A stretch of DNA of 64,000 nucleotides from NCBI GenBank assembly GCA_016787565.1, contig JAEUUG010000013.1, positions 124,001 to 188,000 on the forward strand, read 5' to 3'. Below, piece after piece: positions 1-64,000 of the stretch. Every line of letters starts with the position of its first letter. Positions within the stretch are counted from its first letter, which is position 1. This DNA is from Cyclobacteriaceae bacterium. GTDB taxonomy: Bacteria; Bacteroidota; Bacteroidia; Cytophagales; Cyclobacteriaceae. The translations under genes and the position numbers were made by a program. Below the pieces are notes generated by a model. That model was given only the letters and a program-made list of their open reading frames with translations, was not told where the DNA came from and did no database searches.

Positions 1-370
1 CCACCACGTCAATGACTTTATTGCCTTTTTTCAGCGATAACCTGATCGTATTCGGATGAAGTGCTGAGGCGTTTCCGATAGACTTAAAATGATAAATGAG
101 CCCCTCCTGCTGAGCAATTTCCAGTGCATCTTTAATTCGCTTATCATCAGTTTTAAAGTCCAGAAGACCAGCAATAATAGCCCTGTCGCTTCCATGACCT
201 TCATAGGTACGGGCAAAGGAATTATAAAAAATGATTTCTGCTGAGTCGGGTCTACTTCCCAATAGTTTTAAGGCGGCTCGGGCAATCCTGACAACACCGG
301 CTGTATGGGAACTGGATGGGCCGATCATAACCGGACCAATCATATCAAAAACACTGCTTTTTTCAGCCAT
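1..370 (-). CDS. sdaAB: L-serine dehydratase, beta-subunit-like N-terminus (partial)
   Basis: The reverse strand reads from an ATG at 368-370 and runs open off the left edge of the window, giving about 123 residues. The N-terminus reads MAEKSSVFDMIGPVMIGPSS and continues with the SSSHTAG motif typical of iron-sulfur L-serine ammonia-lyases, followed by the GHGSDRA segment of the same family. The enzyme deaminates L-serine to pyruvate and ammonia in the cytoplasm. The catalytic iron-sulfur domain would lie outside the window, so a one-subunit or two-subunit form cannot be distinguished. Confidence 0.88.
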   Translation of the reverse strand, partial: MAEKSSVFDMIGPVMIGPSSSHTAGVVRIARAALKLLGSRPDSAEIIFYNSFARTYEGHGSDRAIIAGLLDFKTDDKRIKDALEIAQQEGLIYHFKSIGNASALHPNTIRLSLKKGNKVIDVV

Positions 371-509
371 ACACGCTACAATACGCAATCTGTCGCGAAA
401 AGGATATAATTGTTACAATAAATCAACATCAGGCAATAAAATTAGATTTTTCTGCTGTTGAAGTTTTAATACGTTCAACTATTTTTACATCGAGCCCTGA
501 TATAGCCGT

Positions 510-2075
510 ATGAACCGTTACCCCATACTAATCTCTTTTATTCTACTGATCTGCCTAAGATCGCCAGCGCAGGAACCCTTGGTTAGCTTTGATGATCTGA
601 CGTTTAATTCAACTATTGAAAGAGATATCCTTACCAATCATTTTCTCAACAAAAAAACTGATCTCTTCCAACTATTTATGGCCAATGGAAGATTGCTTAA
701 TGAAGCATCCCTATTGAAAGGTCAGCAGCGATTTTCCGATCATTTGAAGGAACTGGATCAAAAAACTGCAGCTATTAAGAAAAATGACAAGAAAATAAAA
801 GTCATTTACACTGACATCCATCAGACATTTTTACAGAAATACGAAGAAGTAAACAGCTTTGAAGATGTTTTCTATAATGGTTACTACAATTGTGTTTCAG
901 CAACCGCCTTATTTGGACTGGCCTTTAACCGGTTGTCTGTCCCGTATGCTATTAAAGAAGAACCAACGCATATCTATCTGATTGCTTACCCCAATTCGGA
1001 AAGAATCAGAGTTGAAACCACAACACCATCCCTCCTGTTAAAGCCAATCGATGAAACTTTCAAACAAAGTTTTGTTAACACGCTAAAAGCACAGAAAAGG
1101 ATAAGTGCGCAAGAATTTGCCAGCAAATCGACAAACAGTCTTTTTGATCAATACTACTTCGGCAATCAAATGGAACTGACCCTTTTTAACCTTGTCGGCA
1201 TTCAATATATGAACGATGCCATTGAGCAATATGAAGCAAAAAAGCCTGAACAGGCTTATATGCAATTAGAAAAGGCCTATTTATTTTACCCCTCTGAAAA
1301 AATTGTGTACATGCTCCTAATGGCAGGAACAACGGCACTTGAAGATCGGAAAGTGAAGGATGTTACTCATGCAACGTACCTTGGAAAGCTATCGAGGTTC
1401 AAAAATTATGGAATTACAAGTGATATCATTGTTGGTGAATTCAGCCTGGTGATTCATAAACTTCTTTTCGAAGAAGGGCAATTAGAGAAACTGAATAGCT
1501 ATCACACATCACTAAAGAAGGGAGTCTCCGATATTCAAACCAATGTTGAAATTGAATTCCTATATAACTTTGAACTGGGTAGGTATTATTATAATAATGC
1601 TAAATACAAAGAAGCACTTCCTTATTTCGAAACATGTATTGATCTGAAGCCAAACCACTTGGATGCCACTACCGGGTTCTTAAGTGCACTGAGCAGATCT
1701 CTGGATACTTCGCCCGGAAACAATCTTCAAATTATCAAATCATTGGAATCGTACGCTTCTCTACATCCCGGACTTCATCAAAATAATACCTTCAATAACA
1801 TGATGGCCACAACCAATTTAGTGCAGTTTACACAAGATTATGGATTTGATCGGGCTGCAGAAGGAGAACGGAATAAAGACCTTTTCGAAAGGTATATTGA
1901 AAAACATCCAGATCTTCCGCTGAACCATAATCTTATTGGACAGGCCTATTCGGTAGCTGCTGTTTACTATTTTAGAAAAGGCCAGACCGCCAAAGCAAAA
2001 TCAATAATCAGTCATGGGCTACTCATATCTCCAAATAACTATGAACTGCTCACCCGCCAACGCATGATCCGATAA
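510..2075 (+). CDS. Secreted TPR protein with transglutaminase-like segment
   Basis: This is a 521-residue protein with an N-terminal signal peptide (hydrophobic ILISFILLICL, cut near the AQ at about residue 20). Around residues 118-160 a segment with Cys128 (YYNCVSATALF) and His154 (PTHIYLIA) resembles the Cys/His part of a transglutaminase-like fold; a clear third catalytic residue is not evident. The C-terminal half has helical TPR-like pairs such as GRYYYNNAKYKEALPYFETC. It probably acts in the periplasm or envelope, with unknown function. It is convergent with the MORN-repeat gene, 11 bases away, and no terminator is visible between them. Confidence 0.75.
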   Translation: MNRYPILISFILLICLRSPAQEPLVSFDDLTFNSTIERDILTNHFLNKKTDLFQLFMANGRLLNEASLLKGQQRFSDHLKELDQKTAAIKKNDKKIKVIYTDIHQTFLQKYEEVNSFEDVFYNGYYNCVSATALFGLAFNRLSVPYAIKEEPTHIYLIAYPNSERIRVETTTPSLLLKPIDETFKQSFVNTLKAQKRISAQEFASKSTNSLFDQYYFGNQMELTLFNLVGIQYMNDAIEQYEAKKPEQAYMQLEKAYLFYPSEKIVYMLLMAGTTALEDRKVKDVTHATYLGKLSRFKNYGITSDIIVGEFSLVIHKLLFEEGQLEKLNSYHTSLKKGVSDIQTNVEIEFLYNFELGRYYYNNAKYKEALPYFETCIDLKPNHLDATTGFLSALSRSLDTSPGNNLQIIKSLESYASLHPGLHQNNTFNNMMATTNLVQFTQDYGFDRAAEGERNKDLFERYIEKHPDLPLNHNLIGQAYSVAAVYYFRKGQTAKAKSIISHGLLISPNNYELLTRQRMIR

Positions 2076-2086
2076 GGATTTCTTAG

Positions 2087-2842
2087 TTAACGATTTTCAG
2101 CAGCAACATTGTACCTAATCTGTGTGATATAATCGTTTCCGAGCAGCGTCTCAACTTTTGCAACGATATTAACTTGTTCCATGATGAACGTACCTGGCGG
2201 TACTACATAGGTAATCTCTGCAACACCTTTTTGGGTCTCAAAAATATTACCCATAAAATTGGATAAACATTCCCCTTCAGCAAGGGAGCCACGATAATAT
2301 TCAACCCTTTTTGTATTATCAGACATCGAGATGCGAAGTGTATAGTGCCCATCCTTCCAAATGTTATCAACTGGAGTTACTATGATACTAGGATATTTCC
2401 TTCTTGGTGAGCCATCTGTCAGATACTCTTTCAATCCCACGCAGGGATTATTCTTGTGATATGGAATCTCAGCTGATAATTTCCCGTCACTACGGTACTT
2501 TTTCTGGATACCTTCAATCTTTCCGCTATCATAGGGAGTTTCCTGATAAAGTTGGCCGTTTTCATAATAGCGTTTAGCCCTGCCATGCTTGATTCCATTG
2601 CTGTACATAATCTCTTGAAAAATCCTTCCATTCCTGTAATACTCTTTAGCGAGACCATCCTTCTTTCCTTCGGTGAAACTTATTTCAGCACGTACGGAAC
2701 CGTCTTCATACTTTGTTTTTACAATTCCGGTTTTCTTTTTGCCATCCGTAGAATTCTCGCTATTGGATTTTTCCTGCTTTAAAAAATCAGGGACACAAGC
2801 AACAAACGACAAATAAATAAGAATAGAAGCTAAACGTTTCAT
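2087..2842 (-). CDS. MORN-repeat (YwqK-like) lipoprotein
   Basis: This 251-residue protein has a lipoprotein signal ending in SFVAC, followed by about four MORN_2-type repeats of about 23 residues (for example G.V..Y.DGSVRAEISFTEGKKDG, then YYRNGRIFQE, YYENGQLYQE and YRSDGKLSAE) between residues 35 and 135. Such repeats occur in Bacteroidota envelope proteins that are often labelled YwqK family antitoxin. No toxin partner is seen here, so that label should not be taken literally. The C-terminal 100 residues look like a beta-sandwich. The gene lies 7 bases after thyA on the same strand and is probably co-transcribed with it. Confidence 0.8.
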   Translation of the reverse strand: MKRLASILIYLSFVACVPDFLKQEKSNSENSTDGKKKTGIVKTKYEDGSVRAEISFTEGKKDGLAKEYYRNGRIFQEIMYSNGIKHGRAKRYYENGQLYQETPYDSGKIEGIQKKYRSDGKLSAEIPYHKNNPCVGLKEYLTDGSPRRKYPSIIVTPVDNIWKDGHYTLRISMSDNTKRVEYYRGSLAEGECLSNFMGNIFETQKGVAEITYVVPPGTFIMEQVNIVAKVETLLGNDYITQIRYNVAAENR

Positions 2843-2849
2843 AAACTAT

Positions 2850-3644
2850 CTAAACAGCAATGGGTGCTTTAATGGAAGGATGCGACTGGTAATTGACGAT
2901 TTGAAAATCTTCAAACTGATATTCAAAAATAGAATCTGGTTTGCGTTGGATGATAAGCTGAGGTAGTGGATAGGGCTCACGACCTAGTTGCAACCTGGCC
3001 TGTTCAACATGGTTGGTATACAAGTGCACATCTCCACCTGTCCATACAAATTCACCAGGCAACAAATCGCATTGTTGCGCAAACATATGGGTTAGCAAGG
3101 CATATGACGCGATATTAAAAGGAACCCCCAGAAAGAAATCAGCACTGCGCTGATATAACTGACACGACAGCTTGCCATCAGCAACATAAAACTGGAAGAG
3201 CGCATGGCATGGTGGAAGGGCCATTTTATCAACTTCAGCCGGATTCCATGCTGAAACGATATGCCTGCGGGAGTCAGGCTTTTGCTTAATCTGTGCAATA
3301 ACTTGTGTGATCTGGTCAATATGCCTTCCATCGGGAGAAGGCCAACTGCGCCATTGGTGTCCATAAACTGGGCCCAGCTCTCCATCCTCATCAGCCCACT
3401 CATCCCAAATGCTCACGCCATTGTCTTTCAGGTATTTGATATTGGTGTCGCCATGTAAAAACCAAAGCAACTCATAGATAATAGAACGGAGGTGTAACTT
3501 CTTGGTGGTGACCAATGGAAAGCCCAGAGCCAGATCGAAACGCATTTGCCGACCAAAAACGGAGAAGGTTCCGGTTCCAGTACGGTCAGTCTTTTGAACT
3601 CCGGTCTGGAGGATGTCATTCATCAGATCGAGGTATTGCTTCAT
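2850..3644 (-). CDS. thyA: Thymidylate synthase
   Basis: A complete 264-residue ThyA, the usual length of the short bacterial form. It methylates dUMP to dTMP using 5,10-methylenetetrahydrofolate, giving dihydrofolate. Visible hallmarks are the N-terminal RTGTGT phosphate-binding loop, the catalytic Cys146 in [12 protein letters not shown], the [20 protein letters not shown] substrate region, and a C-terminus ending in API.V. A folA gene, a frequent neighbour, is not present here; instead a MORN-repeat lipoprotein follows directly on the same strand. Confidence 0.98.
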
Positions 3645-3702
3645 GCTTTACGGATATAAACGCAAGTAAAACAGAGTGCGTAAGATTCTCAAGTTCGATC
3701 AG

Positions 3703-3732
3703 AAATAAAAAATCCCGGGTATCCCCAGGATT
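3703..3732 (-). terminator. Rho-independent terminator of the 3758-4627 lipoprotein gene
   Basis: An imperfect hairpin (AATCC, one-base bulge, GGG, loop TAT, CCC, two-base bulge, GGATT) lies just downstream of the minus-strand lipoprotein gene. On the minus strand it is followed by a run of T residues corresponding to A-rich bases 3703-3712. Confidence 0.6.
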
Positions 3733-3757
3733 TTCATTAAGTAAGCATTTCCCTTAC

Positions 3758-4627
3758 TTAATTATTACCAACAGTTACGTTGCGTGTAACGCCATTCACA
3801 GAGATAGATACTATCCGATCGCAGTCACCGCTGCCATAATCGATCGTAATCTGCTTGCCATCAGTAGAAAATACCTTTTTACCCTGAACAGCCATATATA
3901 TTCCATCAGTTAAAATACAAGCCCTGCGATAAACCAATTGATTGGTTATACTCATGCTGTAGGTTTTTCCTCTGCGGGTAGTACCACTGGCATTACCATC
4001 CAATAATACCTTTTCATCTGCAGCATCTCGTACCCATTCACGCGAAAACTCAGCAGCACGGGTTGCCGACCCACCGTTATCCGGCCAGATGGCCTCTCCA
4101 TTTACTAGTGAAATATCATGCTTAATATTGTTTTCGGCACTCGCTTGCACCTTGGTAATGGTTCGCGTTCCTTTTAACTGGATACTGTTAATCTTGTAGT
4201 TGTCAAATGTGGTTACAATTTTAAAGCCTATAGCACTCCTTGGTCCATTGGAATAGGTAAGAATAATCTTTCCCGAACGGGTATTACCACGAACCGTACA
4301 GCCTGTACCAAAGTCGATGGTGATCGAACCGCTGGTAGTGGTAGAATTTGGCGAAAATGAAATCACAGCACATTCAATGCGGTCGTCACTAGACTGCCTT
4401 CCATCAGTGGCCACCCTACCGCCTAGCTCATCGTAACCACCTTCGAATACAATAAAGGAAGAAAGATCATCTACATCTTCGAAATAAGAATCTGAAACAG
4501 ATTCTTCACTGATCGCCATCGTGTCCTGAGCGGTGAGGCGCTCTTCCTCATTACATGAGGATATAACTGCAATTGAAGCCAGCATAGTCAGCGAAGCAAC
4601 TTTAACAAACCAATTTTTCTTTTTCAT
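3758..4627 (-). CDS. Hypothetical lipoprotein
   Basis: A 289-residue protein with a clear lipoprotein signal peptide: a lysine-rich start, a hydrophobic core, and a lipobox ending ISSC followed by NEEE. The acidic Asn-Glu-Glu after the Cys resembles surface-export signals of Bacteroidota lipoproteins. The mature part is rich in short beta-strand patterns (GSITIDFGTGC, GKIILTYS, KIILTY, KQITIDYGSGDC), suggesting a beta-sandwich or beta-solenoid fold. I do not recognise a named family. It appears to be a single-gene unit, with its own terminator downstream. Confidence 0.72.
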   Translation of the reverse strand: MKKKNWFVKVASLTMLASIAVISSCNEEERLTAQDTMAISEESVSDSYFEDVDDLSSFIVFEGGYDELGGRVATDGRQSSDDRIECAVISFSPNSTTTSGSITIDFGTGCTVRGNTRSGKIILTYSNGPRSAIGFKIVTTFDNYKINSIQLKGTRTITKVQASAENNIKHDISLVNGEAIWPDNGGSATRAAEFSREWVRDAADEKVLLDGNASGTTRRGKTYSMSITNQLVYRRACILTDGIYMAVQGKKVFSTDGKQITIDYGSGDCDRIVSISVNGVTRNVTVGNN

Positions 4628-4732
4628 ATCATTTAGTGTTTCTGTAAAATTTGCCCGTTAGATGGGCCTTTTGTATAAAGGTTTAAAACCACTTGATTTT
4701 TTTTTTCACCTTTATGCCTCGAAAATGATAGT

Positions 4733-5404
4733 ATGGTAACCACTTACGTCAGAATTATACTCCTTTTTATTGTCTTAACAGGATATAGACCATGCCAGGG
4801 CCAAATACCTGTAAAAATTGCCAAGCTGAAATATAATGGCGGAGGTGATTGGTATGCCAATAAAACAGCATTACCAAACCTGATCCGGTTCTGTAATGAT
4901 GAACTTTCAATGAACCTGCCATCGGAAGAAGATATTGTTGAGGTGGGAAGCCGGGATATTTTTCTTTATCCATACATCTACATGACAGGTCACGGAAATG
5001 TTGTTTTCTCTGAGGCCGAGGCTTCCAACCTGAGAAAGTATCTTTCGGGAGGCGGCTTTCTGCATGTTGACGATAACTACGGTCTTGATAAGTTCATTCG
5101 CATTGAATTGAAAAAAGTATTTCCTGAACTAGAATTGATTGAAGTACCGTTTGATCATCCCGTCTATCATCAAAAGTTCGATTTCCCAAAAGGATTGCCA
5201 AAAATTCACGAACATGATGGAAAACCCGCACAAGGCTTTGGTTTATTTTTCGATAGCCGGCTGGTCGTGTTCTATTCTTTTGAAAGCGATCTGGGGAATG
5301 GTTGGGAAGACCAGCGTATTCATAACGATCCGCAAGAAAAAAGACTGCAAGCACTTCGCATGGGTGCCAACCTCATAGCATATTGCTTTACCCATTCGTT
5401 CTAG
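4733..5404 (+). CDS. DUF4159 domain protein
   Basis: A 223-residue protein with a cleavable signal peptide (about residues 1-23, ending PCQGQ). The rest matches the DUF4159 pattern: KLKYNGGGDWYANKTALPNL near the start, YIYMTGHGNVVFSEAEA around residue 85, and GGGFLHVDDNYGLD around residue 108. The fold is related to glutamine-amidotransferase-like alpha/beta domains; the biochemical role is unknown. In many bacteria DUF4159 is found beside BatA/MoxR genes, but here it stands alone and is followed 5 bases later by the FG-GAP lipoprotein gene. Confidence 0.85.
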   Translation: MVTTYVRIILLFIVLTGYRPCQGQIPVKIAKLKYNGGGDWYANKTALPNLIRFCNDELSMNLPSEEDIVEVGSRDIFLYPYIYMTGHGNVVFSEAEASNLRKYLSGGGFLHVDDNYGLDKFIRIELKKVFPELELIEVPFDHPVYHQKFDFPKGLPKIHEHDGKPAQGFGLFFDSRLVVFYSFESDLGNGWEDQRIHNDPQEKRLQALRMGANLIAYCFTHSF

Positions 5405-5409
5405 GTACA

Positions 5410-6906
5410 ATGAGATTTACTCCCTTATTTTTTCTACTCAGTATTAGCGAAATCCTTGTTCTTTCAAGCTGTGAAACCTCCGATAAAAAAGAAGAGCGAC
5501 TAGCAAAAAAATATTGCAGTACCTGCCATCAGTTTCCCGATCCATCGCTACTCGATAAGACCACCTGGAAGAAAGGGGTATTGCCACAGATGGCCTTTAG
5601 AATGGGGCTTAATTATTCTTACCTGTCAACCATTTCTAAAGCGGACTATCCTATCGTGTCTGCTACGCTTCCTGATCATGCTATGCTGAGTGAGGACGAA
5701 TGGCAAATCATTCAGCAGTACTTTATAAAAAATGCACCTGATTCTCTGCCCCTTTCCAAAAATCCTCCAACAGACCAACTTACGCAATTCAATCCTACGC
5801 GTATTGCTATGCCTATTGATGGATTTCCGCTGGTAACCATGGTCCGGACAGATACCCTTCAAAATAAAATCTATATCGGAACCCGCACTTCCCAACTATT
5901 TAAACTGAATAGCCAATTTGCTTTAGAAGACACCATTACCCTGAGTAGCCCTCCATCGCATATGATCTTTCGAAGGTCAGGTAATCCCATCCTTTCTCTT
6001 ATGGGCATCATGGATCCAAATGATCAACCGCTGGGAGAAATCGTTGAATTCAATTTTCAGAACAGAAAAACCGAAAGAATGATTGATTCATTAAAGCGAC
6101 CTGTGCACATTGAAGAAGTTGACCTTAACAATGATGGAAGAAACGACTTTGTAGTGTGCGCGTTCGGCAACTACACAGGTACCTTAACCGCCTTTGAGAA
6201 TTTAGGTAATGGTTCATTCAAAAAACATATCATCAGTCCAATGCCGGGATCCAGAAGAGTGATCATCAAAGACATAAACAATGATGGACTTCAGGATATC
6301 ATTGCCCTACTAGCTCAGGGCGATGAGCAAATTTCTTTATTCACAAACGCCAACAATTTTAAATTTAGAATCAAAACACTTCTTCGCTTTCCTCCTGTTT
6401 ATGGGTCAAGTTACTTTGATATTGCCGATTTTAATCAGGATGGAAAATTTGATATTCTCTATACGAATGGCGACAATGCCGATTACTCTATTATCTTAAA
6501 ACCCTACCATGGTATTCGGATTTTTCAAAATGATGGCAGGAATCAATTCACTGAAACATGGTTCTATCCGATGCATGGAGCATCACAGGCGCTGGCCCAC
6601 GATTTTAATATGGACGGGCGGATGGATATTGCTGCCATTTCGTTCTTCCCGAATTATAAGGATGGAGAAAATGGGTTTCTTTACTTTGAGAACACCGGCA
6701 AGAATTTTATAGCATTTTCAACACCACTTGCATCAGCGGGACGATGGCTGGTCATGGAAAAGGCAGACCTCGAAAAAGATGGTGATGCCGACATTATTTT
6801 GGGAGCGCTCGATTTTTTACCATCCGTTCCGGCCAATCTGGTTACAGCGTGGCGCAATGACAGAACTTACCTTTTAGTTCTAAAAAACAATCAGATAAAA
6901 AATTAA
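5410..6906 (+). CDS. FG-GAP/VCBS-repeat lipoprotein with cytochrome c-type heme motif
   Basis: The start at ATG 5410 is preferred over an in-frame upstream start (5383) that would overlap the preceding gene. It yields a 498-residue lipoprotein (lipobox LVLSSC). Just after the anchor comes YCSTCHQFPDPS, a CxxCH heme-binding motif, with Met residues (LPQMAFRMG) about 25-30 residues later that could be the distal ligand. The remaining 350 residues hold FG-GAP/VCBS repeats with calcium-binding DxNxDG cores (DLNNDGRND, DINNDGLQD, DFNQDGKFD, DFNMDGRMD). It probably forms a surface or periplasmic beta-propeller with a small mono-heme head; the electron partner is unknown. Confidence 0.82.
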   Translation: MRFTPLFFLLSISEILVLSSCETSDKKEERLAKKYCSTCHQFPDPSLLDKTTWKKGVLPQMAFRMGLNYSYLSTISKADYPIVSATLPDHAMLSEDEWQIIQQYFIKNAPDSLPLSKNPPTDQLTQFNPTRIAMPIDGFPLVTMVRTDTLQNKIYIGTRTSQLFKLNSQFALEDTITLSSPPSHMIFRRSGNPILSLMGIMDPNDQPLGEIVEFNFQNRKTERMIDSLKRPVHIEEVDLNNDGRNDFVVCAFGNYTGTLTAFENLGNGSFKKHIISPMPGSRRVIIKDINNDGLQDIIALLAQGDEQISLFTNANNFKFRIKTLLRFPPVYGSSYFDIADFNQDGKFDILYTNGDNADYSIILKPYHGIRIFQNDGRNQFTETWFYPMHGASQALAHDFNMDGRMDIAAISFFPNYKDGENGFLYFENTGKNFIAFSTPLASAGRWLVMEKADLEKDGDADIILGALDFLPSVPANLVTAWRNDRTYLLVLKNNQIKN

Positions 6907-6977
6907 TAAATAAAAATAAAGCTAAAGGTTTGTCTTTAATAACTATATTATTAGTTTTATACCTAAATAGATAGTCA

Positions 6978-7349
6978 ATGAAGGATTTAAAAGAACTTAC
7001 CCGGGCGGAAGACCAGGTCATGCAATTATTGTGGAGACTCGATAGAGCCTTTATTAAAGATATTGTAGAACTGATGCCCAATCCGAAACCGGCCTATAAT
7101 ACGGTATCAACCATCGTGCGAATTTTGGAAATGAAAGGCTTTGTCGGTCACAAGGCATACGGAAAAACACACGAATATTTTCCATTGGTCAGCAAAGAGA
7201 AGTACACCAAATTCTACTTGAACAATATGGTGAAAGGATATTTCAATGGGTCATTTCACAACCTGGTATCATTCTTTGCAAAAGAGAATAAATTAGATGC
7301 ACAGGACCTTCAAAAATTATTGGATGAAATTAAAAGTCAAAAGCCATGA
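6978..7349 (+). CDS. BlaI/MecI-family transcriptional repressor
   Basis: A 123-residue winged-helix protein. The sequence LTRAEDQVMQLLWRLDRAFI, then PKPAYNTVSTIVRILEMKGF and VGHKAYGKTHEYFPLVSKEKY, matches the penicillinase-repressor family: DNA recognition through the helix with AYNTVSTIVRIL, and dimerisation through the C-terminal helices. It overlaps the next gene by an ATGA, so repressor and sensor protease are translationally coupled. The usual mechanism is proteolytic removal of the repressor after the membrane partner is activated. Confidence 0.93.
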   Translation: MKDLKELTRAEDQVMQLLWRLDRAFIKDIVELMPNPKPAYNTVSTIVRILEMKGFVGHKAYGKTHEYFPLVSKEKYTKFYLNNMVKGYFNGSFHNLVSFFAKENKLDAQDLQKLLDEIKSQKP

Positions 7350-8812
7350 ACACAATTGTCAATTATATGGTGGAAGCCAATATTGGACTTCTCTTCCTGC
7401 TGGCATCGTATTCAGTTTTGCTTGCTCGGGAAACGGATTTCACTTTCAAGCGCTGGTATCTTATGATTGGCATTTTGGCTTCCCTGATTTTTCCATTCTT
7501 CCACATAAACGTGGTTACGCAAAGCACCATTGGGTCAATCCGCGAGGTACTTCCAGTCTATTGGCTTCCTGAAGTTACCATTAGAGAGGAAAATCAAACT
7601 GTAAAATCCCTCAGCATGACTAAAGTTGTTCAATGGTTATACAGTATTGGGCTCTTTTTCTTTGCGCTTAAGTTTATCGTTCAGCTTTCGTTTCTCTTAA
7701 AAATTATTATTAAGTCAAGACACTATCGTTTAAATGGACTTAAACTGGCAACCTTGTCAGGAGATCAACCAACCTTTTCTTTTTTCAATTATGTTTTCAT
7801 TGGCCAGGCTGATTCCCTGTCAGAAACTGAAAAAAGCAAAATCATTCAACACGAAAGTGTACATGCCCGGCAATATCATTCGCTGGATATTTTACTGCTT
7901 TCTATCCTAGGCATATTCTTTTGGTTTAATCCCTTTATCAGGGTTTATAAAAAGATATTCGTTCAGTTACATGAGTTTGAAGCCGATGCGCGCTCGGTTG
8001 GCAACCATGAAACAAACGAATACTGCAATCTGTTAGCGAGGGTTGCATTACAATCATCCGGTTTGAAACTCGCCAATCATTTTAATCATTCATTAACAAT
8101 AAAACGAATTGCTATGATCAAAACTATAAAACAAAAAATAAGCAGATGGAAATTGACCACTGCGCTAATGATAATACCCGCTTTGTTCTTTATCATCGCG
8201 TGCCAGGACCAGGTGATGGATGAAGTAAGTAAAGTTGCTCAATCATCAGCGATGGCGCAGGATATTCCAGTAAGCATTCAAAAGCAAATTGATTCCTTCA
8301 AAGCTCTTGACCCTAATAAACAATTTGTTGTAGTCGAAACCTCAACAGAAGAAGGAAAAGCAACACTTGAAAAACTGAAGGTTAATGGAATCTCACACCT
8401 TTATGTTTTGAAGGACACCGAAGGCGGGTCCGGTCGATCATTCGTTGTCATTAAAATGGATGAACAAGGCCAGGAACTTCAACAAGCTACCATGGATGGA
8501 GATGTATTTTTAGTTGTTGAAGAATCTGCAGAACCTGTTGGTGGCATGTCGGCCTTCTACGAATATGTCAGCAAAAACATCGCCTATACGGAACGTGCCA
8601 AAAATGAAGGTGTTGAGGGAAAAGTTTTTGTTCAGTTTATTGTGGAAAAAGATGGAAGGATAACTGAGCCTATGCTCCTTAAAGGGATCGGTTCTGGACT
8701 TGATGAGGTTGCTTTTGACTTGGTTAAGAATGCGGCTCCATGGATTCCAGGTAAACAAAAAGGAGAGCCTGTTCGTCAGAAAATGGTATTGCCCATTGTT
8801 TTCAAGCTCTAG
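7346..8812 (+). CDS. BlaR1-type M56 metallopeptidase with C-terminal TonB domain
   Basis: A 488-residue membrane protein with four hydrophobic segments (about residues 10-30, 37-55, 95-120 and 178-198). The M56 zinc site is visible as HESVH (His169, Glu170, His173), with the downstream acidic ligand region HEFEADA (about 209-215). Another membrane segment near residues 272-286 is followed by a periplasmic linker, and the last 85 residues form a TonB C-terminal-like domain (GVEGKVFVQFIVEKDGRI...PWIPGKQKGEPVRQKM). The protein lacks a penicillin-binding sensor domain, so the signal is probably not a beta-lactam. It would cleave or inactivate the BlaI partner encoded directly upstream. Confidence 0.92.
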   Translation: MNTIVNYMVEANIGLLFLLASYSVLLARETDFTFKRWYLMIGILASLIFPFFHINVVTQSTIGSIREVLPVYWLPEVTIREENQTVKSLSMTKVVQWLYSIGLFFFALKFIVQLSFLLKIIIKSRHYRLNGLKLATLSGDQPTFSFFNYVFIGQADSLSETEKSKIIQHESVHARQYHSLDILLLSILGIFFWFNPFIRVYKKIFVQLHEFEADARSVGNHETNEYCNLLARVALQSSGLKLANHFNHSLTIKRIAMIKTIKQKISRWKLTTALMIIPALFFIIACQDQVMDEVSKVAQSSAMAQDIPVSIQKQIDSFKALDPNKQFVVVETSTEEGKATLEKLKVNGISHLYVLKDTEGGSGRSFVVIKMDEQGQELQQATMDGDVFLVVEESAEPVGGMSAFYEYVSKNIAYTERAKNEGVEGKVFVQFIVEKDGRITEPMLLKGIGSGLDEVAFDLVKNAAPWIPGKQKGEPVRQKMVLPIVFKL

Positions 8813-8821
8813 AAAAATTAT

Positions 8822-8851
8822 AAAGACTGGCTATTTCCTTAGCCAGTCTTT
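8822..8851. terminator. Bidirectional hairpin terminator
   Basis: A perfect 11-base stem, AAGACTGGCTA / TAGCCAGTCTT, with a short T-rich loop, lies between the convergent BlaR1 and DUF3298 genes. It is flanked by A residues on one side and T residues on the other, so it can serve both strands. The stop codon of the minus-strand gene is part of the stem. Confidence 0.85.
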
Positions 8852-9610
8852 TATTTCCATATAGGGAATAACAACCTCAGTGGGACCGGCTGCATAAGAA
8901 GCAATCTCATAGCTGTTAAAATAGAATATGATTCCTTCTTTCGTAAAACCAAAATTTTCATTCAATACAAATGCATTGTTTGGAAATTCGAAACCGGCAT
9001 CTGCCAGCGACTCCGAACTTTCTATTTCACGTACTTTTCGAAATGCAGCCTCTCCTGCTTGGCGCAAAGCTTCGGAATAGCCTTGCTTAAAAATCTTGTC
9101 CAACGTTATGGTGCTACCCGAATGCGGGTCAACGTTGATGAAATAAACACCTGATCCACCATCCGCCCCTCCGGTATAAAAATCTTCCTGAACCGATAAA
9201 CTGATCAGGGTATCAGAGAGAATTTCAATGCTGACATTGGCTTTATAATACCAATTAGCGGAAGGCAACCCCATTCCATCACTTTCAAACTCTTCAAACT
9301 CTGCAATGAAACTTTCTGCAATATCCTGCATGGATCTTCCTTCAGCGTCAGGATTTCCCATTGACACATCTGCAGTGATTGCCTGGTGAATAATGTGAGA
9401 AACTGATGAATCTAGGCCGGAGAAAACCGGGAACTGAACTTGGTAGGTGGCGCAGGGTAATGAATCCACGGCACATCCTTTCGAATCCAACCGGAAAGTC
9501 TCCATAGTATACTGAATCACCAACGGAGTTTTTGTCTCCTTTGTTGAGCAGTTGGATAGCGATAGTGCTGCGCAGATCACCAGAAGAAATGAGAACCGAA
9601 GTTTTTTCAT
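8831..9610 (-). CDS. DUF3298 (RsiV C-terminal-like) lipoprotein
   Basis: A 259-residue lipoprotein (signal with lipobox SLSNCST). The mature part has the two-part architecture known from DUF4163/DUF3298 proteins: an N-terminal region with YQVQFPVFSGLDS, a central SLSVQEDFYTGGADGGSGVYF strand pair, then TLDKIFKQGYSEALR and FVLNENFGFTKEGIIFYFNSYEIASYAAGPTEVVIPY. The latter is the typical DUF3298 ending, shared with the lysozyme-binding part of RsiV. Ligand unknown. The gene starts 3 bases after the TlpA-like gene ends, so it is probably the last gene of the alaS-gatB-TlpA run. Confidence 0.87.
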   Translation of the reverse strand: MKKLRFSFLLVICAALSLSNCSTKETKTPLVIQYTMETFRLDSKGCAVDSLPCATYQVQFPVFSGLDSSVSHIIHQAITADVSMGNPDAEGRSMQDIAESFIAEFEEFESDGMGLPSANWYYKANVSIEILSDTLISLSVQEDFYTGGADGGSGVYFINVDPHSGSTITLDKIFKQGYSEALRQAGEAAFRKVREIESSESLADAGFEFPNNAFVLNENFGFTKEGIIFYFNSYEIASYAAGPTEVVIPYMEIKDWLRK

Positions 9611-9613
9611 TTT

Positions 9614-10816
9614 TTATTTTTTAAATATCTCCGCAAGCTTGGCGTCTAAAGCCTGGCCCCGAAGGTTTTTAGCAATGATAATCCCGTTCGGATCCAACAG
9701 CACCGAAAAAGGAATTCCGGTTATGTTGTAAGTCTTCGCAGCTTCCGATTGCCAGTATTTCAAATCAGAAACGTGTGTCCATGTCAATCCATCATCTTTA
9801 ATGGCCTTCAACCAATCCTCTTTACTGCGATCCAATGAAACGCCATATACTGTAAATCCAGAATCTTTATACTTGTGATAGGCCCGAACAACATTAGGAT
9901 TTTCCTGGCGGCATGGTCCGCACCACTTTGCCCAAAAATCCACTAACACATATTTTCCTTTCAGGGATGATAATGGTACAACCACACCATCCGGATTCGG
10001 CAATGAAATTTCAGGGGCCTTGGATCCGATTGCCAGGGTTTTCATTTTTTCAACCTGGCTGACAAAACTTTTTGCTTGCGAATAGGTGGGCCATTCTTTT
10101 TTTAATTTTTCTGCTACAGCGTTATAGGTCTCAAAATATTTGTCTTTGTCAATAACATTGGTCTGCAAGAGGTTGATGACAGCCAGCGAAGGAGATTTTT
10201 CAACCAGCATGGTCGCAACCTTGTCGTGATACGATTTCAGGATGGCCTGATATTCACCTTGCAGTTGGAGCATTTTCTGTTGATCCTTATTTTGAGCAGC
10301 TTTTGTAAACTCCTCGTTAATCCGTGTCATTTCAGGACGTGCATTGACTTGCGCCAGTAGATTCTGTACATCGCGTATAATTTCAAGATCGGGTGAACCT
10401 TTAACTTCATAAAATCCCTGCGCATTACTACCATCGGCATTTACTTCGAGATCATGCTTAAACAAGATCAAATCAATCATCTGTCTGTTATAGAAATTTA
10501 AGCGATAGTAACCTGGTTCTGATAAAGAAATTCTCTTAGCATACGTGCCATTGCTTTTCAACTGTATGGTGTCTTGCCAACCAAAGGAACCGTCCTTTAA
10601 CTCCTGCACAATGATGGTGCCCTGCTGCGGATTATTAACCTTACCTTTAATGGTTACTTGCCAGCTTCCATCGGCTGCTGCTTCTTCTGCAGCCTCCCGC
10701 GTGGATGAAGAACATGAGATACTCATCACCAGAAGTATAAAACCAAAAGCTCCGAACTTTTGTCGCAATCCTTCCATCATACTAATCATATTTACACCCA
10801 TTGCTTTTTTTCTCAT
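9614..10816 (-). CDS. TlpA-like thiol-disulfide oxidoreductase lipoprotein (DUF4369 N-domain)
   Basis: A 400-residue protein with a lipoprotein signal (lipobox MSISC, Cys35), an N-terminal DUF4369 beta-domain (about 50-145), a helical linker, and a C-terminal thioredoxin fold (about 262-400) with WCGPC (Cys299, Cys302) and the cis-proline loop GIPFSVLLDPNG. It likely reduces or isomerises disulfides in periplasmic proteins. The ATG at 10816 overlaps the gatB stop in ATGA. Other Met codons at residues 6, 10, 13 and 14 could also be the true start, as the signal peptide is unusually long with the first one. Confidence 0.92.
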   Translation of the reverse strand: MRKKAMGVNMISMMEGLRQKFGAFGFILLVMSISCSSSTREAAEEAAADGSWQVTIKGKVNNPQQGTIIVQELKDGSFGWQDTIQLKSNGTYAKRISLSEPGYYRLNFYNRQMIDLILFKHDLEVNADGSNAQGFYEVKGSPDLEIIRDVQNLLAQVNARPEMTRINEEFTKAAQNKDQQKMLQLQGEYQAILKSYHDKVATMLVEKSPSLAVINLLQTNVIDKDKYFETYNAVAEKLKKEWPTYSQAKSFVSQVEKMKTLAIGSKAPEISLPNPDGVVVPLSSLKGKYVLVDFWAKWCGPCRQENPNVVRAYHKYKDSGFTVYGVSLDRSKEDWLKAIKDDGLTWTHVSDLKYWQSEAAKTYNITGIPFSVLLDPNGIIIAKNLRGQALDAKLAEIFKK

Positions 10817-12270
10817 ACTTCCTCTAGTTTTTTAGTCAATAATTGTGTCGCTACTTTCGGATCTGCCTTTCCCTTGCTCCGCTTCATAACCTCCCCCATA
10901 AACATGCTCATGATACCCTTCTTACCATTCTTATACTCCTCTACTTTCAATGGAAATTCTTTCATCACCTGTTCCACAATGGGCAAAATCGAATCCTGAT
11001 TACTTTCTTGAATCACATTAAGGTGATGGGCAACTTCCAAGGCAGTCTTTGCAGGGTTACTCAACAGGTCAGGGAATACCCGCTGTGATGCTACCGTATA
11101 ACTGATTTTACCCTGATCAATTAAGGTAATGATTTCTGCGATCCGCTGGGGCAATAATGGGAATTCGTGGGCATTCAACCCTGTCTCATTCAGGTAAGAT
11201 TTCACCGGGCCCATTACCCAGTTGGAGGCAGCCTTGTAGTTTGATGTATGTTTACTTACGGATTCAAAATACGTTGCTACATCTTTTGTATCGGTCAATA
11301 CCAACGCATCGTATTTGGGTAATCCATATTCCTGCTCATACTTCAGTGCCAACGCGCGGGGAAGAATGGGCATGGATGCCTGAATAGAACTTAACCACTT
11401 GTCTGAAATTTCGAGCGGACTCAAATCCGGATCTGGAAAATAGCGGTAGTCGTTCAACTCCTCTTTTGTGCGCATACCATACGTCTTACCATTGTCGGCA
11501 TTGAATGTTCGTGTCTCGGAAATAACAACCTCACCTTTTTCCAACAAGGCAATCTGCCTATCAAATTCATGCTCAATGGCCCGCTGTACATTGCGAATAG
11601 AGTTCATGTTTTTAACTTCTACTTTCTTTCCGTATAACGATGAACCTGCAGGCATCACCGAAACGTTAGCATCGCACCGAAGAGACCCTTCTTCCATGTT
11701 GCCATCGCAAATTTCCAGGTAGCGTACCAACTTGCGCACCTCGGTAAGAAAGGAAGCTGCTTCTTCTGAACTACGTAAATCGGGTTCACTAACAATTTCA
11801 ATCAAGGCTACTCCTGCCCGATTAAAATCAACCAGCGTATCGGATTCATTTTCAAGATGAATGGACTTTCCCGCATCCTCTTCTATATGAATACGATTGA
11901 GCTTTACATCTCGTTCACCAGTACTTGTGGTAATGGTAACAAAACCTCCTTTACAGATAGGAGTACGATCCTGCGTAAGCTGGTATCCTTTGGGAAGATC
12001 CGGATAAAAATAATTTTTACGATCAAAAATGTTAAGTCGGGATATGGCACAACGGCATGCAATTCCCATTCTAATGGCAAACTCTACAACCTTTTTGTTC
12101 AATAAAGGTAGCGTGCCGGGATGGGCCAACGTTATCACACTGAGGTTCGTGTTTGGCTGACTTCCATAAGCTGTTGAATCAGGCGTGTAAATCTTGCTCT
12201 CCGTGAGCAACTGTGCATGCACTTCCAGGCCAATGACTAACGTATACTTGTTGCGCAGAGATTTACTCAT
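10813..12270 (-). CDS. gatB: Asp-tRNA(Asn)/Glu-tRNA(Gln) amidotransferase subunit B
   Basis: A 485-residue GatB of normal length. It binds misacylated tRNA and, with GatA and GatC, converts Glu-tRNA(Gln) or Asp-tRNA(Asn) to the amidated form. Hallmarks are the N-terminal [17 protein letters not shown], the metal and substrate region [47 protein letters not shown], and the C-terminal YqeY-like tail domain (about 340-485). GatA and GatC are not in the window. The start overlaps the alaS stop by ATGA and the stop overlaps the next gene in the same way. Confidence 0.98.
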
Positions 12271-14864
12271 TGAATTAGTTTTCGAGCCTTTTCAATAACA
12301 GCATTCAAACCATCCAGATTCTTGCCACCGGCTGTAGCAAAGAAAGTCTGTCCGCCACCTCCGCCATCAATTTCTTTTGCCAACTCTTTTACCATATTAC
12401 CAGCATGATATGTATTGGTTTGCGCTAGTTTTTCACCGATCATCACCGTCACCTGAGGTTTACCTTCTACATCGGCTGCCAATACCAATAGTAAATCATC
12501 AAACTGATTGCGCAAGCCGTAGGCGATATTTTTCAATGCATCAGCATGGGGAACAGATACTTTTTCAATGATCAGGTGATAGCCATTGCGCTTCACCGCT
12601 TTGGTGGCAAGTTGATCTTTCAAAAGATTTGCCTGCTCTTGCTGAATAGCCTCCAGTTTTTTCTCCAGCGCATGCTTTTCATCTAATAGATTTTTTGTAG
12701 CTGTTACCAAATCCTTTGGGTTCTTAAATAACTCCTTCACCTGATCCAATAGCCCCAGTGACTCCCGAACAAATCGTTCAGCTTCGTCCGCAGTGATGGC
12801 CTCAATTCTTCGTACACCGGCTGCCACAGAACTTTCTGCAATAATTTTAAAGAGTCCGATCTGACCGGTTGCTGCAACATGGGTTCCACCACAAAGTTCA
12901 ACGGAAAACTTCGGATCAAATGTTATCACCCGCACAACGTCACCATACTTCTCTCCAAACAATGCCATTGCTCCGAGTTGTTTGGCCTGATCAATGGGCA
13001 CATTACGCTTTTCATCGAGTTGAATATTCTCCCTGATTTTCCGATTAACAATATCTTCAACCTGTTGAATTTCGGTTGGCGTCATGGCCGTAAAGTGAGA
13101 GAAATCAAAGCGAAGCATTTTATCATTCACTAGCGATCCCTTTTGCTCAACGTGTTTACCTAATACCTGACGCAAGGCAGCATGAAGTAAATGTGTTGCT
13201 GAGTGGTTGTCCATACTCAACTGTCGCTTTTGCTTATTTACTACTGCGTTAAAAACAGCGGTCATATTTTCGGGCAACCGTTCAGCATAATGAACGATCA
13301 ATTCATTTTCCTTTTTTGTGTCAATAATGTGAATTTTCTCGTTTGCGTTTTCAATAAATCCGGTGTCCCCTATTTGTCCACCGCTTTCAGCATAAAAAGG
13401 CGTTTGATCAAATACCAACTGGAATAGCTCTTTACTTTTTTGCTTAATCTTTCTGTATTTAACAATGCGAACTTCCGCTTCGAGATAATCATACCCGATG
13501 AATTGGGATTTGCCATCACGGCCGATTAAAATCCAGTCACCCGTTTCTTTCGCAGCATCAGCCTTCGATCTTGCTTTTTGTTTCTCCATCTCTGTCTTGA
13601 AACCAACTTCATCAACGACAAAGCCTTTTTCGCGGGCGATGAGCGAGGTCAGATCGAGCGGAAATCCATAGGTATCATACAGTTCAAAAGCCTGCTCACC
13701 GCTGATGGAGGTTAATCCTTCCATGCGCTTTAAACCTTTTTCCAATGTTCGAAGGAATGATGTTTCCTCTTCAAAGATCACTTTTCCGACATAATCTTTT
13801 TGCGATTCAAGTTCAGGAAATACATCCTTTAGTTGATTGGCCAGAACCGCCACCAATTTGTACATAAACGGTTCCTTAAAATTCAGGAAGGTGAATCCAT
13901 AGCGAACCGCCCTTCGTAGTATTCTTCTGATAACATACCCAGCCCCGGTGTTAGAGGGTAACTGGCCATCCGCAATAGCGAAAGAAACAGCGCGCACATG
14001 GTCGGCCATAACCCGCATCGCGATGTCAGTTTTTTCATCCTGCTTGTAGGGCACTCCTGCGGCATGACCAATGAAATTCAGCAATGGGGAGAATACATCA
14101 GTGTCGTAATTGGAAGTTTTCTTTTGGATGGCCATACAAAGGCGCTCGAAGCCCATGCCTGTATCCACATGCTGGGCCGGAAGTTTTTCAAGTGAGCCAT
14201 CAGCCTTGCGATTGAACTCCATGAATACATTGTTCCATATTTCAATCACCTGCGGATGCCCGGTGTTGACCATTTCTTTGCCCGGAATTTTTTCTACTTC
14301 TTCATCAGCGCGAAGGTCAATGTGGATTTCAGAGCATGGCCCACACGGACCCGTATCGCCCATCTCCCAGAAATTATCCTTTTTATTACCCCGAAGAATA
14401 CGGTCTTCATCAATATGCTCTTTCCAGAAATTAAACGCATCCTGATCGAACGGCAGATTCTCTTTAATGTCACCTTCAAATACGGTTACATAAAGCCGAT
14501 CTTTGGGAAGATTATAAACTTCTGTTAACAACTCCCACGCCCAGGCGATGGCTTCCTTTTTAAAATAATCACCAAACGACCAATTGCCCAGCATTTCAAA
14601 CATCGTATGGTGATAGGTATCAATACCAACCTCCTCCAGATCGTTATGTTTGCCGCTGACACGAAGACATTTTTGCGTGTCTGCAATCCGTCTACTTTTC
14701 GGAACAGCATTACCAAGAAAATAATCTTTGAACTGCACCATTCCTGAATTGGTGAAGAGAAGTGTGGGATCGTTTTTCAGAACAAGTGGCGCTGAAGGCA
14801 CGATTGTATGCCCTTTACTTTCAAAAAATTCCAGAAATTTCCTTCTGATCGAACCCGAATCCAT
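12267..14864 (-). CDS. alaS: Alanine-tRNA ligase
   Basis: An 865-residue enzyme charging tRNA(Ala). The class II catalytic core occupies about residues 1-250 ([34 protein letters not shown], the [12 protein letters not shown] motif). The editing domain shows the zinc pattern [16 protein letters not shown] and CGGTHV, and the C-Ala domain ends with the glycine-rich [15 protein letters not shown]. The length is normal for a bacterial AlaRS. It leads a run of genes with ATGA overlaps (alaS, gatB, TlpA-like). It is divergent from the M23 genes, with about 130 bases between them. Confidence 0.99.
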
Positions 14865-14992
14865 CGTATACGTGCTTATTTTATTTTCAACTATATGATT
14901 TTTGCTATATTAGCCAGCTAATGCCATCCTTTAACAGACAATAACCCACAAAATTAAGCTGATTAGTTTGATTTTGTAGAATTTTAAGGAGA

Positions 14993-15961
14993 ATGATTAA
15001 ACCTAAATTCCATTATAATCCGGAGACGTGCCAATATGAGCGTGCAAGGGTAAGTTGGGTTGATTGGCTAGGATACATTGGAGGCACATTCACTATGGGT
15101 GCCATCTTCTTCGCTATAATATCTTCGCTGTCTGACCGCCTTATTGAATCCGAAAAAGCTTCTGCCCTTCGGCAGGAAAATCAGGTTCTCGAAAAACATA
15201 AAGCAGTACTTTACAAGCACCTTCACGAAGCGGAGTTGGTTCTAGGCGAACTCCATGAAAGAGATCGAGAACTTGCATCAACCCTATTTGAAAATATTCT
15301 TCCCCAGGTTGATTTATCAAAGACCCGAAACAACAACACAGAAATTTTGTTGGCGGACGCCTCCGGCTTTCAGTCGATACTCGAATCACTGCTTTCAAAA
15401 TCATCTTCCCTTGCTAAAAATTCACAACAGCAAAATAGATACGCGGCTTCATCGCCCTTAATAAAAGATATTGCTGTATTACGTTCCATCCCCACACTGC
15501 AGCCCCTTGAAAATTTGCAGGTGGAAAAAGTCTCTTCAGGATTTGGCATGCGCATCAATCCCTTTCATAAAGGAATTTATCATCATCCGGGTATTGATAT
15601 CGTATCCCCGCGTGGTACTTCAGTCGTTGCCACGGCACCCGGCAAAATTCAGAGTATCAAACGAAGTGACCTTCAAGCAGGCTATGGAAATCTGATTGAA
15701 ATCGATCATGGAAATGGTTATATAACCCGATATGCACACCTGGAAAACATTCTGGTAAAGTCAGGTCAAAAAGTTTCAAAAGGAATGGTGATCGGCACTG
15801 TAGGGAATAGCGGGGGATCAATTGCACCGCACCTTCATTATGAAGTACTTCACCAAGGGAAAAATGATGACCCTGTTTACTACCTGATAGAAGGGTTAGA
15901 AAGTGTTGATCACCAAAAGCTGGTTACCCAGAGTAAAAAACAAAATCAGTCGCTAGATTAA
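14993..15961 (+). CDS. M23 (LytM) peptidase, membrane-anchored, copy 1
   Basis: A 322-residue protein. It opens with KPKFHYNPETCQYE, a short Cys-containing motif shared with its neighbour, followed by one membrane segment (about residues 25-47) and a periplasmic coiled coil (about 50-95). The C-terminal LytM domain (about 180-300) has the zinc motifs HHPGID (HxxxD), YAHLE, and HLHYEV (HxH), so it should be an active cell-wall endopeptidase. An AAGGAG sequence lies 6 to 11 bases before the ATG, an unusually clear ribosome binding site for this phylum. The stop overlaps the next start (TAATG). Confidence 0.93.
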   Translation: MIKPKFHYNPETCQYERARVSWVDWLGYIGGTFTMGAIFFAIISSLSDRLIESEKASALRQENQVLEKHKAVLYKHLHEAELVLGELHERDRELASTLFENILPQVDLSKTRNNNTEILLADASGFQSILESLLSKSSSLAKNSQQQNRYAASSPLIKDIAVLRSIPTLQPLENLQVEKVSSGFGMRINPFHKGIYHHPGIDIVSPRGTSVVATAPGKIQSIKRSDLQAGYGNLIEIDHGNGYITRYAHLENILVKSGQKVSKGMVIGTVGNSGGSIAPHLHYEVLHQGKNDDPVYYLIEGLESVDHQKLVTQSKKQNQSLD

Positions 15962-16929
15962 TGGCCGCCAGAATAAAATATCGATATAATCCCGATACCT
16001 GTAAATACGAGCCCTGGTATTTGCAGGGTAAAGCATTGCGAAACCGTATACTTATTTTTTTAGGAATTTCCTTTATGGTTGGTTGCGCTACATATTTCTG
16101 GTACAGGCACAATTATTCTTCTTTTGAAGAACAATACCTGACAGAAGAAAATAATTCTCTCCAGGTGGAGTGGTCCATTCTGGAACAACGGATCAAAAAT
16201 ACCCAAGTGCAACTCCTCAGTTTTGTTGAAAAAGACGATAAGAATTATCGCGTTATTCTGGATGCACAACCCCTATCAACAACCGAACGTGAAGCGGGTG
16301 TCGGTGGTAGCGAAAAGTTTAACCTGAGAGAGATTAAAGATTTTCCAAAGGTATTGCGGGGTTATCAACAGATCGAAAAACTGAAACATCAGCTCACTGT
16401 TGAACTCCAGTCATTTAGTGAATTAAAAAGGCTCACCGAATACCGTATTAATATGTGGGCATCGCGGCCCGCTATTCAACCCATTAATAATAAGCAACTT
16501 AATCGTCTGCATCTAACCTATGGCACCCGGTTTCATCCAATCTTTAATGTTTACCAAGACCATAAAGGTCTTGATTTTGCAGCGGAACGTGGAACACCAG
16601 TCTATGCTACCGGAGATGGAAAAATTACAATGACTTATTTCTCCGGGTCGTACGGTAATGTCATTTACTTGAATCACGGCCATGATTTTGAAACCCGCTA
16701 CGCCCATCTTTCCGGATTTAATGTTGTACCCGGCCAACGGGTTAAACGCGGTCAGGTAATTGGCTTTGTCGGGAATACCGGAAATTCCGTTTCATCGCAT
16801 TTGCATTACGAAGTTCTTTACAAAGATCAGCACGTTAACCCAATCAATTTCTTCCAGCAAGATCTGAGTAATAAGGAATATGAAAAGTTGATTGAAGTGG
16901 GGCGTAAACAGCAAAATACGCTGGACTAG
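15961..16929 (+). CDS. M23 (LytM) peptidase, membrane-anchored, copy 2
   Basis: Also exactly 322 residues, with the same plan as the preceding gene: N-terminal IKYRYNPDTCKYE, a membrane segment (about 25-45), a coiled coil, and a LytM domain with DHKGLD (HxxxD), YAHLS and HLHYEV. The catalytic residues are all present, so both copies should be active. The paralogues have diverged strongly outside the N-terminal motif and the catalytic domain, which suggests an old tandem duplication with different partners or timing. Translation is coupled through the 1-base overlap of TAA and ATG. Confidence 0.93.
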   Translation: MAARIKYRYNPDTCKYEPWYLQGKALRNRILIFLGISFMVGCATYFWYRHNYSSFEEQYLTEENNSLQVEWSILEQRIKNTQVQLLSFVEKDDKNYRVILDAQPLSTTEREAGVGGSEKFNLREIKDFPKVLRGYQQIEKLKHQLTVELQSFSELKRLTEYRINMWASRPAIQPINNKQLNRLHLTYGTRFHPIFNVYQDHKGLDFAAERGTPVYATGDGKITMTYFSGSYGNVIYLNHGHDFETRYAHLSGFNVVPGQRVKRGQVIGFVGNTGNSVSSHLHYEVLYKDQHVNPINFFQQDLSNKEYEKLIEVGRKQQNTLD

Positions 16930-16946
16930 ATGTAGCGGCAATTTTA

Positions 16947-16977
16947 TTTGTCTCGTTCGAAAAACTCCCTTTCTTTG
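16947..16977 (+). promoter_or_regulatory. Promoter for the CapA-like gene
   Basis: TTTG at 16947-16950, a 19-base spacer, and TTTCTTTG at 16970-16977 match the Bacteroidota primary-sigma pattern TTTG-N19-TAnnTTTG with one mismatch. The start codon at 17001 follows at a suitable distance. Confidence 0.6.
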
Positions 16978-17000
16978 CAGTCCGATTTTTATAAGCCCTT

Positions 17001-18053
17001 ATGCGTCTACTTTCAGTCCTATTAATTCTCCTTGCACTCTCGCTTTGCTCCAAGGGACAAAGTATTTCAAAAAAAGATACAGTAACCATTATAGGTGTTG
17101 GCGATATTATGATGGGTACCAACTATCCTGATAACAGCAGACTTCCCGCCAATAATGGAGCTTTTTTAATGGCAGAAGTTGAAGCAGTGTTAAAAAATGC
17201 CGATGTCACTTTTGGAAACCTTGAAGGAACCCTGTTGGATGAAGGCGGCACCCCGAAAACATGTAAGGATCCAAAGGTTTGTTACGTTTTCAGAACCCCA
17301 ACTCACTATGTTGAAAATTTAGTCAATGCAGGTTTTGATATGATGAGTCTGGCGAACAACCATGCCGGTGATTTTGGTGAAGCGGGTCGAAGAAGCAGTA
17401 TGAAAACACTGGAGAATGCAGGTATTTTACACGCAGGTCAATTGGATCAAAAAACAGTAATCTTCGAAAAAGATGGAATCAAATACGGTTTGATAGCTTT
17501 TGCTCCAAATTCAAATTGTGTTCCCCTGAATGATATGGAAGGTGCCCGATTGCTCGTTAAACAATTGGCTGATCAGGTTGATATTGTTATCGTCTCTTTC
17601 CATGGCGGGGCTGAAGGTGCACAATACCAAAATGTACCGCGAACAAATGAGTTATATCATGGAGAAAATCGTGGTGATGTTTATAAATTTTCACATGCGC
17701 TGATTGATGCAGGTGCCGACATCATTTTTGGTCATGGCCCGCACGTCACCCGCGCAGTTGAGGTATACAAAGAACGTTTTATTGCCTATAGTCTTGGGAA
17801 TTTCTGTACCTACCAAGGCATTAGTGTTTCGGGTGTAAACGGACTTGCACCCATTGTAAAAGTCTTTACCGATGGCCACGGCAAATTTTTCCAGGCGAAG
17901 ATTACAGCTACCCATCAGACTTATGGAACAGGTGTGCGCATTGACCCTGATAAACAGGTGATTAAGAAGATAAAGGAGCTCACTAAAAAAGATTTTCCTG
18001 AAACTCCGATTCAGATTGACGAGAATGGTTTAATTACTTATCTTGCTCAATAA
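17001..18053 (+). CDS. CapA-family (poly-gamma-glutamate synthesis-like) protein
   Basis: A 350-residue secreted protein with a signal peptide (LLSVLLILLALSLCSKG). The PGA_cap fold is shown by GVGDIMMGTNYP, FGNLEGTLLDEGG, GFDMMSLANNHAGDFGE, IVSFHGGAEGAQYQ, and DIIFGHGPHVTRAVEVY...IAYSLGNF. These carry the metal ligands of a calcineurin-like phosphoesterase relative (D, N, H and the GHGPH loop). CapA acts in poly-gamma-glutamate capsule attachment in Bacillus; no capB or capC homologue is present here, so the substrate is unknown. Confidence 0.9.
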   Translation: MRLLSVLLILLALSLCSKGQSISKKDTVTIIGVGDIMMGTNYPDNSRLPANNGAFLMAEVEAVLKNADVTFGNLEGTLLDEGGTPKTCKDPKVCYVFRTPTHYVENLVNAGFDMMSLANNHAGDFGEAGRRSSMKTLENAGILHAGQLDQKTVIFEKDGIKYGLIAFAPNSNCVPLNDMEGARLLVKQLADQVDIVIVSFHGGAEGAQYQNVPRTNELYHGENRGDVYKFSHALIDAGADIIFGHGPHVTRAVEVYKERFIAYSLGNFCTYQGISVSGVNGLAPIVKVFTDGHGKFFQAKITATHQTYGTGVRIDPDKQVIKKIKELTKKDFPETPIQIDENGLITYLAQ

Positions 18054-18054
18054 C

Positions 18055-18393
18055 ATGGCGTATAAGGAAAAAGAAATTGAAAAGCTTTACTACTCTATCG
18101 GAGAAGTAGCAGAAATTTTTAACGTTGCACCTTCACTCATTCGGTTTTGGGAATCTGAATTTGACCTTATCAAGCCAAAAAAGAATCGTAAGGGTAATCG
18201 GCAATTTACCCGGGAGGATATTGATAACGTTCGTACCATATATCATCTCGTAAAAGAAAAAGGCTTTACGCTTCAGGGAGCAAAAGAGATGCTTCGTAAT
18301 GACTCTCAATCCGTAAAGGATAAAATGGAGATGATCGATTCCCTTAAGCGAGTCAGAAATTTCATGGTTGAGCTCCGGGAAAAAATTCACTAG
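18055..18393 (+). CDS. MerR-family transcriptional regulator
   Basis: A 112-residue protein. The ATG at 18055, one base after the preceding stop, is preferred over an upstream in-frame ATG at 18043 that would overlap the CapA-like gene. The N-terminal winged helix is typical: YYSIGEVAEIFNVAPSLIRF, then WESEFDLIKPKKNRKGNRQF, TREDIDNVRTIYHLVKEKGF. A short C-terminal coiled coil follows, with no effector domain, so it may act as a DNA-bending architectural regulator. A MerR gene near an M23 peptidase and alaS is a familiar arrangement in this phylum, from general knowledge. Confidence 0.92.
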   Translation: MAYKEKEIEKLYYSIGEVAEIFNVAPSLIRFWESEFDLIKPKKNRKGNRQFTREDIDNVRTIYHLVKEKGFTLQGAKEMLRNDSQSVKDKMEMIDSLKRVRNFMVELREKIH

Positions 18394-18500
18394 TAAAAAT
18401 ATTCTGGTATAAAATTTAAAGAAGGCGGTGCGCACCACCGGCTTGCTTATGTTATAGGTTTTTCGAATCTTCATGGAACCAAAACGTTGTACACTATACC

Positions 18501-19604
18501 ATGAATCAGGCACACCTCTCCTTTCTTGCGTTGCATTTTATACCGGGTGTTGGTGATTACCTTCTCAAACAATTGATCAGCTACTGCGGATCAGCAGAGA
18601 AAGTCTTTACTACACCAAAAGGAAAACTCCTGAAAATACCAGGAGTAGGTAATGTTACAGCAACAGCTATTTTGCAGGGCAAAACCTTTAATGATGCAGA
18701 GAATGAAATAAAGAAAGCCAACCGCGATGGCGTTAATATTATTTTCTATACCGATCCCAACTATCCATCCAGGCTGAAACAACTTCATGATGCACCCTCA
18801 CTCCTGTATTGTAAAGGAAATATTGATTTTGAAAATCCAAAAGCCATTGGGATTGTCGGTACTCGCGAGTCTACTACATATGGTAAAGAGCGTGTAGAAG
18901 AATTTGTTCGCGATTTAATTCCGCACGAAGCGCTGATCATTAGTGGCCTTGCCTACGGAATTGATATTCATGCACACAAGCAGGCTGTGAAAAACCACTT
19001 GCCAACCATCGGTGTCATGGGCAGCGGAATAGATATCGTTTACCCTGGAGCACATCTTGAAACAGCCAAAAAAATGATGGAGCTCGGAGGATTAGTTACC
19101 GAAAATGCATTTGGTACAAAACCCGATGCTCACAATTTTCCGGCACGAAATAGAATTATTGCCGGGCTCTGTGATGCGCTTATCGTTGTGGAGGCGGCAG
19201 TCAAAGGCGGAGCACTCATAACAGCCGACATTGCAAACAGTTATAACAAGGATGTTTTTGCCTTTCCCGGTAATATCGGACAAAGTCATTCTGCCGGATG
19301 CAATAATTTGATCAAAGCAAACAAAGCACATTTGATCACCTCGGTTAAGGATCTTCAGTATATCATGAACTGGGACATCCAGAAAGTAAAAAAGAAAAAG
19401 GAATTTTCACTTGAGGGTTTCGAGTCGAATGAGCTATCTATTCTTCAAACGCTGCTAGATAGTAACGGGCAAATGATGATTGATGAAATCAGTTGGAAAA
19501 GTAATGTGCCAATCAGTCAACTCGCCTCCATTTTATTGGGTCTTGAGTTCAAAGGTGTTGTTGCTTCCTTGCCCGGAAAAATTTATAAGGTGATTAAAAT
19601 TTAA
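18501..19604 (+). CDS. dprA: DNA-protecting/processing protein DprA
   Basis: A 367-residue DprA. It binds single-stranded DNA and loads RecA during natural transformation. The N-terminal helix-hairpin-helix region reads FIPGVGDYLLKQL and KIPGVGNVTATAI. The Rossmann domain carries IGIVGTRESTTYGKERV, ISGLAYGIDIHAHKQA and GVMGSGIDIVYPG. The last 60 residues form a winged-helix domain (LDSNGQMMIDEISWKSN). The stop codon overlaps that of the convergent TPR gene by four bases (TTAA). No other competence gene is adjacent. Confidence 0.97.
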   Translation: MNQAHLSFLALHFIPGVGDYLLKQLISYCGSAEKVFTTPKGKLLKIPGVGNVTATAILQGKTFNDAENEIKKANRDGVNIIFYTDPNYPSRLKQLHDAPSLLYCKGNIDFENPKAIGIVGTRESTTYGKERVEEFVRDLIPHEALIISGLAYGIDIHAHKQAVKNHLPTIGVMGSGIDIVYPGAHLETAKKMMELGGLVTENAFGTKPDAHNFPARNRIIAGLCDALIVVEAAVKGGALITADIANSYNKDVFAFPGNIGQSHSAGCNNLIKANKAHLITSVKDLQYIMNWDIQKVKKKKEFSLEGFESNELSILQTLLDSNGQMMIDEISWKSNVPISQLASILLGLEFKGVVASLPGKIYKVIKI

Positions 19605-20236
19605 TAACTGCCATCACTTTCCTGCGACTTTTGATTGCAGCGCTCCTTTATAACTTCATACGCTTTAAGATCGCCTAACTCACCTGCCTTACTCAGATCG
19701 AGGCATCCATTTTTCATATCGCCAAAATCAATTCGTAAAATGCCCCGCATGTAATAGGCATCCATGCTTTTAGGATTAATTTGAATTATTTTAGTGCAAT
19801 CATTAATAGCATCCTGATAAGCCTGCAGGAATTGTTTGGCTTTTCCACGTTTAAAGTAAGCTTCCACATAGTTTTCGTTGATACCAATCGCTGACGTATA
19901 ATCCGAAATGGCTCCATAATAATCCTGAAGCTTCATCTTTACATTTCCACGTGCAAAAAAAGCATCTGCAAACTTTGGGTTTTTCTCAATGGCTGTGTTG
20001 TAGTCTTTCATGGCACCATGACGATCATCAAAAGCATCCTTAATATTGGCACGCATATAATAGGCCGGTGCATAGTTTGGGTCTACCTCAAGTGCTTTAT
20101 TAAGATTTAATAAAGCCTCCATAAATTCCCGCTTTTCATATAATTCCCTGCCCTTTTGCGTCAGATCTTTGGCAGCTTGTGAAAACACCTGAAAGGATAT
20201 CACAACCAAGCATAGGATGATGAATATATGTTTCAT
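19601..20236 (-). CDS. Secreted TPR-repeat protein
   Basis: The ATG at 20236 is chosen because the signal peptide MKHIFIILCLVVISFQVFSQ starts there; a longer in-frame extension to 20320 would overlap the HMG-CoA lyase gene. The 211-residue product has at least four TPR units: GRELYEKREFMEALLNLNKA, DRHGAMKDYNTAIEKNP, YYGAISDYTSAIGINEN and YQDAINDCTKIIQINP. A short Cys-containing tail (KERCNQKSQ) follows. It is likely a periplasmic scaffold, with unknown partners. Confidence 0.85.
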   Translation of the reverse strand: MKHIFIILCLVVISFQVFSQAAKDLTQKGRELYEKREFMEALLNLNKALEVDPNYAPAYYMRANIKDAFDDRHGAMKDYNTAIEKNPKFADAFFARGNVKMKLQDYYGAISDYTSAIGINENYVEAYFKRGKAKQFLQAYQDAINDCTKIIQINPKSMDAYYMRGILRIDFGDMKNGCLDLSKAGELGDLKAYEVIKERCNQKSQESDGSY

Positions 20237-20297
20237 ACAATTGAATTTACACAAAAGTAAACAGATATAATCCGAATTGCGTGGCGAGGTAATGTTT

Positions 20298-21155
20298 TCA
20301 GCCTTTTGGAAATATTTCATCTGCCAACTGAATGGCTTTTCTTAGCTCATCCGGGTTAATCGTCATCTGTTCCCTTACGCTATACATATAATCGATTATA
20401 GTCTCTGTCGCGATGTTGCCTACCAGATCGTCCTTTGCCATCGGGCAACCACCGAAACCCTTTAGTGCACCATCAAATCGTCTGCAGCCCGAAGCGTATG
20501 CCGCTTCGATTTTTTCAATGGATTGTGGAATGTTGGAATGCAGATGAACGCCAATTTCCTGTAATGGATATTTCTTTGTCAGTGTTGAAAACAAGTGATG
20601 GATCAAGTCAGGCGATGATATGCCAACCGTATCCGCCAGTGAAATAACATCTGAATTGAGTGTTACGAGGATATCGACAAATTGACTAACCAGATCAACA
20701 TCATACGGATCGCCATACGGATTACCAAATCCCATGCTGATGTAGGTGACCAGCTTCTTATCGCTTTGTTGACAAATGCTTTGAATTTCCACCAGCGTGT
20801 TCAGCGCTTCCGCGATTGACTTATTTGTATTTCGCTTTTGGAAAGTTTCAGAAATAGAGAGTGGGAAACCTAAATATGTTATGGCCTTATGAGACGCTGC
20901 TTCCTGTGCGCCTCGGGCGTTTGCTACAATGGCGAGAAGCCTGGAATTGCTCTGCTCCCATTCTAACTGTCCTAAAAGGTCAGCCGTATCGCGCATCTGT
21001 GGTATCGCTTTGGCGGAAACGAAACTACCGAAATCGATTGTATCAAATCCAACTTTTAAAAGCTGATTGATATACCGAACCTTATCTGACGTTGGAATGA
21101 ATTCATCAAGCCCCTGCATAGCATCCCGTGGACATTCAATAAGTTTCATATACAT
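20298..21155 (-). CDS. Hydroxymethylglutaryl-CoA lyase-like enzyme
   Basis: A 285-residue TIM-barrel enzyme of the HMGL-like/DRE-TIM family. It would cleave 3-hydroxy-3-methylglutaryl-CoA to acetyl-CoA and acetoacetate in leucine degradation. Matching pieces are LIECPRDAMQGLDEFIPTSD, FDTIDFGSFVSAKAIPQMRD, the SMGFGNPYGDPYD loop, ISLADTVGISSP, GVHLHSN (metal-binding HxH), and the C-terminal FDGALKGFGGCPMA with the catalytic Cys in GGCP. Two ATGs (21155 and 21149) are possible. No other leucine-catabolism gene is seen nearby. Confidence 0.93.
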   Translation of the reverse strand: MYMKLIECPRDAMQGLDEFIPTSDKVRYINQLLKVGFDTIDFGSFVSAKAIPQMRDTADLLGQLEWEQSNSRLLAIVANARGAQEAASHKAITYLGFPLSISETFQKRNTNKSIAEALNTLVEIQSICQQSDKKLVTYISMGFGNPYGDPYDVDLVSQFVDILVTLNSDVISLADTVGISSPDLIHHLFSTLTKKYPLQEIGVHLHSNIPQSIEKIEAAYASGCRRFDGALKGFGGCPMAKDDLVGNIATETIIDYMYSVREQMTINPDELRKAIQLADEIFPKG

Positions 21156-21253
21156 AATGTTCTGATTAGTGCAACGTATGGATTAGTCGATCATTTGTTA
21201 TAGTTGATGATCGTTATGCTTGACCATTCATCGCGCTGAATTATTAAATCAAT

Positions 21254-21285
21254 TTTAACTTAAAGTTAAACTTTAAACTCAAGTT
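21254..21285. promoter_or_regulatory. Interlocking inverted repeats, possible operator
   Basis: Within the 286-base gap between the HMG-CoA lyase and DUF1800 genes there is a 17-base palindrome, TTTAACTT-A-AAGTTAAA (21254-21270). It overlaps a second one, AAAGTT-A-AACTTT (21262-21274), and is followed by AACT-CA-AGTT (21276-21285). The AACTT/AAGTT half-site recurs with a spacing that suggests cooperative binding of a dimeric regulator. No regulator is encoded next to it. Confidence 0.35.
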
Positions 21286-21441
21286 GATTAATTTTAATCT
21301 TGATACTTTGTGGGTTAAAATCAGGTGAATTAAAGTGAAAGGAAAATAGGCGCAATAGTCGGTGACTAATGCCATTCGTCTGACATTTGAATTACTTTTA
21401 CAAGATTGATGTATATATAGGCCTATTGAAAAAACTTTACT

Positions 21442-23199
21442 ATGCCATTACCGGAATATAGCGGCACCCTTGGAATAAAACGGGCTGCTCACCTTTTACG
21501 AAGGGCAACCTTTGGCGCTACCAAAAACCAGATTGATACTTTTGCGAGCCTGACACCGGCTCAAGCAATCACCCAATTATTCAGACAAACACTTGCTGAT
21601 CCTCCTCTCCCCCTCGATCCGCTAACCGGGCAAACCTGGGTAACGACTGGCCCAGCCAACGATGATCGGGAATTTGAATTTCAAGACTTCTTTAAGGGCT
21701 GGTTCATCGGGCAAATGATGAGCACGGGCGTTAGTCCTGCACAATCCTTAGCTTGGTCGGCACGCGAAAAACTGGTACTCTTTTTACATACACACTTCAC
21801 GTGTATACAATCAAAAGTCGGTAACAGCAGGTCGATGTATTTTCAAAACCAGCTTTTCCGACTATTCGCCCTGGACGCTCTGAATGTCGATCCGGATATC
21901 AACTTCAAAAAACTAACGGTTAAAGTCAGTGTTGACAACGCTATGCTTAGGCTGTTAGATGGTAATCTTAATGTGAAAGGATCTGTCAATGAAAATTACG
22001 GGCGTGAATTGCTCGAACTTTATTCCATCGGCCGCGGATTGGAAGGAACTTTACCTCCACCAACAGGGCCAGGAGATTACATTTTATTCACCGAACAGGA
22101 TGTGCAAGCTGCTGCAAAAGTTTTATCCGGTTGGGATATTCGCGATCAGTTCACAACCATCGACACCGATACTAACTTACCACGTGGATCGGTGAAGGGA
22201 TCGGTAACTAATGCTACATCTCATGATAATACTGCGAAGCAATTCAGCGAACGATTCAGTAATGCAGTTATTCAGCCCGATCCACTTTTACTAAGCGGAG
22301 GAAATCCGACAGAAGCCAGTGCACTAAAAGAAATAGAAGATCTGATTGATATGATTTATGCTAAACCTGAAACAGCTAAACATATCTGCTGGAAAATCTA
22401 CAGATTTTTTGTTCATGCCACCCACACGGTAGACGACAGCCTGGCGATTGATGGGCCCATCATCACAGAAATGGCAAACACATTTCAGGCAAATGGTTTT
22501 AAAATCCAACCCGTAATTGAAAACCTGCTGCGTAGCCAGCATTTCTATGAAGCCTCTGGTGGAACAGTAACGGATGATAATTTTGGTGGCATTATCAAAT
22601 CACCCATTGACCTGACACTCGGTACATTCCGATTCTTTAATATCCAATTGCCTGATATGGCAACACAAACCACTGCTTTCTATGATGCTGCTGCAGAAAT
22701 ATTACAGATCGTTGACCACCTCGGTATGGATTTTTATGAACCCTTTGATGTTGCCGGTTATGAGGCCTATCACCAGTTTCCTATTTTCCACCGTGCGTGG
22801 ATTACACCCAACTACCTCTCCAGACGGTATAACTTTATACGCGTTTTGCTAACGGCTACAGAGCCCGGCATGTTCAAGGTGAATGTATATGACTATGTAA
22901 AAAATACTATTCCTAACGGCATTGCCGCTGATGCGCGCCTGCTTGTAATGGAACTGGCCAAATACCTGTTGCCCATAGCCGATAATTTAACGTATGATCC
23001 GGATGCCGATGATTTCGCCAGCCTTACAGCCTTACGACTAAATTATTTTAAGGAGCGTTTTGTACAAGATTTCACTACAGACCCGGAGGCATACTGGACC
23101 AGCCGATGGAATGCCGGTACAGAGATTGGCGACTTGCGCGCACAACTCGAATTCCTGTTTAATGCCATGCTTCAATCGCCCGAATATCAATTAGCCTAA
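21442..23199 (+). CDS. DUF1800 domain protein
   Basis: A 585-residue protein matching DUF1800 across its length: KRAAHLLRRATFGATKNQID near the start, AREKLVLFLHTHFTCIQSKV around residue 115, LRLLDGNLNVKGSVNENYGRELLELYSIG around residue 180, DVQAAAKVLSGWDI, and ENLLRSQHFYEA. No signal peptide is visible at the chosen ATG. DUF1800 and DUF1501 genes are found as pairs in many bacteria. The function is not established; secretion and polymer handling have been suggested from context. The partner gene follows after 10 bases. Confidence 0.92.
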   Translation: MPLPEYSGTLGIKRAAHLLRRATFGATKNQIDTFASLTPAQAITQLFRQTLADPPLPLDPLTGQTWVTTGPANDDREFEFQDFFKGWFIGQMMSTGVSPAQSLAWSAREKLVLFLHTHFTCIQSKVGNSRSMYFQNQLFRLFALDALNVDPDINFKKLTVKVSVDNAMLRLLDGNLNVKGSVNENYGRELLELYSIGRGLEGTLPPPTGPGDYILFTEQDVQAAAKVLSGWDIRDQFTTIDTDTNLPRGSVKGSVTNATSHDNTAKQFSERFSNAVIQPDPLLLSGGNPTEASALKEIEDLIDMIYAKPETAKHICWKIYRFFVHATHTVDDSLAIDGPIITEMANTFQANGFKIQPVIENLLRSQHFYEASGGTVTDDNFGGIIKSPIDLTLGTFRFFNIQLPDMATQTTAFYDAAAEILQIVDHLGMDFYEPFDVAGYEAYHQFPIFHRAWITPNYLSRRYNFIRVLLTATEPGMFKVNVYDYVKNTIPNGIAADARLLVMELAKYLLPIADNLTYDPDADDFASLTALRLNYFKERFVQDFTTDPEAYWTSRWNAGTEIGDLRAQLEFLFNAMLQSPEYQLA

Positions 23200-23209
23200 C
23201 ACGATCATC

Positions 23210-24934
23210 ATGAACCGATCACGAAGAGACTTTTTAAAAAAATTGCCTTTGGCGATGAGCATCCCCTTTACCATTGGGGGCATACCGATTAAACTCATGG
23301 CTGAAAGTCCGTTAGTGAAAATGGCACGCGCCAGTATTGATAATGACCGCGTGTTGATAATCCTGCAAATGCATGGTGGCAATGACGGCCTGAATACCCT
23401 GATACCTGTTGAGGCTTACGACATGTATTATAGCCGTAGAGCAAACATTGCTATTCCAGCTAAAAACCAATCACGGGGGTACATTCCACTAGACAATACT
23501 TTGCCTTCAAATGCACAAGTCGGACTTCATCCGGATATGGTGAACATGAAGGCGATGTATGATATCGGAAGAGTAGCGGTGGTGCAGGGCGTGTCGTATA
23601 AAAACAACAATGGTTCGCACTTTCGTGGACGCGATATTTGGTTTATGGGCGGAGCAGCGGATGAATATCTGCAGTCTGGATGGGTGGGTCGTTATCTTCA
23701 AAATGAGATTGCTCCCAAAGTATATCCGGAAGATTTTCCGAATGCGGAAATGAGAGATCCACTGGCCATTGAAATGGGAAGCGATGTGTCCCTGATATTC
23801 CACCAGGAAGGAAACATACCTACCTCGATTTCAATCAGTAGCCTTTCCGATTTTGAACTGGACGATCTGGAAGGATTTGTGGATGAAGACGTTGATCCAA
23901 GAGGACTTCCTCCCGATTATCTCACAGGCTCACCGTATTACAAAGAACTGGATTGGATATTAAGTCTGGAAGACAAAACAAAAGATTATGCTCAACGTCT
24001 GCTCCAGGTTTATGCAGCGGGTGGAGCGACATCGCTAAACTATCCCGAAATATATCCGCTGAATGCGCCTAAAGGTGCATTAAAAAACCCGCTTACACCA
24101 CAGTTAAAATTAATAGCCAGAATGCTGGCAGGTGGCTGCAAAACGAAAGTTTTTCTGGTAAAAATCGGAGGCTTTGATACCCATGCCGATCAGGTAGAAA
24201 AGTTTAACCCCACCATGGGTGGTCATGCAGCGTTGCTATATCATATCTCCAGCGCCATGAAATCCTTTCAGGAAGATTTGCGGCAACGCGGATTGGAAGA
24301 TCGGGTTATGACCGTAACCACTTCCGAGTTTGGCAGAAGAATAAATTCAAATGGTAGCTTTGGAACGGATCATGGAACAGGCGGACCACTTTTTATTTTT
24401 GGTAAAGGTGTGAAGCCTGGAGTTGTTGGTGTTGTACCACCAGAGATTTCCGATACTTCCAAAGGCAATATCGGGATGCAATTTGATTACCGGAATGTTT
24501 ATGCCAACATCATGCGAGACTGGATGCTGGCAGGTGACAGTAACGCGGATCAAAAACTCAATGACATCTTTCCTGGCCTTATGACACCTGCCGGAACAAA
24601 AGATGGCATTACCTTTCAGGAATTACCATTAGCCAACCAGATTATTACAGGCGTGGATGAATTTATCAGCGATCGTTTTTCGCTTCATCATTGCTACCCG
24701 AATCCGGCAAAGGAGAAAACCACCATGCACTTTGCAGTGAACAACTCCGGTAAGGTGTCAATTCAGCTTTTGGATACCGCGGGGAAGCCTATACGGATGC
24801 TCATCGATGCCGAGTATGCTTCTGGTGAACATCGCGTTGAGGTTGACCTGAAAGGAATATCTGCCGGAAATTATATCTATACTTTAAAGAGCGGATTTTT
24901 CAGTGACGCTAAAAAACTATCGATTAGTAAATAG
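23210..24934 (+). CDS. DUF1501 domain protein with Tat signal and T9SS type A sorting domain
   Basis: A 574-residue protein. It opens with NRSRRDFLKKLPLAMSIP, a twin-arginine signal of the SRRDFLKK type. The DUF1501 domain (about 45-470), a sulfatase/phosphatase-like fold, shows VLIILQMHGGNDGLNTLIPV, GGFDTHADQ, VTTSEFGRRINSNGS and GTDHGTGGP. The last 80 residues (CYPNPAKEKTTMHF ... GISAGNYIYTLKSG) are a type A T9SS C-terminal domain. This would send the protein first through Tat and then across the outer membrane. It is co-transcribed with the DUF1800 gene. Confidence 0.93.
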   Translation: MNRSRRDFLKKLPLAMSIPFTIGGIPIKLMAESPLVKMARASIDNDRVLIILQMHGGNDGLNTLIPVEAYDMYYSRRANIAIPAKNQSRGYIPLDNTLPSNAQVGLHPDMVNMKAMYDIGRVAVVQGVSYKNNNGSHFRGRDIWFMGGAADEYLQSGWVGRYLQNEIAPKVYPEDFPNAEMRDPLAIEMGSDVSLIFHQEGNIPTSISISSLSDFELDDLEGFVDEDVDPRGLPPDYLTGSPYYKELDWILSLEDKTKDYAQRLLQVYAAGGATSLNYPEIYPLNAPKGALKNPLTPQLKLIARMLAGGCKTKVFLVKIGGFDTHADQVEKFNPTMGGHAALLYHISSAMKSFQEDLRQRGLEDRVMTVTTSEFGRRINSNGSFGTDHGTGGPLFIFGKGVKPGVVGVVPPEISDTSKGNIGMQFDYRNVYANIMRDWMLAGDSNADQKLNDIFPGLMTPAGTKDGITFQELPLANQIITGVDEFISDRFSLHHCYPNPAKEKTTMHFAVNNSGKVSIQLLDTAGKPIRMLIDAEYASGEHRVEVDLKGISAGNYIYTLKSGFFSDAKKLSISK

Positions 24935-24974
24935 TCGTATACTACCGAATGATGTCAACTTGTAACTTTATAAC

Positions 24975-25853
24975 ATGAAAAGATTTTACCTCCTCATACT
25001 GTGCACGCTACTTGCGCTTGGATCACAGGCGCAAGCAAAAAAGAAAAGGCCGTCTAGCTATAACAAGCAAAACAATGAAAACGATAGGTTTCTCGAAAAG
25101 CAGTGGTGGCTTGGATTTAAAGCTGGTGTAAACCTGTCCGACCCGGTAGTTGTGAAAACCTATTCTATTATTAAGCCTACCAATTATGAGCGCAGTATGG
25201 TAAATAAAGATTATGAGCACTACAAAAAAATAGGCAGTCAGGCAACAGTAGAAGTTACCTTCACCTATAAAGGCGCCTCGTTCAGTTTTCAACCAACCTA
25301 CCGTCACGTTCGTTTTCAATATTCCAATCACTACGAATGGTCAGATGTAGATAACGCCACTAACAGATTAATTCTTGATCTTTATCAGGAACAACAAGTT
25401 GATTACCTGGACTTTCCTATTCTCATCAAGTATGATTTGACCAAAACAAAATTGAGACCCTACCTTCAGGTAGGGGGTTACAGTTCTATTTTACTTAACG
25501 CAGTAAAATCAGTTGAACGATCCGGAACGGATTATGCCTCCGGAGGTGAAAATGAATTTAAGGATGAACCCATAACCGTTGGTGCGACCGATTTATTTGC
25601 AAAGAATCATTGGGGATTGATTGGTGGAGCGGGGGTTAATTACAATCTTGGAAATGTCAGGGTAAACCTGGATATCATGTATCGACTGGGCATGAGTAAT
25701 GTTACATCTACGGAGAACCGGTACGGAAGCGACAGACTTTCGGGCGTTGGAGATTCAATGGACGACCTGAAACTGAACACGCTCACCATTTCACTGGGTT
25801 GTCTCTTTCCGATGCGTTTCCTGAGCAGTGGTTTTAAATCCCTAGATAAATAA
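24975..25853 (+). CDS. Outer-membrane beta-barrel protein (PorT-like)
   Basis: A 292-residue protein with a signal peptide (FYLLILCTLLALGSQAQA), a short basic linker, then a barrel-like series of amphipathic strands: WWLGFKAGVNLSDP, ATVEVTFTYKGASFSFQPTY, YLDFPILIKYDL, LRPYLQVGGYSSIL, and the closing LNTLTISLGCLFPM. The pattern KAGVN...L.FPI.IKY...YLQ.G fits the outer membrane beta-barrel (OMP_b-brl_2) group. Cargo or role unknown. The following lipoprotein gene is 12 bases away and may be its partner. Confidence 0.83.
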   Translation: MKRFYLLILCTLLALGSQAQAKKKRPSSYNKQNNENDRFLEKQWWLGFKAGVNLSDPVVVKTYSIIKPTNYERSMVNKDYEHYKKIGSQATVEVTFTYKGASFSFQPTYRHVRFQYSNHYEWSDVDNATNRLILDLYQEQQVDYLDFPILIKYDLTKTKLRPYLQVGGYSSILLNAVKSVERSGTDYASGGENEFKDEPITVGATDLFAKNHWGLIGGAGVNYNLGNVRVNLDIMYRLGMSNVTSTENRYGSDRLSGVGDSMDDLKLNTLTISLGCLFPMRFLSSGFKSLDK

Positions 25854-25865
25854 GATATCAACCTG

Positions 25866-27089
25866 ATGAAAAAGATATTCTACCTATTTTCAATCCTCTT
25901 GGTGATTCTCCAAACATCATGCGAGGAAGAATCAAATCCCGAATTCGATGAGAATAATTTCACGGCCATCTTTGATAATAATCAATTCTCAATTACCTAT
26001 AATCCCATCGATGTTAAACAAACGGAAGACGGTGGTTATTTGATTTTAGGCAGCCGAAAACTACCTACACCGCCATCCTCATCACCTCCACTCTATTCAG
26101 GGATCTATATCATGAAGGCTGATAAGTTTGGAAATTTTACGAGTGAAGTTGATGTGGATGCAGCATATGTCAACCCCATTTCGCCCCTCGCTCAGATTGA
26201 TGGGAAATACTATTTCTTCTGCATGCAGGACCTTACTCTACAAACGCAGCTTGTTGAACTCACAGGCAATGGTGAAGTTACAACCATTACCGAAGTGTCG
26301 GGTATTACCTTTCCAACAGCAGCCAGCTACGATCTGGATAGCCGATTGTTTTTGTTGCTGGGATACAATCATGTAGATAAGCAAACTACGTTTTGCCGCG
26401 TTACAACATCCGGTACTATTCAAGGCGCTGTGAATGAGTTTGGCATCGGAGTTGGTGACGATAACATTGATGAGCCTCTATTGAATCATTTTACCCGTAC
26501 CGGCACCAAACTACCCTTTGCTGTGGGTAAAGCCGGAGCACAATTCTACTTCAATGGTTTCTATAATTATACCTTCTCGCTGGTATTCTTTAATCCAAGC
26601 CAGGAAAATCCTGCAGGTGTCGTCCAAGGTCAGCTAGACGAAGGTGGTATGAGCGCAGTACTTCCGTTGGCGGGGAATAAATTTGCGGCATCCAGGTTTA
26701 ACTTCGGTGACAACTATCTGCTGCCAAACGTTCTCTTATCTACAACCGGAATTTCTTCAAGTACCGATCTGGGTGGTTATAGTTTGCCTGAACTTGTTTC
26801 CAATGCGAGGGTAAGAATACTCAGTGCCCTGATCGATACAAAAAAAATATTGATCTACGGCAGTGATTCCCGATCCAAGCAAATTGCACTTCTCTTTTAC
26901 GATGAGTCAACCGGTACATTTATTTCTAGTAAATACCTCGGCTTTTCCAATCCGTTTGAAATTTCTAGCCTATTGCAAACAGCCGATGGTGGACTAGTGG
27001 TTTGTGGCACAACCTATGTGGCGGGGCGGTTCCCACGGATTTGCTTATTCAAGATTTCAAAAGAAGAGCTGGAGAAAAATTCGCGCTAG
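25866..27089 (+). CDS. Hypothetical lipoprotein, beta-propeller-like
   Basis: A 407-residue lipoprotein with lipobox LQTSC followed by EEES, an acidic surface-export-like signal. The body has repeated strand blocks: DVKQTEDGGYLILGSRKL near residue 57 and SSLLQTADGGLVVCGTTYV near the C-terminus. The TxDGGYLILG form is common in Bacteroidota T9SS-associated or propeller proteins. No catalytic motif is recognised. It is probably in an operon with the barrel protein before it. Confidence 0.75.
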   Translation: MKKIFYLFSILLVILQTSCEEESNPEFDENNFTAIFDNNQFSITYNPIDVKQTEDGGYLILGSRKLPTPPSSSPPLYSGIYIMKADKFGNFTSEVDVDAAYVNPISPLAQIDGKYYFFCMQDLTLQTQLVELTGNGEVTTITEVSGITFPTAASYDLDSRLFLLLGYNHVDKQTTFCRVTTSGTIQGAVNEFGIGVGDDNIDEPLLNHFTRTGTKLPFAVGKAGAQFYFNGFYNYTFSLVFFNPSQENPAGVVQGQLDEGGMSAVLPLAGNKFAASRFNFGDNYLLPNVLLSTTGISSSTDLGGYSLPELVSNARVRILSALIDTKKILIYGSDSRSKQIALLFYDESTGTFISSKYLGFSNPFEISSLLQTADGGLVVCGTTYVAGRFPRICLFKISKEELEKNSR

Positions 27090-27168
27090 GGAGAAATTCA
27101 ATTGTCTGATGCAGGCAACTATGCACTCTCATCTTTTTTTTACACCTTGGCAGTGATTCGATTAGGTC

Positions 27169-28191
27169 ATGTATACTATTCAGCCACAGGTAAGCCTTCA
27201 GCCTTTCAATACATTTGGAATTCAGGCCATCGCCCAATACTTCGTTACCATTACCTCGATCGGTGATGTCCAACAACTGATCAAAACTCCACTATTTGGT
27301 AAAGAACGGCATCTGATTTTGGGTGGAGGAAGTAATCTCTTGTTAACGCAGGATTTCAATGGCCTTATCATAAAGAATGAAATCAAGGGTATAGAAATTC
27401 TGAAAGAAATCGATGACACCATTACCCTGAAAGTAGGTGCGGGTGAAAACTGGCACACCTTTGTACTGCATTGTGTTAATCAGGATTGGGGTGGTGTGGA
27501 AAACTTATCGCTTATCCCGGGAACGGTAGGTGCAGCCCCCATGCAAAACATTGGCGCCTATGGTGTGGAGATTAAGGATATCATTGATTCCGTTGAGGTG
27601 GTCAACTTACAGGATGGAACGGTTAGTAACTTTACCAATTACGCCTGCAACTTCGGATACCGGGAAAGTATTTTTAAGCAGAGTCACCGCGACAAGTATC
27701 TTATCTCAAGTATTACTTTAACACTGACTAAAAAAAATCATCGCTTTAACGCCAGCTATGGATCAATCATGGATGTGCTTCGGGACAAGGGTATTGCTGA
27801 ACCATCAGTAAAGGCCATCAGTGATGCGGTTGTACAAATCAGACGAAGCAAGCTACCCGATCCGGCACATATCGGTAATGCTGGTAGCTTTTTTAAAAAT
27901 CCATCGATAAATACAGAGACACTCGAACATCTAAAACTTGACTATCCCAACATACCTTCATTTCCAGGAGAGAAGGGATTGAAAAAGATTTCTGCGGCAT
28001 GGCTAATTGAACAATGCGGATGGAAGGGAAAGACCTTCAACAACATTGGTGTTCATCAACATCAGGCACTCGTTCTGGTTAACTACGGTGGTGGCTCAGG
28101 AAAAAATATCTGGCAACTTGCCATGGACATCCAGGCGAGTGTTAAAGAAAAGTTCAACATCATTCTTCAACCTGAAGTGAATGTGATCTGA
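27169..28191 (+). CDS. murB: UDP-N-acetylmuramate dehydrogenase
   Basis: A 340-residue type I MurB. It reduces UDP-GlcNAc-enolpyruvate to UDP-MurNAc with NADPH and FAD in peptidoglycan synthesis. The FAD-binding part shows LILGGGSNLLLTQDFNGLII and LSLIPGTVGAAPMQNIGAYG. The C-terminal domain has GYRESIFKQSHRDKYLIS, the catalytic region VQIRRSKLPDPAHIGNAGSF, and ends LQPEVNVI with the active-site Glu. It is separated from the preceding lipoprotein gene by 79 bases. Confidence 0.97.
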   Translation: MYTIQPQVSLQPFNTFGIQAIAQYFVTITSIGDVQQLIKTPLFGKERHLILGGGSNLLLTQDFNGLIIKNEIKGIEILKEIDDTITLKVGAGENWHTFVLHCVNQDWGGVENLSLIPGTVGAAPMQNIGAYGVEIKDIIDSVEVVNLQDGTVSNFTNYACNFGYRESIFKQSHRDKYLISSITLTLTKKNHRFNASYGSIMDVLRDKGIAEPSVKAISDAVVQIRRSKLPDPAHIGNAGSFFKNPSINTETLEHLKLDYPNIPSFPGEKGLKKISAAWLIEQCGWKGKTFNNIGVHQHQALVLVNYGGGSGKNIWQLAMDIQASVKEKFNIILQPEVNVI

Positions 28192-28280
28192 GAGAAAATC
28201 GATTCATTAGTTCATCATCATATCACCCTCAAGAGTGATGGGTAAAAAAATCCTAAACGAAAAAATTTTTTGTGTTTTTT

Positions 28281-28311
28281 TTTGTAGATAAATTTTTTGT
28301 TACTACTTTTC
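28281..28311 (+). promoter_or_regulatory. Promoter of the 25-residue Lys/Ala peptide gene
   Basis: TTTG at 28281-28284, an exact 19-base spacer, and TACTTTTC at 28304-28311 (one mismatch to TAnnTTTG). Transcription would begin near 28318, about 23 bases before the ATG at 28341. The surrounding sequence is very T-rich. Confidence 0.68.
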
Positions 28312-28340
28312 GTGTAGTTTAAACATAAATTAATAACGCT

Positions 28341-28418
28341 ATGGCAAAAACAGCGAAGAAGACAGCAAAGAAAGCAGCAAAGAAAACTGCTAAGAAGGCT
28401 GCTAAGAAGAAGAAGTAA
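28341..28418 (+). CDS. 25-residue Lys/Ala/Thr peptide, histone H1-tail-like
   Basis: This short open reading frame encodes 25 residues: 13 Lys, 8 Ala, 3 Thr and the initiator Met, arranged as repeated KKAAKK / KKTAKK units. It starts MAKTAKKTAKKAAKK and ends in a run of four Lys before TAA. Such composition is known from histone H1-like C-terminal tails and bacterial KA-rich nucleoid proteins; here it is the whole protein. It should be a charged, unfolded peptide that binds DNA or RNA. It has its own promoter (28281-28311) and a strong terminator (28446-28480), so it is a complete single-gene unit rather than a decayed remnant. Confidence 0.75.
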   Translation: MAKTAKKTAKKAAKKTAKKAAKKKK

Positions 28419-28445
28419 TTAGGTTAAACCTAACGAAACTTTGCG

Positions 28446-28480
28446 AAGGGAAGTAAATCAGATTTACTTCCCTTTCGTCT
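28446..28480 (+). terminator. Strong terminator after the Lys/Ala peptide gene
   Basis: A perfect 13-base stem, AAGGGAAGTAAAT / ATTTACTTCCCTT, with loop CAG, followed by TCGTCTTTTT. It ends the transcript 28 bases after the stop codon of the 25-residue gene. Confidence 0.9.
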
Positions 28481-28590
28481 TTTTAATAAGACCGTTATTA
28501 TATTCATCCTTGCTATACACATCTTATTAATCACGCCTTTCCCCCTCTTACTTAAACTTTTTCTTTAAGTATTAAGGGTTATTCACTCGG

Positions 28591-28620
28591 TTGCGTAAAT
28601 TTTATATTCTTTTATGTTGT
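28591..28620 (+). promoter_or_regulatory. Possible promoter of the 28678 gene
   Basis: TTG at 28591-28593, a 19-base spacer, and TATGTTGT at 28613-28620 partly match TTTG-N19-TAnnTTTG (weak second half). If it is used, transcription starts near 28627, after an in-frame upstream initiation codon, supporting the ATG at 28678. Confidence 0.4.
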
Positions 28621-28677
28621 GCCTCGCAGAATACACGCGTAACTTTCTGGAACAAAACTTCATTAACCAATTTCCTT

Positions 28678-29013
28678 ATGGCAAAATCTCCTGTCAAACC
28701 CACGGCTAAAACTGCAACAAAAGCCGTAACAGCTTCCAAGAAGAGCAAAGCCGCCACCGCTCCTGTTAACCTTATTGAAAAAGGATGTGAAGAGGCGCTT
28801 AAGAAATTGCAGTCCCTTGGTATTGAACAACAACTCCAAAGTGATCTCTACTGGTGCCTCGGCAGCTATCGTCACGATAAAAATCCTGTCGGTCTTTATG
28901 AAATGGGACAACGAGCCTTAACTGTATTTAAAGCTGAAAAAGAGAAGAAGACAAAGGGCATAACAACGAAAATAATTGCCGACCTTGAAAAAGCCCTGAG
29001 TACAAAAGGCTAG
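28678..29013 (+). CDS. Small protein with Lys/Ala-rich N-terminal tail
   Basis: Start at ATG 28678; an in-frame extension to 28591 is rejected because it lies over the likely promoter and has an unrelated composition. The 111-residue protein has a disordered, basic N-terminus (AKSPVKPTAKTATK, then KKSKAATAP, about residues 2-29). An 80-residue mainly helical domain follows (NLIEKGCEEALKKLQSLGIE, DLYWCLGSYRHDKNPVGLYE, GITTKIIADLEKALS). The tail resembles the 25-residue peptide encoded just upstream, suggesting a nucleic-acid-binding role. The folded domain is not recognised. A terminator follows at 29037. Confidence 0.75.
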   Translation: MAKSPVKPTAKTATKAVTASKKSKAATAPVNLIEKGCEEALKKLQSLGIEQQLQSDLYWCLGSYRHDKNPVGLYEMGQRALTVFKAEKEKKTKGITTKIIADLEKALSTKG

Positions 29014-29036
29014 TTTATTTACCTCTTTTGGTAGGC

Positions 29037-29060
29037 AGGCCGGTGATATCCGGCCTTTTT
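29037..29060 (+). terminator. Rho-independent terminator
   Basis: The 7-base stem AGGCCGG / CCGGCCT with loop TGATAT is followed by a run of T, 23 bases after the stop of the Lys/Ala-tail protein gene. There is no T-run in the other direction, so it probably serves the plus strand only. Confidence 0.88.
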
Positions 29061-29074
29061 TATTATTTCAAACT

Positions 29075-29557
29075 TTAAATCATATGCGTCACATTGGTTA
29101 ACGCTCCATGATAACGCTCAGTATCCACTCCGAACCTTTGTAGGAAATCAACACCTTCATCGGAAGTCAAGCCCTTATGCTCGGCATATGAATTAAAATA
29201 GATAACACGCCTTATCCCCATACTAAAAATTATGCGGGCACAAGAAAGGCACGGAGATAACGTCACGTAAAGCGTAGCCCCATCAACTGAAGTCTTATTC
29301 TTGACGGCATATAGAATGGCATTTTGCTCTGCATGAATAGCAAGTGAGCAACCCCCCTTAGAATCACGCGGACATCCAACCTCAGGCCACTCTTCATCGC
29401 AATTGTGCGTACCGGATGGAGGTCCGTTATAACCAATGGAAATTATCCGGGTGTCTTTTGTTAGTACTGCTCCCACATGGCGTTTTATACAATGGGAACG
29501 CTTGGCAAGGTTTACAGCCAGTTCCATATAAATATCATCAAATGCAGGACGCGTCAT
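29075..29557 (-). CDS. Deoxycytidylate deaminase-like protein
   Basis: A 160-residue cytidine/deoxycytidylate deaminase-family protein. The zinc site is visible: HAEQNAILYAV (HAE, catalytic Glu) and LSPCLSCARIIFSMGIRRV (PCxxC). The N-terminus MTRPAFDDIYMELAVNLAKRS and the IGYNGPPSGTHNCDE segment are typical of dCMP deaminases and ComEB. It would convert dCMP to dUMP, the substrate of ThyA encoded at 2.9 kb. It is a stand-alone gene, convergent with the Lys/Ala-tail gene. Confidence 0.93.
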   Translation of the reverse strand: MTRPAFDDIYMELAVNLAKRSHCIKRHVGAVLTKDTRIISIGYNGPPSGTHNCDEEWPEVGCPRDSKGGCSLAIHAEQNAILYAVKNKTSVDGATLYVTLSPCLSCARIIFSMGIRRVIYFNSYAEHKGLTSDEGVDFLQRFGVDTERYHGALTNVTHMI

Positions 29558-29647
29558 AACCGTAAAAATAGAACACAGAAACTACAATTCAGAATTTGTG
29601 ATGGCAGGTGCCCTAAATTCTGTAATCTATTCTATCTTTAACCGCAT

Positions 29648-30178
29648 ATGAAACCAGTAACCCTGCTCTTACTATTTTGGTTAACGGTATTTCACGCCAC
29701 TGGTCAGGATGCTATCAAGCCACGACCAAGTCCGCTAGCCATAACAACTCTTCGCTACAAAGATGCGTACCTTAAAATCACCTATGGTCAGCCGCATAAA
29801 AACGGAAGAGAAATTTTTGGTAAACTCGTTCCTTACGATGTTGTTTGGCGAACCGGTGCGAATGAGGCTACCGAGCTCACCTGTACGAAAGATATTCTCA
29901 TCAACAACGTATTATTAAAAGCAGGTACCTACTCTCTGTTTTCAATTCCAGGTAAAGAACGATGGACCATTATACTGAACCGTGACCTGGGACTTTGGGG
30001 CGCATACAACTATAATGCTAAGGTGGATGTTTTCAGATTTAATGTTCCGGTCAACTCCATTTCGGAACCTGTCTATGAGGCTTTTACGATAAAAGGTGAG
30101 CAAAAAAATGAACTGGCAGAACTTTTGTTACTCTGGGACAAAACAAAAGTTGTCATACCTATAAAATTCACAAACTGA
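29648..30178 (+). CDS. DUF2911 domain protein
   Basis: A 176-residue secreted protein with a signal peptide (LLLLFWLTVFHATGQ). The DUF2911 signature is clear: LKITYGQPHKNGREIFGKLV, PYDVVWRTGANEATELTCTK, LKAGTYSLFSIPGKERWTII, LNRDLGLWGAYNY. The role of the family is unknown; it is widespread in Bacteroidota. The next gene begins two bases after its stop, so the two are probably one operon. Confidence 0.92.
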   Translation: MKPVTLLLLFWLTVFHATGQDAIKPRPSPLAITTLRYKDAYLKITYGQPHKNGREIFGKLVPYDVVWRTGANEATELTCTKDILINNVLLKAGTYSLFSIPGKERWTIILNRDLGLWGAYNYNAKVDVFRFNVPVNSISEPVYEAFTIKGEQKNELAELLLLWDKTKVVIPIKFTN

Positions 30179-30180
30179 AC

Positions 30181-30693
30181 ATGAAGTTGATTAGAACAAT
30201 TCTCTTTCTGACAACCTGTGCACACCTGTGTTTGGCCCAGGAAATATCAGAACTGGACAAGAAGAATGGATTTAAAGATATTAAACTCGGCATGATAGCC
30301 GATTCGATAAAGGGAGTTAAACTAAAAAAGGAATTTAAAGAAAAAGACGAGTTCGCTGCCAAGCTATTTATTGTTGAACATATCGATTACACCAAGATTG
30401 GCGAAGTCAAGGTAGATAAGATTGAACTAAAAGCGTATAAGGATATGGTTTACGAAATCAGTGTGGTTACGCAAAAGGACCCCCGTTTAATGAAAGCACT
30501 CGAATCACTGTATGGTAAGGCAGATTATGACTTGAAAGCAGAAACCTATTTCTGGAAATCTGAGAATATGATTTTAAAGTTTCGCGCGCATGGAAAGCAT
30601 CACCTCGAATTACTGTATCAATCGTACCTGCTCCATAGAATGATGAAAGCAGATAAAAACCAAAAAGTAGACGATATCGCTAACGACTTCTAA
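30181..30693 (+). CDS. Hypothetical secreted protein
   Basis: A 170-residue protein with a signal peptide (LIRTILFLTTCAHLCLAQ). The mature part is lysine- and acid-rich, with alternating strands and helices (GFKDIKLGMIADSIKGVKLK, IGEVKVDKIELKAYKDMVYE, LMKALESLYGKADYDLKA). The FKDIKLGM.. beginning resembles small periplasmic proteins of the phylum that track a ligand-binding groove, but I do not recognise a named family. It lies between the DUF2911 and DUF1080 genes and is probably co-transcribed with them. Confidence 0.7.
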   Translation: MKLIRTILFLTTCAHLCLAQEISELDKKNGFKDIKLGMIADSIKGVKLKKEFKEKDEFAAKLFIVEHIDYTKIGEVKVDKIELKAYKDMVYEISVVTQKDPRLMKALESLYGKADYDLKAETYFWKSENMILKFRAHGKHHLELLYQSYLLHRMMKADKNQKVDDIANDF

Positions 30694-30708
30694 TTAAATT
30701 TTATGACT

Positions 30709-31464
30709 ATGAAGAAATCCATTTTATCAATTATTGCGCTTCTGTTGACAGCAACATTTTCTTTCGCGCAAGCTCAGAATAACAAAAAGACACCGGAATC
30801 AACTGAGGTTTGGGACCCGGCTGTACGTATTATTCAAGCAGGAGATCAACCCGGAGCAGCTCCCTCGGATGCCATTATTTTATTTGATGGAAAGAACCTT
30901 GATCAATGGGTAGCTGTAAATGGTGGCGGGCCTTCAAAGTGGACGGTAAAAGACAATGCTGTAACTGTATCGCCCAGATCAGGTGATATGAAAACCAAAT
31001 TGGAGTTTGGTGATTTTCAATTGCACGTAGAATGGCGCACACCTGCGGAAGTCGATCCGAAGGTAACAGGACAAGGACGCGGCAATAGCGGAATCTTCTT
31101 GCAAGAGCGCTATGAGGTTCAGGTGTTGGATAATTATGAGAATGTAACGTACTCAAACGGTCAGGCCGGATCTATCTATAAGCAAAGCATGCCACTGGTT
31201 AATGCCTGCAAAAAGCCGGGCGAATGGCAAACCTATGATATTATTTTTACTGCACCACGCTTCAATAAAGAAGGAAGAGTTTTACTTCCTGCCTACGTAA
31301 CCGTAATTCATAATGGTGTTGTCGTACAGAACCATACCACATTATGGGGCCCGACAGAATATATCGGCTTACCTGTAAACAAACCGTATGAGAAGGGGCC
31401 GATCCGACTACAGGATCATGGCAATACAACAAGTTTTAGAAACATTTGGATAAGAGAGCTTTAA
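30709..31464 (+). CDS. DUF1080 (3-keto-disaccharide hydrolase-like) protein
   Basis: ATG 30709 is preferred to the in-frame ATG at 30703 because the lysine-rich signal peptide (KKSILSIIALLLTATFSFAQ) follows directly. The 251-residue product matches DUF1080, a concanavalin-like fold of secreted proteins: AIILFDGKNLDQWVAVNGGG, KLEFGDFQLHVEWRTP, GNSGIFLQERYEVQVLDNYE, and GPIRLQDHGNTTSFRNIWIRE at the end. Some members hydrolyse 3-keto-glycosides. Its stop overlaps that of lgt on the other strand, within a hairpin. Confidence 0.92.
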   Translation: MKKSILSIIALLLTATFSFAQAQNNKKTPESTEVWDPAVRIIQAGDQPGAAPSDAIILFDGKNLDQWVAVNGGGPSKWTVKDNAVTVSPRSGDMKTKLEFGDFQLHVEWRTPAEVDPKVTGQGRGNSGIFLQERYEVQVLDNYENVTYSNGQAGSIYKQSMPLVNACKKPGEWQTYDIIFTAPRFNKEGRVLLPAYVTVIHNGVVVQNHTTLWGPTEYIGLPVNKPYEKGPIRLQDHGNTTSFRNIWIREL

Positions 31465-31480
31465 GCTCTCTTATTTTTTT
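31451..31480. terminator. Bidirectional terminator built on overlapping stop codons
   Basis: A perfect 10-base stem, TAAGAGAGCT / AGCTCTCTTA, with loop TTA, is followed by seven T. The stop codons of the DUF1080 gene (31462-31464) and of lgt (31461-31463, minus strand) lie in the loop and stem. Confidence 0.88.
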
Positions 31481-32252
31481 GAACAGATATTGTATTCGTC
31501 CTCGACCATCGGGAATAAACGTATATAACGGTTAAGATTATCAGAATGGCAATGAATTGGGAGTGACTAAGGTAATCCTGAACAATATAACCACGCGCTT
31601 CGTCACCGCGAAATATCTCCAGTATGCTCCTACCCACAGCATAAAGGATCATATAGAGAAGAAATAACTGACCATAGAATTTCCTTCGACTACGCAACAC
31701 CAATAATACTATCATTACAATCAGAATGTATATGGCTTCATACAACTGAGTTGGATGCAGCGGGATATTTTTTGGTTCAGCGCTGCAAGCCGGATCAGAA
31801 AAGATAACTCCCAACACACCATCTGTAGGAATACCATAGCAACAGCCAGCAAGAAAACAACCCATCCGGCCAAACATATGCACTAAACAGGTTGTCACTG
31901 CCATCACATCTAACATCTTATACAGGTCAAGCTTGTGCTTCCTGAAAAACCAAAGCATGGTTGGAATCGCCAACAAGAAGGAACCGTAAAAGACAAATCC
32001 ATTTCCGGTCAATAACTTTCGAGGCGTATGCATATACCGCGATGGATCTTCGAAGAAGAGAAACAACTTCCCTCCCACAAATGCCGCTATAAAAATATAG
32101 AGGAATAAAGAATTGGCCTGGTCAAAAGTTAGTCCCACTTCTTTTTTACCTTGAATCGTCATGTAAGCTACACCGGCCAACGCGCCAATCGCAATCATGA
32201 AACCATAACTGTATACCGTAATCCCTCCTAACTCAAATAATACCGGATGCAT
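31461..32252 (-). CDS. lgt: Prolipoprotein diacylglyceryl transferase
   Basis: A 263-residue, multi-pass inner-membrane enzyme that attaches diacylglycerol to the lipobox Cys of lipoproteins. The signature HMFGRMGCFLAGCCYG (the Lgt R-xG-CFxxGCCxG pattern) lies around residues 127-142, followed by PLHPTQLYEA and GRSILEIFRGDEARG near the end. Seven or so membrane helices are visible. The window alone encodes about ten lipoprotein substrates. Confidence 0.96.
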   Translation of the reverse strand: MHPVLFELGGITVYSYGFMIAIGALAGVAYMTIQGKKEVGLTFDQANSLFLYIFIAAFVGGKLFLFFEDPSRYMHTPRKLLTGNGFVFYGSFLLAIPTMLWFFRKHKLDLYKMLDVMAVTTCLVHMFGRMGCFLAGCCYGIPTDGVLGVIFSDPACSAEPKNIPLHPTQLYEAIYILIVMIVLLVLRSRRKFYGQLFLLYMILYAVGRSILEIFRGDEARGYIVQDYLSHSQFIAILIILTVIYVYSRWSRTNTISVQKNKRA

Positions 32253-32302
32253 AAATGATTGGTGAATTCAATAAAATAATTGCACGAACTTCCGTATAAC
32301 TT

Positions 32303-33481
32303 TTACAAGGAATAACTGATCCTGTAGATAACATTGGCCTGATCATCTGAAACCAGCAGGGAACCATCCGGCAATACCAAAACATCCACTGGCCTACCCC
32401 AATATTTTTGTGTTGCTTCATCAAGCCAGCCACTCGCGAAGACAACATCTCCTGTAGCTTTATTGCTCTCTACATTCACTACCGTTACGACATAACCACT
32501 CTTCTTTGAACGGTTCCAGGAACCATGTTTAGCAATAAATATTTGGTTTTTATAGGAAGAGGGAAACATTTGACCAGTATAAAATTTCAACCCAAGTGGC
32601 GCAACATGGGCGCCTAACTTATAGGCAGGAGGAGTAAATTCATTGCACGCTTGCTTGGCACCAAACTCAGGATCTTTCACGGAACCTTCGTGACAATACG
32701 GATACCCAAAATGCATTCCTGATTTGGGCGCATAGTTAAGTTCGCAGGATGGTACATCATCGCCAAGCATATCGCGGCCGTTATCGGTAAACCAGAGCTC
32801 TTTTGTTTCGGGATGCCAGGTGAAACCAACAGTGTTACGCACCCCGTTTGAAAAAATTTCGCGGCCACTGCCATCGGCATTCATACGCGTTATGCTGGCA
32901 TATATGGGATCTTTGGATTCACAAATATTACACGGAGCACCTACCGGAACGTACAACTTACCATCGGGCCCAAAGGCTATATACTTCCAGCCATGATGAG
33001 TCTCGGTTGGATACGTGTCGTTTATCACCACCGGACTGGGAGGGCTATTCAACTTATCTTCAATCTTGGGGTATTTTGTAATGCGGCTTACTTCCGCTAC
33101 GTATAAATCACCATCGCGGAAAGCAACTCCGTTAGGCATATTTAAACCTGAAGCAATCACCCATTTTTTATCGGCAATAAAATCGCCATTCGTATCTTTT
33201 ATGGCATATACTTTATCCTTATCCCGGTTCCCAACATAGACAATACCCGATGGGCTTAACGCCATGGAACGCGCATTCTCTACCTCAGCATATACGGCAA
33301 TGGAGAAGCCTGGTGGCAATTTTATCTTGTCCAACGGCAAGGTCTTGTAATACTCTGTCAGCGCGGATAAACTCCCGTCCTCATTAGGAGTAGTAGAGAT
33401 TAATTCATGTGTTGTCTTTGAATTACCACACGCAAGGAATACTACCAAGAGCAGACCAGAAAAGCCTTTAATCATTTTCAT
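32303..33481 (-). CDS. PQQ-dependent sugar dehydrogenase-like lipoprotein
   Basis: A 392-residue lipoprotein (lipobox VFLACG). The beta-propeller reads as the sorbosone/glucose dehydrogenase (GSDH) family: KLPPGFSIAVYAEVENARSM, SPSGIVYVGNRDKDKVYAIK, NMPNGVAFRDGDLYVAEVSR, HHGWKYIAFGPDGKLYVPVG, GVRNTVGFTWHPETKELWFTDNGRD, and FIAKHGSWNRSKKSGYVV. This would bind PQQ and oxidise aldoses or similar. No PQQ synthesis gene is in the window, so the cofactor may be scavenged or different. Confidence 0.9.
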   Translation of the reverse strand: MKMIKGFSGLLLVVFLACGNSKTTHELISTTPNEDGSLSALTEYYKTLPLDKIKLPPGFSIAVYAEVENARSMALSPSGIVYVGNRDKDKVYAIKDTNGDFIADKKWVIASGLNMPNGVAFRDGDLYVAEVSRITKYPKIEDKLNSPPSPVVINDTYPTETHHGWKYIAFGPDGKLYVPVGAPCNICESKDPIYASITRMNADGSGREIFSNGVRNTVGFTWHPETKELWFTDNGRDMLGDDVPSCELNYAPKSGMHFGYPYCHEGSVKDPEFGAKQACNEFTPPAYKLGAHVAPLGLKFYTGQMFPSSYKNQIFIAKHGSWNRSKKSGYVVTVVNVESNKATGDVVFASGWLDEATQKYWGRPVDVLVLPDGSLLVSDDQANVIYRISYSL

Positions 33482-33632
33482 GTTTTTCTATTTACCGTAA
33501 AGTAAACCAAAATTATAAGGATATAACAACCACATTTTTCCGTGCAAGCGTAAGAAGATCGGTCCATGTAAGATGTATTCAACTTCAGTTTGAAAATCTT
33601 CTATTTCAGGTCTTTTACACTATAAATCGTGT

Positions 33633-33640
33633 TACTTTTG
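33633..33640 (+). promoter_or_regulatory. Promoter -7 element of the ABC-F gene
   Basis: TACTTTTG, a perfect TAnnTTTG match, ends only five bases before the ATG at 33646. An upstream TTTT tract near 33612 may supply the -33 part. Transcription would start at or within a few bases of the start codon, implying a nearly leaderless transcript. Confidence 0.55.
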
Positions 33641-33645
33641 CAGCC

Positions 33646-35562
33646 ATGATTTCGATTACCAATCTCACGTATTACATCGGTGGAAGAGCGCTGTATGAAA
33701 ATGCCAATATGTTCATTAAGCCCAAGGATAAAATCGGGCTTATTGGCCTTAACGGGAGAGGTAAATCGACATTGCTCAAACTCATTAATGGAGAATTTAA
33801 AGCCGACAGTGGTTCGATCAGCAAGAGTAATGATTGTTCTATAGGCTTCCTAAATCAGGACCTCCTCTCCTACCAAACGGATGACGCCATTGTGACCGTG
33901 GCGATGGGAGCCTTTAAAGATGCAGTTGATACGCAACGCCAGATTGAGACCATACTGCATAAACTCGAGACGGAATACTCTGATGATCTGGTGAACAAAC
34001 TTACCAAGCTTCAGGAAAAATTTGAACACCTCGATGGTTACTCCATGCAGGCCAAAGCAGAAGAAATTCTGGAAGGGATTGGCTTTACCACAGCCGATTT
34101 ACATAGGGCGTTAAAGGAATTTTCCGGAGGCTGGCGGATGCGGGTAATGCTCGCCAAACTTCTGCTTGAAAAGCCTTCTTTGCTCATGCTGGATGAGCCC
34201 ACTAACCACTTGGATCTCCCCTCCATCGAATGGGTGGAGAACTATTTGCGGAATTATGAGGGGGCTGTAATTATCGTTTCGCATGATCGGGTTTTCCTGG
34301 ATAATGTTATCACCAAAACAGTAGAAGTCACGCAAGAGCAATTAATTTCCTATGAAGGCAATTATTCCTTTTATCAGGAAGAGAAAGAACTTCGCCAGGA
34401 GATACAGCAAAATGCCTACGAAAATCAGCAGCAAAAAATCCGGCAGACCGAACGCTTTATTGAGCGCTTTCGCGCGAAAGCAACCAAATCCAAACAAGTT
34501 CAATCCCGGGTAAAATCGCTTGAGCGAATGGATAAGGTAGATGAAGTTGTGGATGATACTGCGGCCGTCAATTTTAAATTTAAATTCAACCAACAGCCCG
34601 GAAGGTTTATCACTACACTCAATCACGTTTCCAAATCATATGGCTCACTGGAAATTCTAAAAGACACATCCATTGCCATTGAAAGAGGTGATAAAATTGC
34701 ATTGATCGGAGCTAATGGTAAGGGCAAGTCTACCTTGCTTCGAATCATCTCAGGCGAAGAGCCTGTTGAAGGTGAACGCATTTTGGGATTTAATGTAATC
34801 AAAGCTTTTTATGCTCAGCATCAGTTGGAGGCACTTCATGCTGACAATGAAATCCTGGATGAACTAAAACAAGCCGGGTCAGGTAAGTCTGAACAAGAAC
34901 TTCGGAATGTTTTAGGATGTTTTCTGTTTTCGGACGAAGATGTATTCAAAAAAATAAAAGTACTTTCCGGTGGTGAAAAATCAAGGGTAGCGCTAGCCAA
35001 AACCCTGATCTCAGAAGCCAACTTCCTTTTACTGGATGAACCTACAAACCACCTGGATTTCATTTCTGAGAATATCCTCATACAGGCCCTTCAGCAATAT
35101 CAGGGAAGTTTTGTTGTCGTATCGCACAACCGTCACTTCGTAAGTCAGATTGCCAACAAGATTTGGTACATCGAAGACAAACAAATTAAAGCATACCCTG
35201 GAACTTATGATGAGTATGAATATTGGAAGAAAAAAAATGAAGTCAATGCTACAGTCGTGAAGCCGGAGCCAAAACCCAAAGTTGAAAAGAAAATTGAGGA
35301 TAAAGGACGAGCTAATCCATCCATCGAAAACAAATTAAAATCGCTGGAAAAAGAACTCCGAAAAGTTGAAGAGCAACTTGAGAAGCTGGAAATTCAAAAA
35401 AAACAAGTAGAGGAAAAAATGGCAGCGCCTGAAATTTACAGCGACTTCGAAAAGCTTCACTCTATTCAGCAAGAATTTAAGGCTGTCGAAGTAATGTTAT
35501 CAGATGCTACTTCAAAATGGGAACAACTGGCAACTTCGATTGACGAACTTGCCTCACATTAA
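33646..35562 (+). CDS. ABC-F family ATPase
   Basis: A 638-residue protein with two ABC domains and no membrane segments, the ABC-F layout. ATPase 1 has GLNGRGKSTLLKLI (Walker A), FSGGWRMRVMLAKLLL (signature) and LLMLDEPTNHLDLPS (Walker B). ATPase 2 has GANGKGKSTLLRII, LSGGEKSRVALAKTLI and FLLLDEPTNHLDFIS. The interdomain linker (about 240-310) is basic and helical, and a C-terminal coiled coil (about 555-635) resembles the Uup type. It most likely acts on ribosomes in translation. Confidence 0.95.
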   Translation: MISITNLTYYIGGRALYENANMFIKPKDKIGLIGLNGRGKSTLLKLINGEFKADSGSISKSNDCSIGFLNQDLLSYQTDDAIVTVAMGAFKDAVDTQRQIETILHKLETEYSDDLVNKLTKLQEKFEHLDGYSMQAKAEEILEGIGFTTADLHRALKEFSGGWRMRVMLAKLLLEKPSLLMLDEPTNHLDLPSIEWVENYLRNYEGAVIIVSHDRVFLDNVITKTVEVTQEQLISYEGNYSFYQEEKELRQEIQQNAYENQQQKIRQTERFIERFRAKATKSKQVQSRVKSLERMDKVDEVVDDTAAVNFKFKFNQQPGRFITTLNHVSKSYGSLEILKDTSIAIERGDKIALIGANGKGKSTLLRIISGEEPVEGERILGFNVIKAFYAQHQLEALHADNEILDELKQAGSGKSEQELRNVLGCFLFSDEDVFKKIKVLSGGEKSRVALAKTLISEANFLLLDEPTNHLDFISENILIQALQQYQGSFVVVSHNRHFVSQIANKIWYIEDKQIKAYPGTYDEYEYWKKKNEVNATVVKPEPKPKVEKKIEDKGRANPSIENKLKSLEKELRKVEEQLEKLEIQKKQVEEKMAAPEIYSDFEKLHSIQQEFKAVEVMLSDATSKWEQLATSIDELASH

Positions 35563-36161
35563 TGTAGGCCAAATCCTATTTGGATAGAAATCCTGTTCAT
35601 GTCCTGCTGGATATGCGATGTAGAAGTGGGTAAAGGAGAATCACCCCACCACCACCAATACTGATTGCTATAACTGTAATTAATACGTTGAAATTTGTAT
35701 CCGGCAGAAACATATAAGCTGTATCTATCAACTTTGATTCGATACCCAAGCATGGGATTGATCATATGCCCACCGCTCGCTTCATAGCTTGGCGATCCTT
35801 CTAATTCAATTTCGCGCTGCCAGGGAATTCCATAGCCGCCAGCTAACTGAATATACATCGCATTCTTGCCCACCCTATCGAAGTCGAAAGAAATTGCTCC
35901 GATAAGTGGCATAACATTCCAGTCCAAATAGGTGTCATACCCGATACCAACACCTGTCATCCATCGGCCATACCGAATACCATGAATCGTTGAAAAGGAA
36001 AGTGTATTGCCATTTCCCTTCTCACCAAACAAACCGCCCGACAGAAATGAATTTGTATAACGGATTCCATTCTGGCTTACGCCACTACTATCTTGTTGCG
36101 CCTTCACGGGGAAGGTTAGTATCAGAAGCACTACTAAAGCATTGCACGTCTTAGCCACCAT
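35559..36161 (-). CDS. Hypothetical outer-membrane-like beta-barrel protein
   Basis: The ATG at 36161 is preferred to a TTG at 36167. The 200-residue product has a signal peptide (ALVVLLILTFPVKAQQ), then strands typical of a small barrel: GNTLSFSTIHGIRYGRWMTG, GIGYDTYLDWNVMPLIGAIS, NAMYIQLAGGYGIPW, GYRIKVDRYSLYVSAGYKFQ and ISIQIGFG at the end. The start lies 11 bases inside the end of the upstream LVIVD gene, so translation is probably coupled. Function unknown. Confidence 0.76.
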   Translation of the reverse strand: MVAKTCNALVVLLILTFPVKAQQDSSGVSQNGIRYTNSFLSGGLFGEKGNGNTLSFSTIHGIRYGRWMTGVGIGYDTYLDWNVMPLIGAISFDFDRVGKNAMYIQLAGGYGIPWQREIELEGSPSYEASGGHMINPMLGYRIKVDRYSLYVSAGYKFQRINYSYSNQYWWWWGDSPLPTSTSHIQQDMNRISIQIGFGLH

Positions 36162-37494
36162 TTTCAATCGGGATCAGGCTTAAGAATTTAATATCGGCAG
36201 GATTCGAATAATCGTATTGATAAATTCCACCCGTACCGATCATCATCAATATGTTGTTAAATGGAATAACATCTGTTGCCTGAATGTTATCATAATGTGC
36301 CAACAGATTTTGGTCGATGGTCATCTTGTCGGAGGCATTGTAGACTTTTAATCCGGCAGCCCCATCACAAACAAATAACATTTCACCATCTATGCCCAGG
36401 CCATGGGGGTTCGTCATCGGATAAATCTTAAGTAATTTAGGACTTGTAAGGTTTTCGATATTGATAACTTCCAACTGATTTGTAAATCCCTGACATTCAG
36501 AACCCGACCGAAGGGTTACATAAGCAAGATTATCCTGAACAACAACAGGATCGCAAACACGCACATGCTCATAGGTACTAATCTTAACAGGAGATTCCGG
36601 TGATGATATATCCAGAATATGCATGCCACTCATCGAGCCAATAAAAAGATTATCCTCATGCGGAAATATTGTTTCCATATCCCAACTGATCGTAATTCTT
36701 GATTTTGCTACCGGGTTTGCTTCGGTTGTTACGTCAATAGCCTGCACATCACTTCCATCCAACAAATACAAGTGATCTTTGTTGATCGTAAAGCGGGCTA
36801 AGGAGCCGCCAACTCCGGGGCCAGAGCCGGTCCCCGGAGCGATGGCAGCAGCCTTATTAAAAGTAGCAGCCATATCAGAGTTCAACGCAATCCCTCTCTC
36901 AAAATAAATTCCTCCCCACGGCTGGATACCACTTGCACATTCGGATTCCACAACGGAAATACTTTTCTTTTCTGCCCAATCAGTAATCACACAACAATTA
37001 ATGTCAGTGTAAAAGCCCATTACACGGTAGTTCTGGAAAACCCCTTCTAGGCGGCTGACTTCAACTATATTGTTAATGTTCTCGATATTAAAGGCTACTA
37101 AATCCACATAACTATCCGCGTATAAAATATTGCCTTTAATGGCAAGGTCATACGTTCCCGGGATTGTAAGAAAAAATTTCGACTGTGGATTGGCGGGATC
37201 ATGGTTATCAATAATATGAACTCCTTTCCCGGGATCGGAAAGAAAAAGGTAGTGATCTTTATAATAGATTTTTCCGACAGCTTCAATCGGCTGAGGACCT
37301 GTAAGCTTAATTCCTTCTCGAATAGCAGCAACAGTTGTATATACCGGTTCATAGTATACATACTCATTTGTCACTTCGCACTTGTCGGTACAGCCCTCCA
37401 GCAATACACTTAAACTCAGGAGAAAAGCTAGGAATAATAGGGCGTAAAGCGACCGATGAAGCATGGTTGAGGGTTGTTTTTTCTGTATTTTCAT
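36151..37494 (-). CDS. LVIVD-repeat lipoprotein
   Basis: Start at ATG 37494; an upstream in-frame extension is rejected because the basic part of the signal peptide begins here. The 447-residue lipoprotein (lipobox VLLEGC) carries LVIVD-type blades around KGVHIIDNHDPANPQSKFFL, HLYLLDGSDVQAIDVTTEAN, LFIGSMSGMHILDISSPESP and QLEVINIENLTSPKLLKIYP. The blades form a beta-propeller exposed on the cell surface. Enzymatic activity is not indicated. It sits in the presumed ECF-controlled cluster with the barrel protein and the anchored protein. Confidence 0.85.
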   Translation of the reverse strand: MKIQKKQPSTMLHRSLYALLFLAFLLSLSVLLEGCTDKCEVTNEYVYYEPVYTTVAAIREGIKLTGPQPIEAVGKIYYKDHYLFLSDPGKGVHIIDNHDPANPQSKFFLTIPGTYDLAIKGNILYADSYVDLVAFNIENINNIVEVSRLEGVFQNYRVMGFYTDINCCVITDWAEKKSISVVESECASGIQPWGGIYFERGIALNSDMAATFNKAAAIAPGTGSGPGVGGSLARFTINKDHLYLLDGSDVQAIDVTTEANPVAKSRITISWDMETIFPHEDNLFIGSMSGMHILDISSPESPVKISTYEHVRVCDPVVVQDNLAYVTLRSGSECQGFTNQLEVINIENLTSPKLLKIYPMTNPHGLGIDGEMLFVCDGAAGLKVYNASDKMTIDQNLLAHYDNIQATDVIPFNNILMMIGTGGIYQYDYSNPADIKFLSLIPIENGG

Positions 37495-37556
37495 AACGGT
37501 GCAGTTAGGTTTGGTAGTAGTATAGACACACACCCTTCGTTTAACGTTGGGATTGC

Positions 37557-39008
37557 CTAGTGAAAAATATACCGGAATCTCAGGCCAACATCAAAAGTGA
37601 TGGGCATAGCATCTACTCCCAGTTCAGATTTATACATCGAACTGAAGGGATACCGAAGACCAGGATTAACCGATAAACGATAATGCTGACCTACCCGGTA
37701 ACTAATCTCTGTACCCATCAATCCAATAAAATTGACCGACCGGTAAGGGGAATTCTCACCGCTTCCTTGTGTAGATTTTGCAATTCCACTTTCCTGTGGT
37801 GTTATCGTGTTTTGCAAAAACAAATCAGTAGACACGCCCGCATTCAATTGAACACCAAAATCTCTATTTATCAGAAGATAGCCGGCCTGCATAGGAACAC
37901 TGATATACTGAAGGCTGTTATTCACATCATACGGAGTCGTGTTTATAATTCGGCCGGAAGAATAGTTCTCCAATGCATTGAGTGCCGTAATGGATGCTGC
38001 TTTGTAAGGTTGATTGGGAGAACTGATAACAGCATTTGTTGTATAGCTGGATGATTGTGATAAGTAGTTCACACCACCCTGCAATACCCATCGCTCTGCA
38101 ACCTTAGTGCCCACACTCAGCCCTGCAGAATATGTAAAACCAGAAGCCTTACTCTGGTTATCCGCTGCATTATTACTCACAACAATCGAAGAAGTAAAAT
38201 CAGATGAACCCAAGGCATTTAAGTCTGATGTCCCGGATGTAACAGTATTAAATGAACCAGCTGAAAATCCGACTGAGGTCCAAAGATTTTCATCTTCCCC
38301 GATATTGTTCTTGTTCTTTTTCTTTTTATTTTCTTCCTCACGATATTTTGATTCTTCCTTAGCTAAACGCGCTAACATCAATTCAACCGGGTCGGATTCC
38401 TTTTCTGGCAATGCTACTTTGAGTCGCTGAATTAACACGAGTGGTGGCAGCGGTTTTCCGGCCAGAAGAAAACTTTTGGAAGACTGACTAATACCCGAAT
38501 TATTGTACGATTCTTGACTTTCTAAACCTGCAGGAATAACAGACACCTGAGTACTTTTGTCAAACGGTTTAGTCTTACCTGACAAAGTACCTTTCGATGC
38601 GACAGAAAGCGTTACGGAATTTTGATCTTTATGCGTGCTGGAATTATCTACCGTGTGCGCATCATACTTTTGAGTTCCTTCTGCTCCCTTGGGTGATCCG
38701 GAAGTACCGTACGGTGCAGATTCAGACAACAAATCCTGCATCGATTCTGGTGCTTGAATTTTATTGAATGACACCTGAGAGCTATTGCTGAGATTACGTT
38801 GTTCATAAAGATACAACCCACCAAAACACATGGCGAATACAACCGAAGCAGCTGCCAGGAGTTTAAAAAACAACACCCTTCGCTTCATAACATCACCATT
38901 CGCTTTCTCCAGATCAAGCTCTATGCTTGTCCACAGATTTTCAGAAGGATTGGCTTCCGCATCCTTAAAGGCATCCTTCCACGAATCTTCAAATTTTTCC
39001 CTCTCCAT
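37557..39008 (-). CDS. Membrane-anchored protein with C-terminal beta-barrel-like domain, anti-sigma position
   Basis: A 483-residue protein. The cytoplasmic N-terminus (FEDSWKDAFKDAEANPSENLW) resembles the start of Bacteroidota anti-sigma-like proteins. It is followed by one membrane segment (about residues 46-66), a long low-complexity periplasmic linker with an EEENKKKKNK stretch (near 225), and about 240 residues of barrel-like strands (LWTSVGFSAGSFNTV, LSVGTKVAERWVLQGGVNYL, YISVPMQAGYLLINRDFGVQ, HYRLSVNPGLRYPFSS). It overlaps the sigma gene by 20 bases, which fits a role in controlling that sigma factor. Confidence 0.75.
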   Translation of the reverse strand: MEREKFEDSWKDAFKDAEANPSENLWTSIELDLEKANGDVMKRRVLFFKLLAAASVVFAMCFGGLYLYEQRNLSNSSQVSFNKIQAPESMQDLLSESAPYGTSGSPKGAEGTQKYDAHTVDNSSTHKDQNSVTLSVASKGTLSGKTKPFDKSTQVSVIPAGLESQESYNNSGISQSSKSFLLAGKPLPPLVLIQRLKVALPEKESDPVELMLARLAKEESKYREEENKKKKNKNNIGEDENLWTSVGFSAGSFNTVTSGTSDLNALGSSDFTSSIVVSNNAADNQSKASGFTYSAGLSVGTKVAERWVLQGGVNYLSQSSSYTTNAVISSPNQPYKAASITALNALENYSSGRIINTTPYDVNNSLQYISVPMQAGYLLINRDFGVQLNAGVSTDLFLQNTITPQESGIAKSTQGSGENSPYRSVNFIGLMGTEISYRVGQHYRLSVNPGLRYPFSSMYKSELGVDAMPITFDVGLRFRYIFH

Positions 39009-39546
39009 ATTTTAAATAATACGATGATTCTTTTTCTAACTTTTGCTGCAGTAAACTTCGCGCTCTAGCGAATTGCGACTTCGATGTTCCTTCCGAGATA
39101 CCGAGCATTTCCGAAACTTCACGATGGCTGTATCCCTCAATAGCAAAGAGGTTAAAAACGATTTGACAGCCCTGCGGCAACGTCTGAATCATTTCCAGTA
39201 ATTCGGTAACCTGAATTCCGGAAAGACTGATTTCATCTTCTTGCAAATCAGCCTTTTCAACATCCACCATGGGAAGAAGATAGAGTTTCTTACGCTGCAC
39301 ATTCAACGCTGTATTCACCATGATTCGGGTAATCCAGGTATCTAGTTTACTTTCCTGCCGGAAATCTTTAATGCCTTGAAATACTTTTACAAATCCCTCC
39401 TGCAGTATGTCCTCAGCTTCACCAACAGATTTTGAATAGCGCAAACAGACCATCATCATTTTTCGGCAATAGCGTTCATACAAAGCCTTTTGTGAGGCTC
39501 TGTTGCCTTTACGACACCCATCAATGAGCTCTTGTTCTGTGGGCAT
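38989..39546 (-). CDS. ECF-type RNA polymerase sigma factor
   Basis: ATG 39546 (MPTEQELIDGCRKGNRASQK) is preferred; upstream in-frame starts at 39573 (ATG) and 39585 (TTG) exist. The 185-residue product has sigma region 2 (YSKSVGEAEDILQEGFVKVF, LDTWITRIMVNTALN) and region 4 (LPQGCQIVFNLFAIEGYSHR, EVSEMLGISEGTSKSQFARA). It is an ECF factor of the short Bacteroidota kind. The anchored protein downstream overlaps it, giving a sigma/regulator pair; targets are probably envelope genes, including its own operon. Confidence 0.93.
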   Translation of the reverse strand: MPTEQELIDGCRKGNRASQKALYERYCRKMMMVCLRYSKSVGEAEDILQEGFVKVFQGIKDFRQESKLDTWITRIMVNTALNVQRKKLYLLPMVDVEKADLQEDEISLSGIQVTELLEMIQTLPQGCQIVFNLFAIEGYSHREVSEMLGISEGTSKSQFARARSLLQQKLEKESSYYLKYGEGKI

Positions 39547-39620
39547 GAATCCGATAATACGGCCGTTTCGCATGATTAGACACAACCTTAAACGAGAAGG
39601 TTGGAATTAGTTTGTTTTTT

Positions 39621-39628
39621 TAGCTTTG
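39621..39628 (+). promoter_or_regulatory. Promoter -7 element of the T9SS Plug gene
   Basis: TAGCTTTG matches TAnnTTTG exactly and ends four bases before ATG 39633. The -33 part is weak (TTG at 39601-39603 with a 17-base spacer). A start at this site would give a leaderless transcript. Confidence 0.45.
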
Positions 39629-39632
39629 AATT

Positions 39633-40904
39633 ATGAAAAGAATCATGTTGATTTTAGCATTTGCCTGGGCATGTACTCCTGTTTATCAAAGTTCTACTAA
39701 TTCGAACAGCAATCCTAAAACATTGCGGTTTCAGGATTATGCCTATGAAAATCAAATCAAAACTATCCAACTCTATCCAAAAGGGAGAGCCCGATTGCAT
39801 CCTGCTGTGACGCGGCTTGGTGAATGGAATCTGCGTCTCGAATTTGATGACTTGCGCGATCATCATGAAAATTATTATGCTCGCGTAGTTCATTGTAACT
39901 ATGACTGGACCAAATCAGACCTGGTAGATTTGGATTTCATTTCGGAGTATAATGAATTTCCAATAAACAACTTTGAATACTCGATTGATACCCAAATACC
40001 CTATGTTCACTATTGGTTTGATCTTCCAGCTGTGAAGTTACCCGGAAATTACGTGCTGATGCTTTACCGTGACAGTGATAAAAATGATATGATTTTGAGC
40101 AGACGCTTTATGGTTTATGACAGCCGCGTTGCCTTTACAAACGAAGATAACCTGGTGGGTCCAGGAAGTGTGGCCGCTATTAACCAGCAGTTGAATTTTA
40201 CTGTCAATTATAAAAATCTGAATGTAGTCAACCCCATGCAGGATATCCGTGTTGTCATCCGGCAGAATCAGCGATGGGACAACCTATCGAATGATGTCAG
40301 ACCAAGCTTCATCCGCGAAATGGAAAAATTGTTGGAGTATAGATTTTTTGAAGATTCGAAGATGTTTAAAGGTGGTAACGAATTCAGGTTTTTCGACCTT
40401 CGTTCGATTCAATATCCGGGAAGAAATGTTCAGTCTGTTAATCGCCTCACAAAACCACCGGAGGCCTTTATTGCAACCGATAAAAGTCGGGAGAATGATG
40501 CCTATGCGCAATATGATGATTTTAACGGAGGCTTCTTCATTGAAAATCTGGATTACCGCGATATTTCCTTTACCAATTATTTACAGGTTAATTTCTCGCT
40601 AGCATCTTCTCCGGTTGACGGTGATGTGTATGTTACCGGAGGATTCAACCAATGGAATCTTTCGCCTTCCAACCAAATGACATATGATTCTATCAGAAGA
40701 GTATATACCTCGCGTGTGCTGCTTAAACAAGGCTGGTACGACTATCAGTATGTGGTTAAATCAAGTTCAGTTCCCTATTATTACCTGGAGGGAAGTCATT
40801 TTCAAACCGAAAATGAATATGAAATCTTTGTATACTTTCGGCCCTTTCAGCCAAGAGCAGACTTACTGGTAGGCTATTTGAGATTTGCCGAGAATGCCCG
40901 CTAA
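39633..40904 (+). CDS. Type IX secretion system Plug protein (DUF5103)
   Basis: A 423-residue protein matching the DUF5103 family, known as the Plug of the T9SS translocon SprA: it seals the pore on the periplasmic side when cargo carrier is absent. Visible are the signal peptide (MLILAFAWACTPV), the strand block GEWNLRLEFDDLRDHHENYYARVVHCNYDW, FDLPAVKLPGNYVLMLYRDSD, and the C-terminal domain with VTGGFNQWNLSPSNQMTYDS and GWYDYQYVV. It is divergent from the sigma gene; its stop overlaps that of cas6 (CTAA). It fits the T9SS cargo found in this window. Confidence 0.9.
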   Translation: MKRIMLILAFAWACTPVYQSSTNSNSNPKTLRFQDYAYENQIKTIQLYPKGRARLHPAVTRLGEWNLRLEFDDLRDHHENYYARVVHCNYDWTKSDLVDLDFISEYNEFPINNFEYSIDTQIPYVHYWFDLPAVKLPGNYVLMLYRDSDKNDMILSRRFMVYDSRVAFTNEDNLVGPGSVAAINQQLNFTVNYKNLNVVNPMQDIRVVIRQNQRWDNLSNDVRPSFIREMEKLLEYRFFEDSKMFKGGNEFRFFDLRSIQYPGRNVQSVNRLTKPPEAFIATDKSRENDAYAQYDDFNGGFFIENLDYRDISFTNYLQVNFSLASSPVDGDVYVTGGFNQWNLSPSNQMTYDSIRRVYTSRVLLKQGWYDYQYVVKSSSVPYYYLEGSHFQTENEYEIFVYFRPFQPRADLLVGYLRFAENAR

Positions 40905-41701
40905 GCGTATGTAAGTTCCTGATGAGTTGTGCGTTGTATGGAGTCATTATTTGCCACATCCAGCATTCCGAAACCCTTATAGGTAAAATACCCCAGACCA
41001 TTTTCGTATATAAATTGCTGTACTTCTTTAGCTGCATACAGGGTGAAAGGAAAGGTGTAGCCACGAACTTCAAACTTCACATCATTATCGTACAATGGAT
41101 ATATCCGGGCAAACTTTTTATGGGAGGATTGTATCCGCTGTATATAATCATGATCCGGGACAATTTGAAATTTATAGAAAGAAGTTATCTGCTCGGTTGT
41201 GTACTTTCCGGTTGCTTCCATTCTTGAAAGAGTAGAGTCATATAATAAGTCAGAAAACTCATCACTTTCGGGTGACACAAATTTTTTTCCCGTCTCATCA
41301 TTGAAGGATGCAGGAATAACAACAATTGGTGATATGCAAAGAAAACGGGCCTCATCTCCAATTTGAACGGGGTCTTCAGCCTCTGTACTTTCAGGAATCA
41401 GGTGAAGATTCCCTACGATAATATCTTTTTGCTCAAAAATCCTGGCCATGATGTAGTCATGAAATTCCTTATCAGAACAAGCAAAAACAAGGGTAACTTT
41501 AGAAGAGAAGTAATGAAGGCCTTTACGACTAACCTTTGTCTGCCCTTTCAGCCCGGAAAAATTAAACTGATTGAAATTCAAATAATCCTTATTCGGACCA
41601 AAAACCAATAAGCCCTTAATTACTTGCGCCAGCAAATATTGATGGTGAAATGGAACATAAGCACCCCTGTTCTTTAATGAAAAAATGATTCTGGTTCTCA
41701 A
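40901..41701 (-). CDS. cas6: Cas6-family CRISPR endoribonuclease, orphan
   Basis: A 266-residue protein with the two ferredoxin-like folds of Cas6. Near the start VPFHHQYLLAQVIKGLL (about 16-32) gives conserved His residues in the position used for catalysis. NFNQFNFSGLKGQTKVSRKG (about 42-61) matches the F.FS.L...K...kgl block, and the end of the protein has the glycine-rich loop FIYENGLGYFTYKGFGMLDV. Cas6 cuts CRISPR precursor RNA. No CRISPR array and no other cas gene is seen nearby. It lies between the Plug gene (convergent, 4-base stop overlap) and ychF. Confidence 0.9.
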   Translation of the reverse strand: MRTRIIFSLKNRGAYVPFHHQYLLAQVIKGLLVFGPNKDYLNFNQFNFSGLKGQTKVSRKGLHYFSSKVTLVFACSDKEFHDYIMARIFEQKDIIVGNLHLIPESTEAEDPVQIGDEARFLCISPIVVIPASFNDETGKKFVSPESDEFSDLLYDSTLSRMEATGKYTTEQITSFYKFQIVPDHDYIQRIQSSHKKFARIYPLYDNDVKFEVRGYTFPFTLYAAKEVQQFIYENGLGYFTYKGFGMLDVANNDSIQRTTHQELTYA

Positions 41702-41824
41702 ACCCTAAAAAAATTTAATTGGGTTAAAAAATTGTTAAATAGAAACCCTGCTTTAACTTGACCCTGAGCGGATTATAAAGCTAATAAAAAATCAGAAAGG
41801 TTCTAAACCAGATGTAAGGAATCT

Positions 41825-42922
41825 TTAAACATTAAAGCGGAAATGCATGATGTCGCCATCGTGAACGACATATTCTTTCCCTTCCACTGACATTTTACCA
41901 GCCTCTTTGCAGGCAGCTTCTGTCTTATATTGTTGATAATCAGATAGCTTAATAACCTCAGCCCGGATAAAACCCTTTTCGAAGTCTGTATGGATAACTC
42001 CGGCTGCCTGAGGTGCCTTCCAGCCCCTTTTTATCGTCCAGGCTCTGACTTCCTTTTCACCAGCGGTAAAATAGGTAATGAGGTCCAGTAAATGATACGA
42101 TGCCCGTAGTAGTTTGTTTAGTCCGGATTCTACCAATCCATATTCTTCCAAAAACACCTTCCGATCAGCCTCAGACTCTAGTTCAGCAATTTGAGCTTCT
42201 ATTGCTGCGCTTATCAAAACAACTTCTGCGTTCTCGTTTTTAACCAAATCACGTAAGGCATCAACATGCTTGTTGCCGGTATGAATAGAGCCCTCATCAA
42301 CATTAGCTACATAGATTACAGGTTTGGCTGTTAGCAGTTGTAAATCAGCAACGGCCTTCTTCTCCTCATCATCCATCTGAACGGCTCTGGCATTTTTCCC
42401 TGCCAACAAAATTTCCCTATAGTGTTGAAGAATACTAAGCTCCTTTTTAGCCTTTGCATCTCCGCTTTTTGCCGTGCGCTCAACACGCGAAATTTTTTTC
42501 TCTACAGATTCAAGATCCTTAAGCTGCAGTTCTGTATCGATTATTTCTTTGTCGTTAATTGGATTTACTTTCCCATCCACATGAACAATGTTATCGTTCT
42601 CAAAACACCGAACAACGTGCACAATGGCATCTACTTCACGAATATTAGCCAGAAACTGATTACCCAGGCCTTCTCCTTTGCTGGCACCTTTTACAAGACC
42701 AGCGATATCAACAAACTCAATAGTTGCCGGCAATACCCGTTGGGGGTTTACAAGGGTCTCCAATACCTTCAATCGTTCATCTGGAACAGTGATAACACCA
42801 ACATTGGGTTCGATTGTACAAAACGGAAAATTTGCTGCCTCTGCTTTATTATTCGAAATAGCATTAAACAGGGTTGATTTTCCAACATTCGGCAAACCCA
42901 CAATCCCACATTGAAGTCCCAT
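41825..42922 (-). CDS. ychF: Ribosome-binding ATPase YchF
   Basis: A 365-residue OBG-family NTPase. [20 protein letters not shown] is the P-loop; [20 protein letters not shown] is the G3 region. The middle is a coiled-coil insertion ([20 protein letters not shown]), and the end is a TGS domain ([27 protein letters not shown]). YchF prefers ATP over GTP, binds ribosomes, and is involved in stress response. It has a near-perfect promoter directly upstream (42940-42970). Confidence 0.98.
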
Positions 42923-42939
42923 AGAGTAGATTAAGGGCG

Positions 42940-42970
42940 CAAATATAGCCCCAGAATCGGACCGATCAAA
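42940..42970 (-). promoter_or_regulatory. Promoter of ychF
   Basis: On the minus strand: TTTG (42967-42970), a 19-base spacer, then TATATTTG (42940-42947). Both elements match the Bacteroidota consensus exactly. The start codon of ychF lies 18 bases downstream of the -7 element. Confidence 0.85.
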
Positions 42971-42992
42971 CGATTAAGAGATGGCACCTATC

Positions 42993-43023
42993 CAAAAAAG
43001 AAAGCCCTTGAAAAATCAAGGGC
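42993..43023 (-). terminator. Terminator of the DUF3276 gene
   Basis: The 8-base stem GCCCTTGA / TCAAGGGC with loop AAAA (43004-43023) is followed on the minus strand by TTTCTTTTTT (complement of 42993-43003). Confidence 0.85.
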
Positions 43024-43048
43024 CTCTCGGTTATAGGTTAGGGTAAGG

Positions 43049-43414
43049 TTACTCCCATTTCAACTCGGTATCAAGTTCACCAGGCTTATCCGTGTCAGCT
43101 GCGGTTGCCACTTCCTCGCGCTCCTGAACATGATCAAACTGACTGAAGTCCACGTTAGGCATCAACTCTTTCTTCACGTGATCTACCGTATTGGTTAAGG
43201 CTTCAACAAACTTATTAAAATCTTCTTTATAGAGGAAAATTTTATGCTTTTCATAGGTAAAGCCATCTTCCTTGAAGCGCTTCTTACTTTCTGTAATAGT
43301 TAAGTAATAGTCGTTCGAGCGAGTTGATTTAACATCAAAAAAATAGGTTCTCTTGCCGGCTTTTACTTTCTCTGAGTAAATTTCATCCCTGCCGTTTGTC
43401 TTGTTTTCTTCCAC
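43049..43414 (-). CDS. DUF3276 (PUR-alpha-like) nucleic-acid-binding protein
   Basis: A 121-residue protein, starting from GTG. The core, DEIYSEKVKAGKRTYFFDVKSTRSNDYYLTITESKKR, followed by FTYEKHKIFLYKEDFNKFVEALTNTVDHVK, matches the PUR repeat seen in Pur-alpha and in the conserved Bacteroidota DUF3276 family, which bind single-stranded DNA or RNA. The C-terminal 35 residues are acidic and probably flexible. Promoter 43455-43485 and terminator at 42993-43023 show it is transcribed alone. Confidence 0.93.
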   Translation of the reverse strand: MEENKTNGRDEIYSEKVKAGKRTYFFDVKSTRSNDYYLTITESKKRFKEDGFTYEKHKIFLYKEDFNKFVEALTNTVDHVKKELMPNVDFSQFDHVQEREEVATAADTDKPGELDTELKWE

Positions 43415-43454
43415 AATCCTTCAAATTTTAGGTTAGGTTTAATTTTGGTTGTGT

Positions 43455-43485
43455 CGAATATAGTATTTTGATAAATTATTGCAAA
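43455..43485 (-). promoter_or_regulatory. Promoter of the DUF3276 gene
   Basis: TTTG (43482-43485, minus strand), a 19-base spacer, and TATATTCG (43455-43462), one mismatch to TAnnTTTG. The GTG start of the gene lies about 40 bases downstream. Confidence 0.75.
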
Positions 43486-43587
43486 CTAACAGTTTAAGAA
43501 TTTAGGCGAACTTTAGGTGTTTAACCATTCAATAGATGTTCATCATGCTACAAAGCATAGGCATTCCTCCATTTTTCCTCTAGCCCA

Positions 43588-44493
43588 ATGACTGCTAACC
43601 TTAATGATATTAAATCTTCCGCAAGTCTTGAATTACTGGCAAGGCAATTAGTGGAGGGATTTATAACTGGATTACACAAGTCGCCATATCATGGCTTTTC
43701 AGTGGAGTTTGCCGAACACAGGCTCTACAATGAAGGAGAAAGCACGCGTCATATTGATTGGAAAGTTTACGCCAGAACGGATAAACTCTTTACTAAGCGA
43801 TATGAAGAAGAGACTAACCTTCGGTGTTTAATCGCACTGGACTGCTCTCCTTCTATGTTCTACCCAATAGGCACCAATGCTAAACTAAAATTCAGCATCC
43901 AGGCTGCATCGGCATTGGCCTACCTGCTTCATCGCCAGCGCGATGCTGTTGGATTGTGTCTTTTTTCAGATCACATTGAAACACTTACACCGGTCAAGTC
44001 TTCACCCAGTCATCTGGACAAGATCTTTACGCAACTCCATCATCTTCAATACCATAAGCCCACTCAGCAGAAAACTACAGTAGCCAATGTCCTTCATGCG
44101 GTTGCTGAAAAAGTTCACAAAAGGTCATTGGTGATTCTTTTCAGCGACATGTTTGATTCTAGTGAAAACATTGAGGATTTATTCAAGTCACTACAGCACC
44201 TCAAGCATAATAAGCATGAAGTGATTGTTTTTCATGTTCTGGATAAAGCTACCGAAGTGAGTTTTGAATTCGAGGACAGACCCATGGAATTTATTGACCT
44301 GGAGAGTGGAGAGAAATTGCGACTCAATCCCGGGGATGTAAAGTTAGCCTTTCAGCAGGAATCAAGTGCGTTTTACAAGGCATTAAAGATGCGATGCAAT
44401 CAATATAAAATTGATTTTATTGAGGCCGATGTTCAAAGTGATGTCAGCACCATCCTTCAGGCATATCTTATCAAGCGAGCTAAAATGAGGTGA
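43588..44493 (+). CDS. DUF58 domain protein
   Basis: A 301-residue protein matching DUF58: GFSVEFAEHRLYNEGESTRH, IDWKVYARTDKLFTKRYEEE (the DUF58 D.K..AR......ye signature), and a von Willebrand A-like half (CLIALDCSPSMFYPIG, a D-x-S-x-S metal motif, then LFSDHIETLTPV and VILFSDMFDSSENIEDLFKS). Such proteins usually accompany MoxR ATPases and BatA/BatB aerotolerance genes; none of these is adjacent, so it acts here as a single gene. No membrane segment is visible. Confidence 0.92.
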   Translation: MTANLNDIKSSASLELLARQLVEGFITGLHKSPYHGFSVEFAEHRLYNEGESTRHIDWKVYARTDKLFTKRYEEETNLRCLIALDCSPSMFYPIGTNAKLKFSIQAASALAYLLHRQRDAVGLCLFSDHIETLTPVKSSPSHLDKIFTQLHHLQYHKPTQQKTTVANVLHAVAEKVHKRSLVILFSDMFDSSENIEDLFKSLQHLKHNKHEVIVFHVLDKATEVSFEFEDRPMEFIDLESGEKLRLNPGDVKLAFQQESSAFYKALKMRCNQYKIDFIEADVQSDVSTILQAYLIKRAKMR

Positions 44494-44523
44494 TTGCATT
44501 TTGTTCTGAAAGGCGCAAAATAA

Positions 44524-44556
44524 AAAGAGGTGCCACTGCATCATCGACACCTCTTT
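44524..44556. terminator. Bidirectional terminator between DUF58 and ferredoxin genes
   Basis: The stem AAAGAGGTG / CACCTCTTT (9 bases, 15-base loop) lies between the convergent genes. A-rich and T-rich flanks make it usable in both directions. Confidence 0.72.
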
Positions 44557-44575
44557 CATATAAAAAATCTAAATA

Positions 44576-44938
44576 TCAGTTATTTTGCTCAACTTCCTGG
44601 TGCAACCAGGCTTTCTTGGCCAGTAACTCTTCCTTTGCTTCAACATAATCAGGGTCAGGAACACAGCAATCTACAGGGCAAACCGCAGCGCATTGAGGCT
44701 CTTCATGAAAACCGCTACACTCCGTGCATTTGCCCGAAACTATGTAATAGAATTCATTTGAAACTGGTTGCTGAGTTTGCTTGGCATCCACAGCCGTGCC
44801 ATCTTCCAGCTCTACTGTCTCAAGCTTCGTACCTCCTGCCCAATTCCACTCTCTACCACCTTCGTAGATTGCTGTGTTCGGGCATTCCGGCTCACATGCA
44901 CCACAATTGATGCATTCCTCCGTAATCATGATAGCCAT
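44576..44938 (-). CDS. 2x[4Fe-4S] ferredoxin
   Basis: A 120-residue ferredoxin. The first cluster motif is ECINCGACEPECPNTAIYEG; the second is CTECSGFHEEPQCAAVCPVDCC, with the six to eight extra residues between the second and third Cys that mark the Allochromatium vinosum-like type. A C-terminal helix follows. It acts as a cytoplasmic electron carrier. A strong promoter precedes it (44971-45001), and LuxC-type reductase is divergently encoded, so the two may be functionally linked. Confidence 0.95.
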   Translation of the reverse strand: MAIMITEECINCGACEPECPNTAIYEGGREWNWAGGTKLETVELEDGTAVDAKQTQQPVSNEFYYIVSGKCTECSGFHEEPQCAAVCPVDCCVPDPDYVEAKEELLAKKAWLHQEVEQNN

Positions 44939-44970
44939 GCTTTTTCTGTTTTTTGTACGTTAATTTGACC

Positions 44971-45001
44971 CAAAAATAGTGCTGATTTAGCATCTAACAA
45001 A
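44971..45001 (-). promoter_or_regulatory. Promoter of the ferredoxin gene
   Basis: On the minus strand TTTG (44998-45001), a 19-base spacer and TATTTTTG (44971-44978) match the phylum consensus exactly. Confidence 0.85.
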
Positions 45002-45024
45002 ACGCATACTGGAACCAAAAGTTT

Positions 45025-46032
45025 ATGACGCTGGAAGAAAGGATAAGTGCCTTTACAAAATTGGGGAAATATCTTCATGCAATCGATGAAGTTGAGTTTC
45101 AGGTGCTGCTTGAAAAAGTTAGAAATGAGAATCCCTGGTTTACAGAAGAAAGCCTTCTTCTCTCCCTTAATGGACTACACAACTATCTGGATGATGGTCG
45201 CCTCAGGCGCTGGAAATCCAATTATTCATTTTCCATTGGTGCATCCAAGGTTGTAGCCCTCATCATGGCCGGCAACATTCCATTGGTTGGTTTCCACGAC
45301 TTATTATGCATCCTCATCACTGGAAATTGTGCTCAGATCAAACAAAGTTCAAAAGATTCCATCCTGATTCCATTTGTAACAGAAAAACTGATTCAGCTAG
45401 AACCAAGATTTTCAGACCGGATAAAATTCGTAGATAGGTTAACGGATTTTGATGCCGTCATTGCAACGGGCAGTGACAATTCTTCCCGATATTTTCAATA
45501 CTATTTTGGAAAATACCCACACATTATCCGGCAAAACAGAACCTCTATTGCCATTTTAACTGGAACTGAAACTGACGATGAACTCCGTGCTCTGGCTGAG
45601 GATGCCTTTAGCTATTTTGGGCTTGGATGCCGAAACGTTTCCAAGCTATATGTCCCCGAAGGATACATGTTTTCGAAGCTTTTCGAGCAGTGGCAACACC
45701 GTGAAAACATTATCCATCACCATAAGTACTGCAACAACTACGACTATCAAAAATCAATCATGCTGGTTAACCGTATTCCGTTTCTGGATAATGGGTTTGT
45801 CATGCTCACGGAAAGTGCCCGGTTGGTGTCTCCTATTTCTGTTATCTATTATGAGTATTACAAGGACTTATCTTCCTTGAAAGAGAATCTGGAAAACCTG
45901 AAGACAAAAATCCAATGCATGGTAGGTAAGGTCTCTCCTGCTACCATACCCTTTGGCCAGGCACAGTCCCCTGAACTATGGGACTATGCTGACCAGATTG
46001 ATACAGTTAAATTTCTTTCCGAATTAAATTAA
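45025..46032 (+). CDS. LuxC-type acyl-CoA reductase-like protein
   Basis: A 335-residue protein of the acyl-CoA reductase (LuxC) family, which reduces activated fatty acids to aldehydes with NADPH. Matching parts are the aldehyde dehydrogenase-like KVVALIMAGNIPLVGFHDLL, DAVIATGSDNSSRYFQYYFG, HIIRQNRTSIAILTGTETDD and AFSYFGLGCRNVSKLYVPEG with the catalytic Cys in GLGCRN. It is shorter than the luminescence LuxC (about 480 residues) but normal for Bacteroidota homologues. No lux genes are present; the physiological substrate is unknown. Confidence 0.9.
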   Translation: MTLEERISAFTKLGKYLHAIDEVEFQVLLEKVRNENPWFTEESLLLSLNGLHNYLDDGRLRRWKSNYSFSIGASKVVALIMAGNIPLVGFHDLLCILITGNCAQIKQSSKDSILIPFVTEKLIQLEPRFSDRIKFVDRLTDFDAVIATGSDNSSRYFQYYFGKYPHIIRQNRTSIAILTGTETDDELRALAEDAFSYFGLGCRNVSKLYVPEGYMFSKLFEQWQHRENIIHHHKYCNNYDYQKSIMLVNRIPFLDNGFVMLTESARLVSPISVIYYEYYKDLSSLKENLENLKTKIQCMVGKVSPATIPFGQAQSPELWDYADQIDTVKFLSELN

Positions 46033-49000
46033 GGCTTCTGACCACGAAGAATTTCTACCCATCCGGTAATGGATGAACTGCTTCCACTAACCTGGAGGTT
46101 GTAGTAGTAAACTCCATCAGAGACGTTCTCTCCATCCCAGGCTTTATCATTGGAATAATCCTTTGACGAAAAGACTTCTTTGCCCCAGCGGTTGGTGATT
46201 ACCAGTCTATTCCCGCCATTCGGTGGAAGGTTCCTGATATAGAAGGTGTCGTTGAGATTGTCGTTGTTAGGTGTGAAAATGTTCGGAATAAAAATATCCA
46301 TATCCAGCGGAACCCGTGCGATAAGTTCGATGGCACATCCTAACTGATCAATAACCTGAACCTTGTATCGCCCTGCTGGTATATTCTTGTAGCGTTTTTC
46401 AAATTGAAGGTTATTGTTCAACGTTACCACTTCAAAATTTGTCTGATAAAATGACAATTCAAATGAAGATGCAGAATCCAACTCTATTCTGATTTCATAC
46501 GGAGATTGACCACCATCAAAATTGATCACTTGCAAAGAACCTGTCGGAATATCCGGATAAGATTCCTCCACTGCTCCGATACCTACAGTGAGTCTACGCG
46601 GCACCGTGTAATCAATCAACGATGATGTTAATAGACAGAAAACTGTAGATTGAACCTGAATGATTCTCACCTGATAATCATCAGGAGTCTGCATGAATAC
46701 AAACGTATTATAATCAAAGGTAAAAGAGCCTGTTACCGGAATTTCAGCAAGCGTAAGGCTTTCCACAATGGTGTTAGTGAACTTCTTGTAAACCTCAATG
46801 GTAATGGGTACCCCTGGCTCACCTGTAATTCCTGTCAGGACGAGAGAAGGTTTATCCACTGCGCATTGCGATTCGGGTATAAAGTTGATCGCATACACAC
46901 CATTAATATTGATAGGCGCACTGCGTGTAGGGCAAGCAGCGGAGGTAGACTTCACATAAATAAAGTACTGGCCACGCTGCAGGTTGTTAAAGGTTACAAA
47001 CGGATTATTATAAGGCAGGTAACTCGCATCTGCGGGCTCATTAAACTGATCTGTGCTGATGGCCACCCTGAAAACTCCTACATCCGTAATGGAAACAGTG
47101 ATCGATCCACTAAGTCCATTGTTTGTACAATCAGCATTTTGCGTGAGCAAGTTAAAGTTTACAAATCCGGGGAATGTAATATTGAACGGTATTCCTCTGG
47201 TACAACCGCTTACATCCCTGATAAGAAGTGTATAGGCTCCACCTGAAAGATTAGTAAATGAATTACCACTCTGGAAAGTTAATCCACCATCCACTGAAAA
47301 CTCGTATGGCCCACCTGCCCCACCAGCGGGGACAATATTCGAAATGGCTCCATCGTCACCATTACAAGTTGCGGCCGTAATGTTAAACGTGGCTGTAATA
47401 GCAGGATTAATATTGTTAATGGTTACTTGTACCGTATCCCGACAAGCATCGGCAATGCTTTCTCCAACCAAAATCGTATATGTGCCATTCGGTGGAAGAT
47501 TGCTAACTACGTTTCCTGGTGTGAACAATGTCCATGACAACCCATCAATCGAGTAGAAATACTGCCCGGTCTGACTTCCGCTGGCGTTGATAACAGCCTG
47601 ACCTGTAGGTTCACCAAAGCACGATACATTGACAAACGAAGAAGGAACAGCCGTAGCCACCACTGTTGTTTGAAGCGGCAGATTGTAAGGCTGCTTACAG
47701 ATATTGCCCGCAAAATCTTGCACCAGATATTGGTAATTAGCCGCAGAAAGATTTGGGAAAGTGTAGGTTCCAGATGGACCAATCTGCGTGAGGGTATCAA
47801 ATGAAACTCCGTTTGGCTTAATTAGTTGAATTATTTTATTGGATGTTGCACCACCGCCTATTACAAGTGTCAATGAACCATCATCCTGATTAGAACAGGT
47901 TGGACGCACACTGGAAACATTCACAGTAAACACACTGCAATTAATTCCACCGCCACCGCAAAGAGGATTAGAAGGATCAAGAACCGTTAACACTAATGTA
48001 CTGTTCGCGGTCGAACAGCCAACAACATCATAAGTTACAGCAATATTCACTGGTCCTAATAAACCTGTGGGATCAAAGCTTGTTCCAACAACTCCGGCTC
48101 CGGCAAAAGTGAAATTACCTCCTGCCGGTAAACCTGAAACACGTGTTAACAGATTTACAACGCCACCATTCTGGCAAATATTTCCATTGGTTACAGTAAT
48201 GGACGCATTTGGTGTGACATTGATATCAAATGTAGTTTGAGGTGCAGCACATCCACTGGCTATGTAATCAACAGTAATGGTTTGAATGCCGGACAATGTA
48301 GAAGGATCGAAAGTCGTACCAGTTACACCTGTGCCTGTGAATGTAAATATCCCGCCACCCGGTGCTCCGGTTACCAATGTAGTCAAATCGATATTAGCAC
48401 CGCTTTCACAAGCCTGTACTGGCCCCGCAGGAACTGTTATGGATGATGAATTCGTAACCGTGACATTTAACGTTCCTGTTGGCGCTGCACAAGTTCCGAT
48501 TGTATAATCAACCGTAATCGGAATCAGCCCGGAAAGTCCAGCCGGATCAAAGTCATTTCCTGTAACATTTGTACCTGCAAAAACGAACGTACCTCCCAAC
48601 GGTGCAGGTGTAACCAGGGTAGTAAGATCAACAATACCGCCTGATTCACAAACGGTCACGTCATTAATGGTCAGTGTAGCGGAGTTTACAACATCAACAT
48701 CCACTTGTGAAGCTAAGGTCTCACCACACGCATAAACTGCGGTAACGTAAAAGTCCGTCAATCCAACTGTTGCAAGATCTAATTCAGTTGGTACTACCGG
48801 AGTATAATTTGCACCAGAGAAGAGTAATGTTGTAAGGGTAGCATCAGCATACCAGTTAAAACCTGTTACACCCGGATTTGTGCTGGAGGCGGTCAGTGTT
48901 GGAGCTGTTGGCGAATTAATGCAAACTGCCACAGGCGTAACTACTGTTGGAGAAGGTGCCAGTTGATAGTTAAATGAAAGTCTGGAGAAACCACCGCGTT

Positions 49001-52000
49001 CGTAGTATTCAATAACAATATCATGAAGGCCTGCAGTCAGGCATATTCCGGTAGATTGGTAGACTGTATAAGCATGCGGATTGAAAGCTGTTGGATTCGT
49101 AATCACATTTACACCATCAACCAGTAACCGAACGCCATCATCCGATCCTACGGTAAAAACATAAATACCAGCTGAAAATGTCTTTTGCATGCGTAAGCGC
49201 ACACTGAAATCATCGGCATATGAACCGCAAACGTTAGGACCAAAAATAGTTCCGTTGCCAGGATTAAGATCAAACTGATCGGAGGTGATGTCGTAGGTAG
49301 AGGAGGCACTCATATTGTCAATATCAGTAGCATCGATAAAGCCTCTGTATTTGGTTCCCGCAAAATTAATTCTGCCTGGAAGTGGTGTGGCGATGTCTCC
49401 ACTATCATCATAAACATACCCAAGCCAGGTTTCGCTTCCGAAAGTAGCGGGGTTACCGGGTATTGGATTAACCGTGATGGTTGATGTGCCACCAACTGTA
49501 CCGGCACCACATGTGGCATTGGTTACGGATATTAATGAATAAGAAGTAGTTATAATTGGATTGACTGTTATGCTGTGCGGACTAGTTGCTATATTGTTGA
49601 TAGTAAAGTTCGATGAACCATCGGTATACACAATATCCCATGGACCTCCGCCCGTTAAGGTAACCACCAATGTTCCGGATTGACCGACACATATCGAGGA
49701 GTTTCCAACCAGCGTAGCTGTAGGTACATCATCAACAGTTACATTCAGAACGGTTGGTGTGATGGCTGTACAACCAAATGCATTTGAATAATTGATACTC
49801 ACAGTTTGCGGCCCAGCGGTTGTCCATGTAACAGTTACTGTATTATCAGTAGCTGTTCCTCCGGCAGTGATGGTTCCTCCGGCTGAAACAATCCAAGTAT
49901 AATTAGACTCTCCAGGTTCTGTCGTGTAGACAATGGTTGAAGCGCCCACGCAAAGCGAAGCTGTACCCGTCAAAGTTGGGGCCGGAGATGGATCAACAGT
50001 AACATTCACTATTGCTGGAGTGATTGCAGAACATCCATTACCATCGGTATAATTTACACTCACCGTTTGAGGACCGGCTGTTGTCCATGTGATGGTTACT
50101 GTGTTATCAGGGGCCGTTCCGCCTGAAGTGATGGTTCCACCGGCAGAGACAATCCAAGCATAATTAGACTGCGCTGCCTCTGTGGTGTAAATTACGTTGG
50201 TCGATCCAGCACATACTGTAGTTGATCCAATGAGTGTTGGAATGGGTAAGTCATTTACGGTAACGTTTTGAACCGTTGGCACAAGCGCGGCACACCCACC
50301 TGCATTTGTATAGTTAACACTAACACTCTGTGGTCCGGAAGCTGACCATGTTATGGTTACGGTGTTATCAGCAGCAGTTCCGCCTGCTGTGACTGTACCT
50401 CCTGCGGAAATAACCCAACCATAATTCGATTGACCTGCCTCTGTTGTGTATGTTACATTTGCTGCTCCTATACAAGCGGATGCCAAACCTGTTAATGTCG
50501 GTACTGGTAATGCATTTACGGTAACATTCAGAACTGTTGGAGTAGCTGCCGTACATCCGGAAGAAGTATAGTTAACACTTACGGTTTGAGGCCCGGCAGT
50601 AGCCCATGTAACCGTTACCGTATTATCTGTTGCTGATCCACCGGCAGTAATTGTACCTCCCGCTGAAATTGCCCACGTATAATTACTCTGACCAATATCT
50701 GTTGCGTAGATAACTCCGGTTACTCCTTCGCATTCCGTTATAGAACCGGCAAGTGTGGGTATTGGTACAGTCCCTACGCTAACATTTAAAATTGTTGGTG
50801 CCGGAACAGAGCATCCATTGATATCCGTGTAGGTTACGCTTACTGTCTGAGGACCAGCTGTCGACCACGTAACCGTTACAGTGTTATCGGTTGCTGTTCC
50901 TCCTGCAGTTATTGTTCCGCCAGCCGAAACAACCCACGTATAGTTGGACTGGCCAGCATCGGTTGTATAAATTTCACCAGTAGTCCCAACACAAACCGCA
51001 TTTGATCCGGTCAGTGTAGGTGCTAATATTGAATTTACATTGACATTTAAAACGGTTGCTGAAGCTGGTACGCAGCCATTAACATCCGTATAACTTACAC
51101 TAACAGTTTGAGGACCCGAAGTATTCCAGGTAACTGTAGCAGTATTATCTGTCGCTGTTCCTCCAGCGGTAATGGTACCACCGGCAGATACAATCCAACT
51201 ATAGTTAGATTGACCTGCTTCTGTTGTATACACAACACCTGTTACCCCGGAACAAACAGACGTTGATCCAGATAATGTTGGTAAAGGAAGTGGATTGACT
51301 GTTACTGATAGAGCGGTAGGTGTTGCGGCAACGCAGCCAGAGGCATTGGTATAGTTCACTGAAATAGTCTGAGGTCCAGCCGTAACCCATGTGACCGTTA
51401 TCGTATTATCCGTAGCTGTTCCTCCGGCTGTAACAGTACCACCAGCTGATACTGTCCATGTATAATTACTTTGACCTGCGTCAGTGGTGTATATAACACC
51501 TGTTGTTCCTGCGCAAACATTTAATAACCCAGCTAATGTCGGTACAGGGGTAGCATTAACAGTTACATTGGTAATCGTTGGCGTTACTGCGGTACATCCA
51601 TTTGCATCGGTATAATTTACGCTTACGGTTTGAGGCCCTGCTGCATTCCAGGTAACTGTAACTGTATTATCTGCCGCTGTTCCACCAGCAGTGATCACTC
51701 CTCCTCCAGAAACAGTCCATACATAATTTGACTGACCTGCTTCGGTTGTGTAGACAACTCCGGTTGCCCCTTCACAAACTGCTAGAATGCCTGTCACCGT
51801 AGGAACTGGCAAAGCATTTACCGTAACATTTCGAACCGTAGGAAGCGGAGAAAAACATCCATTTCCATCTGTGTAATTTACGCTTACTGCCTGAGGACCA
51901 GTGGTAATCCATGTAATGGTTACAGTATTATCGGTTGCTGTACCACCCGATGTTATTGTTCCTCCTGGAGATACAATCCATGTATAATTTGACTGACCCG

Positions 52001-55000
52001 CTTCAGTACTATAGATAATTCCTGTTGTGCCTACACAAACGGATATTGATCCTGACAAGGTTGGCAACGGTAACGGATTAACGGTGACGTTAAGAATGGT
52101 TGGAACGGGCGCAGGACAACCCGATGCATTGGTGTAATTCACCGAAACAGTTTGTGGCCCTGAAGTTATCCAGGATACAGTTACGGTATTATCTGTTGCT
52201 GTTCCGCCCGAGGTAATGGTTCCACCAGCAGATATAGCCCATACGTAATTGGCTTGTCCAGCTTCCGTTGAATAAACAACACCAGTGGTTCCGGCACAAA
52301 ATACAGTAGCTCCTGCCAGTGAAGGTGTTGGTATAGGATTTACGGTGACGTTGCTAACGGTAGCTGCGGCAGCCGTGCAACCATTGCCATCTGTATAGTT
52401 AACACTTACTGTTTGTGGGCCAGGTGTATTCCAGGTGATTGTTACAGTGTTATTGGCAGCTCCACCGCCTGCCGTTACGGTGCCTCCAGCAGAGATTGTC
52501 CATACATAATTGGATTGTCCTGGGTCTGTAGCATATACAACCCCGGTAGTTCCAGCACAAATTGTTATTAATCCTGTCAGGGTTGGTACCGGAAGAGGAC
52601 TTACGGCAATATTACTAGTGGTGGGAGCCACTGCAACACAACTTGCGGAATTGGTATAGTTAACACTTACCGTTTGCGGTCCATCTGTATTCCACGTTAC
52701 AGTTACTGTGTTATCTGTTGCCGTTCCTCCTGAGGTAACACTTCCACCAGCAGAAACCGCCCAAACATAATTTGATTGACCTGCTTCAGTTGTGTAGACC
52801 ACTCCGGTAGTTCCAACGCACACTGTCGTTGGGCCGGTAATGGTGGGAACCGGAGATGCATTTATCGTCACATTCAACACGGTTGCTGTTGCTGCAGCAC
52901 AGCCATTCGCATCGGTATAATTTACGGTCACGGATTGTGGACCGGCTGTATTCCATGTTACAGTTACTGTATTATCTGTAACTGTTCCTCCTGCTGTTAT
53001 CGTGCCCCCGGCAGAAACTGTCCAGACATAATTCGATTGACCAGGATCAGTTGAGTATACAACTCCTGTGGTTCCGGAACACACAATAGTACTACCGGAT
53101 ATCGTTGGCGCAGGTAAGGTATTGACGGTGATATTACTCACACTCGGAGCAACAGGTGTACAACCATTAGGATCAGTGTACGAGACGCTGACTGTCCTTG
53201 CACCTGCAGTGTTCCATGTCACAGTAACGGAATTGTCTGTCACGCCACCTCCGGCCGTTATCGTACCTCCTGCAGAGACATTCCATATATAATTACTTTG
53301 ACCAGCTTCAGTCGAGTAGACATTTCCAATTGAACCAACACAGGCTGAAATGGGACCAGTTATCGTTGGAAGCGGCTGTGGATTTACTGTTATATTTAAG
53401 ACAGTAGGTGACAACGCAGGGCAACCAAAAGCGTTGTTGTAGTTGACACTTACGCTTTGTGGGCCGGCAATATTCCAGGTTACGGTTACTGTATTGTCAG
53501 TAGCCGTTCCCCCGGTTGTTATTGAGCCTCCGGCAGAAACAGTCCATACATAATTAGACTGACCTGCTTCTGTTGAATACACAACACCACTTGTTCCCGC
53601 ACAAGCAGTGAGTGATCCGGTTAATGTTGGCGCAGGCAGTGGATTTACAGTAATGTTAGAAATTGTTGGAGCAACGGGAGTACATCCGTTAACATCTGTA
53701 TAACTTACACTGACCGTTTTCGGTCCAAGGGTTGTCCATGTGATTGTTATTGAATTATCAGTGGCTGATCCTCCGGCTGTTATAGTTCCTCCGGCAGACA
53801 CATTCCATACATAATTTGACTGGCCGGCATCCGTTGTATAAACGTTACTTGGCGTATTTAAACAAACGGAAACTGAACCTCCAAGTGTAGGTACAGGTGG
53901 CGCATTTACCGTTACATTTTGAATAGTTGGCGTTACCGCTGTACAGCTAAAAGCATTCTGATAGTTCACGCTTACGGTTTGAGGTCCGGCCGAATTCCAT
54001 GTTATCGTAACAGTGTTATCGGTTGCTGTTCCTCCTGATGTAATTGTCCCTCCAGCAGAAATCGACCAAGTATAATTAGACTGACCTGCCTCCGTTGTAT
54101 ACACAATCCCAGTTGCTCCCTGACAAACTGAGGTTGTCCCAGCAATGGTTGGCACAGGTAATGGATTAACCGTTACATTTAGAACGGTTGGCGCAGCGGC
54201 CGGACAACCACTAGGATTGGTATAGCTCACGCTGATGGTTTGGGGTCCGGCTGTGTTCCATGTAACAGTCGCTGTATTGTCTGTAATTGTTCCTCCCGAT
54301 GTAATTGTTCCTCCTGCAGAAATATTCCAAACGTAATTGGATTGTCCCGCCTCAGTGGAGTAAACCACTCCAGTTGTACCCTGGCACAATGATGCAGTCC
54401 CGGAAAGTGTTGGAATGGGAAGTGGTACCAAACTAACAATCACAATACCATTCATGTTAACAGGAGTACAGGAACCATTTATAGCACGAATGGCGAGTAC
54501 ATCTCCATTAATAAATGTTCCGGACGGCAGTGTTAAGGTAATGGGTCCACCTGTACCGGGTTGAGATACACCCGAAGGATTTCCATTAACGATAACTTCA
54601 TAGTTGACGGGAGCTACTTCGGTTGTGTTTAAACTAATCTGCGCATTACTTCCAGCACATACAACTAATGGAGAAGCCGTGGTAACATTCTGAATGGTTG
54701 GAGAAGGGTCTGTTAGGGTGATGGGCGCCAGTGTTCTGAAACAATTCGTTCCGTTATCAAAAACTGTAACATTGTAGGTTCCGCCAGAAAGGCCTGAAAT
54801 ATCTTGTGTGTTAGCTGTGAAGCCATTGGGTCCTGTCCAGGAGTAAGAATAACTTGTGGTACCACCCGAGACATTTATATCAATCGATCCATCAGGTGTC
54901 GAACAATTTGAATTGTTAACGGTGGTATTAAGAGAAGCCGACAGATCGGTTGTGATTGAAAAAATGTTTACAAAAAAAGGAGTACTTCCGTCCGCATCCT

Positions 55001-55286
55001 GAACTATGATCAGGTATGATTTACCTCCGACTGTTCCCGGAAGCCCTGTTATGGGTACGGGTACACCAACGGTAGCATTTATCGGTCCGAAATCCGGGGG
55101 GCCGAATACAAATACGCGTAGCGGTGGTGTGTTGGCTGATGAAACCAAAACCTCAAATGATCCATTTGCCAAACCATCACACGCATCCTTTTTATTTTGA
55201 ATTGTAAAAACAGGCTGAGCCAGGGATGCAGTAGCGCAAAAAATAAAAGCGCCAATAAAAAATAAAAGTATTCTACTCATTTTCAT
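46029..55286 (-). CDS. Giant T9SS type B surface protein with 18 PKD-like repeats and PA14-like domain
   Basis: A 3085-residue secreted protein. Signal peptide (LLFFIGAFIFCATASLAQ), then SprB-like and Ig-like modules (about 24-295), 18 tandem PKD-like repeats of about 87 residues (about 296-1861), a PA14-like domain (about 1950-2115, FTVGSDDGVRLLVDG), Ig-like and three DLTTLV-type repeats (about 2130-2440), more SprB-like modules, and a C-terminal gliding-motility-associated domain (PNIFTPNNDNLNDTFYIRNL, then WDGENVSDGVYYYNLQV) that directs T9SS export. Likely an adhesin or mobile surface filament. No PorP/SprF-type partner is adjacent. The stop overlaps that of the LuxC gene (TTAA). Confidence 0.93.
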   Translation of the reverse strand: MKMSRILLFFIGAFIFCATASLAQPVFTIQNKKDACDGLANGSFEVLVSSANTPPLRVFVFGPPDFGPINATVGVPVPITGLPGTVGGKSYLIIVQDADGSTPFFVNIFSITTDLSASLNTTVNNSNCSTPDGSIDINVSGGTTSYSYSWTGPNGFTANTQDISGLSGGTYNVTVFDNGTNCFRTLAPITLTDPSPTIQNVTTASPLVVCAGSNAQISLNTTEVAPVNYEVIVNGNPSGVSQPGTGGPITLTLPSGTFINGDVLAIRAINGSCTPVNMNGIVIVSLVPLPIPTLSGTASLCQGTTGVVYSTEAGQSNYVWNISAGGTITSGGTITDNTATVTWNTAGPQTISVSYTNPSGCPAAAPTVLNVTVNPLPVPTIAGTTSVCQGATGIVYTTEAGQSNYTWSISAGGTITSGGTATDNTVTITWNSAGPQTVSVNYQNAFSCTAVTPTIQNVTVNAPPVPTLGGSVSVCLNTPSNVYTTDAGQSNYVWNVSAGGTITAGGSATDNSITITWTTLGPKTVSVSYTDVNGCTPVAPTISNITVNPLPAPTLTGSLTACAGTSGVVYSTEAGQSNYVWTVSAGGSITTGGTATDNTVTVTWNIAGPQSVSVNYNNAFGCPALSPTVLNITVNPQPLPTITGPISACVGSIGNVYSTEAGQSNYIWNVSAGGTITAGGGVTDNSVTVTWNTAGARTVSVSYTDPNGCTPVAPSVSNITVNTLPAPTISGSTIVCSGTTGVVYSTDPGQSNYVWTVSAGGTITAGGTVTDNTVTVTWNTAGPQSVTVNYTDANGCAAATATVLNVTINASPVPTITGPTTVCVGTTGVVYTTEAGQSNYVWAVSAGGSVTSGGTATDNTVTVTWNTDGPQTVSVNYTNSASCVAVAPTTSNIAVSPLPVPTLTGLITICAGTTGVVYATDPGQSNYVWTISAGGTVTAGGGAANNTVTITWNTPGPQTVSVNYTDGNGCTAAAATVSNVTVNPIPTPSLAGATVFCAGTTGVVYSTEAGQANYVWAISAGGTITSGGTATDNTVTVSWITSGPQTVSVNYTNASGCPAPVPTILNVTVNPLPLPTLSGSISVCVGTTGIIYSTEAGQSNYTWIVSPGGTITSGGTATDNTVTITWITTGPQAVSVNYTDGNGCFSPLPTVRNVTVNALPVPTVTGILAVCEGATGVVYTTEAGQSNYVWTVSGGGVITAGGTAADNTVTVTWNAAGPQTVSVNYTDANGCTAVTPTITNVTVNATPVPTLAGLLNVCAGTTGVIYTTDAGQSNYTWTVSAGGTVTAGGTATDNTITVTWVTAGPQTISVNYTNASGCVAATPTALSVTVNPLPLPTLSGSTSVCSGVTGVVYTTEAGQSNYSWIVSAGGTITAGGTATDNTATVTWNTSGPQTVSVSYTDVNGCVPASATVLNVNVNSILAPTLTGSNAVCVGTTGEIYTTDAGQSNYTWVVSAGGTITAGGTATDNTVTVTWSTAGPQTVSVTYTDINGCSVPAPTILNVSVGTVPIPTLAGSITECEGVTGVIYATDIGQSNYTWAISAGGTITAGGSATDNTVTVTWATAGPQTVSVNYTSSGCTAATPTVLNVTVNALPVPTLTGLASACIGAANVTYTTEAGQSNYGWVISAGGTVTAGGTAADNTVTITWSASGPQSVSVNYTNAGGCAALVPTVQNVTVNDLPIPTLIGSTTVCAGSTNVIYTTEAAQSNYAWIVSAGGTITSGGTAPDNTVTITWTTAGPQTVSVNYTDGNGCSAITPAIVNVTVDPSPAPTLTGTASLCVGASTIVYTTEPGESNYTWIVSAGGTITAGGTATDNTVTVTWTTAGPQTVSINYSNAFGCTAITPTVLNVTVDDVPTATLVGNSSICVGQSGTLVVTLTGGGPWDIVYTDGSSNFTINNIATSPHSITVNPIITTSYSLISVTNATCGAGTVGGTSTITVNPIPGNPATFGSETWLGYVYDDSGDIATPLPGRINFAGTKYRGFIDATDIDNMSASSTYDITSDQFDLNPGNGTIFGPNVCGSYADDFSVRLRMQKTFSAGIYVFTVGSDDGVRLLVDGVNVITNPTAFNPHAYTVYQSTGICLTAGLHDIVIEYYERGGFSRLSFNYQLAPSPTVVTPVAVCINSPTAPTLTASSTNPGVTGFNWYADATLTTLLFSGANYTPVVPTELDLATVGLTDFYVTAVYACGETLASQVDVDVVNSATLTINDVTVCESGGIVDLTTLVTPAPLGGTFVFAGTNVTGNDFDPAGLSGLIPITVDYTIGTCAAPTGTLNVTVTNSSSITVPAGPVQACESGANIDLTTLVTGAPGGGIFTFTGTGVTGTTFDPSTLSGIQTITVDYIASGCAAPQTTFDINVTPNASITVTNGNICQNGGVVNLLTRVSGLPAGGNFTFAGAGVVGTSFDPTGLLGPVNIAVTYDVVGCSTANSTLVLTVLDPSNPLCGGGGINCSVFTVNVSSVRPTCSNQDDGSLTLVIGGGATSNKIIQLIKPNGVSFDTLTQIGPSGTYTFPNLSAANYQYLVQDFAGNICKQPYNLPLQTTVVATAVPSSFVNVSCFGEPTGQAVINASGSQTGQYFYSIDGLSWTLFTPGNVVSNLPPNGTYTILVGESIADACRDTVQVTINNINPAITATFNITAATCNGDDGAISNIVPAGGAGGPYEFSVDGGLTFQSGNSFTNLSGGAYTLLIRDVSGCTRGIPFNITFPGFVNFNLLTQNADCTNNGLSGSITVSITDVGVFRVAISTDQFNEPADASYLPYNNPFVTFNNLQRGQYFIYVKSTSAACPTRSAPININGVYAINFIPESQCAVDKPSLVLTGITGEPGVPITIEVYKKFTNTIVESLTLAEIPVTGSFTFDYNTFVFMQTPDDYQVRIIQVQSTVFCLLTSSLIDYTVPRRLTVGIGAVEESYPDIPTGSLQVINFDGGQSPYEIRIELDSASSFELSFYQTNFEVVTLNNNLQFEKRYKNIPAGRYKVQVIDQLGCAIELIARVPLDMDIFIPNIFTPNNDNLNDTFYIRNLPPNGGNRLVITNRWGKEVFSSKDYSNDKAWDGENVSDGVYYYNLQVSGSSSSITGWVEILRGQKP
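49704..54401 (-). repeat. 18 tandem 261-bp coding repeats (PKD-like domains)
   Basis: Inside the giant gene the sequence repeats with a period of about 261 bases. Each unit encodes a domain with the pattern VC.GTTGVVYTTEAGQSNY, W.VSAGGTITAGGTATDNTV, TVTWNTAGPQTVSVNYTD, NGC and NVTVN..P.PTL. I counted 18 copies from the repeated (T/S)(T/D)xGQSNY block. Nearly all have two Cys (VC near the start and GC near the end), suitable for a disulfide. The copies are clearly similar but differ at many codons, so recent amplification is limited. Confidence 0.88.
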
Positions 55287-55291
55287 TTGAC

Positions 55292-55618
55292 CTATTTAGC
55301 CTCTACTTTGATTCGTTTATAAAATGGGCACCGGTCTGCTCTTCCCTCATCTGTAATCACTAAATCATATTCTCCTGGAGCCAGTTTCTCAATTTTTTTA
55401 AGCTTGGTCTTTTGTATGTTCCCTTTTGAATCTACTACGTGAATTTTATAGTCACCTTTATCTTCAAATTCGATTTGAAGAGTGGATTGCGAATTTTCCT
55501 GGTTTTTTATGATTTCGATCTTGGGCTCGATCGGTCTACAGTTGGATTTATCCTGAGCACTTACTGGTACTGAAAACCAGAAGAGACCACCCAATAAAAA
55601 GACTATAGCTAATTTCAT
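55292..55618 (-). CDS. Small secreted protein upstream of the giant gene
   Basis: The ATG at 55618 is preferred to a TTG at 55648. The 108-residue product has a signal peptide (AIVFLLGGLFWFSVPVSAQ) and a mature domain of about 88 residues with strands TLQIEFEDKGDYKIHVVDSKG and APGEYDLVITDEGRADRCPF. The latter resembles a single SprB-like module (PGxYxVxVTDxxGC), with two Cys that could form a disulfide. Its stop is 5 bases before the start of the giant gene, so both are in one operon. Confidence 0.78.
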   Translation of the reverse strand: MKLAIVFLLGGLFWFSVPVSAQDKSNCRPIEPKIEIIKNQENSQSTLQIEFEDKGDYKIHVVDSKGNIQKTKLKKIEKLAPGEYDLVITDEGRADRCPFYKRIKVEAK

Positions 55619-55791
55619 CTCAAGGTAGTGTTGAAAAAATTTAAACAATTATAAATGGAAATCAACAAGTTATAGTAACCTGACCGATTTATGTAAAAAT
55701 CAGGAATACCCGTTGATTTTGCCGTTCTAAAAAAATTTGTACCCAAGCCGGGTAAATATTTAGTTTAAAAAATTAACTCGTACATGCGGCC

Positions 55792-56334
55792 TCAAAACCT
55801 TCTGTTCAGTATTTCGCTCATCACCAAGGCTTTCTTAAAACCTTCCGGGTCTTGCAACTCGCGCTTATATTGATCGACCAATGTATCCCCACTTCCCTCG
55901 TCAAACTCCTTAAATCTACCAAATTTTATGACAGTATCCTGCAATTTCATTGTTTCTTCAAGTGAAGGCTTCACAAAAGCCTGCGCCTTTGCTTCTTCAT
56001 AAACCTTATAAATACTGTCCTTTTTTCTATAATCGTAATCTACTTCTTCTAAATTCTTGTCTTCGTCTTCAATATCCTCATCATAGTCAACATACCGCTT
56101 ACTCACAGGTGCCGGTTGATTAACAGGGTTTAGCGATTGCTTTGTTTCTGTTATCTCCCGTAGTAATTCTTCAAACGAAAGCGGCTTTGGCTCCGATGAA
56201 GAAGCTGGTTGATTAAATGGTGGCTTTGCTGATTCCTCATCTCCATTCACAGGCTGACCGGATTTTTTCCGCAACCTGCTTAGAAGATACACCACGCCAA
56301 TAATCACATAAAGCCAGATTTTAAAATCGTCCAT
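55792..56334 (-). CDS. Hypothetical single-pass membrane protein
   Basis: A 180-residue protein with one N-terminal membrane segment (FKIWLYVIIGVVYLLSRL, about 4-21), followed by a basic patch (RKKSG) indicating a cytoplasmic C-terminus. The rest is acidic and apparently disordered (DYDEDIEDEDKNLEEVDYDY around residue 95), ending in a helical region (FKKALVMSEILNRRF) that is common to a Bacteroidota family. No named domain is recognised. It is divergent from smc, separated by 247 bases that hold the smc promoter. Confidence 0.7.
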   Translation of the reverse strand: MDDFKIWLYVIIGVVYLLSRLRKKSGQPVNGDEESAKPPFNQPASSSEPKPLSFEELLREITETKQSLNPVNQPAPVSKRYVDYDEDIEDEDKNLEEVDYDYRKKDSIYKVYEEAKAQAFVKPSLEETMKLQDTVIKFGRFKEFDEGSGDTLVDQYKRELQDPEGFKKALVMSEILNRRF

Positions 56335-56423
56335 AAGAACAAATGTATAAAAAAACCTGAAAACTGCGAAAAAACCTTCATTCCTTGCTTTTCAAGAATA
56401 CTCCGGTCAAGCCCAACTTTTAT

Positions 56424-56455
56424 TTTGAATTGCCGAAATGAGTAACTTATCTTTG
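56424..56455 (+). promoter_or_regulatory. Promoter of smc
   Basis: TTTG (56424-56427), a 20-base spacer and TATCTTTG (56448-56455), the latter a perfect -7 match. Transcription would start near 56462, giving a leader of about 120 bases before ATG 56582; I see no riboswitch or stable hairpin in it. Confidence 0.72.
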
Positions 56456-56581
56456 CCTCCCGCTCTCGAAGAAGGCAATCCGCAACAGGCAGTAGGCAAC
56501 GTCTCAGACAATCCTTTCAACCTGTCCAGTTAGCGCCAATCGGAAGAGAGATTTTTTAACCACTACAACCACTTAGAAAGC

Positions 56582-59500
56582 ATGCAATTAGCGAAACTGG
56601 AGATTAAAGGCTTCAAGAGTTTTGCCGACAAGGTCGTCATTAATTTTGACGAAGGTATTACCGGTATTGTTGGTCCGAACGGGTGTGGAAAGTCAAACGT
56701 TGTCGATTCTATTCGATGGGTTTTGGGCGAGCAGAAAACCAGCGCCCTTCGCTCTGAGAAAATGGAAAACGTTATTTTTAATGGTACAAGCCAGCGGTCA
56801 CCACAGCAAATGGCTGAAGTTTCACTGACCATCAACAATACAAAAAACATTCTTCCTACAGAGTATTCACAAATTACCATTACCCGCAGGCTCTATCGCA
56901 CGGGCGAAAGTGAATATCTGCTTAATGGTGTCGCCTGCCGCCTGAAAGATATTACCAATCTCTTCATGGATACCGGTGTTGCCTCCAATAGCTATGCCAT
57001 CATCGAGTTGGGCATGGTGGACGACCTGCTCAACGATAAAGACAATTCACGGAGAAGTTTGTTCGAAGAGGCCGCTGGCATTTCCAAATTTAAAAAGCGT
57101 AAAAAAGAAACGTTAAAGAAACTGGAAGATACCGATGCTGATCTGGAACGTGTTGAAGATCTGCTGTTCGAGATTGAAAAGAACATGAAGAGCCTGGAAA
57201 AGCAGGCTAAGCAAACAGAGAATTATTACAAAATAAAAGAAGACTATAAAGAAAAGAGCATTAACCTGGCCAAGGTTGTAGTGAATAAGCAAAAAGATAA
57301 ATTCAATTCTATCACCACACAAATTGCGCAGGAGAATGACAGGAAAATTGCGCTCACTTCCGATATCGCGGAGAAAGAGGCTGCTATTGAAAAAGCGAAG
57401 GCTGAACTCATTCTGAAAGAAAAAACTCTTTCATCCCGGCAAAAGTCAATTAATGAGTTTGTCGCTAAAATCCGTCATTACGAAAGTGAAAAACAAATCA
57501 AGAACGAAAGGCTCAAATACCTGAACGACCGGGCAGGCAGCCTGCGTGATCAAATTGAACAAGATAAGAAGAGTAATGAGCGTGCCCGGTTTAGCATTCA
57601 AAGTCTTGAGAATGAGAAAACCGCTGCAGAAGATATTTTGACCGGCATCAATCAAAAGCTGGAACACTTAAAAACTGATTACGAAGATCAGAAGAAAAAA
57701 ACAACTGCTTTGCAAACAGAAGCTGACGCTCTGCGACAGGTTCAGCGCGAACGCCAGGAAGAGAGCTTTCAGATTAATAAAGGAGTAGAGATTCGAGAAA
57801 TTCAGGTTTCCTCTTTTAAACAGGAACTTGAACGCACTGCCAGCGATACCAGTCAGCAAAGTGCCAGTATGGTTGAGTTTGAAAAGAAACTCATCGTGCT
57901 ACAGGATGAAATCGGTCATAAAACAGAAGAACTAGAAGTTCTCAAGAAAGAAGAAGATGATGCGCAGCATCGTATGACTTCGCTTGAAAAAACGATCGAA
58001 ATGATTCGTGAGGAAATGAACGTCACCAGCCGAAAGCTTGACGCAAATCAAAACGAATACAACCTCACCAAATCATTGGTGGATAGCCTGGAGGGATTTC
58101 CCGAGGCGATTAAATTCCTAAAGAAGAAAATTGCCAAGAATGCTCCGCTCCTATCCGACATTCTGACCACATCTGAAGAATATCGCGTAGCCATCGAAAA
58201 CTACCTGGAGCCCTTCCTCAATTATTATATTGTTGATCACGAAGCTGAGGCCTATGAAGCCATCAACATCCTAAGCGATGCCTCGAAAGGTAAAGCACAC
58301 TTCTTTATATTGGATGCGTTCGAAAAATTTGAAGCCTCCACTCCGCGCATTTATTCCAATGCCTTTCCAGCGACTCAGATTATTGAGTTTGACCCCAAAT
58401 ACCGCAAGCTCATGTCGTACATCCTCGACAAAGTTTATGTGTATGAAGGTGACGTGAAAAATATTCCATCTTCCGATGAAAATTCGTTCATCACCAAAAG
58501 CGGAAAAGTTACACGCAGAAGATTCAGCATATCCGGTGGATCAGTTGGTTTGTTTGAAGGAAAGAAAATCGGCCGGGCTAAGAATCTGGAGAAGCTCGAA
58601 AAGGAAATCAAAGAACTCACATCCAAGTTGGATGATATCCGGACAAGCCTTGTCGAGAAACAGGGTGATCTTGAAAAGCTCCGCAATAACAAGCTGCGCC
58701 ATCAGATCGAAGAATTACAAAACACCATTCGCCAGATTAATGAGGAATATGTTTCCGTGCGCACCAAGCGTGAGCAATTTTCGAATATGCTCAGCAATGC
58801 TGATCTGCGCAGAGAAGATATTCTGGAGAAAATTGACACCCTGCTTCGTGAACTGGATGAACTGAAACCCAAAGCTCAGCAGGCTTTACATGACCTGCAT
58901 GAACAGGAGAATAAACTTTCTTTGTTAACGGAAGATTTATCCGGAAACAGTGAACTTTTAAGTCAGAAATCCGCTGCCTTTAATGAACAAAATATCTTTT
59001 TCCACCAACAGGAGAATCGCGTAAAAAGTATTGACCAGGAAATCCGTTTCAAGCAGGAGTCTATGGATCTCAGCGGACAGCGAATTGAAGTTAATGCTGA
59101 CGAGCTGAAAAAAAACGAAGAAGAAATCAGAATCATTATTGAAACGACACAAACCAACGATGATGAATTGTTGGGTATGTATGCCGAAAAAGATGAAATG
59201 GAGAAGGGCCTGAGCGAGGCCGAAAAAGAATATTACGAAGCGCGTGGGGGCATTGATACTGTAGAGAAAGAATTGCGTGAAGTCCAGCACAACCGCCAGA
59301 ATATTGACACCCTGCTGATGCAACTCCAGAATGAATTGAACGAGAGCAAGCTTCAATTAAACTCAGTAAAGGAAAGGCTTTCCGTTGAATTCAATATTGA
59401 CCTTGATTCCGTTGTGGGACAGGCAACTCCGGAAGAAGCAGAAGAACTGGCTAAAGCCGATGAAGAGAAGTTACGCCTTGATGTAACGAAGATCCGCGAG

Positions 59501-60118
59501 CGGCTCGATAACATGGGACCGATCAACCCGATGGCCATGGAGGCATACACGGAAATTAAAGAACGAAACGACTTTATCATCGCACAAAAAGAAGACTTAC
59601 TCAAAGCAAAAGAATCGCTCTTCAATACCATCAGCGAAATTGAGGCCGTTGCCAGCCAGACATTTATGGAGGCATTCAATAAAATCAAAGAACATTTCAT
59701 CCGGGTATTCCGGTCTCTCTTCACCGAAGGTGATGAATGTGATCTGAAACTCGTTGATCCGAACAATCCATTGGATTCGGATATTGATATTATTGCCAAA
59801 CCAAAAGGAAAAAGGCCGTTGACAATAAACCAGCTTTCGGGTGGAGAGAAAACCTTAACCGCCACTGCGCTGCTTTTCTCGATGTACTTATTGAAGCCGG
59901 CACCGTTCTGTATCTTCGATGAGGTGGATGCTCCGCTGGATGATGCCAACATTGATAAATTCAACAACATCATCCGGAACTTCAGTAAAGATTCACAGTT
60001 TGTAATAGTAACACACAATAAGCGAACCATGACATCCACGGATGTGATTTATGGTATTACCATGGTGGAGAAAGGAATTTCGCGTGTGGTACCCGTTGAT
60101 TTACGTGAACTGGCATAG
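56582..60118 (+). CDS. smc: Chromosome segregation protein SMC
   Basis: An 1178-residue SMC of typical length. The N-terminal head has GIVGPNGCGKSNVVDSIRWV (Walker A), then a coiled coil (about 170-500). The hinge is around residues 515-640 (APLLSDILTTSEEYRVAIEN, GKAHFFILDAFEKF), followed by the returning coiled coil. The C-terminal head has LSGGEKTLTATALLFSMYLL (signature) and PFCIFDEVDAPLDDANIDKF (Walker B). It organises and segregates the chromosome with ScpA and ScpB, which are not in the window. It has its own promoter and terminator. Confidence 0.98.
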   Translation: MQLAKLEIKGFKSFADKVVINFDEGITGIVGPNGCGKSNVVDSIRWVLGEQKTSALRSEKMENVIFNGTSQRSPQQMAEVSLTINNTKNILPTEYSQITITRRLYRTGESEYLLNGVACRLKDITNLFMDTGVASNSYAIIELGMVDDLLNDKDNSRRSLFEEAAGISKFKKRKKETLKKLEDTDADLERVEDLLFEIEKNMKSLEKQAKQTENYYKIKEDYKEKSINLAKVVVNKQKDKFNSITTQIAQENDRKIALTSDIAEKEAAIEKAKAELILKEKTLSSRQKSINEFVAKIRHYESEKQIKNERLKYLNDRAGSLRDQIEQDKKSNERARFSIQSLENEKTAAEDILTGINQKLEHLKTDYEDQKKKTTALQTEADALRQVQRERQEESFQINKGVEIREIQVSSFKQELERTASDTSQQSASMVEFEKKLIVLQDEIGHKTEELEVLKKEEDDAQHRMTSLEKTIEMIREEMNVTSRKLDANQNEYNLTKSLVDSLEGFPEAIKFLKKKIAKNAPLLSDILTTSEEYRVAIENYLEPFLNYYIVDHEAEAYEAINILSDASKGKAHFFILDAFEKFEASTPRIYSNAFPATQIIEFDPKYRKLMSYILDKVYVYEGDVKNIPSSDENSFITKSGKVTRRRFSISGGSVGLFEGKKIGRAKNLEKLEKEIKELTSKLDDIRTSLVEKQGDLEKLRNNKLRHQIEELQNTIRQINEEYVSVRTKREQFSNMLSNADLRREDILEKIDTLLRELDELKPKAQQALHDLHEQENKLSLLTEDLSGNSELLSQKSAAFNEQNIFFHQQENRVKSIDQEIRFKQESMDLSGQRIEVNADELKKNEEEIRIIIETTQTNDDELLGMYAEKDEMEKGLSEAEKEYYEARGGIDTVEKELREVQHNRQNIDTLLMQLQNELNESKLQLNSVKERLSVEFNIDLDSVVGQATPEEAEELAKADEEKLRLDVTKIRERLDNMGPINPMAMEAYTEIKERNDFIIAQKEDLLKAKESLFNTISEIEAVASQTFMEAFNKIKEHFIRVFRSLFTEGDECDLKLVDPNNPLDSDIDIIAKPKGKRPLTINQLSGGEKTLTATALLFSMYLLKPAPFCIFDEVDAPLDDANIDKFNNIIRNFSKDSQFVIVTHNKRTMTSTDVIYGITMVEKGISRVVPVDLRELA

Positions 60119-60138
60119 CGCTGAATTAAATCGTATGA

Positions 60139-60170
60139 ATGCCCGACTGAAAGGTTGGGCATTTTTTTTT
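60139..60170 (+). terminator. Terminator of smc
   Basis: A 9-base stem, ATGCCCGAC / GTTGGGCAT (one G-T pair), with loop TGAAAG, followed by nine T. Confidence 0.9.
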
Positions 60171-60186
60171 GAATAGACACCACGTC

Positions 60187-60194
60187 TATCTTTG
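60187..60194 (+). promoter_or_regulatory. Promoter -7 element of the VOC gene
   Basis: TATCTTTG matches TAnnTTTG exactly, 18 bases before ATG 60213. The best -33 candidate is TTTG at 60168-60171, with a spacer of 15 bases, shorter than usual. Confidence 0.5.
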
Positions 60195-60212
60195 ATAATA
60201 AAATTCTAGTCT

Positions 60213-60605
60213 ATGCCTCAGCATCTTGCCCATGTTGCCATCGTTGTGAAAGATTATGACGAGGCTATTTTCTTTTATACACAAAAGCTTCATTTTAAAC
60301 TCTTGGAAGATACCATTCTGAGTGACACAAAACGATGGGTATTGGTAACACCACCCGGCTCATCATCTTGTTCTTTATTGCTGGCCAAAGCTGCAACCGA
60401 GGAACAGCGAGTCCGTGTGGGAAATCAAACTGGCGGACGTGTTTTTCTGTTTCTGCACACCGATAATTTTCAACGGGATTTTGATAATCTGCTACAGCAT
60501 AGAATCAAAATTGTGCGCGGTCCCGTTGATGAACTATACGGAACGGTTGCCGTGTTTGAAGATTTGTATGGAAATCTGTGGGATTTAATTGAGCCAAAGA
60601 GTTGA
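60213..60605 (+). CDS. VOC-family (glyoxalase/dioxygenase-like) protein
   Basis: A 130-residue vicinal-oxygen-chelate protein. The pattern HLAHVAIVVKDYDEAIFFYT, QKLHFKLLEDTILSDTKRWV and GTVAVFEDLYGNLWDLIEPK shows the two beta-alpha-beta-beta-beta modules. Metal ligands are suggested by His in HVAIVV, His in FLHTDNF and the final Glu in LIEP. Members act in glyoxalase, bleomycin/fosfomycin resistance or ring cleavage; the substrate here cannot be told. Confidence 0.9.
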   Translation: MPQHLAHVAIVVKDYDEAIFFYTQKLHFKLLEDTILSDTKRWVLVTPPGSSSCSLLLAKAATEEQRVRVGNQTGGRVFLFLHTDNFQRDFDNLLQHRIKIVRGPVDELYGTVAVFEDLYGNLWDLIEPKS

Positions 60606-60662
60606 TTATTGGTTTTTCATTTGCACCCAGATCACTATATTCATATTCTAATATTCCCGTCT

Positions 60663-61604
60663 ATGAAAATAATATCCAGCGTTTTTTATAGCCTTCTCTT
60701 AATTGTAATGCTCACAACCGCCTGTGAGAAAAAGCAAGCACTCAAATCAGGTAAGGGTTTCATTCCGGTAAATGGTGGAAAGGTTTGGTATAAAATTGTT
60801 GGTGAGGGGGGGGAAACTCCACTCCTGCTGTTGCATGGCGGTCCGGGGGTTCCTAGCTATTATCTCAATCCGCTGGAAGCACTCGGAGCTGACCGACCCA
60901 TCATCTTCTTTGATCAACTGGGATGTGGAAGATCAGATCATCATGCAGATACAACGCTGATGACGGTTGATCATTTCGTTGAGCAGGTAGAGGAACTTCG
61001 GAAGAATTTAAAACTGGACGAATTCTATCTCTATGGATCATCCTGGGGAACCATGCTGGGCGTGGATTACTATCTGAAATATCCACAAGCAATCAAGGGT
61101 ATGATTTTAAGCAGTCCTTGTCTAAGTGCGGAGCTGTGGTCACGAGATGCGGACACACTTATCACCATGTTACCCGACTCAATTCAGGTAGCTATTCGTA
61201 CCAATACAAAAAACGGAACCTTTGATTCACCTGATTATCTTCAAGCATCTGAAGTCTATTATCAAAACTTTGTAGTGCGCAATCCTTCAGCAGATGTTGA
61301 CAGCAGTTTTGCCGGAATGAACGCAGCACTTTACACCTACATGTGGGGCCCTAGTGAATTTACTGCAACCGGTACATTGAAAAATTATGACCAAACCAAC
61401 CGTCTAAAAGACATTGCAGTGCCTACACTTTTTATTGCAGGGGAGTTTGATGAAGCCAGGCCCTCAACAGTACAATATTATCAAAGTCTGGTGCCGGGCT
61501 CCCGGTTTGCAGTTATGAAAAAATCAGGACACCTAACCATGCAGGATAATCCTGAACAGGATATAGCAACAATTCGTAATTTTCTTCAGGAACTGGAACG
61601 CTAA
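60663..61604 (+). CDS. Proline iminopeptidase-like alpha/beta hydrolase lipoprotein
   Basis: The ATG at 60663 is chosen because the signal peptide (KIISSVFYSLLLIVMLTTAC, with lipobox LTTAC) starts there. The 313-residue product is an S33 family hydrolase: LLLLHGGPGVPSYYLNPLEA (oxyanion HGGP), FDQLGCGRSDHHAD, the nucleophile Ser in YGSSWGTMLGVDYYL, Asp in FIAGEFDEARPS and His in KKSGHLTMQDNP. It likely removes N-terminal proline from peptides, here from the periplasm or surface because it is lipid-anchored. Confidence 0.92.
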   Translation: MKIISSVFYSLLLIVMLTTACEKKQALKSGKGFIPVNGGKVWYKIVGEGGETPLLLLHGGPGVPSYYLNPLEALGADRPIIFFDQLGCGRSDHHADTTLMTVDHFVEQVEELRKNLKLDEFYLYGSSWGTMLGVDYYLKYPQAIKGMILSSPCLSAELWSRDADTLITMLPDSIQVAIRTNTKNGTFDSPDYLQASEVYYQNFVVRNPSADVDSSFAGMNAALYTYMWGPSEFTATGTLKNYDQTNRLKDIAVPTLFIAGEFDEARPSTVQYYQSLVPGSRFAVMKKSGHLTMQDNPEQDIATIRNFLQELER

Positions 61605-61612
61605 TATTCAGC

Positions 61613-62032
61613 TTAATCGTTCACACGTACACCAATCGATTGGAATGATTTTCCGTGGATTAGTTTATTGATTTCCTTCTGTGTTTCCATGATGTCGCTC
61701 ATGGGCAAACCAAGTTCGGTGTGGTAAATTTTGTAGATCAATGTCCACTCCTCTTTATCCATGAAGCCATCTCCGTTAGCTACAACACACAACCAGGCAA
61801 TGCACCTGATCTGTTGGCTGATATTCATTTTTCGCAACGCAGCTACACAGTCAGAAAGTAAGGATGCGGCATTTTGCGATTTCAATGTTTCCAGACTCGC
61901 CAAAAAACCTGCTTCGTCAATGCCTTCAAGTTTCGCGAGCTGTTTTCCTAACTGAAGTTCTTTTTCATTGATATTACCATCTGCTCCACTGATCAGATGA
62001 TAAAGCGTGGTTAAAGTCTTTTTATAATCCAT
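61613..62032 (-). CDS. TerB-like small helical protein
   Basis: A 139-residue, mainly helical protein. LTTLYHLISGADGNINEKEL near the start and IAWLCVVANGDGFMDKEEWT near residue 80 have the DGxxxxxE acidic pattern of TerB-like (tellurite-resistance) domains. The family role is unclear; metal binding is suspected. It ends 8 bases from the convergent hydrolase gene. Confidence 0.75.
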   Translation of the reverse strand: MDYKKTLTTLYHLISGADGNINEKELQLGKQLAKLEGIDEAGFLASLETLKSQNAASLLSDCVAALRKMNISQQIRCIAWLCVVANGDGFMDKEEWTLIYKIYHTELGLPMSDIMETQKEINKLIHGKSFQSIGVRVND

Positions 62033-62148
62033 AGGTTAACGTAATCCTAATTTACACAAATGGTAATAACCTGAGTCATCGAACTAAAAAAAATTATTTG
62101 GGCTGCATCTTAGAAAGAAAAACAAAAAATGAATTTAACCTTTAAGTT

Positions 62149-62958
62149 CTAAGCTGGCTTCTGTAAAACGAAACGGTAATACTGCCGGGACCCTTCTTGT
62201 AAGGTGAGGTAAAATCGTGAGCCTACTACACCCGCAAATTCAGAAAAGAGCTTTTGCCATTTTGGTGGGATAAGTAGACGTATCCGTTCTCTTTTTGACG
62301 CATCTTCTGCCTCGATTGAACGAATAACATTTTGGCTAATATTTTCTTCCCTTATCATCGTTAGACCGGAGTCCTGCAATTGCTTCAAAAGGACGGGCAT
62401 GGTATTATCACTTCTGAAGTCTACCAATAGTAAATATCCACCCGGCTTAAGCACCCTTCTTACTTCACTCAGAAACTTATCAACTAAGCCATAGGCGTGG
62501 CATGATTCCACATTTATCACTACATCAATACTACAATCGGGTAATGGTATAGCTTCGGCACTGCCTTGAATGAATTTCAAGTTTGGAAAGGGATGAATCT
62601 TATTCGCCAGGTCGACAGCGTGCTGTGCCAGATCTAACCCTGTATAAAATGCCGGCTTAAAGTATTGGGAAATATGGCGTGCGCCTCCACCTCGCCCGCT
62701 GCCCACCTCAAGCACCTGCTTACCTTCCATGGGCTCAAGTGCCGCGAGATGGTGATACATTTGTAAGGGATATAATTGAACGGGCTTTTCACCCGTTAAC
62801 TCCATGCGGCTTTCATCAGCATTCGGGATGTAGCCATAGTTCATAAAATGCCAGTCTTCGGCAGGAATATGTTTCGCTAATAATTCATATGTAATTTTAG
62901 CATTGAGGCGCTTGAACCAGGCAAAGCGCTTGAGCGCAAACATGATATGTCGGAGCAT
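62149..62958 (-). CDS. Class I SAM-dependent methyltransferase
   Basis: A 269-residue methyltransferase with the standard motifs: GKQVLEVGSGRGGGARHISQ (motif I, SAM binding), YTGLDLAQHAVDLANKIHPF (motif II), GSAEAIPLPDCSIDVVINVE (motif III) and LSEVRRVLKPGGYLLLVDFR. A long N-terminal helical part (about 50 residues) precedes the fold, and the arrangement resembles the phthiotriol/phenolphthiotriol methyltransferase group. Substrate unknown; probably small molecule or lipid. Another Met at codon 6 (62943) could be the start. Confidence 0.92.
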   Translation of the reverse strand: MLRHIMFALKRFAWFKRLNAKITYELLAKHIPAEDWHFMNYGYIPNADESRMELTGEKPVQLYPLQMYHHLAALEPMEGKQVLEVGSGRGGGARHISQYFKPAFYTGLDLAQHAVDLANKIHPFPNLKFIQGSAEAIPLPDCSIDVVINVESCHAYGLVDKFLSEVRRVLKPGGYLLLVDFRSDNTMPVLLKQLQDSGLTMIREENISQNVIRSIEAEDASKRERIRLLIPPKWQKLFSEFAGVVGSRFYLTLQEGSRQYYRFVLQKPA

Positions 62959-63064
62959 AGGTTTATTTAGGTAGCCGGAAAGGTAGGTGTTTCACCGGAA
63001 ATTAATCGTTTCTATTAAGCTTTTTCGCATTCCATGCGCCTGATTTTCGGATACTGCAAGAAGG

Positions 63065-63697
63065 TCATCGCATGGCCGCAATGTTACCATGAAATTCAGT
63101 GATGGCGATGGAATGAAAGATAGGATACAGTATTATATCTCTGAAGAAAGAGCTCCCTTTATAATATGTGTGATGGGTCACTTCCGTAAAGTCTTCTGGT
63201 GTGCGCTGCAACGAAATGTACTGTGAACCTTTTGACGCTCCACCCTGCACATAACACAATCGAAAACTTTTTGTCGCATCATTTACCTCCGTAATCTCAT
63301 GTGCTACTGCCATATTAAAAATACCGCCCAATAATTTTAAATTGAGGATTATAACCTGGCCGCTCTCCATCCCCTCATAGGGATCTTCCTGATAGGTAAC
63401 AGCATTCTTTTTCCTGGAGTATTGCAAACCAAAACTTACCATGCCTCCTCTCCAGGCTTCCTTCGGATTAATTGTTTTGTAAATCCCCCAAACTTCATTG
63501 ATGTTTCGTTTAATAAGAAAGGTCTTGCAATGCTCCCGGTAAAAATCAGTTGTATGCTGCTCATGGCAGACTGGTCCCATGGCTTGAAATCCTGTTTCGG
63601 AATGAAGACCAAACGCACGGACAAACTCCCTGACTTTCTTTTGGTGAATTCGGCTTAAATCAACCAGTTCGTTTTGATTGTCTGAAATACTTCCCAT
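63065..63697 (-). CDS. Uncharacterised protein, possible SRPBCC-like fold
   Basis: The ATG at 63697 is chosen because a promoter -7 element (63737-63744) overlaps the in-frame TTG at 63739. The 210-residue product begins GSISDNQNELVDLSRIHQKK. It has a mid-section with FLIKRNINEVWGIYKTINPK, and ends with AVAHEITEVNDATKSFRLCY and EVTHHTYYKGSSFFRDIILY. The strand and helix order suggests an SRPBCC/DUF1990-like ligand-binding fold, but I am not certain. No signal peptide is present. It lies upstream of the methyltransferase on the same strand. Confidence 0.6.
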   Translation of the reverse strand: MGSISDNQNELVDLSRIHQKKVREFVRAFGLHSETGFQAMGPVCHEQHTTDFYREHCKTFLIKRNINEVWGIYKTINPKEAWRGGMVSFGLQYSRKKNAVTYQEDPYEGMESGQVIILNLKLLGGIFNMAVAHEITEVNDATKSFRLCYVQGGASKGSQYISLQRTPEDFTEVTHHTYYKGSSFFRDIILYPIFHSIAITEFHGNIAAMR

Positions 63698-63736
63698 GTA
63701 TAATCGATAACAAATAGTATAAGCTTCATTTCTATA

Positions 63737-63744
63737 CAAATATA
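63737..63744 (-). promoter_or_regulatory. Promoter -7 element for the 63065-63697 gene
   Basis: TATATTTG on the minus strand matches TAnnTTTG exactly. A TTTG at 63770-63773 is 25 bases further up, longer than the usual 19. The position puts the transcript start after the alternative TTG codon and supports ATG 63697. Confidence 0.5.
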
Positions 63745-63877
63745 AAGCTGTTTTCTTTCATGCCATCACCAAATCATTGTTGCACTTCCGCGGACGAAGA
63801 TCATCAAACATTTGATAAACGGTGTTTAGCGGTAGCGTGCTACACAGTATATTTAATAACCTAACACATATGATGCG

Positions 63878-64000
63878 ATGAAAAGGGGACTATTGTTACT
63901 TGCTGGAATTTGGATGTCGAGTATTGTTGCTGCACAGTCGTTCAACGCCCGTCCGGAAGGAACGCAAAAACCAGTGCTGCATGGAAAACATTGGATGGCG
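63878..64000 (+). CDS. Secreted protein, possible gamma-glutamyltransferase family (partial)
   Basis: The ATG at 63878 opens a frame running off the right edge, giving 41 residues. It starts with a signal peptide (KRGLLLLAGIWMSSIVAAQ), followed by FNARPEGTQKPVLHGKHWMA. The GKHWMA stretch resembles the region before the first helix of gamma-glutamyltransferase-family proteins, but too little of the gene is present to be sure. Confidence 0.5.
   Translation, partial: MKRGLLLLAGIWMSSIVAAQSFNARPEGTQKPVLHGKHWMA

Follow-up and report, generated by a model that had tools for sequence, protein, structure and literature searches.

A conserved gene for a free-standing 25-residue Lys/Ala peptide, predicted to act as a histone-like tail, in Cyclobacteriaceae

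Studies of basic tails have mostly dealt with tails attached to folded nucleoid proteins, and a gene whose product is tail only would separate charge from fold. A frame of this kind lies in a 64,000-nucleotide stretch of DNA from a Cyclobacteriaceae bacterium (the whole stretch is referred to here as the window), and it raises two questions, namely whether so short a frame is a gene at all and, if so, what its product might do. With such a gene, the effect of a naked polycation on DNA, RNA or polyphosphate could be studied in living cells.

A short frame with its own transcription signals

The frame occupies 78 bases (28341-28418, plus strand) and its translation, MAKTAKKTAKKAAKKTAKKAAKKKK, comprises 13 Lys, 8 Ala, 3 Thr and 1 Met residues (25 in all), which bears out the earlier note, where a 78-base frame made up only of these four residues had been described. 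The residues are arranged in [T/A]AKK tetrads, or [TAS]AKK tetrads once orthologues are included, and the peptide thus has the Lys/Ala-rich repetitive basic region of H1-like and Hc2-type proteins. The fraction of Lys, Ala and Thr is 0.96 and that of Lys is 0.52, as against maxima of 0.54 and 0.30, respectively, for any ATG-initiated frame of at least 20 residues in 60 simulated order-2 Markov windows of 64 kb each. (In another Markov run the top value for Lys, Ala and Thr together was 0.50 instead of 0.54.) A chance frame was rejected on these grounds, the composition lying far beyond the Markov maxima. Searches of curated family models with the 25-residue peptide returned no Pfam and no NCBIfam match at E up to 1; note that profiles are weak on such short, low-complexity sequence. 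The peptide has neither a signal sequence nor a hydrophobic stretch, and no acidic or aromatic residue. We considered and rejected a cationic antimicrobial peptide, since there is no export signal or hydrophobic face and the only hydrophobic residues, as read from the sequence, are Met and Ala.

Upstream of the frame is a promoter-like box (28281-28311, plus strand), recognized from the sequence and the orthologue alignment, with TTTG as its −33 element (28281-28284) and TACTTTTC as its −7 element (28304-28311) at a spacing of 19. The −33/−7 elements of Bacteroidetes are TTTG and TAHHTTTG according to the available text of PMC6847099, and the box agrees with this consensus save for its last base. 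A scan with the sigma-70 consensus did not return the box, as expected for a promoter of the Bacteroidetes type. In aligned orthologues the box takes the form TTTTTG-N18/19 followed by TAACTTTT, TACTTTTC or TACCTTTC, so that the promoter that had been proposed, TTTG-N19-box, is as described and is conserved. The short leader that follows (28312-28340, plus strand) ends in AACGCT before the ATG, and this end is kept as ACGCT or GCGCT in the aligned orthologues and in a second copy of the gene in the same genome. In the available account of start contexts in Flavobacterium johnsoniae, A is favourable at −3, −6, −12 and −13; in the window leader, A occupies the −6, −12 and −13 positions. At −3 it has G instead of the favourable A, which counts against the explanation of the locus that we favour below.

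Downstream, a small hairpin that the earlier note does not list, TTAGG-TTAAA-CCTAA (28419-28433, plus strand), abuts the stop codon and is present in all 13 aligned 25-residue orthologues (displaced by one base in L104); its arms hardly vary, so that the pairing is without proof from covariation. Together with the CTTTGCGA spacer that precedes the terminator, this hairpin makes up a segment (28419-28445) that is almost invariant in the 25-residue orthologues, and that is conserved beyond the needs of a terminator. The intrinsic terminator itself (28446-28487, plus strand) consists of a perfect 13-bp stem (28446-28458 pairing with 28462-28474), a CAG loop and a T-rich tail, CGTCTTTTT. Orthologues retain the stem: in the three sequences compared, changes near the loop come in pairs, and one sequence has a single broken pair; a stricter hairpin scan misses the window's own terminator. 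The 13-bp stem was correctly given in the earlier note, and its distance from the stop codon, stated there as 28 bases, is 27 bases.

Orthologues, neighbours and second copies

The frame lies downstream of murB (27169-28191, plus strand; Pfam MurB_C and FAD_binding_4) and is followed by a gene for a 111-residue protein (28678-29013, plus strand) and by a convergent gene of the dCMP/cytidine deaminase family (29075-29557, minus strand; Pfam PF00383). The order murB, Lys/Ala peptide, 111-residue protein and deaminase recurs in other genera, murB and the deaminase gene serving as anchors of synteny. A protein search (E up to 1) over 98 genomes found the 25-residue frame in three, the genome of the window counted; the two others belong to other genera, match at 96% identity and have kept the neighbouring genes. 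Moreover, in the orthologue alignment the promoter box, leader, frame, hairpin and terminator form a bounded island, with little that aligns beyond it. Frame, promoter box, leader and terminator have thus been retained together, in the same place, in different genera.

To measure constraint we used 25-residue syntenic frames only (19 loci, some from genomes present in two collections, which reduce to 13 distinct frames). The variable columns number 4, 2 and 17 at codon positions 1, 2 and 3 (17 of 23 at third positions; binomial p 8e-5), and pN is 0.037 and pS 0.430, for a dN/dS of about 0.06 (0.059). All 13 lysines are invariant, and residues 4, 8, 12, 13 and 16 vary among T, S, A, V, P and K. 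Selection therefore acts on the amino acids: lysines are kept in the 25-residue orthologues and positions occupied by alanine, threonine and serine drift. This is how conservation looks in a gene that is translated and that carries its own signals for transcription. The earlier note had proposed that the Lys/Ala tail is the whole product of a dedicated unit, and this is well supported by the orthologues with their conserved signals, by purifying selection at the level of the protein and by the second copy with a terminator of its own. The search in relatives that had been suggested there found frame, promoter box and terminator conserved in related genera; far from the frame being lost amid conserved surroundings, it is the frame and its signals that are conserved and the intergenic flanks that are not.

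The same alignment bears on whether the unit is mainly a small RNA, in which the frame would be incidental or secondary, as in a dual-function RNA. Such an RNA would account for a 3' region (TTAGG-N5-CCTAA, CTTTGCGA and the terminator stem) that is more conserved than a plain terminator requires, but within the frame the third codon positions are free to change (pS 0.43) whereas the encoded residues are retained, and the free Lys/Ala frames of other phyla mostly have Shine-Dalgarno matches (among the matches listed). Furthermore, the sole Rfam match at E up to 1 in the interval 27000-30000 is a sub-threshold match to SorX at 28991-29061, outside the unit. We consider a mainly RNA-based unit improbable. 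A gene for RNA only was rejected, given the constraint on amino acids within the frame and the lack of an Rfam match within the unit.

The 111-residue protein has a Lys/Ala-like N-terminal part of 28 residues and a C-terminal part predicted, from its homologues and an AlphaFold2 model, to form four helices. It has 198 homologues, and the best 120 of these are named hypothetical or uncharacterized, bar one stray label. In the AlphaFold2 model (42 aligned sequences; mean pLDDT 72, pTM 0.54) the helices span residues 29-47, 51-67, 71-89 and 97-108, and the N-terminus is of low confidence, with block means of 47-49. Neither Pfam nor NCBIfam gave a match at E up to 1, and no convincing fold relative emerged (best E 0.04 among solved structures and 1.1 in a fold search). 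The murB locus was matched in 59 of 59 relatives, and the genes downstream of murB were compared in the best 30 of the 59. The Lys/Ala frame was found in four of these 30 loci, all four of which also have the 111-residue gene; neither gene was found in the other 26, in nine of which a deaminase gene lies nearby. As judged from these loci, the peptide gene and the 111-residue gene are present or absent as a pair between two old neighbours. That both are gained or lost together between murB and the deaminase gene suggests, without proving, a joint role for the peptide and the 111-residue protein.

The genome of the window also carries a second, 26-residue copy of the peptide gene (L002), which has other neighbours, the same AACGCT-ATG start and a different terminator, and next to which the first frame to exceed 100 residues is convergent. 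Copies at second sites in other genomes (L044, L045, L067 and L089) have in common an upstream element, GTAGTACCTTA, that is absent from L002, and a terminator region, TTGATC...GATCAATGAAATAAAAAAG, is common to L044, L089 and L002. These features suggest that the second-site copies represent an old paralogue with its own regulation.

Two longer proteins of the same genome begin with a start module that resembles the peptide gene at the DNA level. One (L004 1515-1886, G000:C8) joins a Lys/Ala tail to a SWIB domain (PF02201, E 3e-27) and the other (L003 1182-1556, minus strand, G000:C14) is a Lys/Ala- and Pro-rich protein of 125 residues; both share the start context and the Lys/Ala module with the peptide and differ from it in that the tail sits on a SWIB domain or is extended to 125 residues. 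These longer proteins could do the same work as the peptide, which counts against the explanation that we favour. They also provide a possible source for a low-complexity relic, that is, a Lys/Ala module copied from a longer Lys/Ala-tailed gene and fixed by chance. Against a relic, purifying selection is strong (dN/dS 0.06) and the unit has its own conserved promoter box and terminator in several genera, and we consider it very improbable. A protein-database search with a 45-residue Lys/Ala frame of a locus other than that of the window gave six weak rows (best E 0.11). Note that a record labelled Bacteroidetes (L064 413-550) has a 45-residue Lys/Ala frame, MAKKATAKKATAKK..., a longer free tail.

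A predicted polycation and its possible partners

We favour as probable that the gene, conserved and free-standing, encodes a protamine-like free histone tail that binds and condenses DNA (or RNA). The peptide would be made and, as it has no signal sequence or hydrophobic stretch, would stay in the cytoplasm, where its 13 lysines, unopposed by any acidic residue, may neutralise the phosphate of nucleic acid. Its [T/A/S]AKK tetrads would act like the tails of histone H1 and Hc2, without a globular anchor, and the 111-residue neighbour, in which a Lys/Ala-like N-terminus precedes a helical body, could be an anchored partner. That the lysines are kept while length is flexible in a wider set of loci is as expected if charge and spacing count, rather than fold. 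DNA is our first choice of ligand because similar repeats, KPAA peptides, bind DNA in vitro according to the available text of PMC9239181. Membership of a family is not claimed; the peptide would work like a histone tail if this reasoning holds.

Instead of chromosomal DNA, the main partner of the peptide might be RNA, ribosomes or polyphosphate, in which case the polycation would tune condensates or polyphosphate granules. Composition alone gives DNA no preference over RNA or polyphosphate, and tails with Lys/Ala or KPAA repeats are also found at polyphosphate granules, as described for AlgP in the available part of PMC9239181. However, the neighbouring murB and dCMP deaminase genes give no pointer to polyphosphate or ribosomes, and the genome has a separate bTHX-like gene, which speaks against a ribosomal partner; we regard these other partners as rather unlikely, though a serious alternative. 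The ribosomal peptide bTHX itself was rejected as an identity for the peptide. At E up to 1 the Thx profile (bTHX, PF17070) matched three places in the genome, all of them other than the peptide gene, and the best (C11:637736, reading MGKGDKKSKKGKIW...) scored 26.9 bits, below the cut-off of 29.7.

To place the predicted free tail among known systems, we compared it with other short polycations and basic tails. Protamines are Arg-rich short polycations of eukaryotic sperm; the likeness is that of a short polycation that would condense DNA alone, and no kinship is claimed. ScvA, of the Coxiella small cell variant, is about 30 residues long and rich in Arg and Gln rather than Lys and Ala. Compared by description only, ScvA resembles the peptide in being free, very short and highly basic, and differs from it in that it occurs in a pathogen, in one of its developmental forms. 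ScvA is described as a small basic DNA-binding protein (PMC4766238, available text), and the trait that it typifies, a basic peptide encoded on its own by a very short gene, is present here, as known from sequence alone through the gene and its conservation. The available text of PMC2848022 describes lysine-rich pentamers in Hc2 of Chlamydia, and Hc2 and the C-terminal tails of histone H1 share with the peptide their lysine-rich short repeats; in contrast to these tails, the peptides at the loci found here have 18-28 residues in all, are built of tetrads and have no further domain, and the 25-residue peptide has no Pfam match. AlgP and PhaF of Pseudomonas likewise have a disordered Lys/Ala repeat (KPAA). 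According to the same available text (PMC9239181), a fragment of the AlgP tail, like KPAA-repeat peptides, binds DNA in vitro and AlgP acts at polyphosphate granules, but AlgP, unlike the peptide, has a helical N-terminal domain of 124 residues and a far longer tail. In titles and the openings of abstracts, a partial coverage of the literature with few subscription papers, we found no description of free Lys/Ala micropeptide genes.

Distribution in the family and beyond

A strict DNA pattern matched 27 of 196 genomes of the family, in 26 of which the match is a true Lys/Ala frame (the remaining one is not K/A-rich), and the reversed pattern, used as a control, matched none of the 196. The true frames fall in nine of 84 sampled genera; the other 75 have no strict-pattern match, and most sampled genera being without the gene, the peptide is dispensable for nucleoid packing in general, which weighs against the favoured explanation. 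At the level of the class, the strict pattern matched four of 247 genomes, all four of the same family, and none of the 241 genomes of the class outside that family. A looser pattern matched at least 130 of 390 family genomes, partly by chance (among the matches listed, that in G386 has a length not divisible by three, a further point against a conserved coding frame as the favoured explanation has it).

A scan of contigs from named genomes found at least 116 stretches, at least 100 of them with a Lys/Ala frame, and by the labels of the records (sorted by hand from their titles) at least 50 of the frames are from Bacteroidota and at least 50 from others. Among the matches listed, the carriers include Chryseolinea serpens (with an identical peptide), Chryseosolibacter histidini, Ohtaekwangia koreensis, Pseudochryseolinea flava and Chryseotalea sanaruensis, the length of the peptide in Bacteroidota ranges from 18 to 28 residues rather than being fixed at 25, and a terminator-like hairpin lies within 110 nt past the stop codon in 37 of 49 Bacteroidota frames, as against 17 of 980 stretches drawn at random from these loci. 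Of 50 Bacteroidota loci listed, 41 adjoin murB, the 111-residue gene and/or the deaminase gene and nine adjoin none of these. The few records without the usual neighbours include one labelled Cytophagaceae (L135), and the gene may thus occur outside the family too.

The loci without these neighbours also bear on a leader peptide or attenuator that would sense lysyl-tRNA on behalf of a downstream gene. The layout would suit such a leader, in that the frame is short and Lys-rich and that a hairpin and then a gene on the same strand come after it. In the window, however, the downstream gene begins 259 bases past the stop codon (about 880 bases in L009) and behind a terminator, the second copy in the same genome is followed by a convergent frame, and nine of the 50 Bacteroidota loci listed have no murB, 111-residue or deaminase gene adjoining. 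We consider this the least probable of the readings, and rejected an attenuator leader peptide on the grounds that the unit has its own terminator and is not directly followed by a regulated gene within one transcript.

Free Lys/Ala frames such as MAKAAKKPAAKKAAKKPAAKKKK were also found, among the matches listed, in records labelled Hyphomicrobium, Opitutaceae, Verrucomicrobiaceae, Verrucomicrobia, Planctomycetes, Phycisphaerae, Acidobacteria, Chloroflexi, Eisenbacteria and others. Among these non-Bacteroidota matches, 38 of 45 distinct starts have a Shine-Dalgarno match, as against 1427 of 10230 other ATGs of the same loci (Fisher p 8e-26), and a terminator-like hairpin follows 18 of 50 frames, as against 13 of 1000 random stretches (nested starts of L078 being counted twice in both figures). 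In an alternative grouping of 48 non-Bacteroidota loci, with the Patescibacteria records L078 and L120 left out, the Shine-Dalgarno counts are 38 of 42 versus 1383 of 9843 other ATGs, and 46 of 82 ATGGCNAAR sites of the same loci, Lys/Ala frames included, have a match; terminators follow 40 of 52 frames (23 of 1040 random) when L078 and L120 are placed with Bacteroidota and 15 of 47 (8 of 940) in non-Bacteroidota. Note that 35 of 40 of these frames (38 loci) overlap, in GC-rich DNA, a frame of at least 80 residues in another reading frame, and that seven of the 40 end a longer open frame in the same reading frame (L043, L046, L062, L065, L070, L106 and L123), so that their start is less sure. 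Because of these overlaps, the seven at the ends of longer frames and labels of metagenome-assembled genomes that may be wrong, the frames of other phyla are to be taken as candidates.

In the two Patescibacteria records, a Lys/Ala frame (L078 3644-3718; L120 6621-6686) lies directly 3' of a murB (26-27% identical), with sigma70-like promoter boxes and GC-rich terminators, and is followed by a frame that we take to be mraZ. That murB is the shared neighbour in Patescibacteria and Cyclobacteriaceae may or may not be due to chance. We put forward, tentatively and with less assurance than the predicted function of the peptide, that many phyla have repeatedly evolved Lys/Ala "free histone tails" of 18-28 residues as separate genes below the horizon of gene callers, each with its own promoter, start signal and terminator, which would serve as soluble, nucleoid-condensing protamines and which, in two Patescibacteria as in one clade of Cyclobacteriaceae, lie next to murB. 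The window locus suggests that length limits and low-complexity filters probably hide a class of real genes, and Chryseolinea serpens, Ohtaekwangia koreensis and the organisms of the Hyphomicrobium records are named hosts in which such a class could be tested.

An origin in phages was rejected, the viral matches sitting in longer open frames and one of those listed being K/A-rich. The same DNA pattern matched at least 120 stretches of viral contigs, which gave 121 in-frame rows (one stretch gave none), all in frames that are open for at least 15 residues upstream, and the only K/A-rich match among those listed (L221) lies behind 188 open residues. Many phage frames in these contigs (L158-L277) end in repeats such as MMRGGMAKKKK, which are not made up of Lys and Ala only. 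Lastly, two Acidobacteria records (L075 1979-2286 and L125 4276-4580) have two free Lys/Ala frames in tandem, MAKKAKKAAKKKAAKKKK and MAKKAKKAAKKAKKAKKR, separated by about 190 bases.
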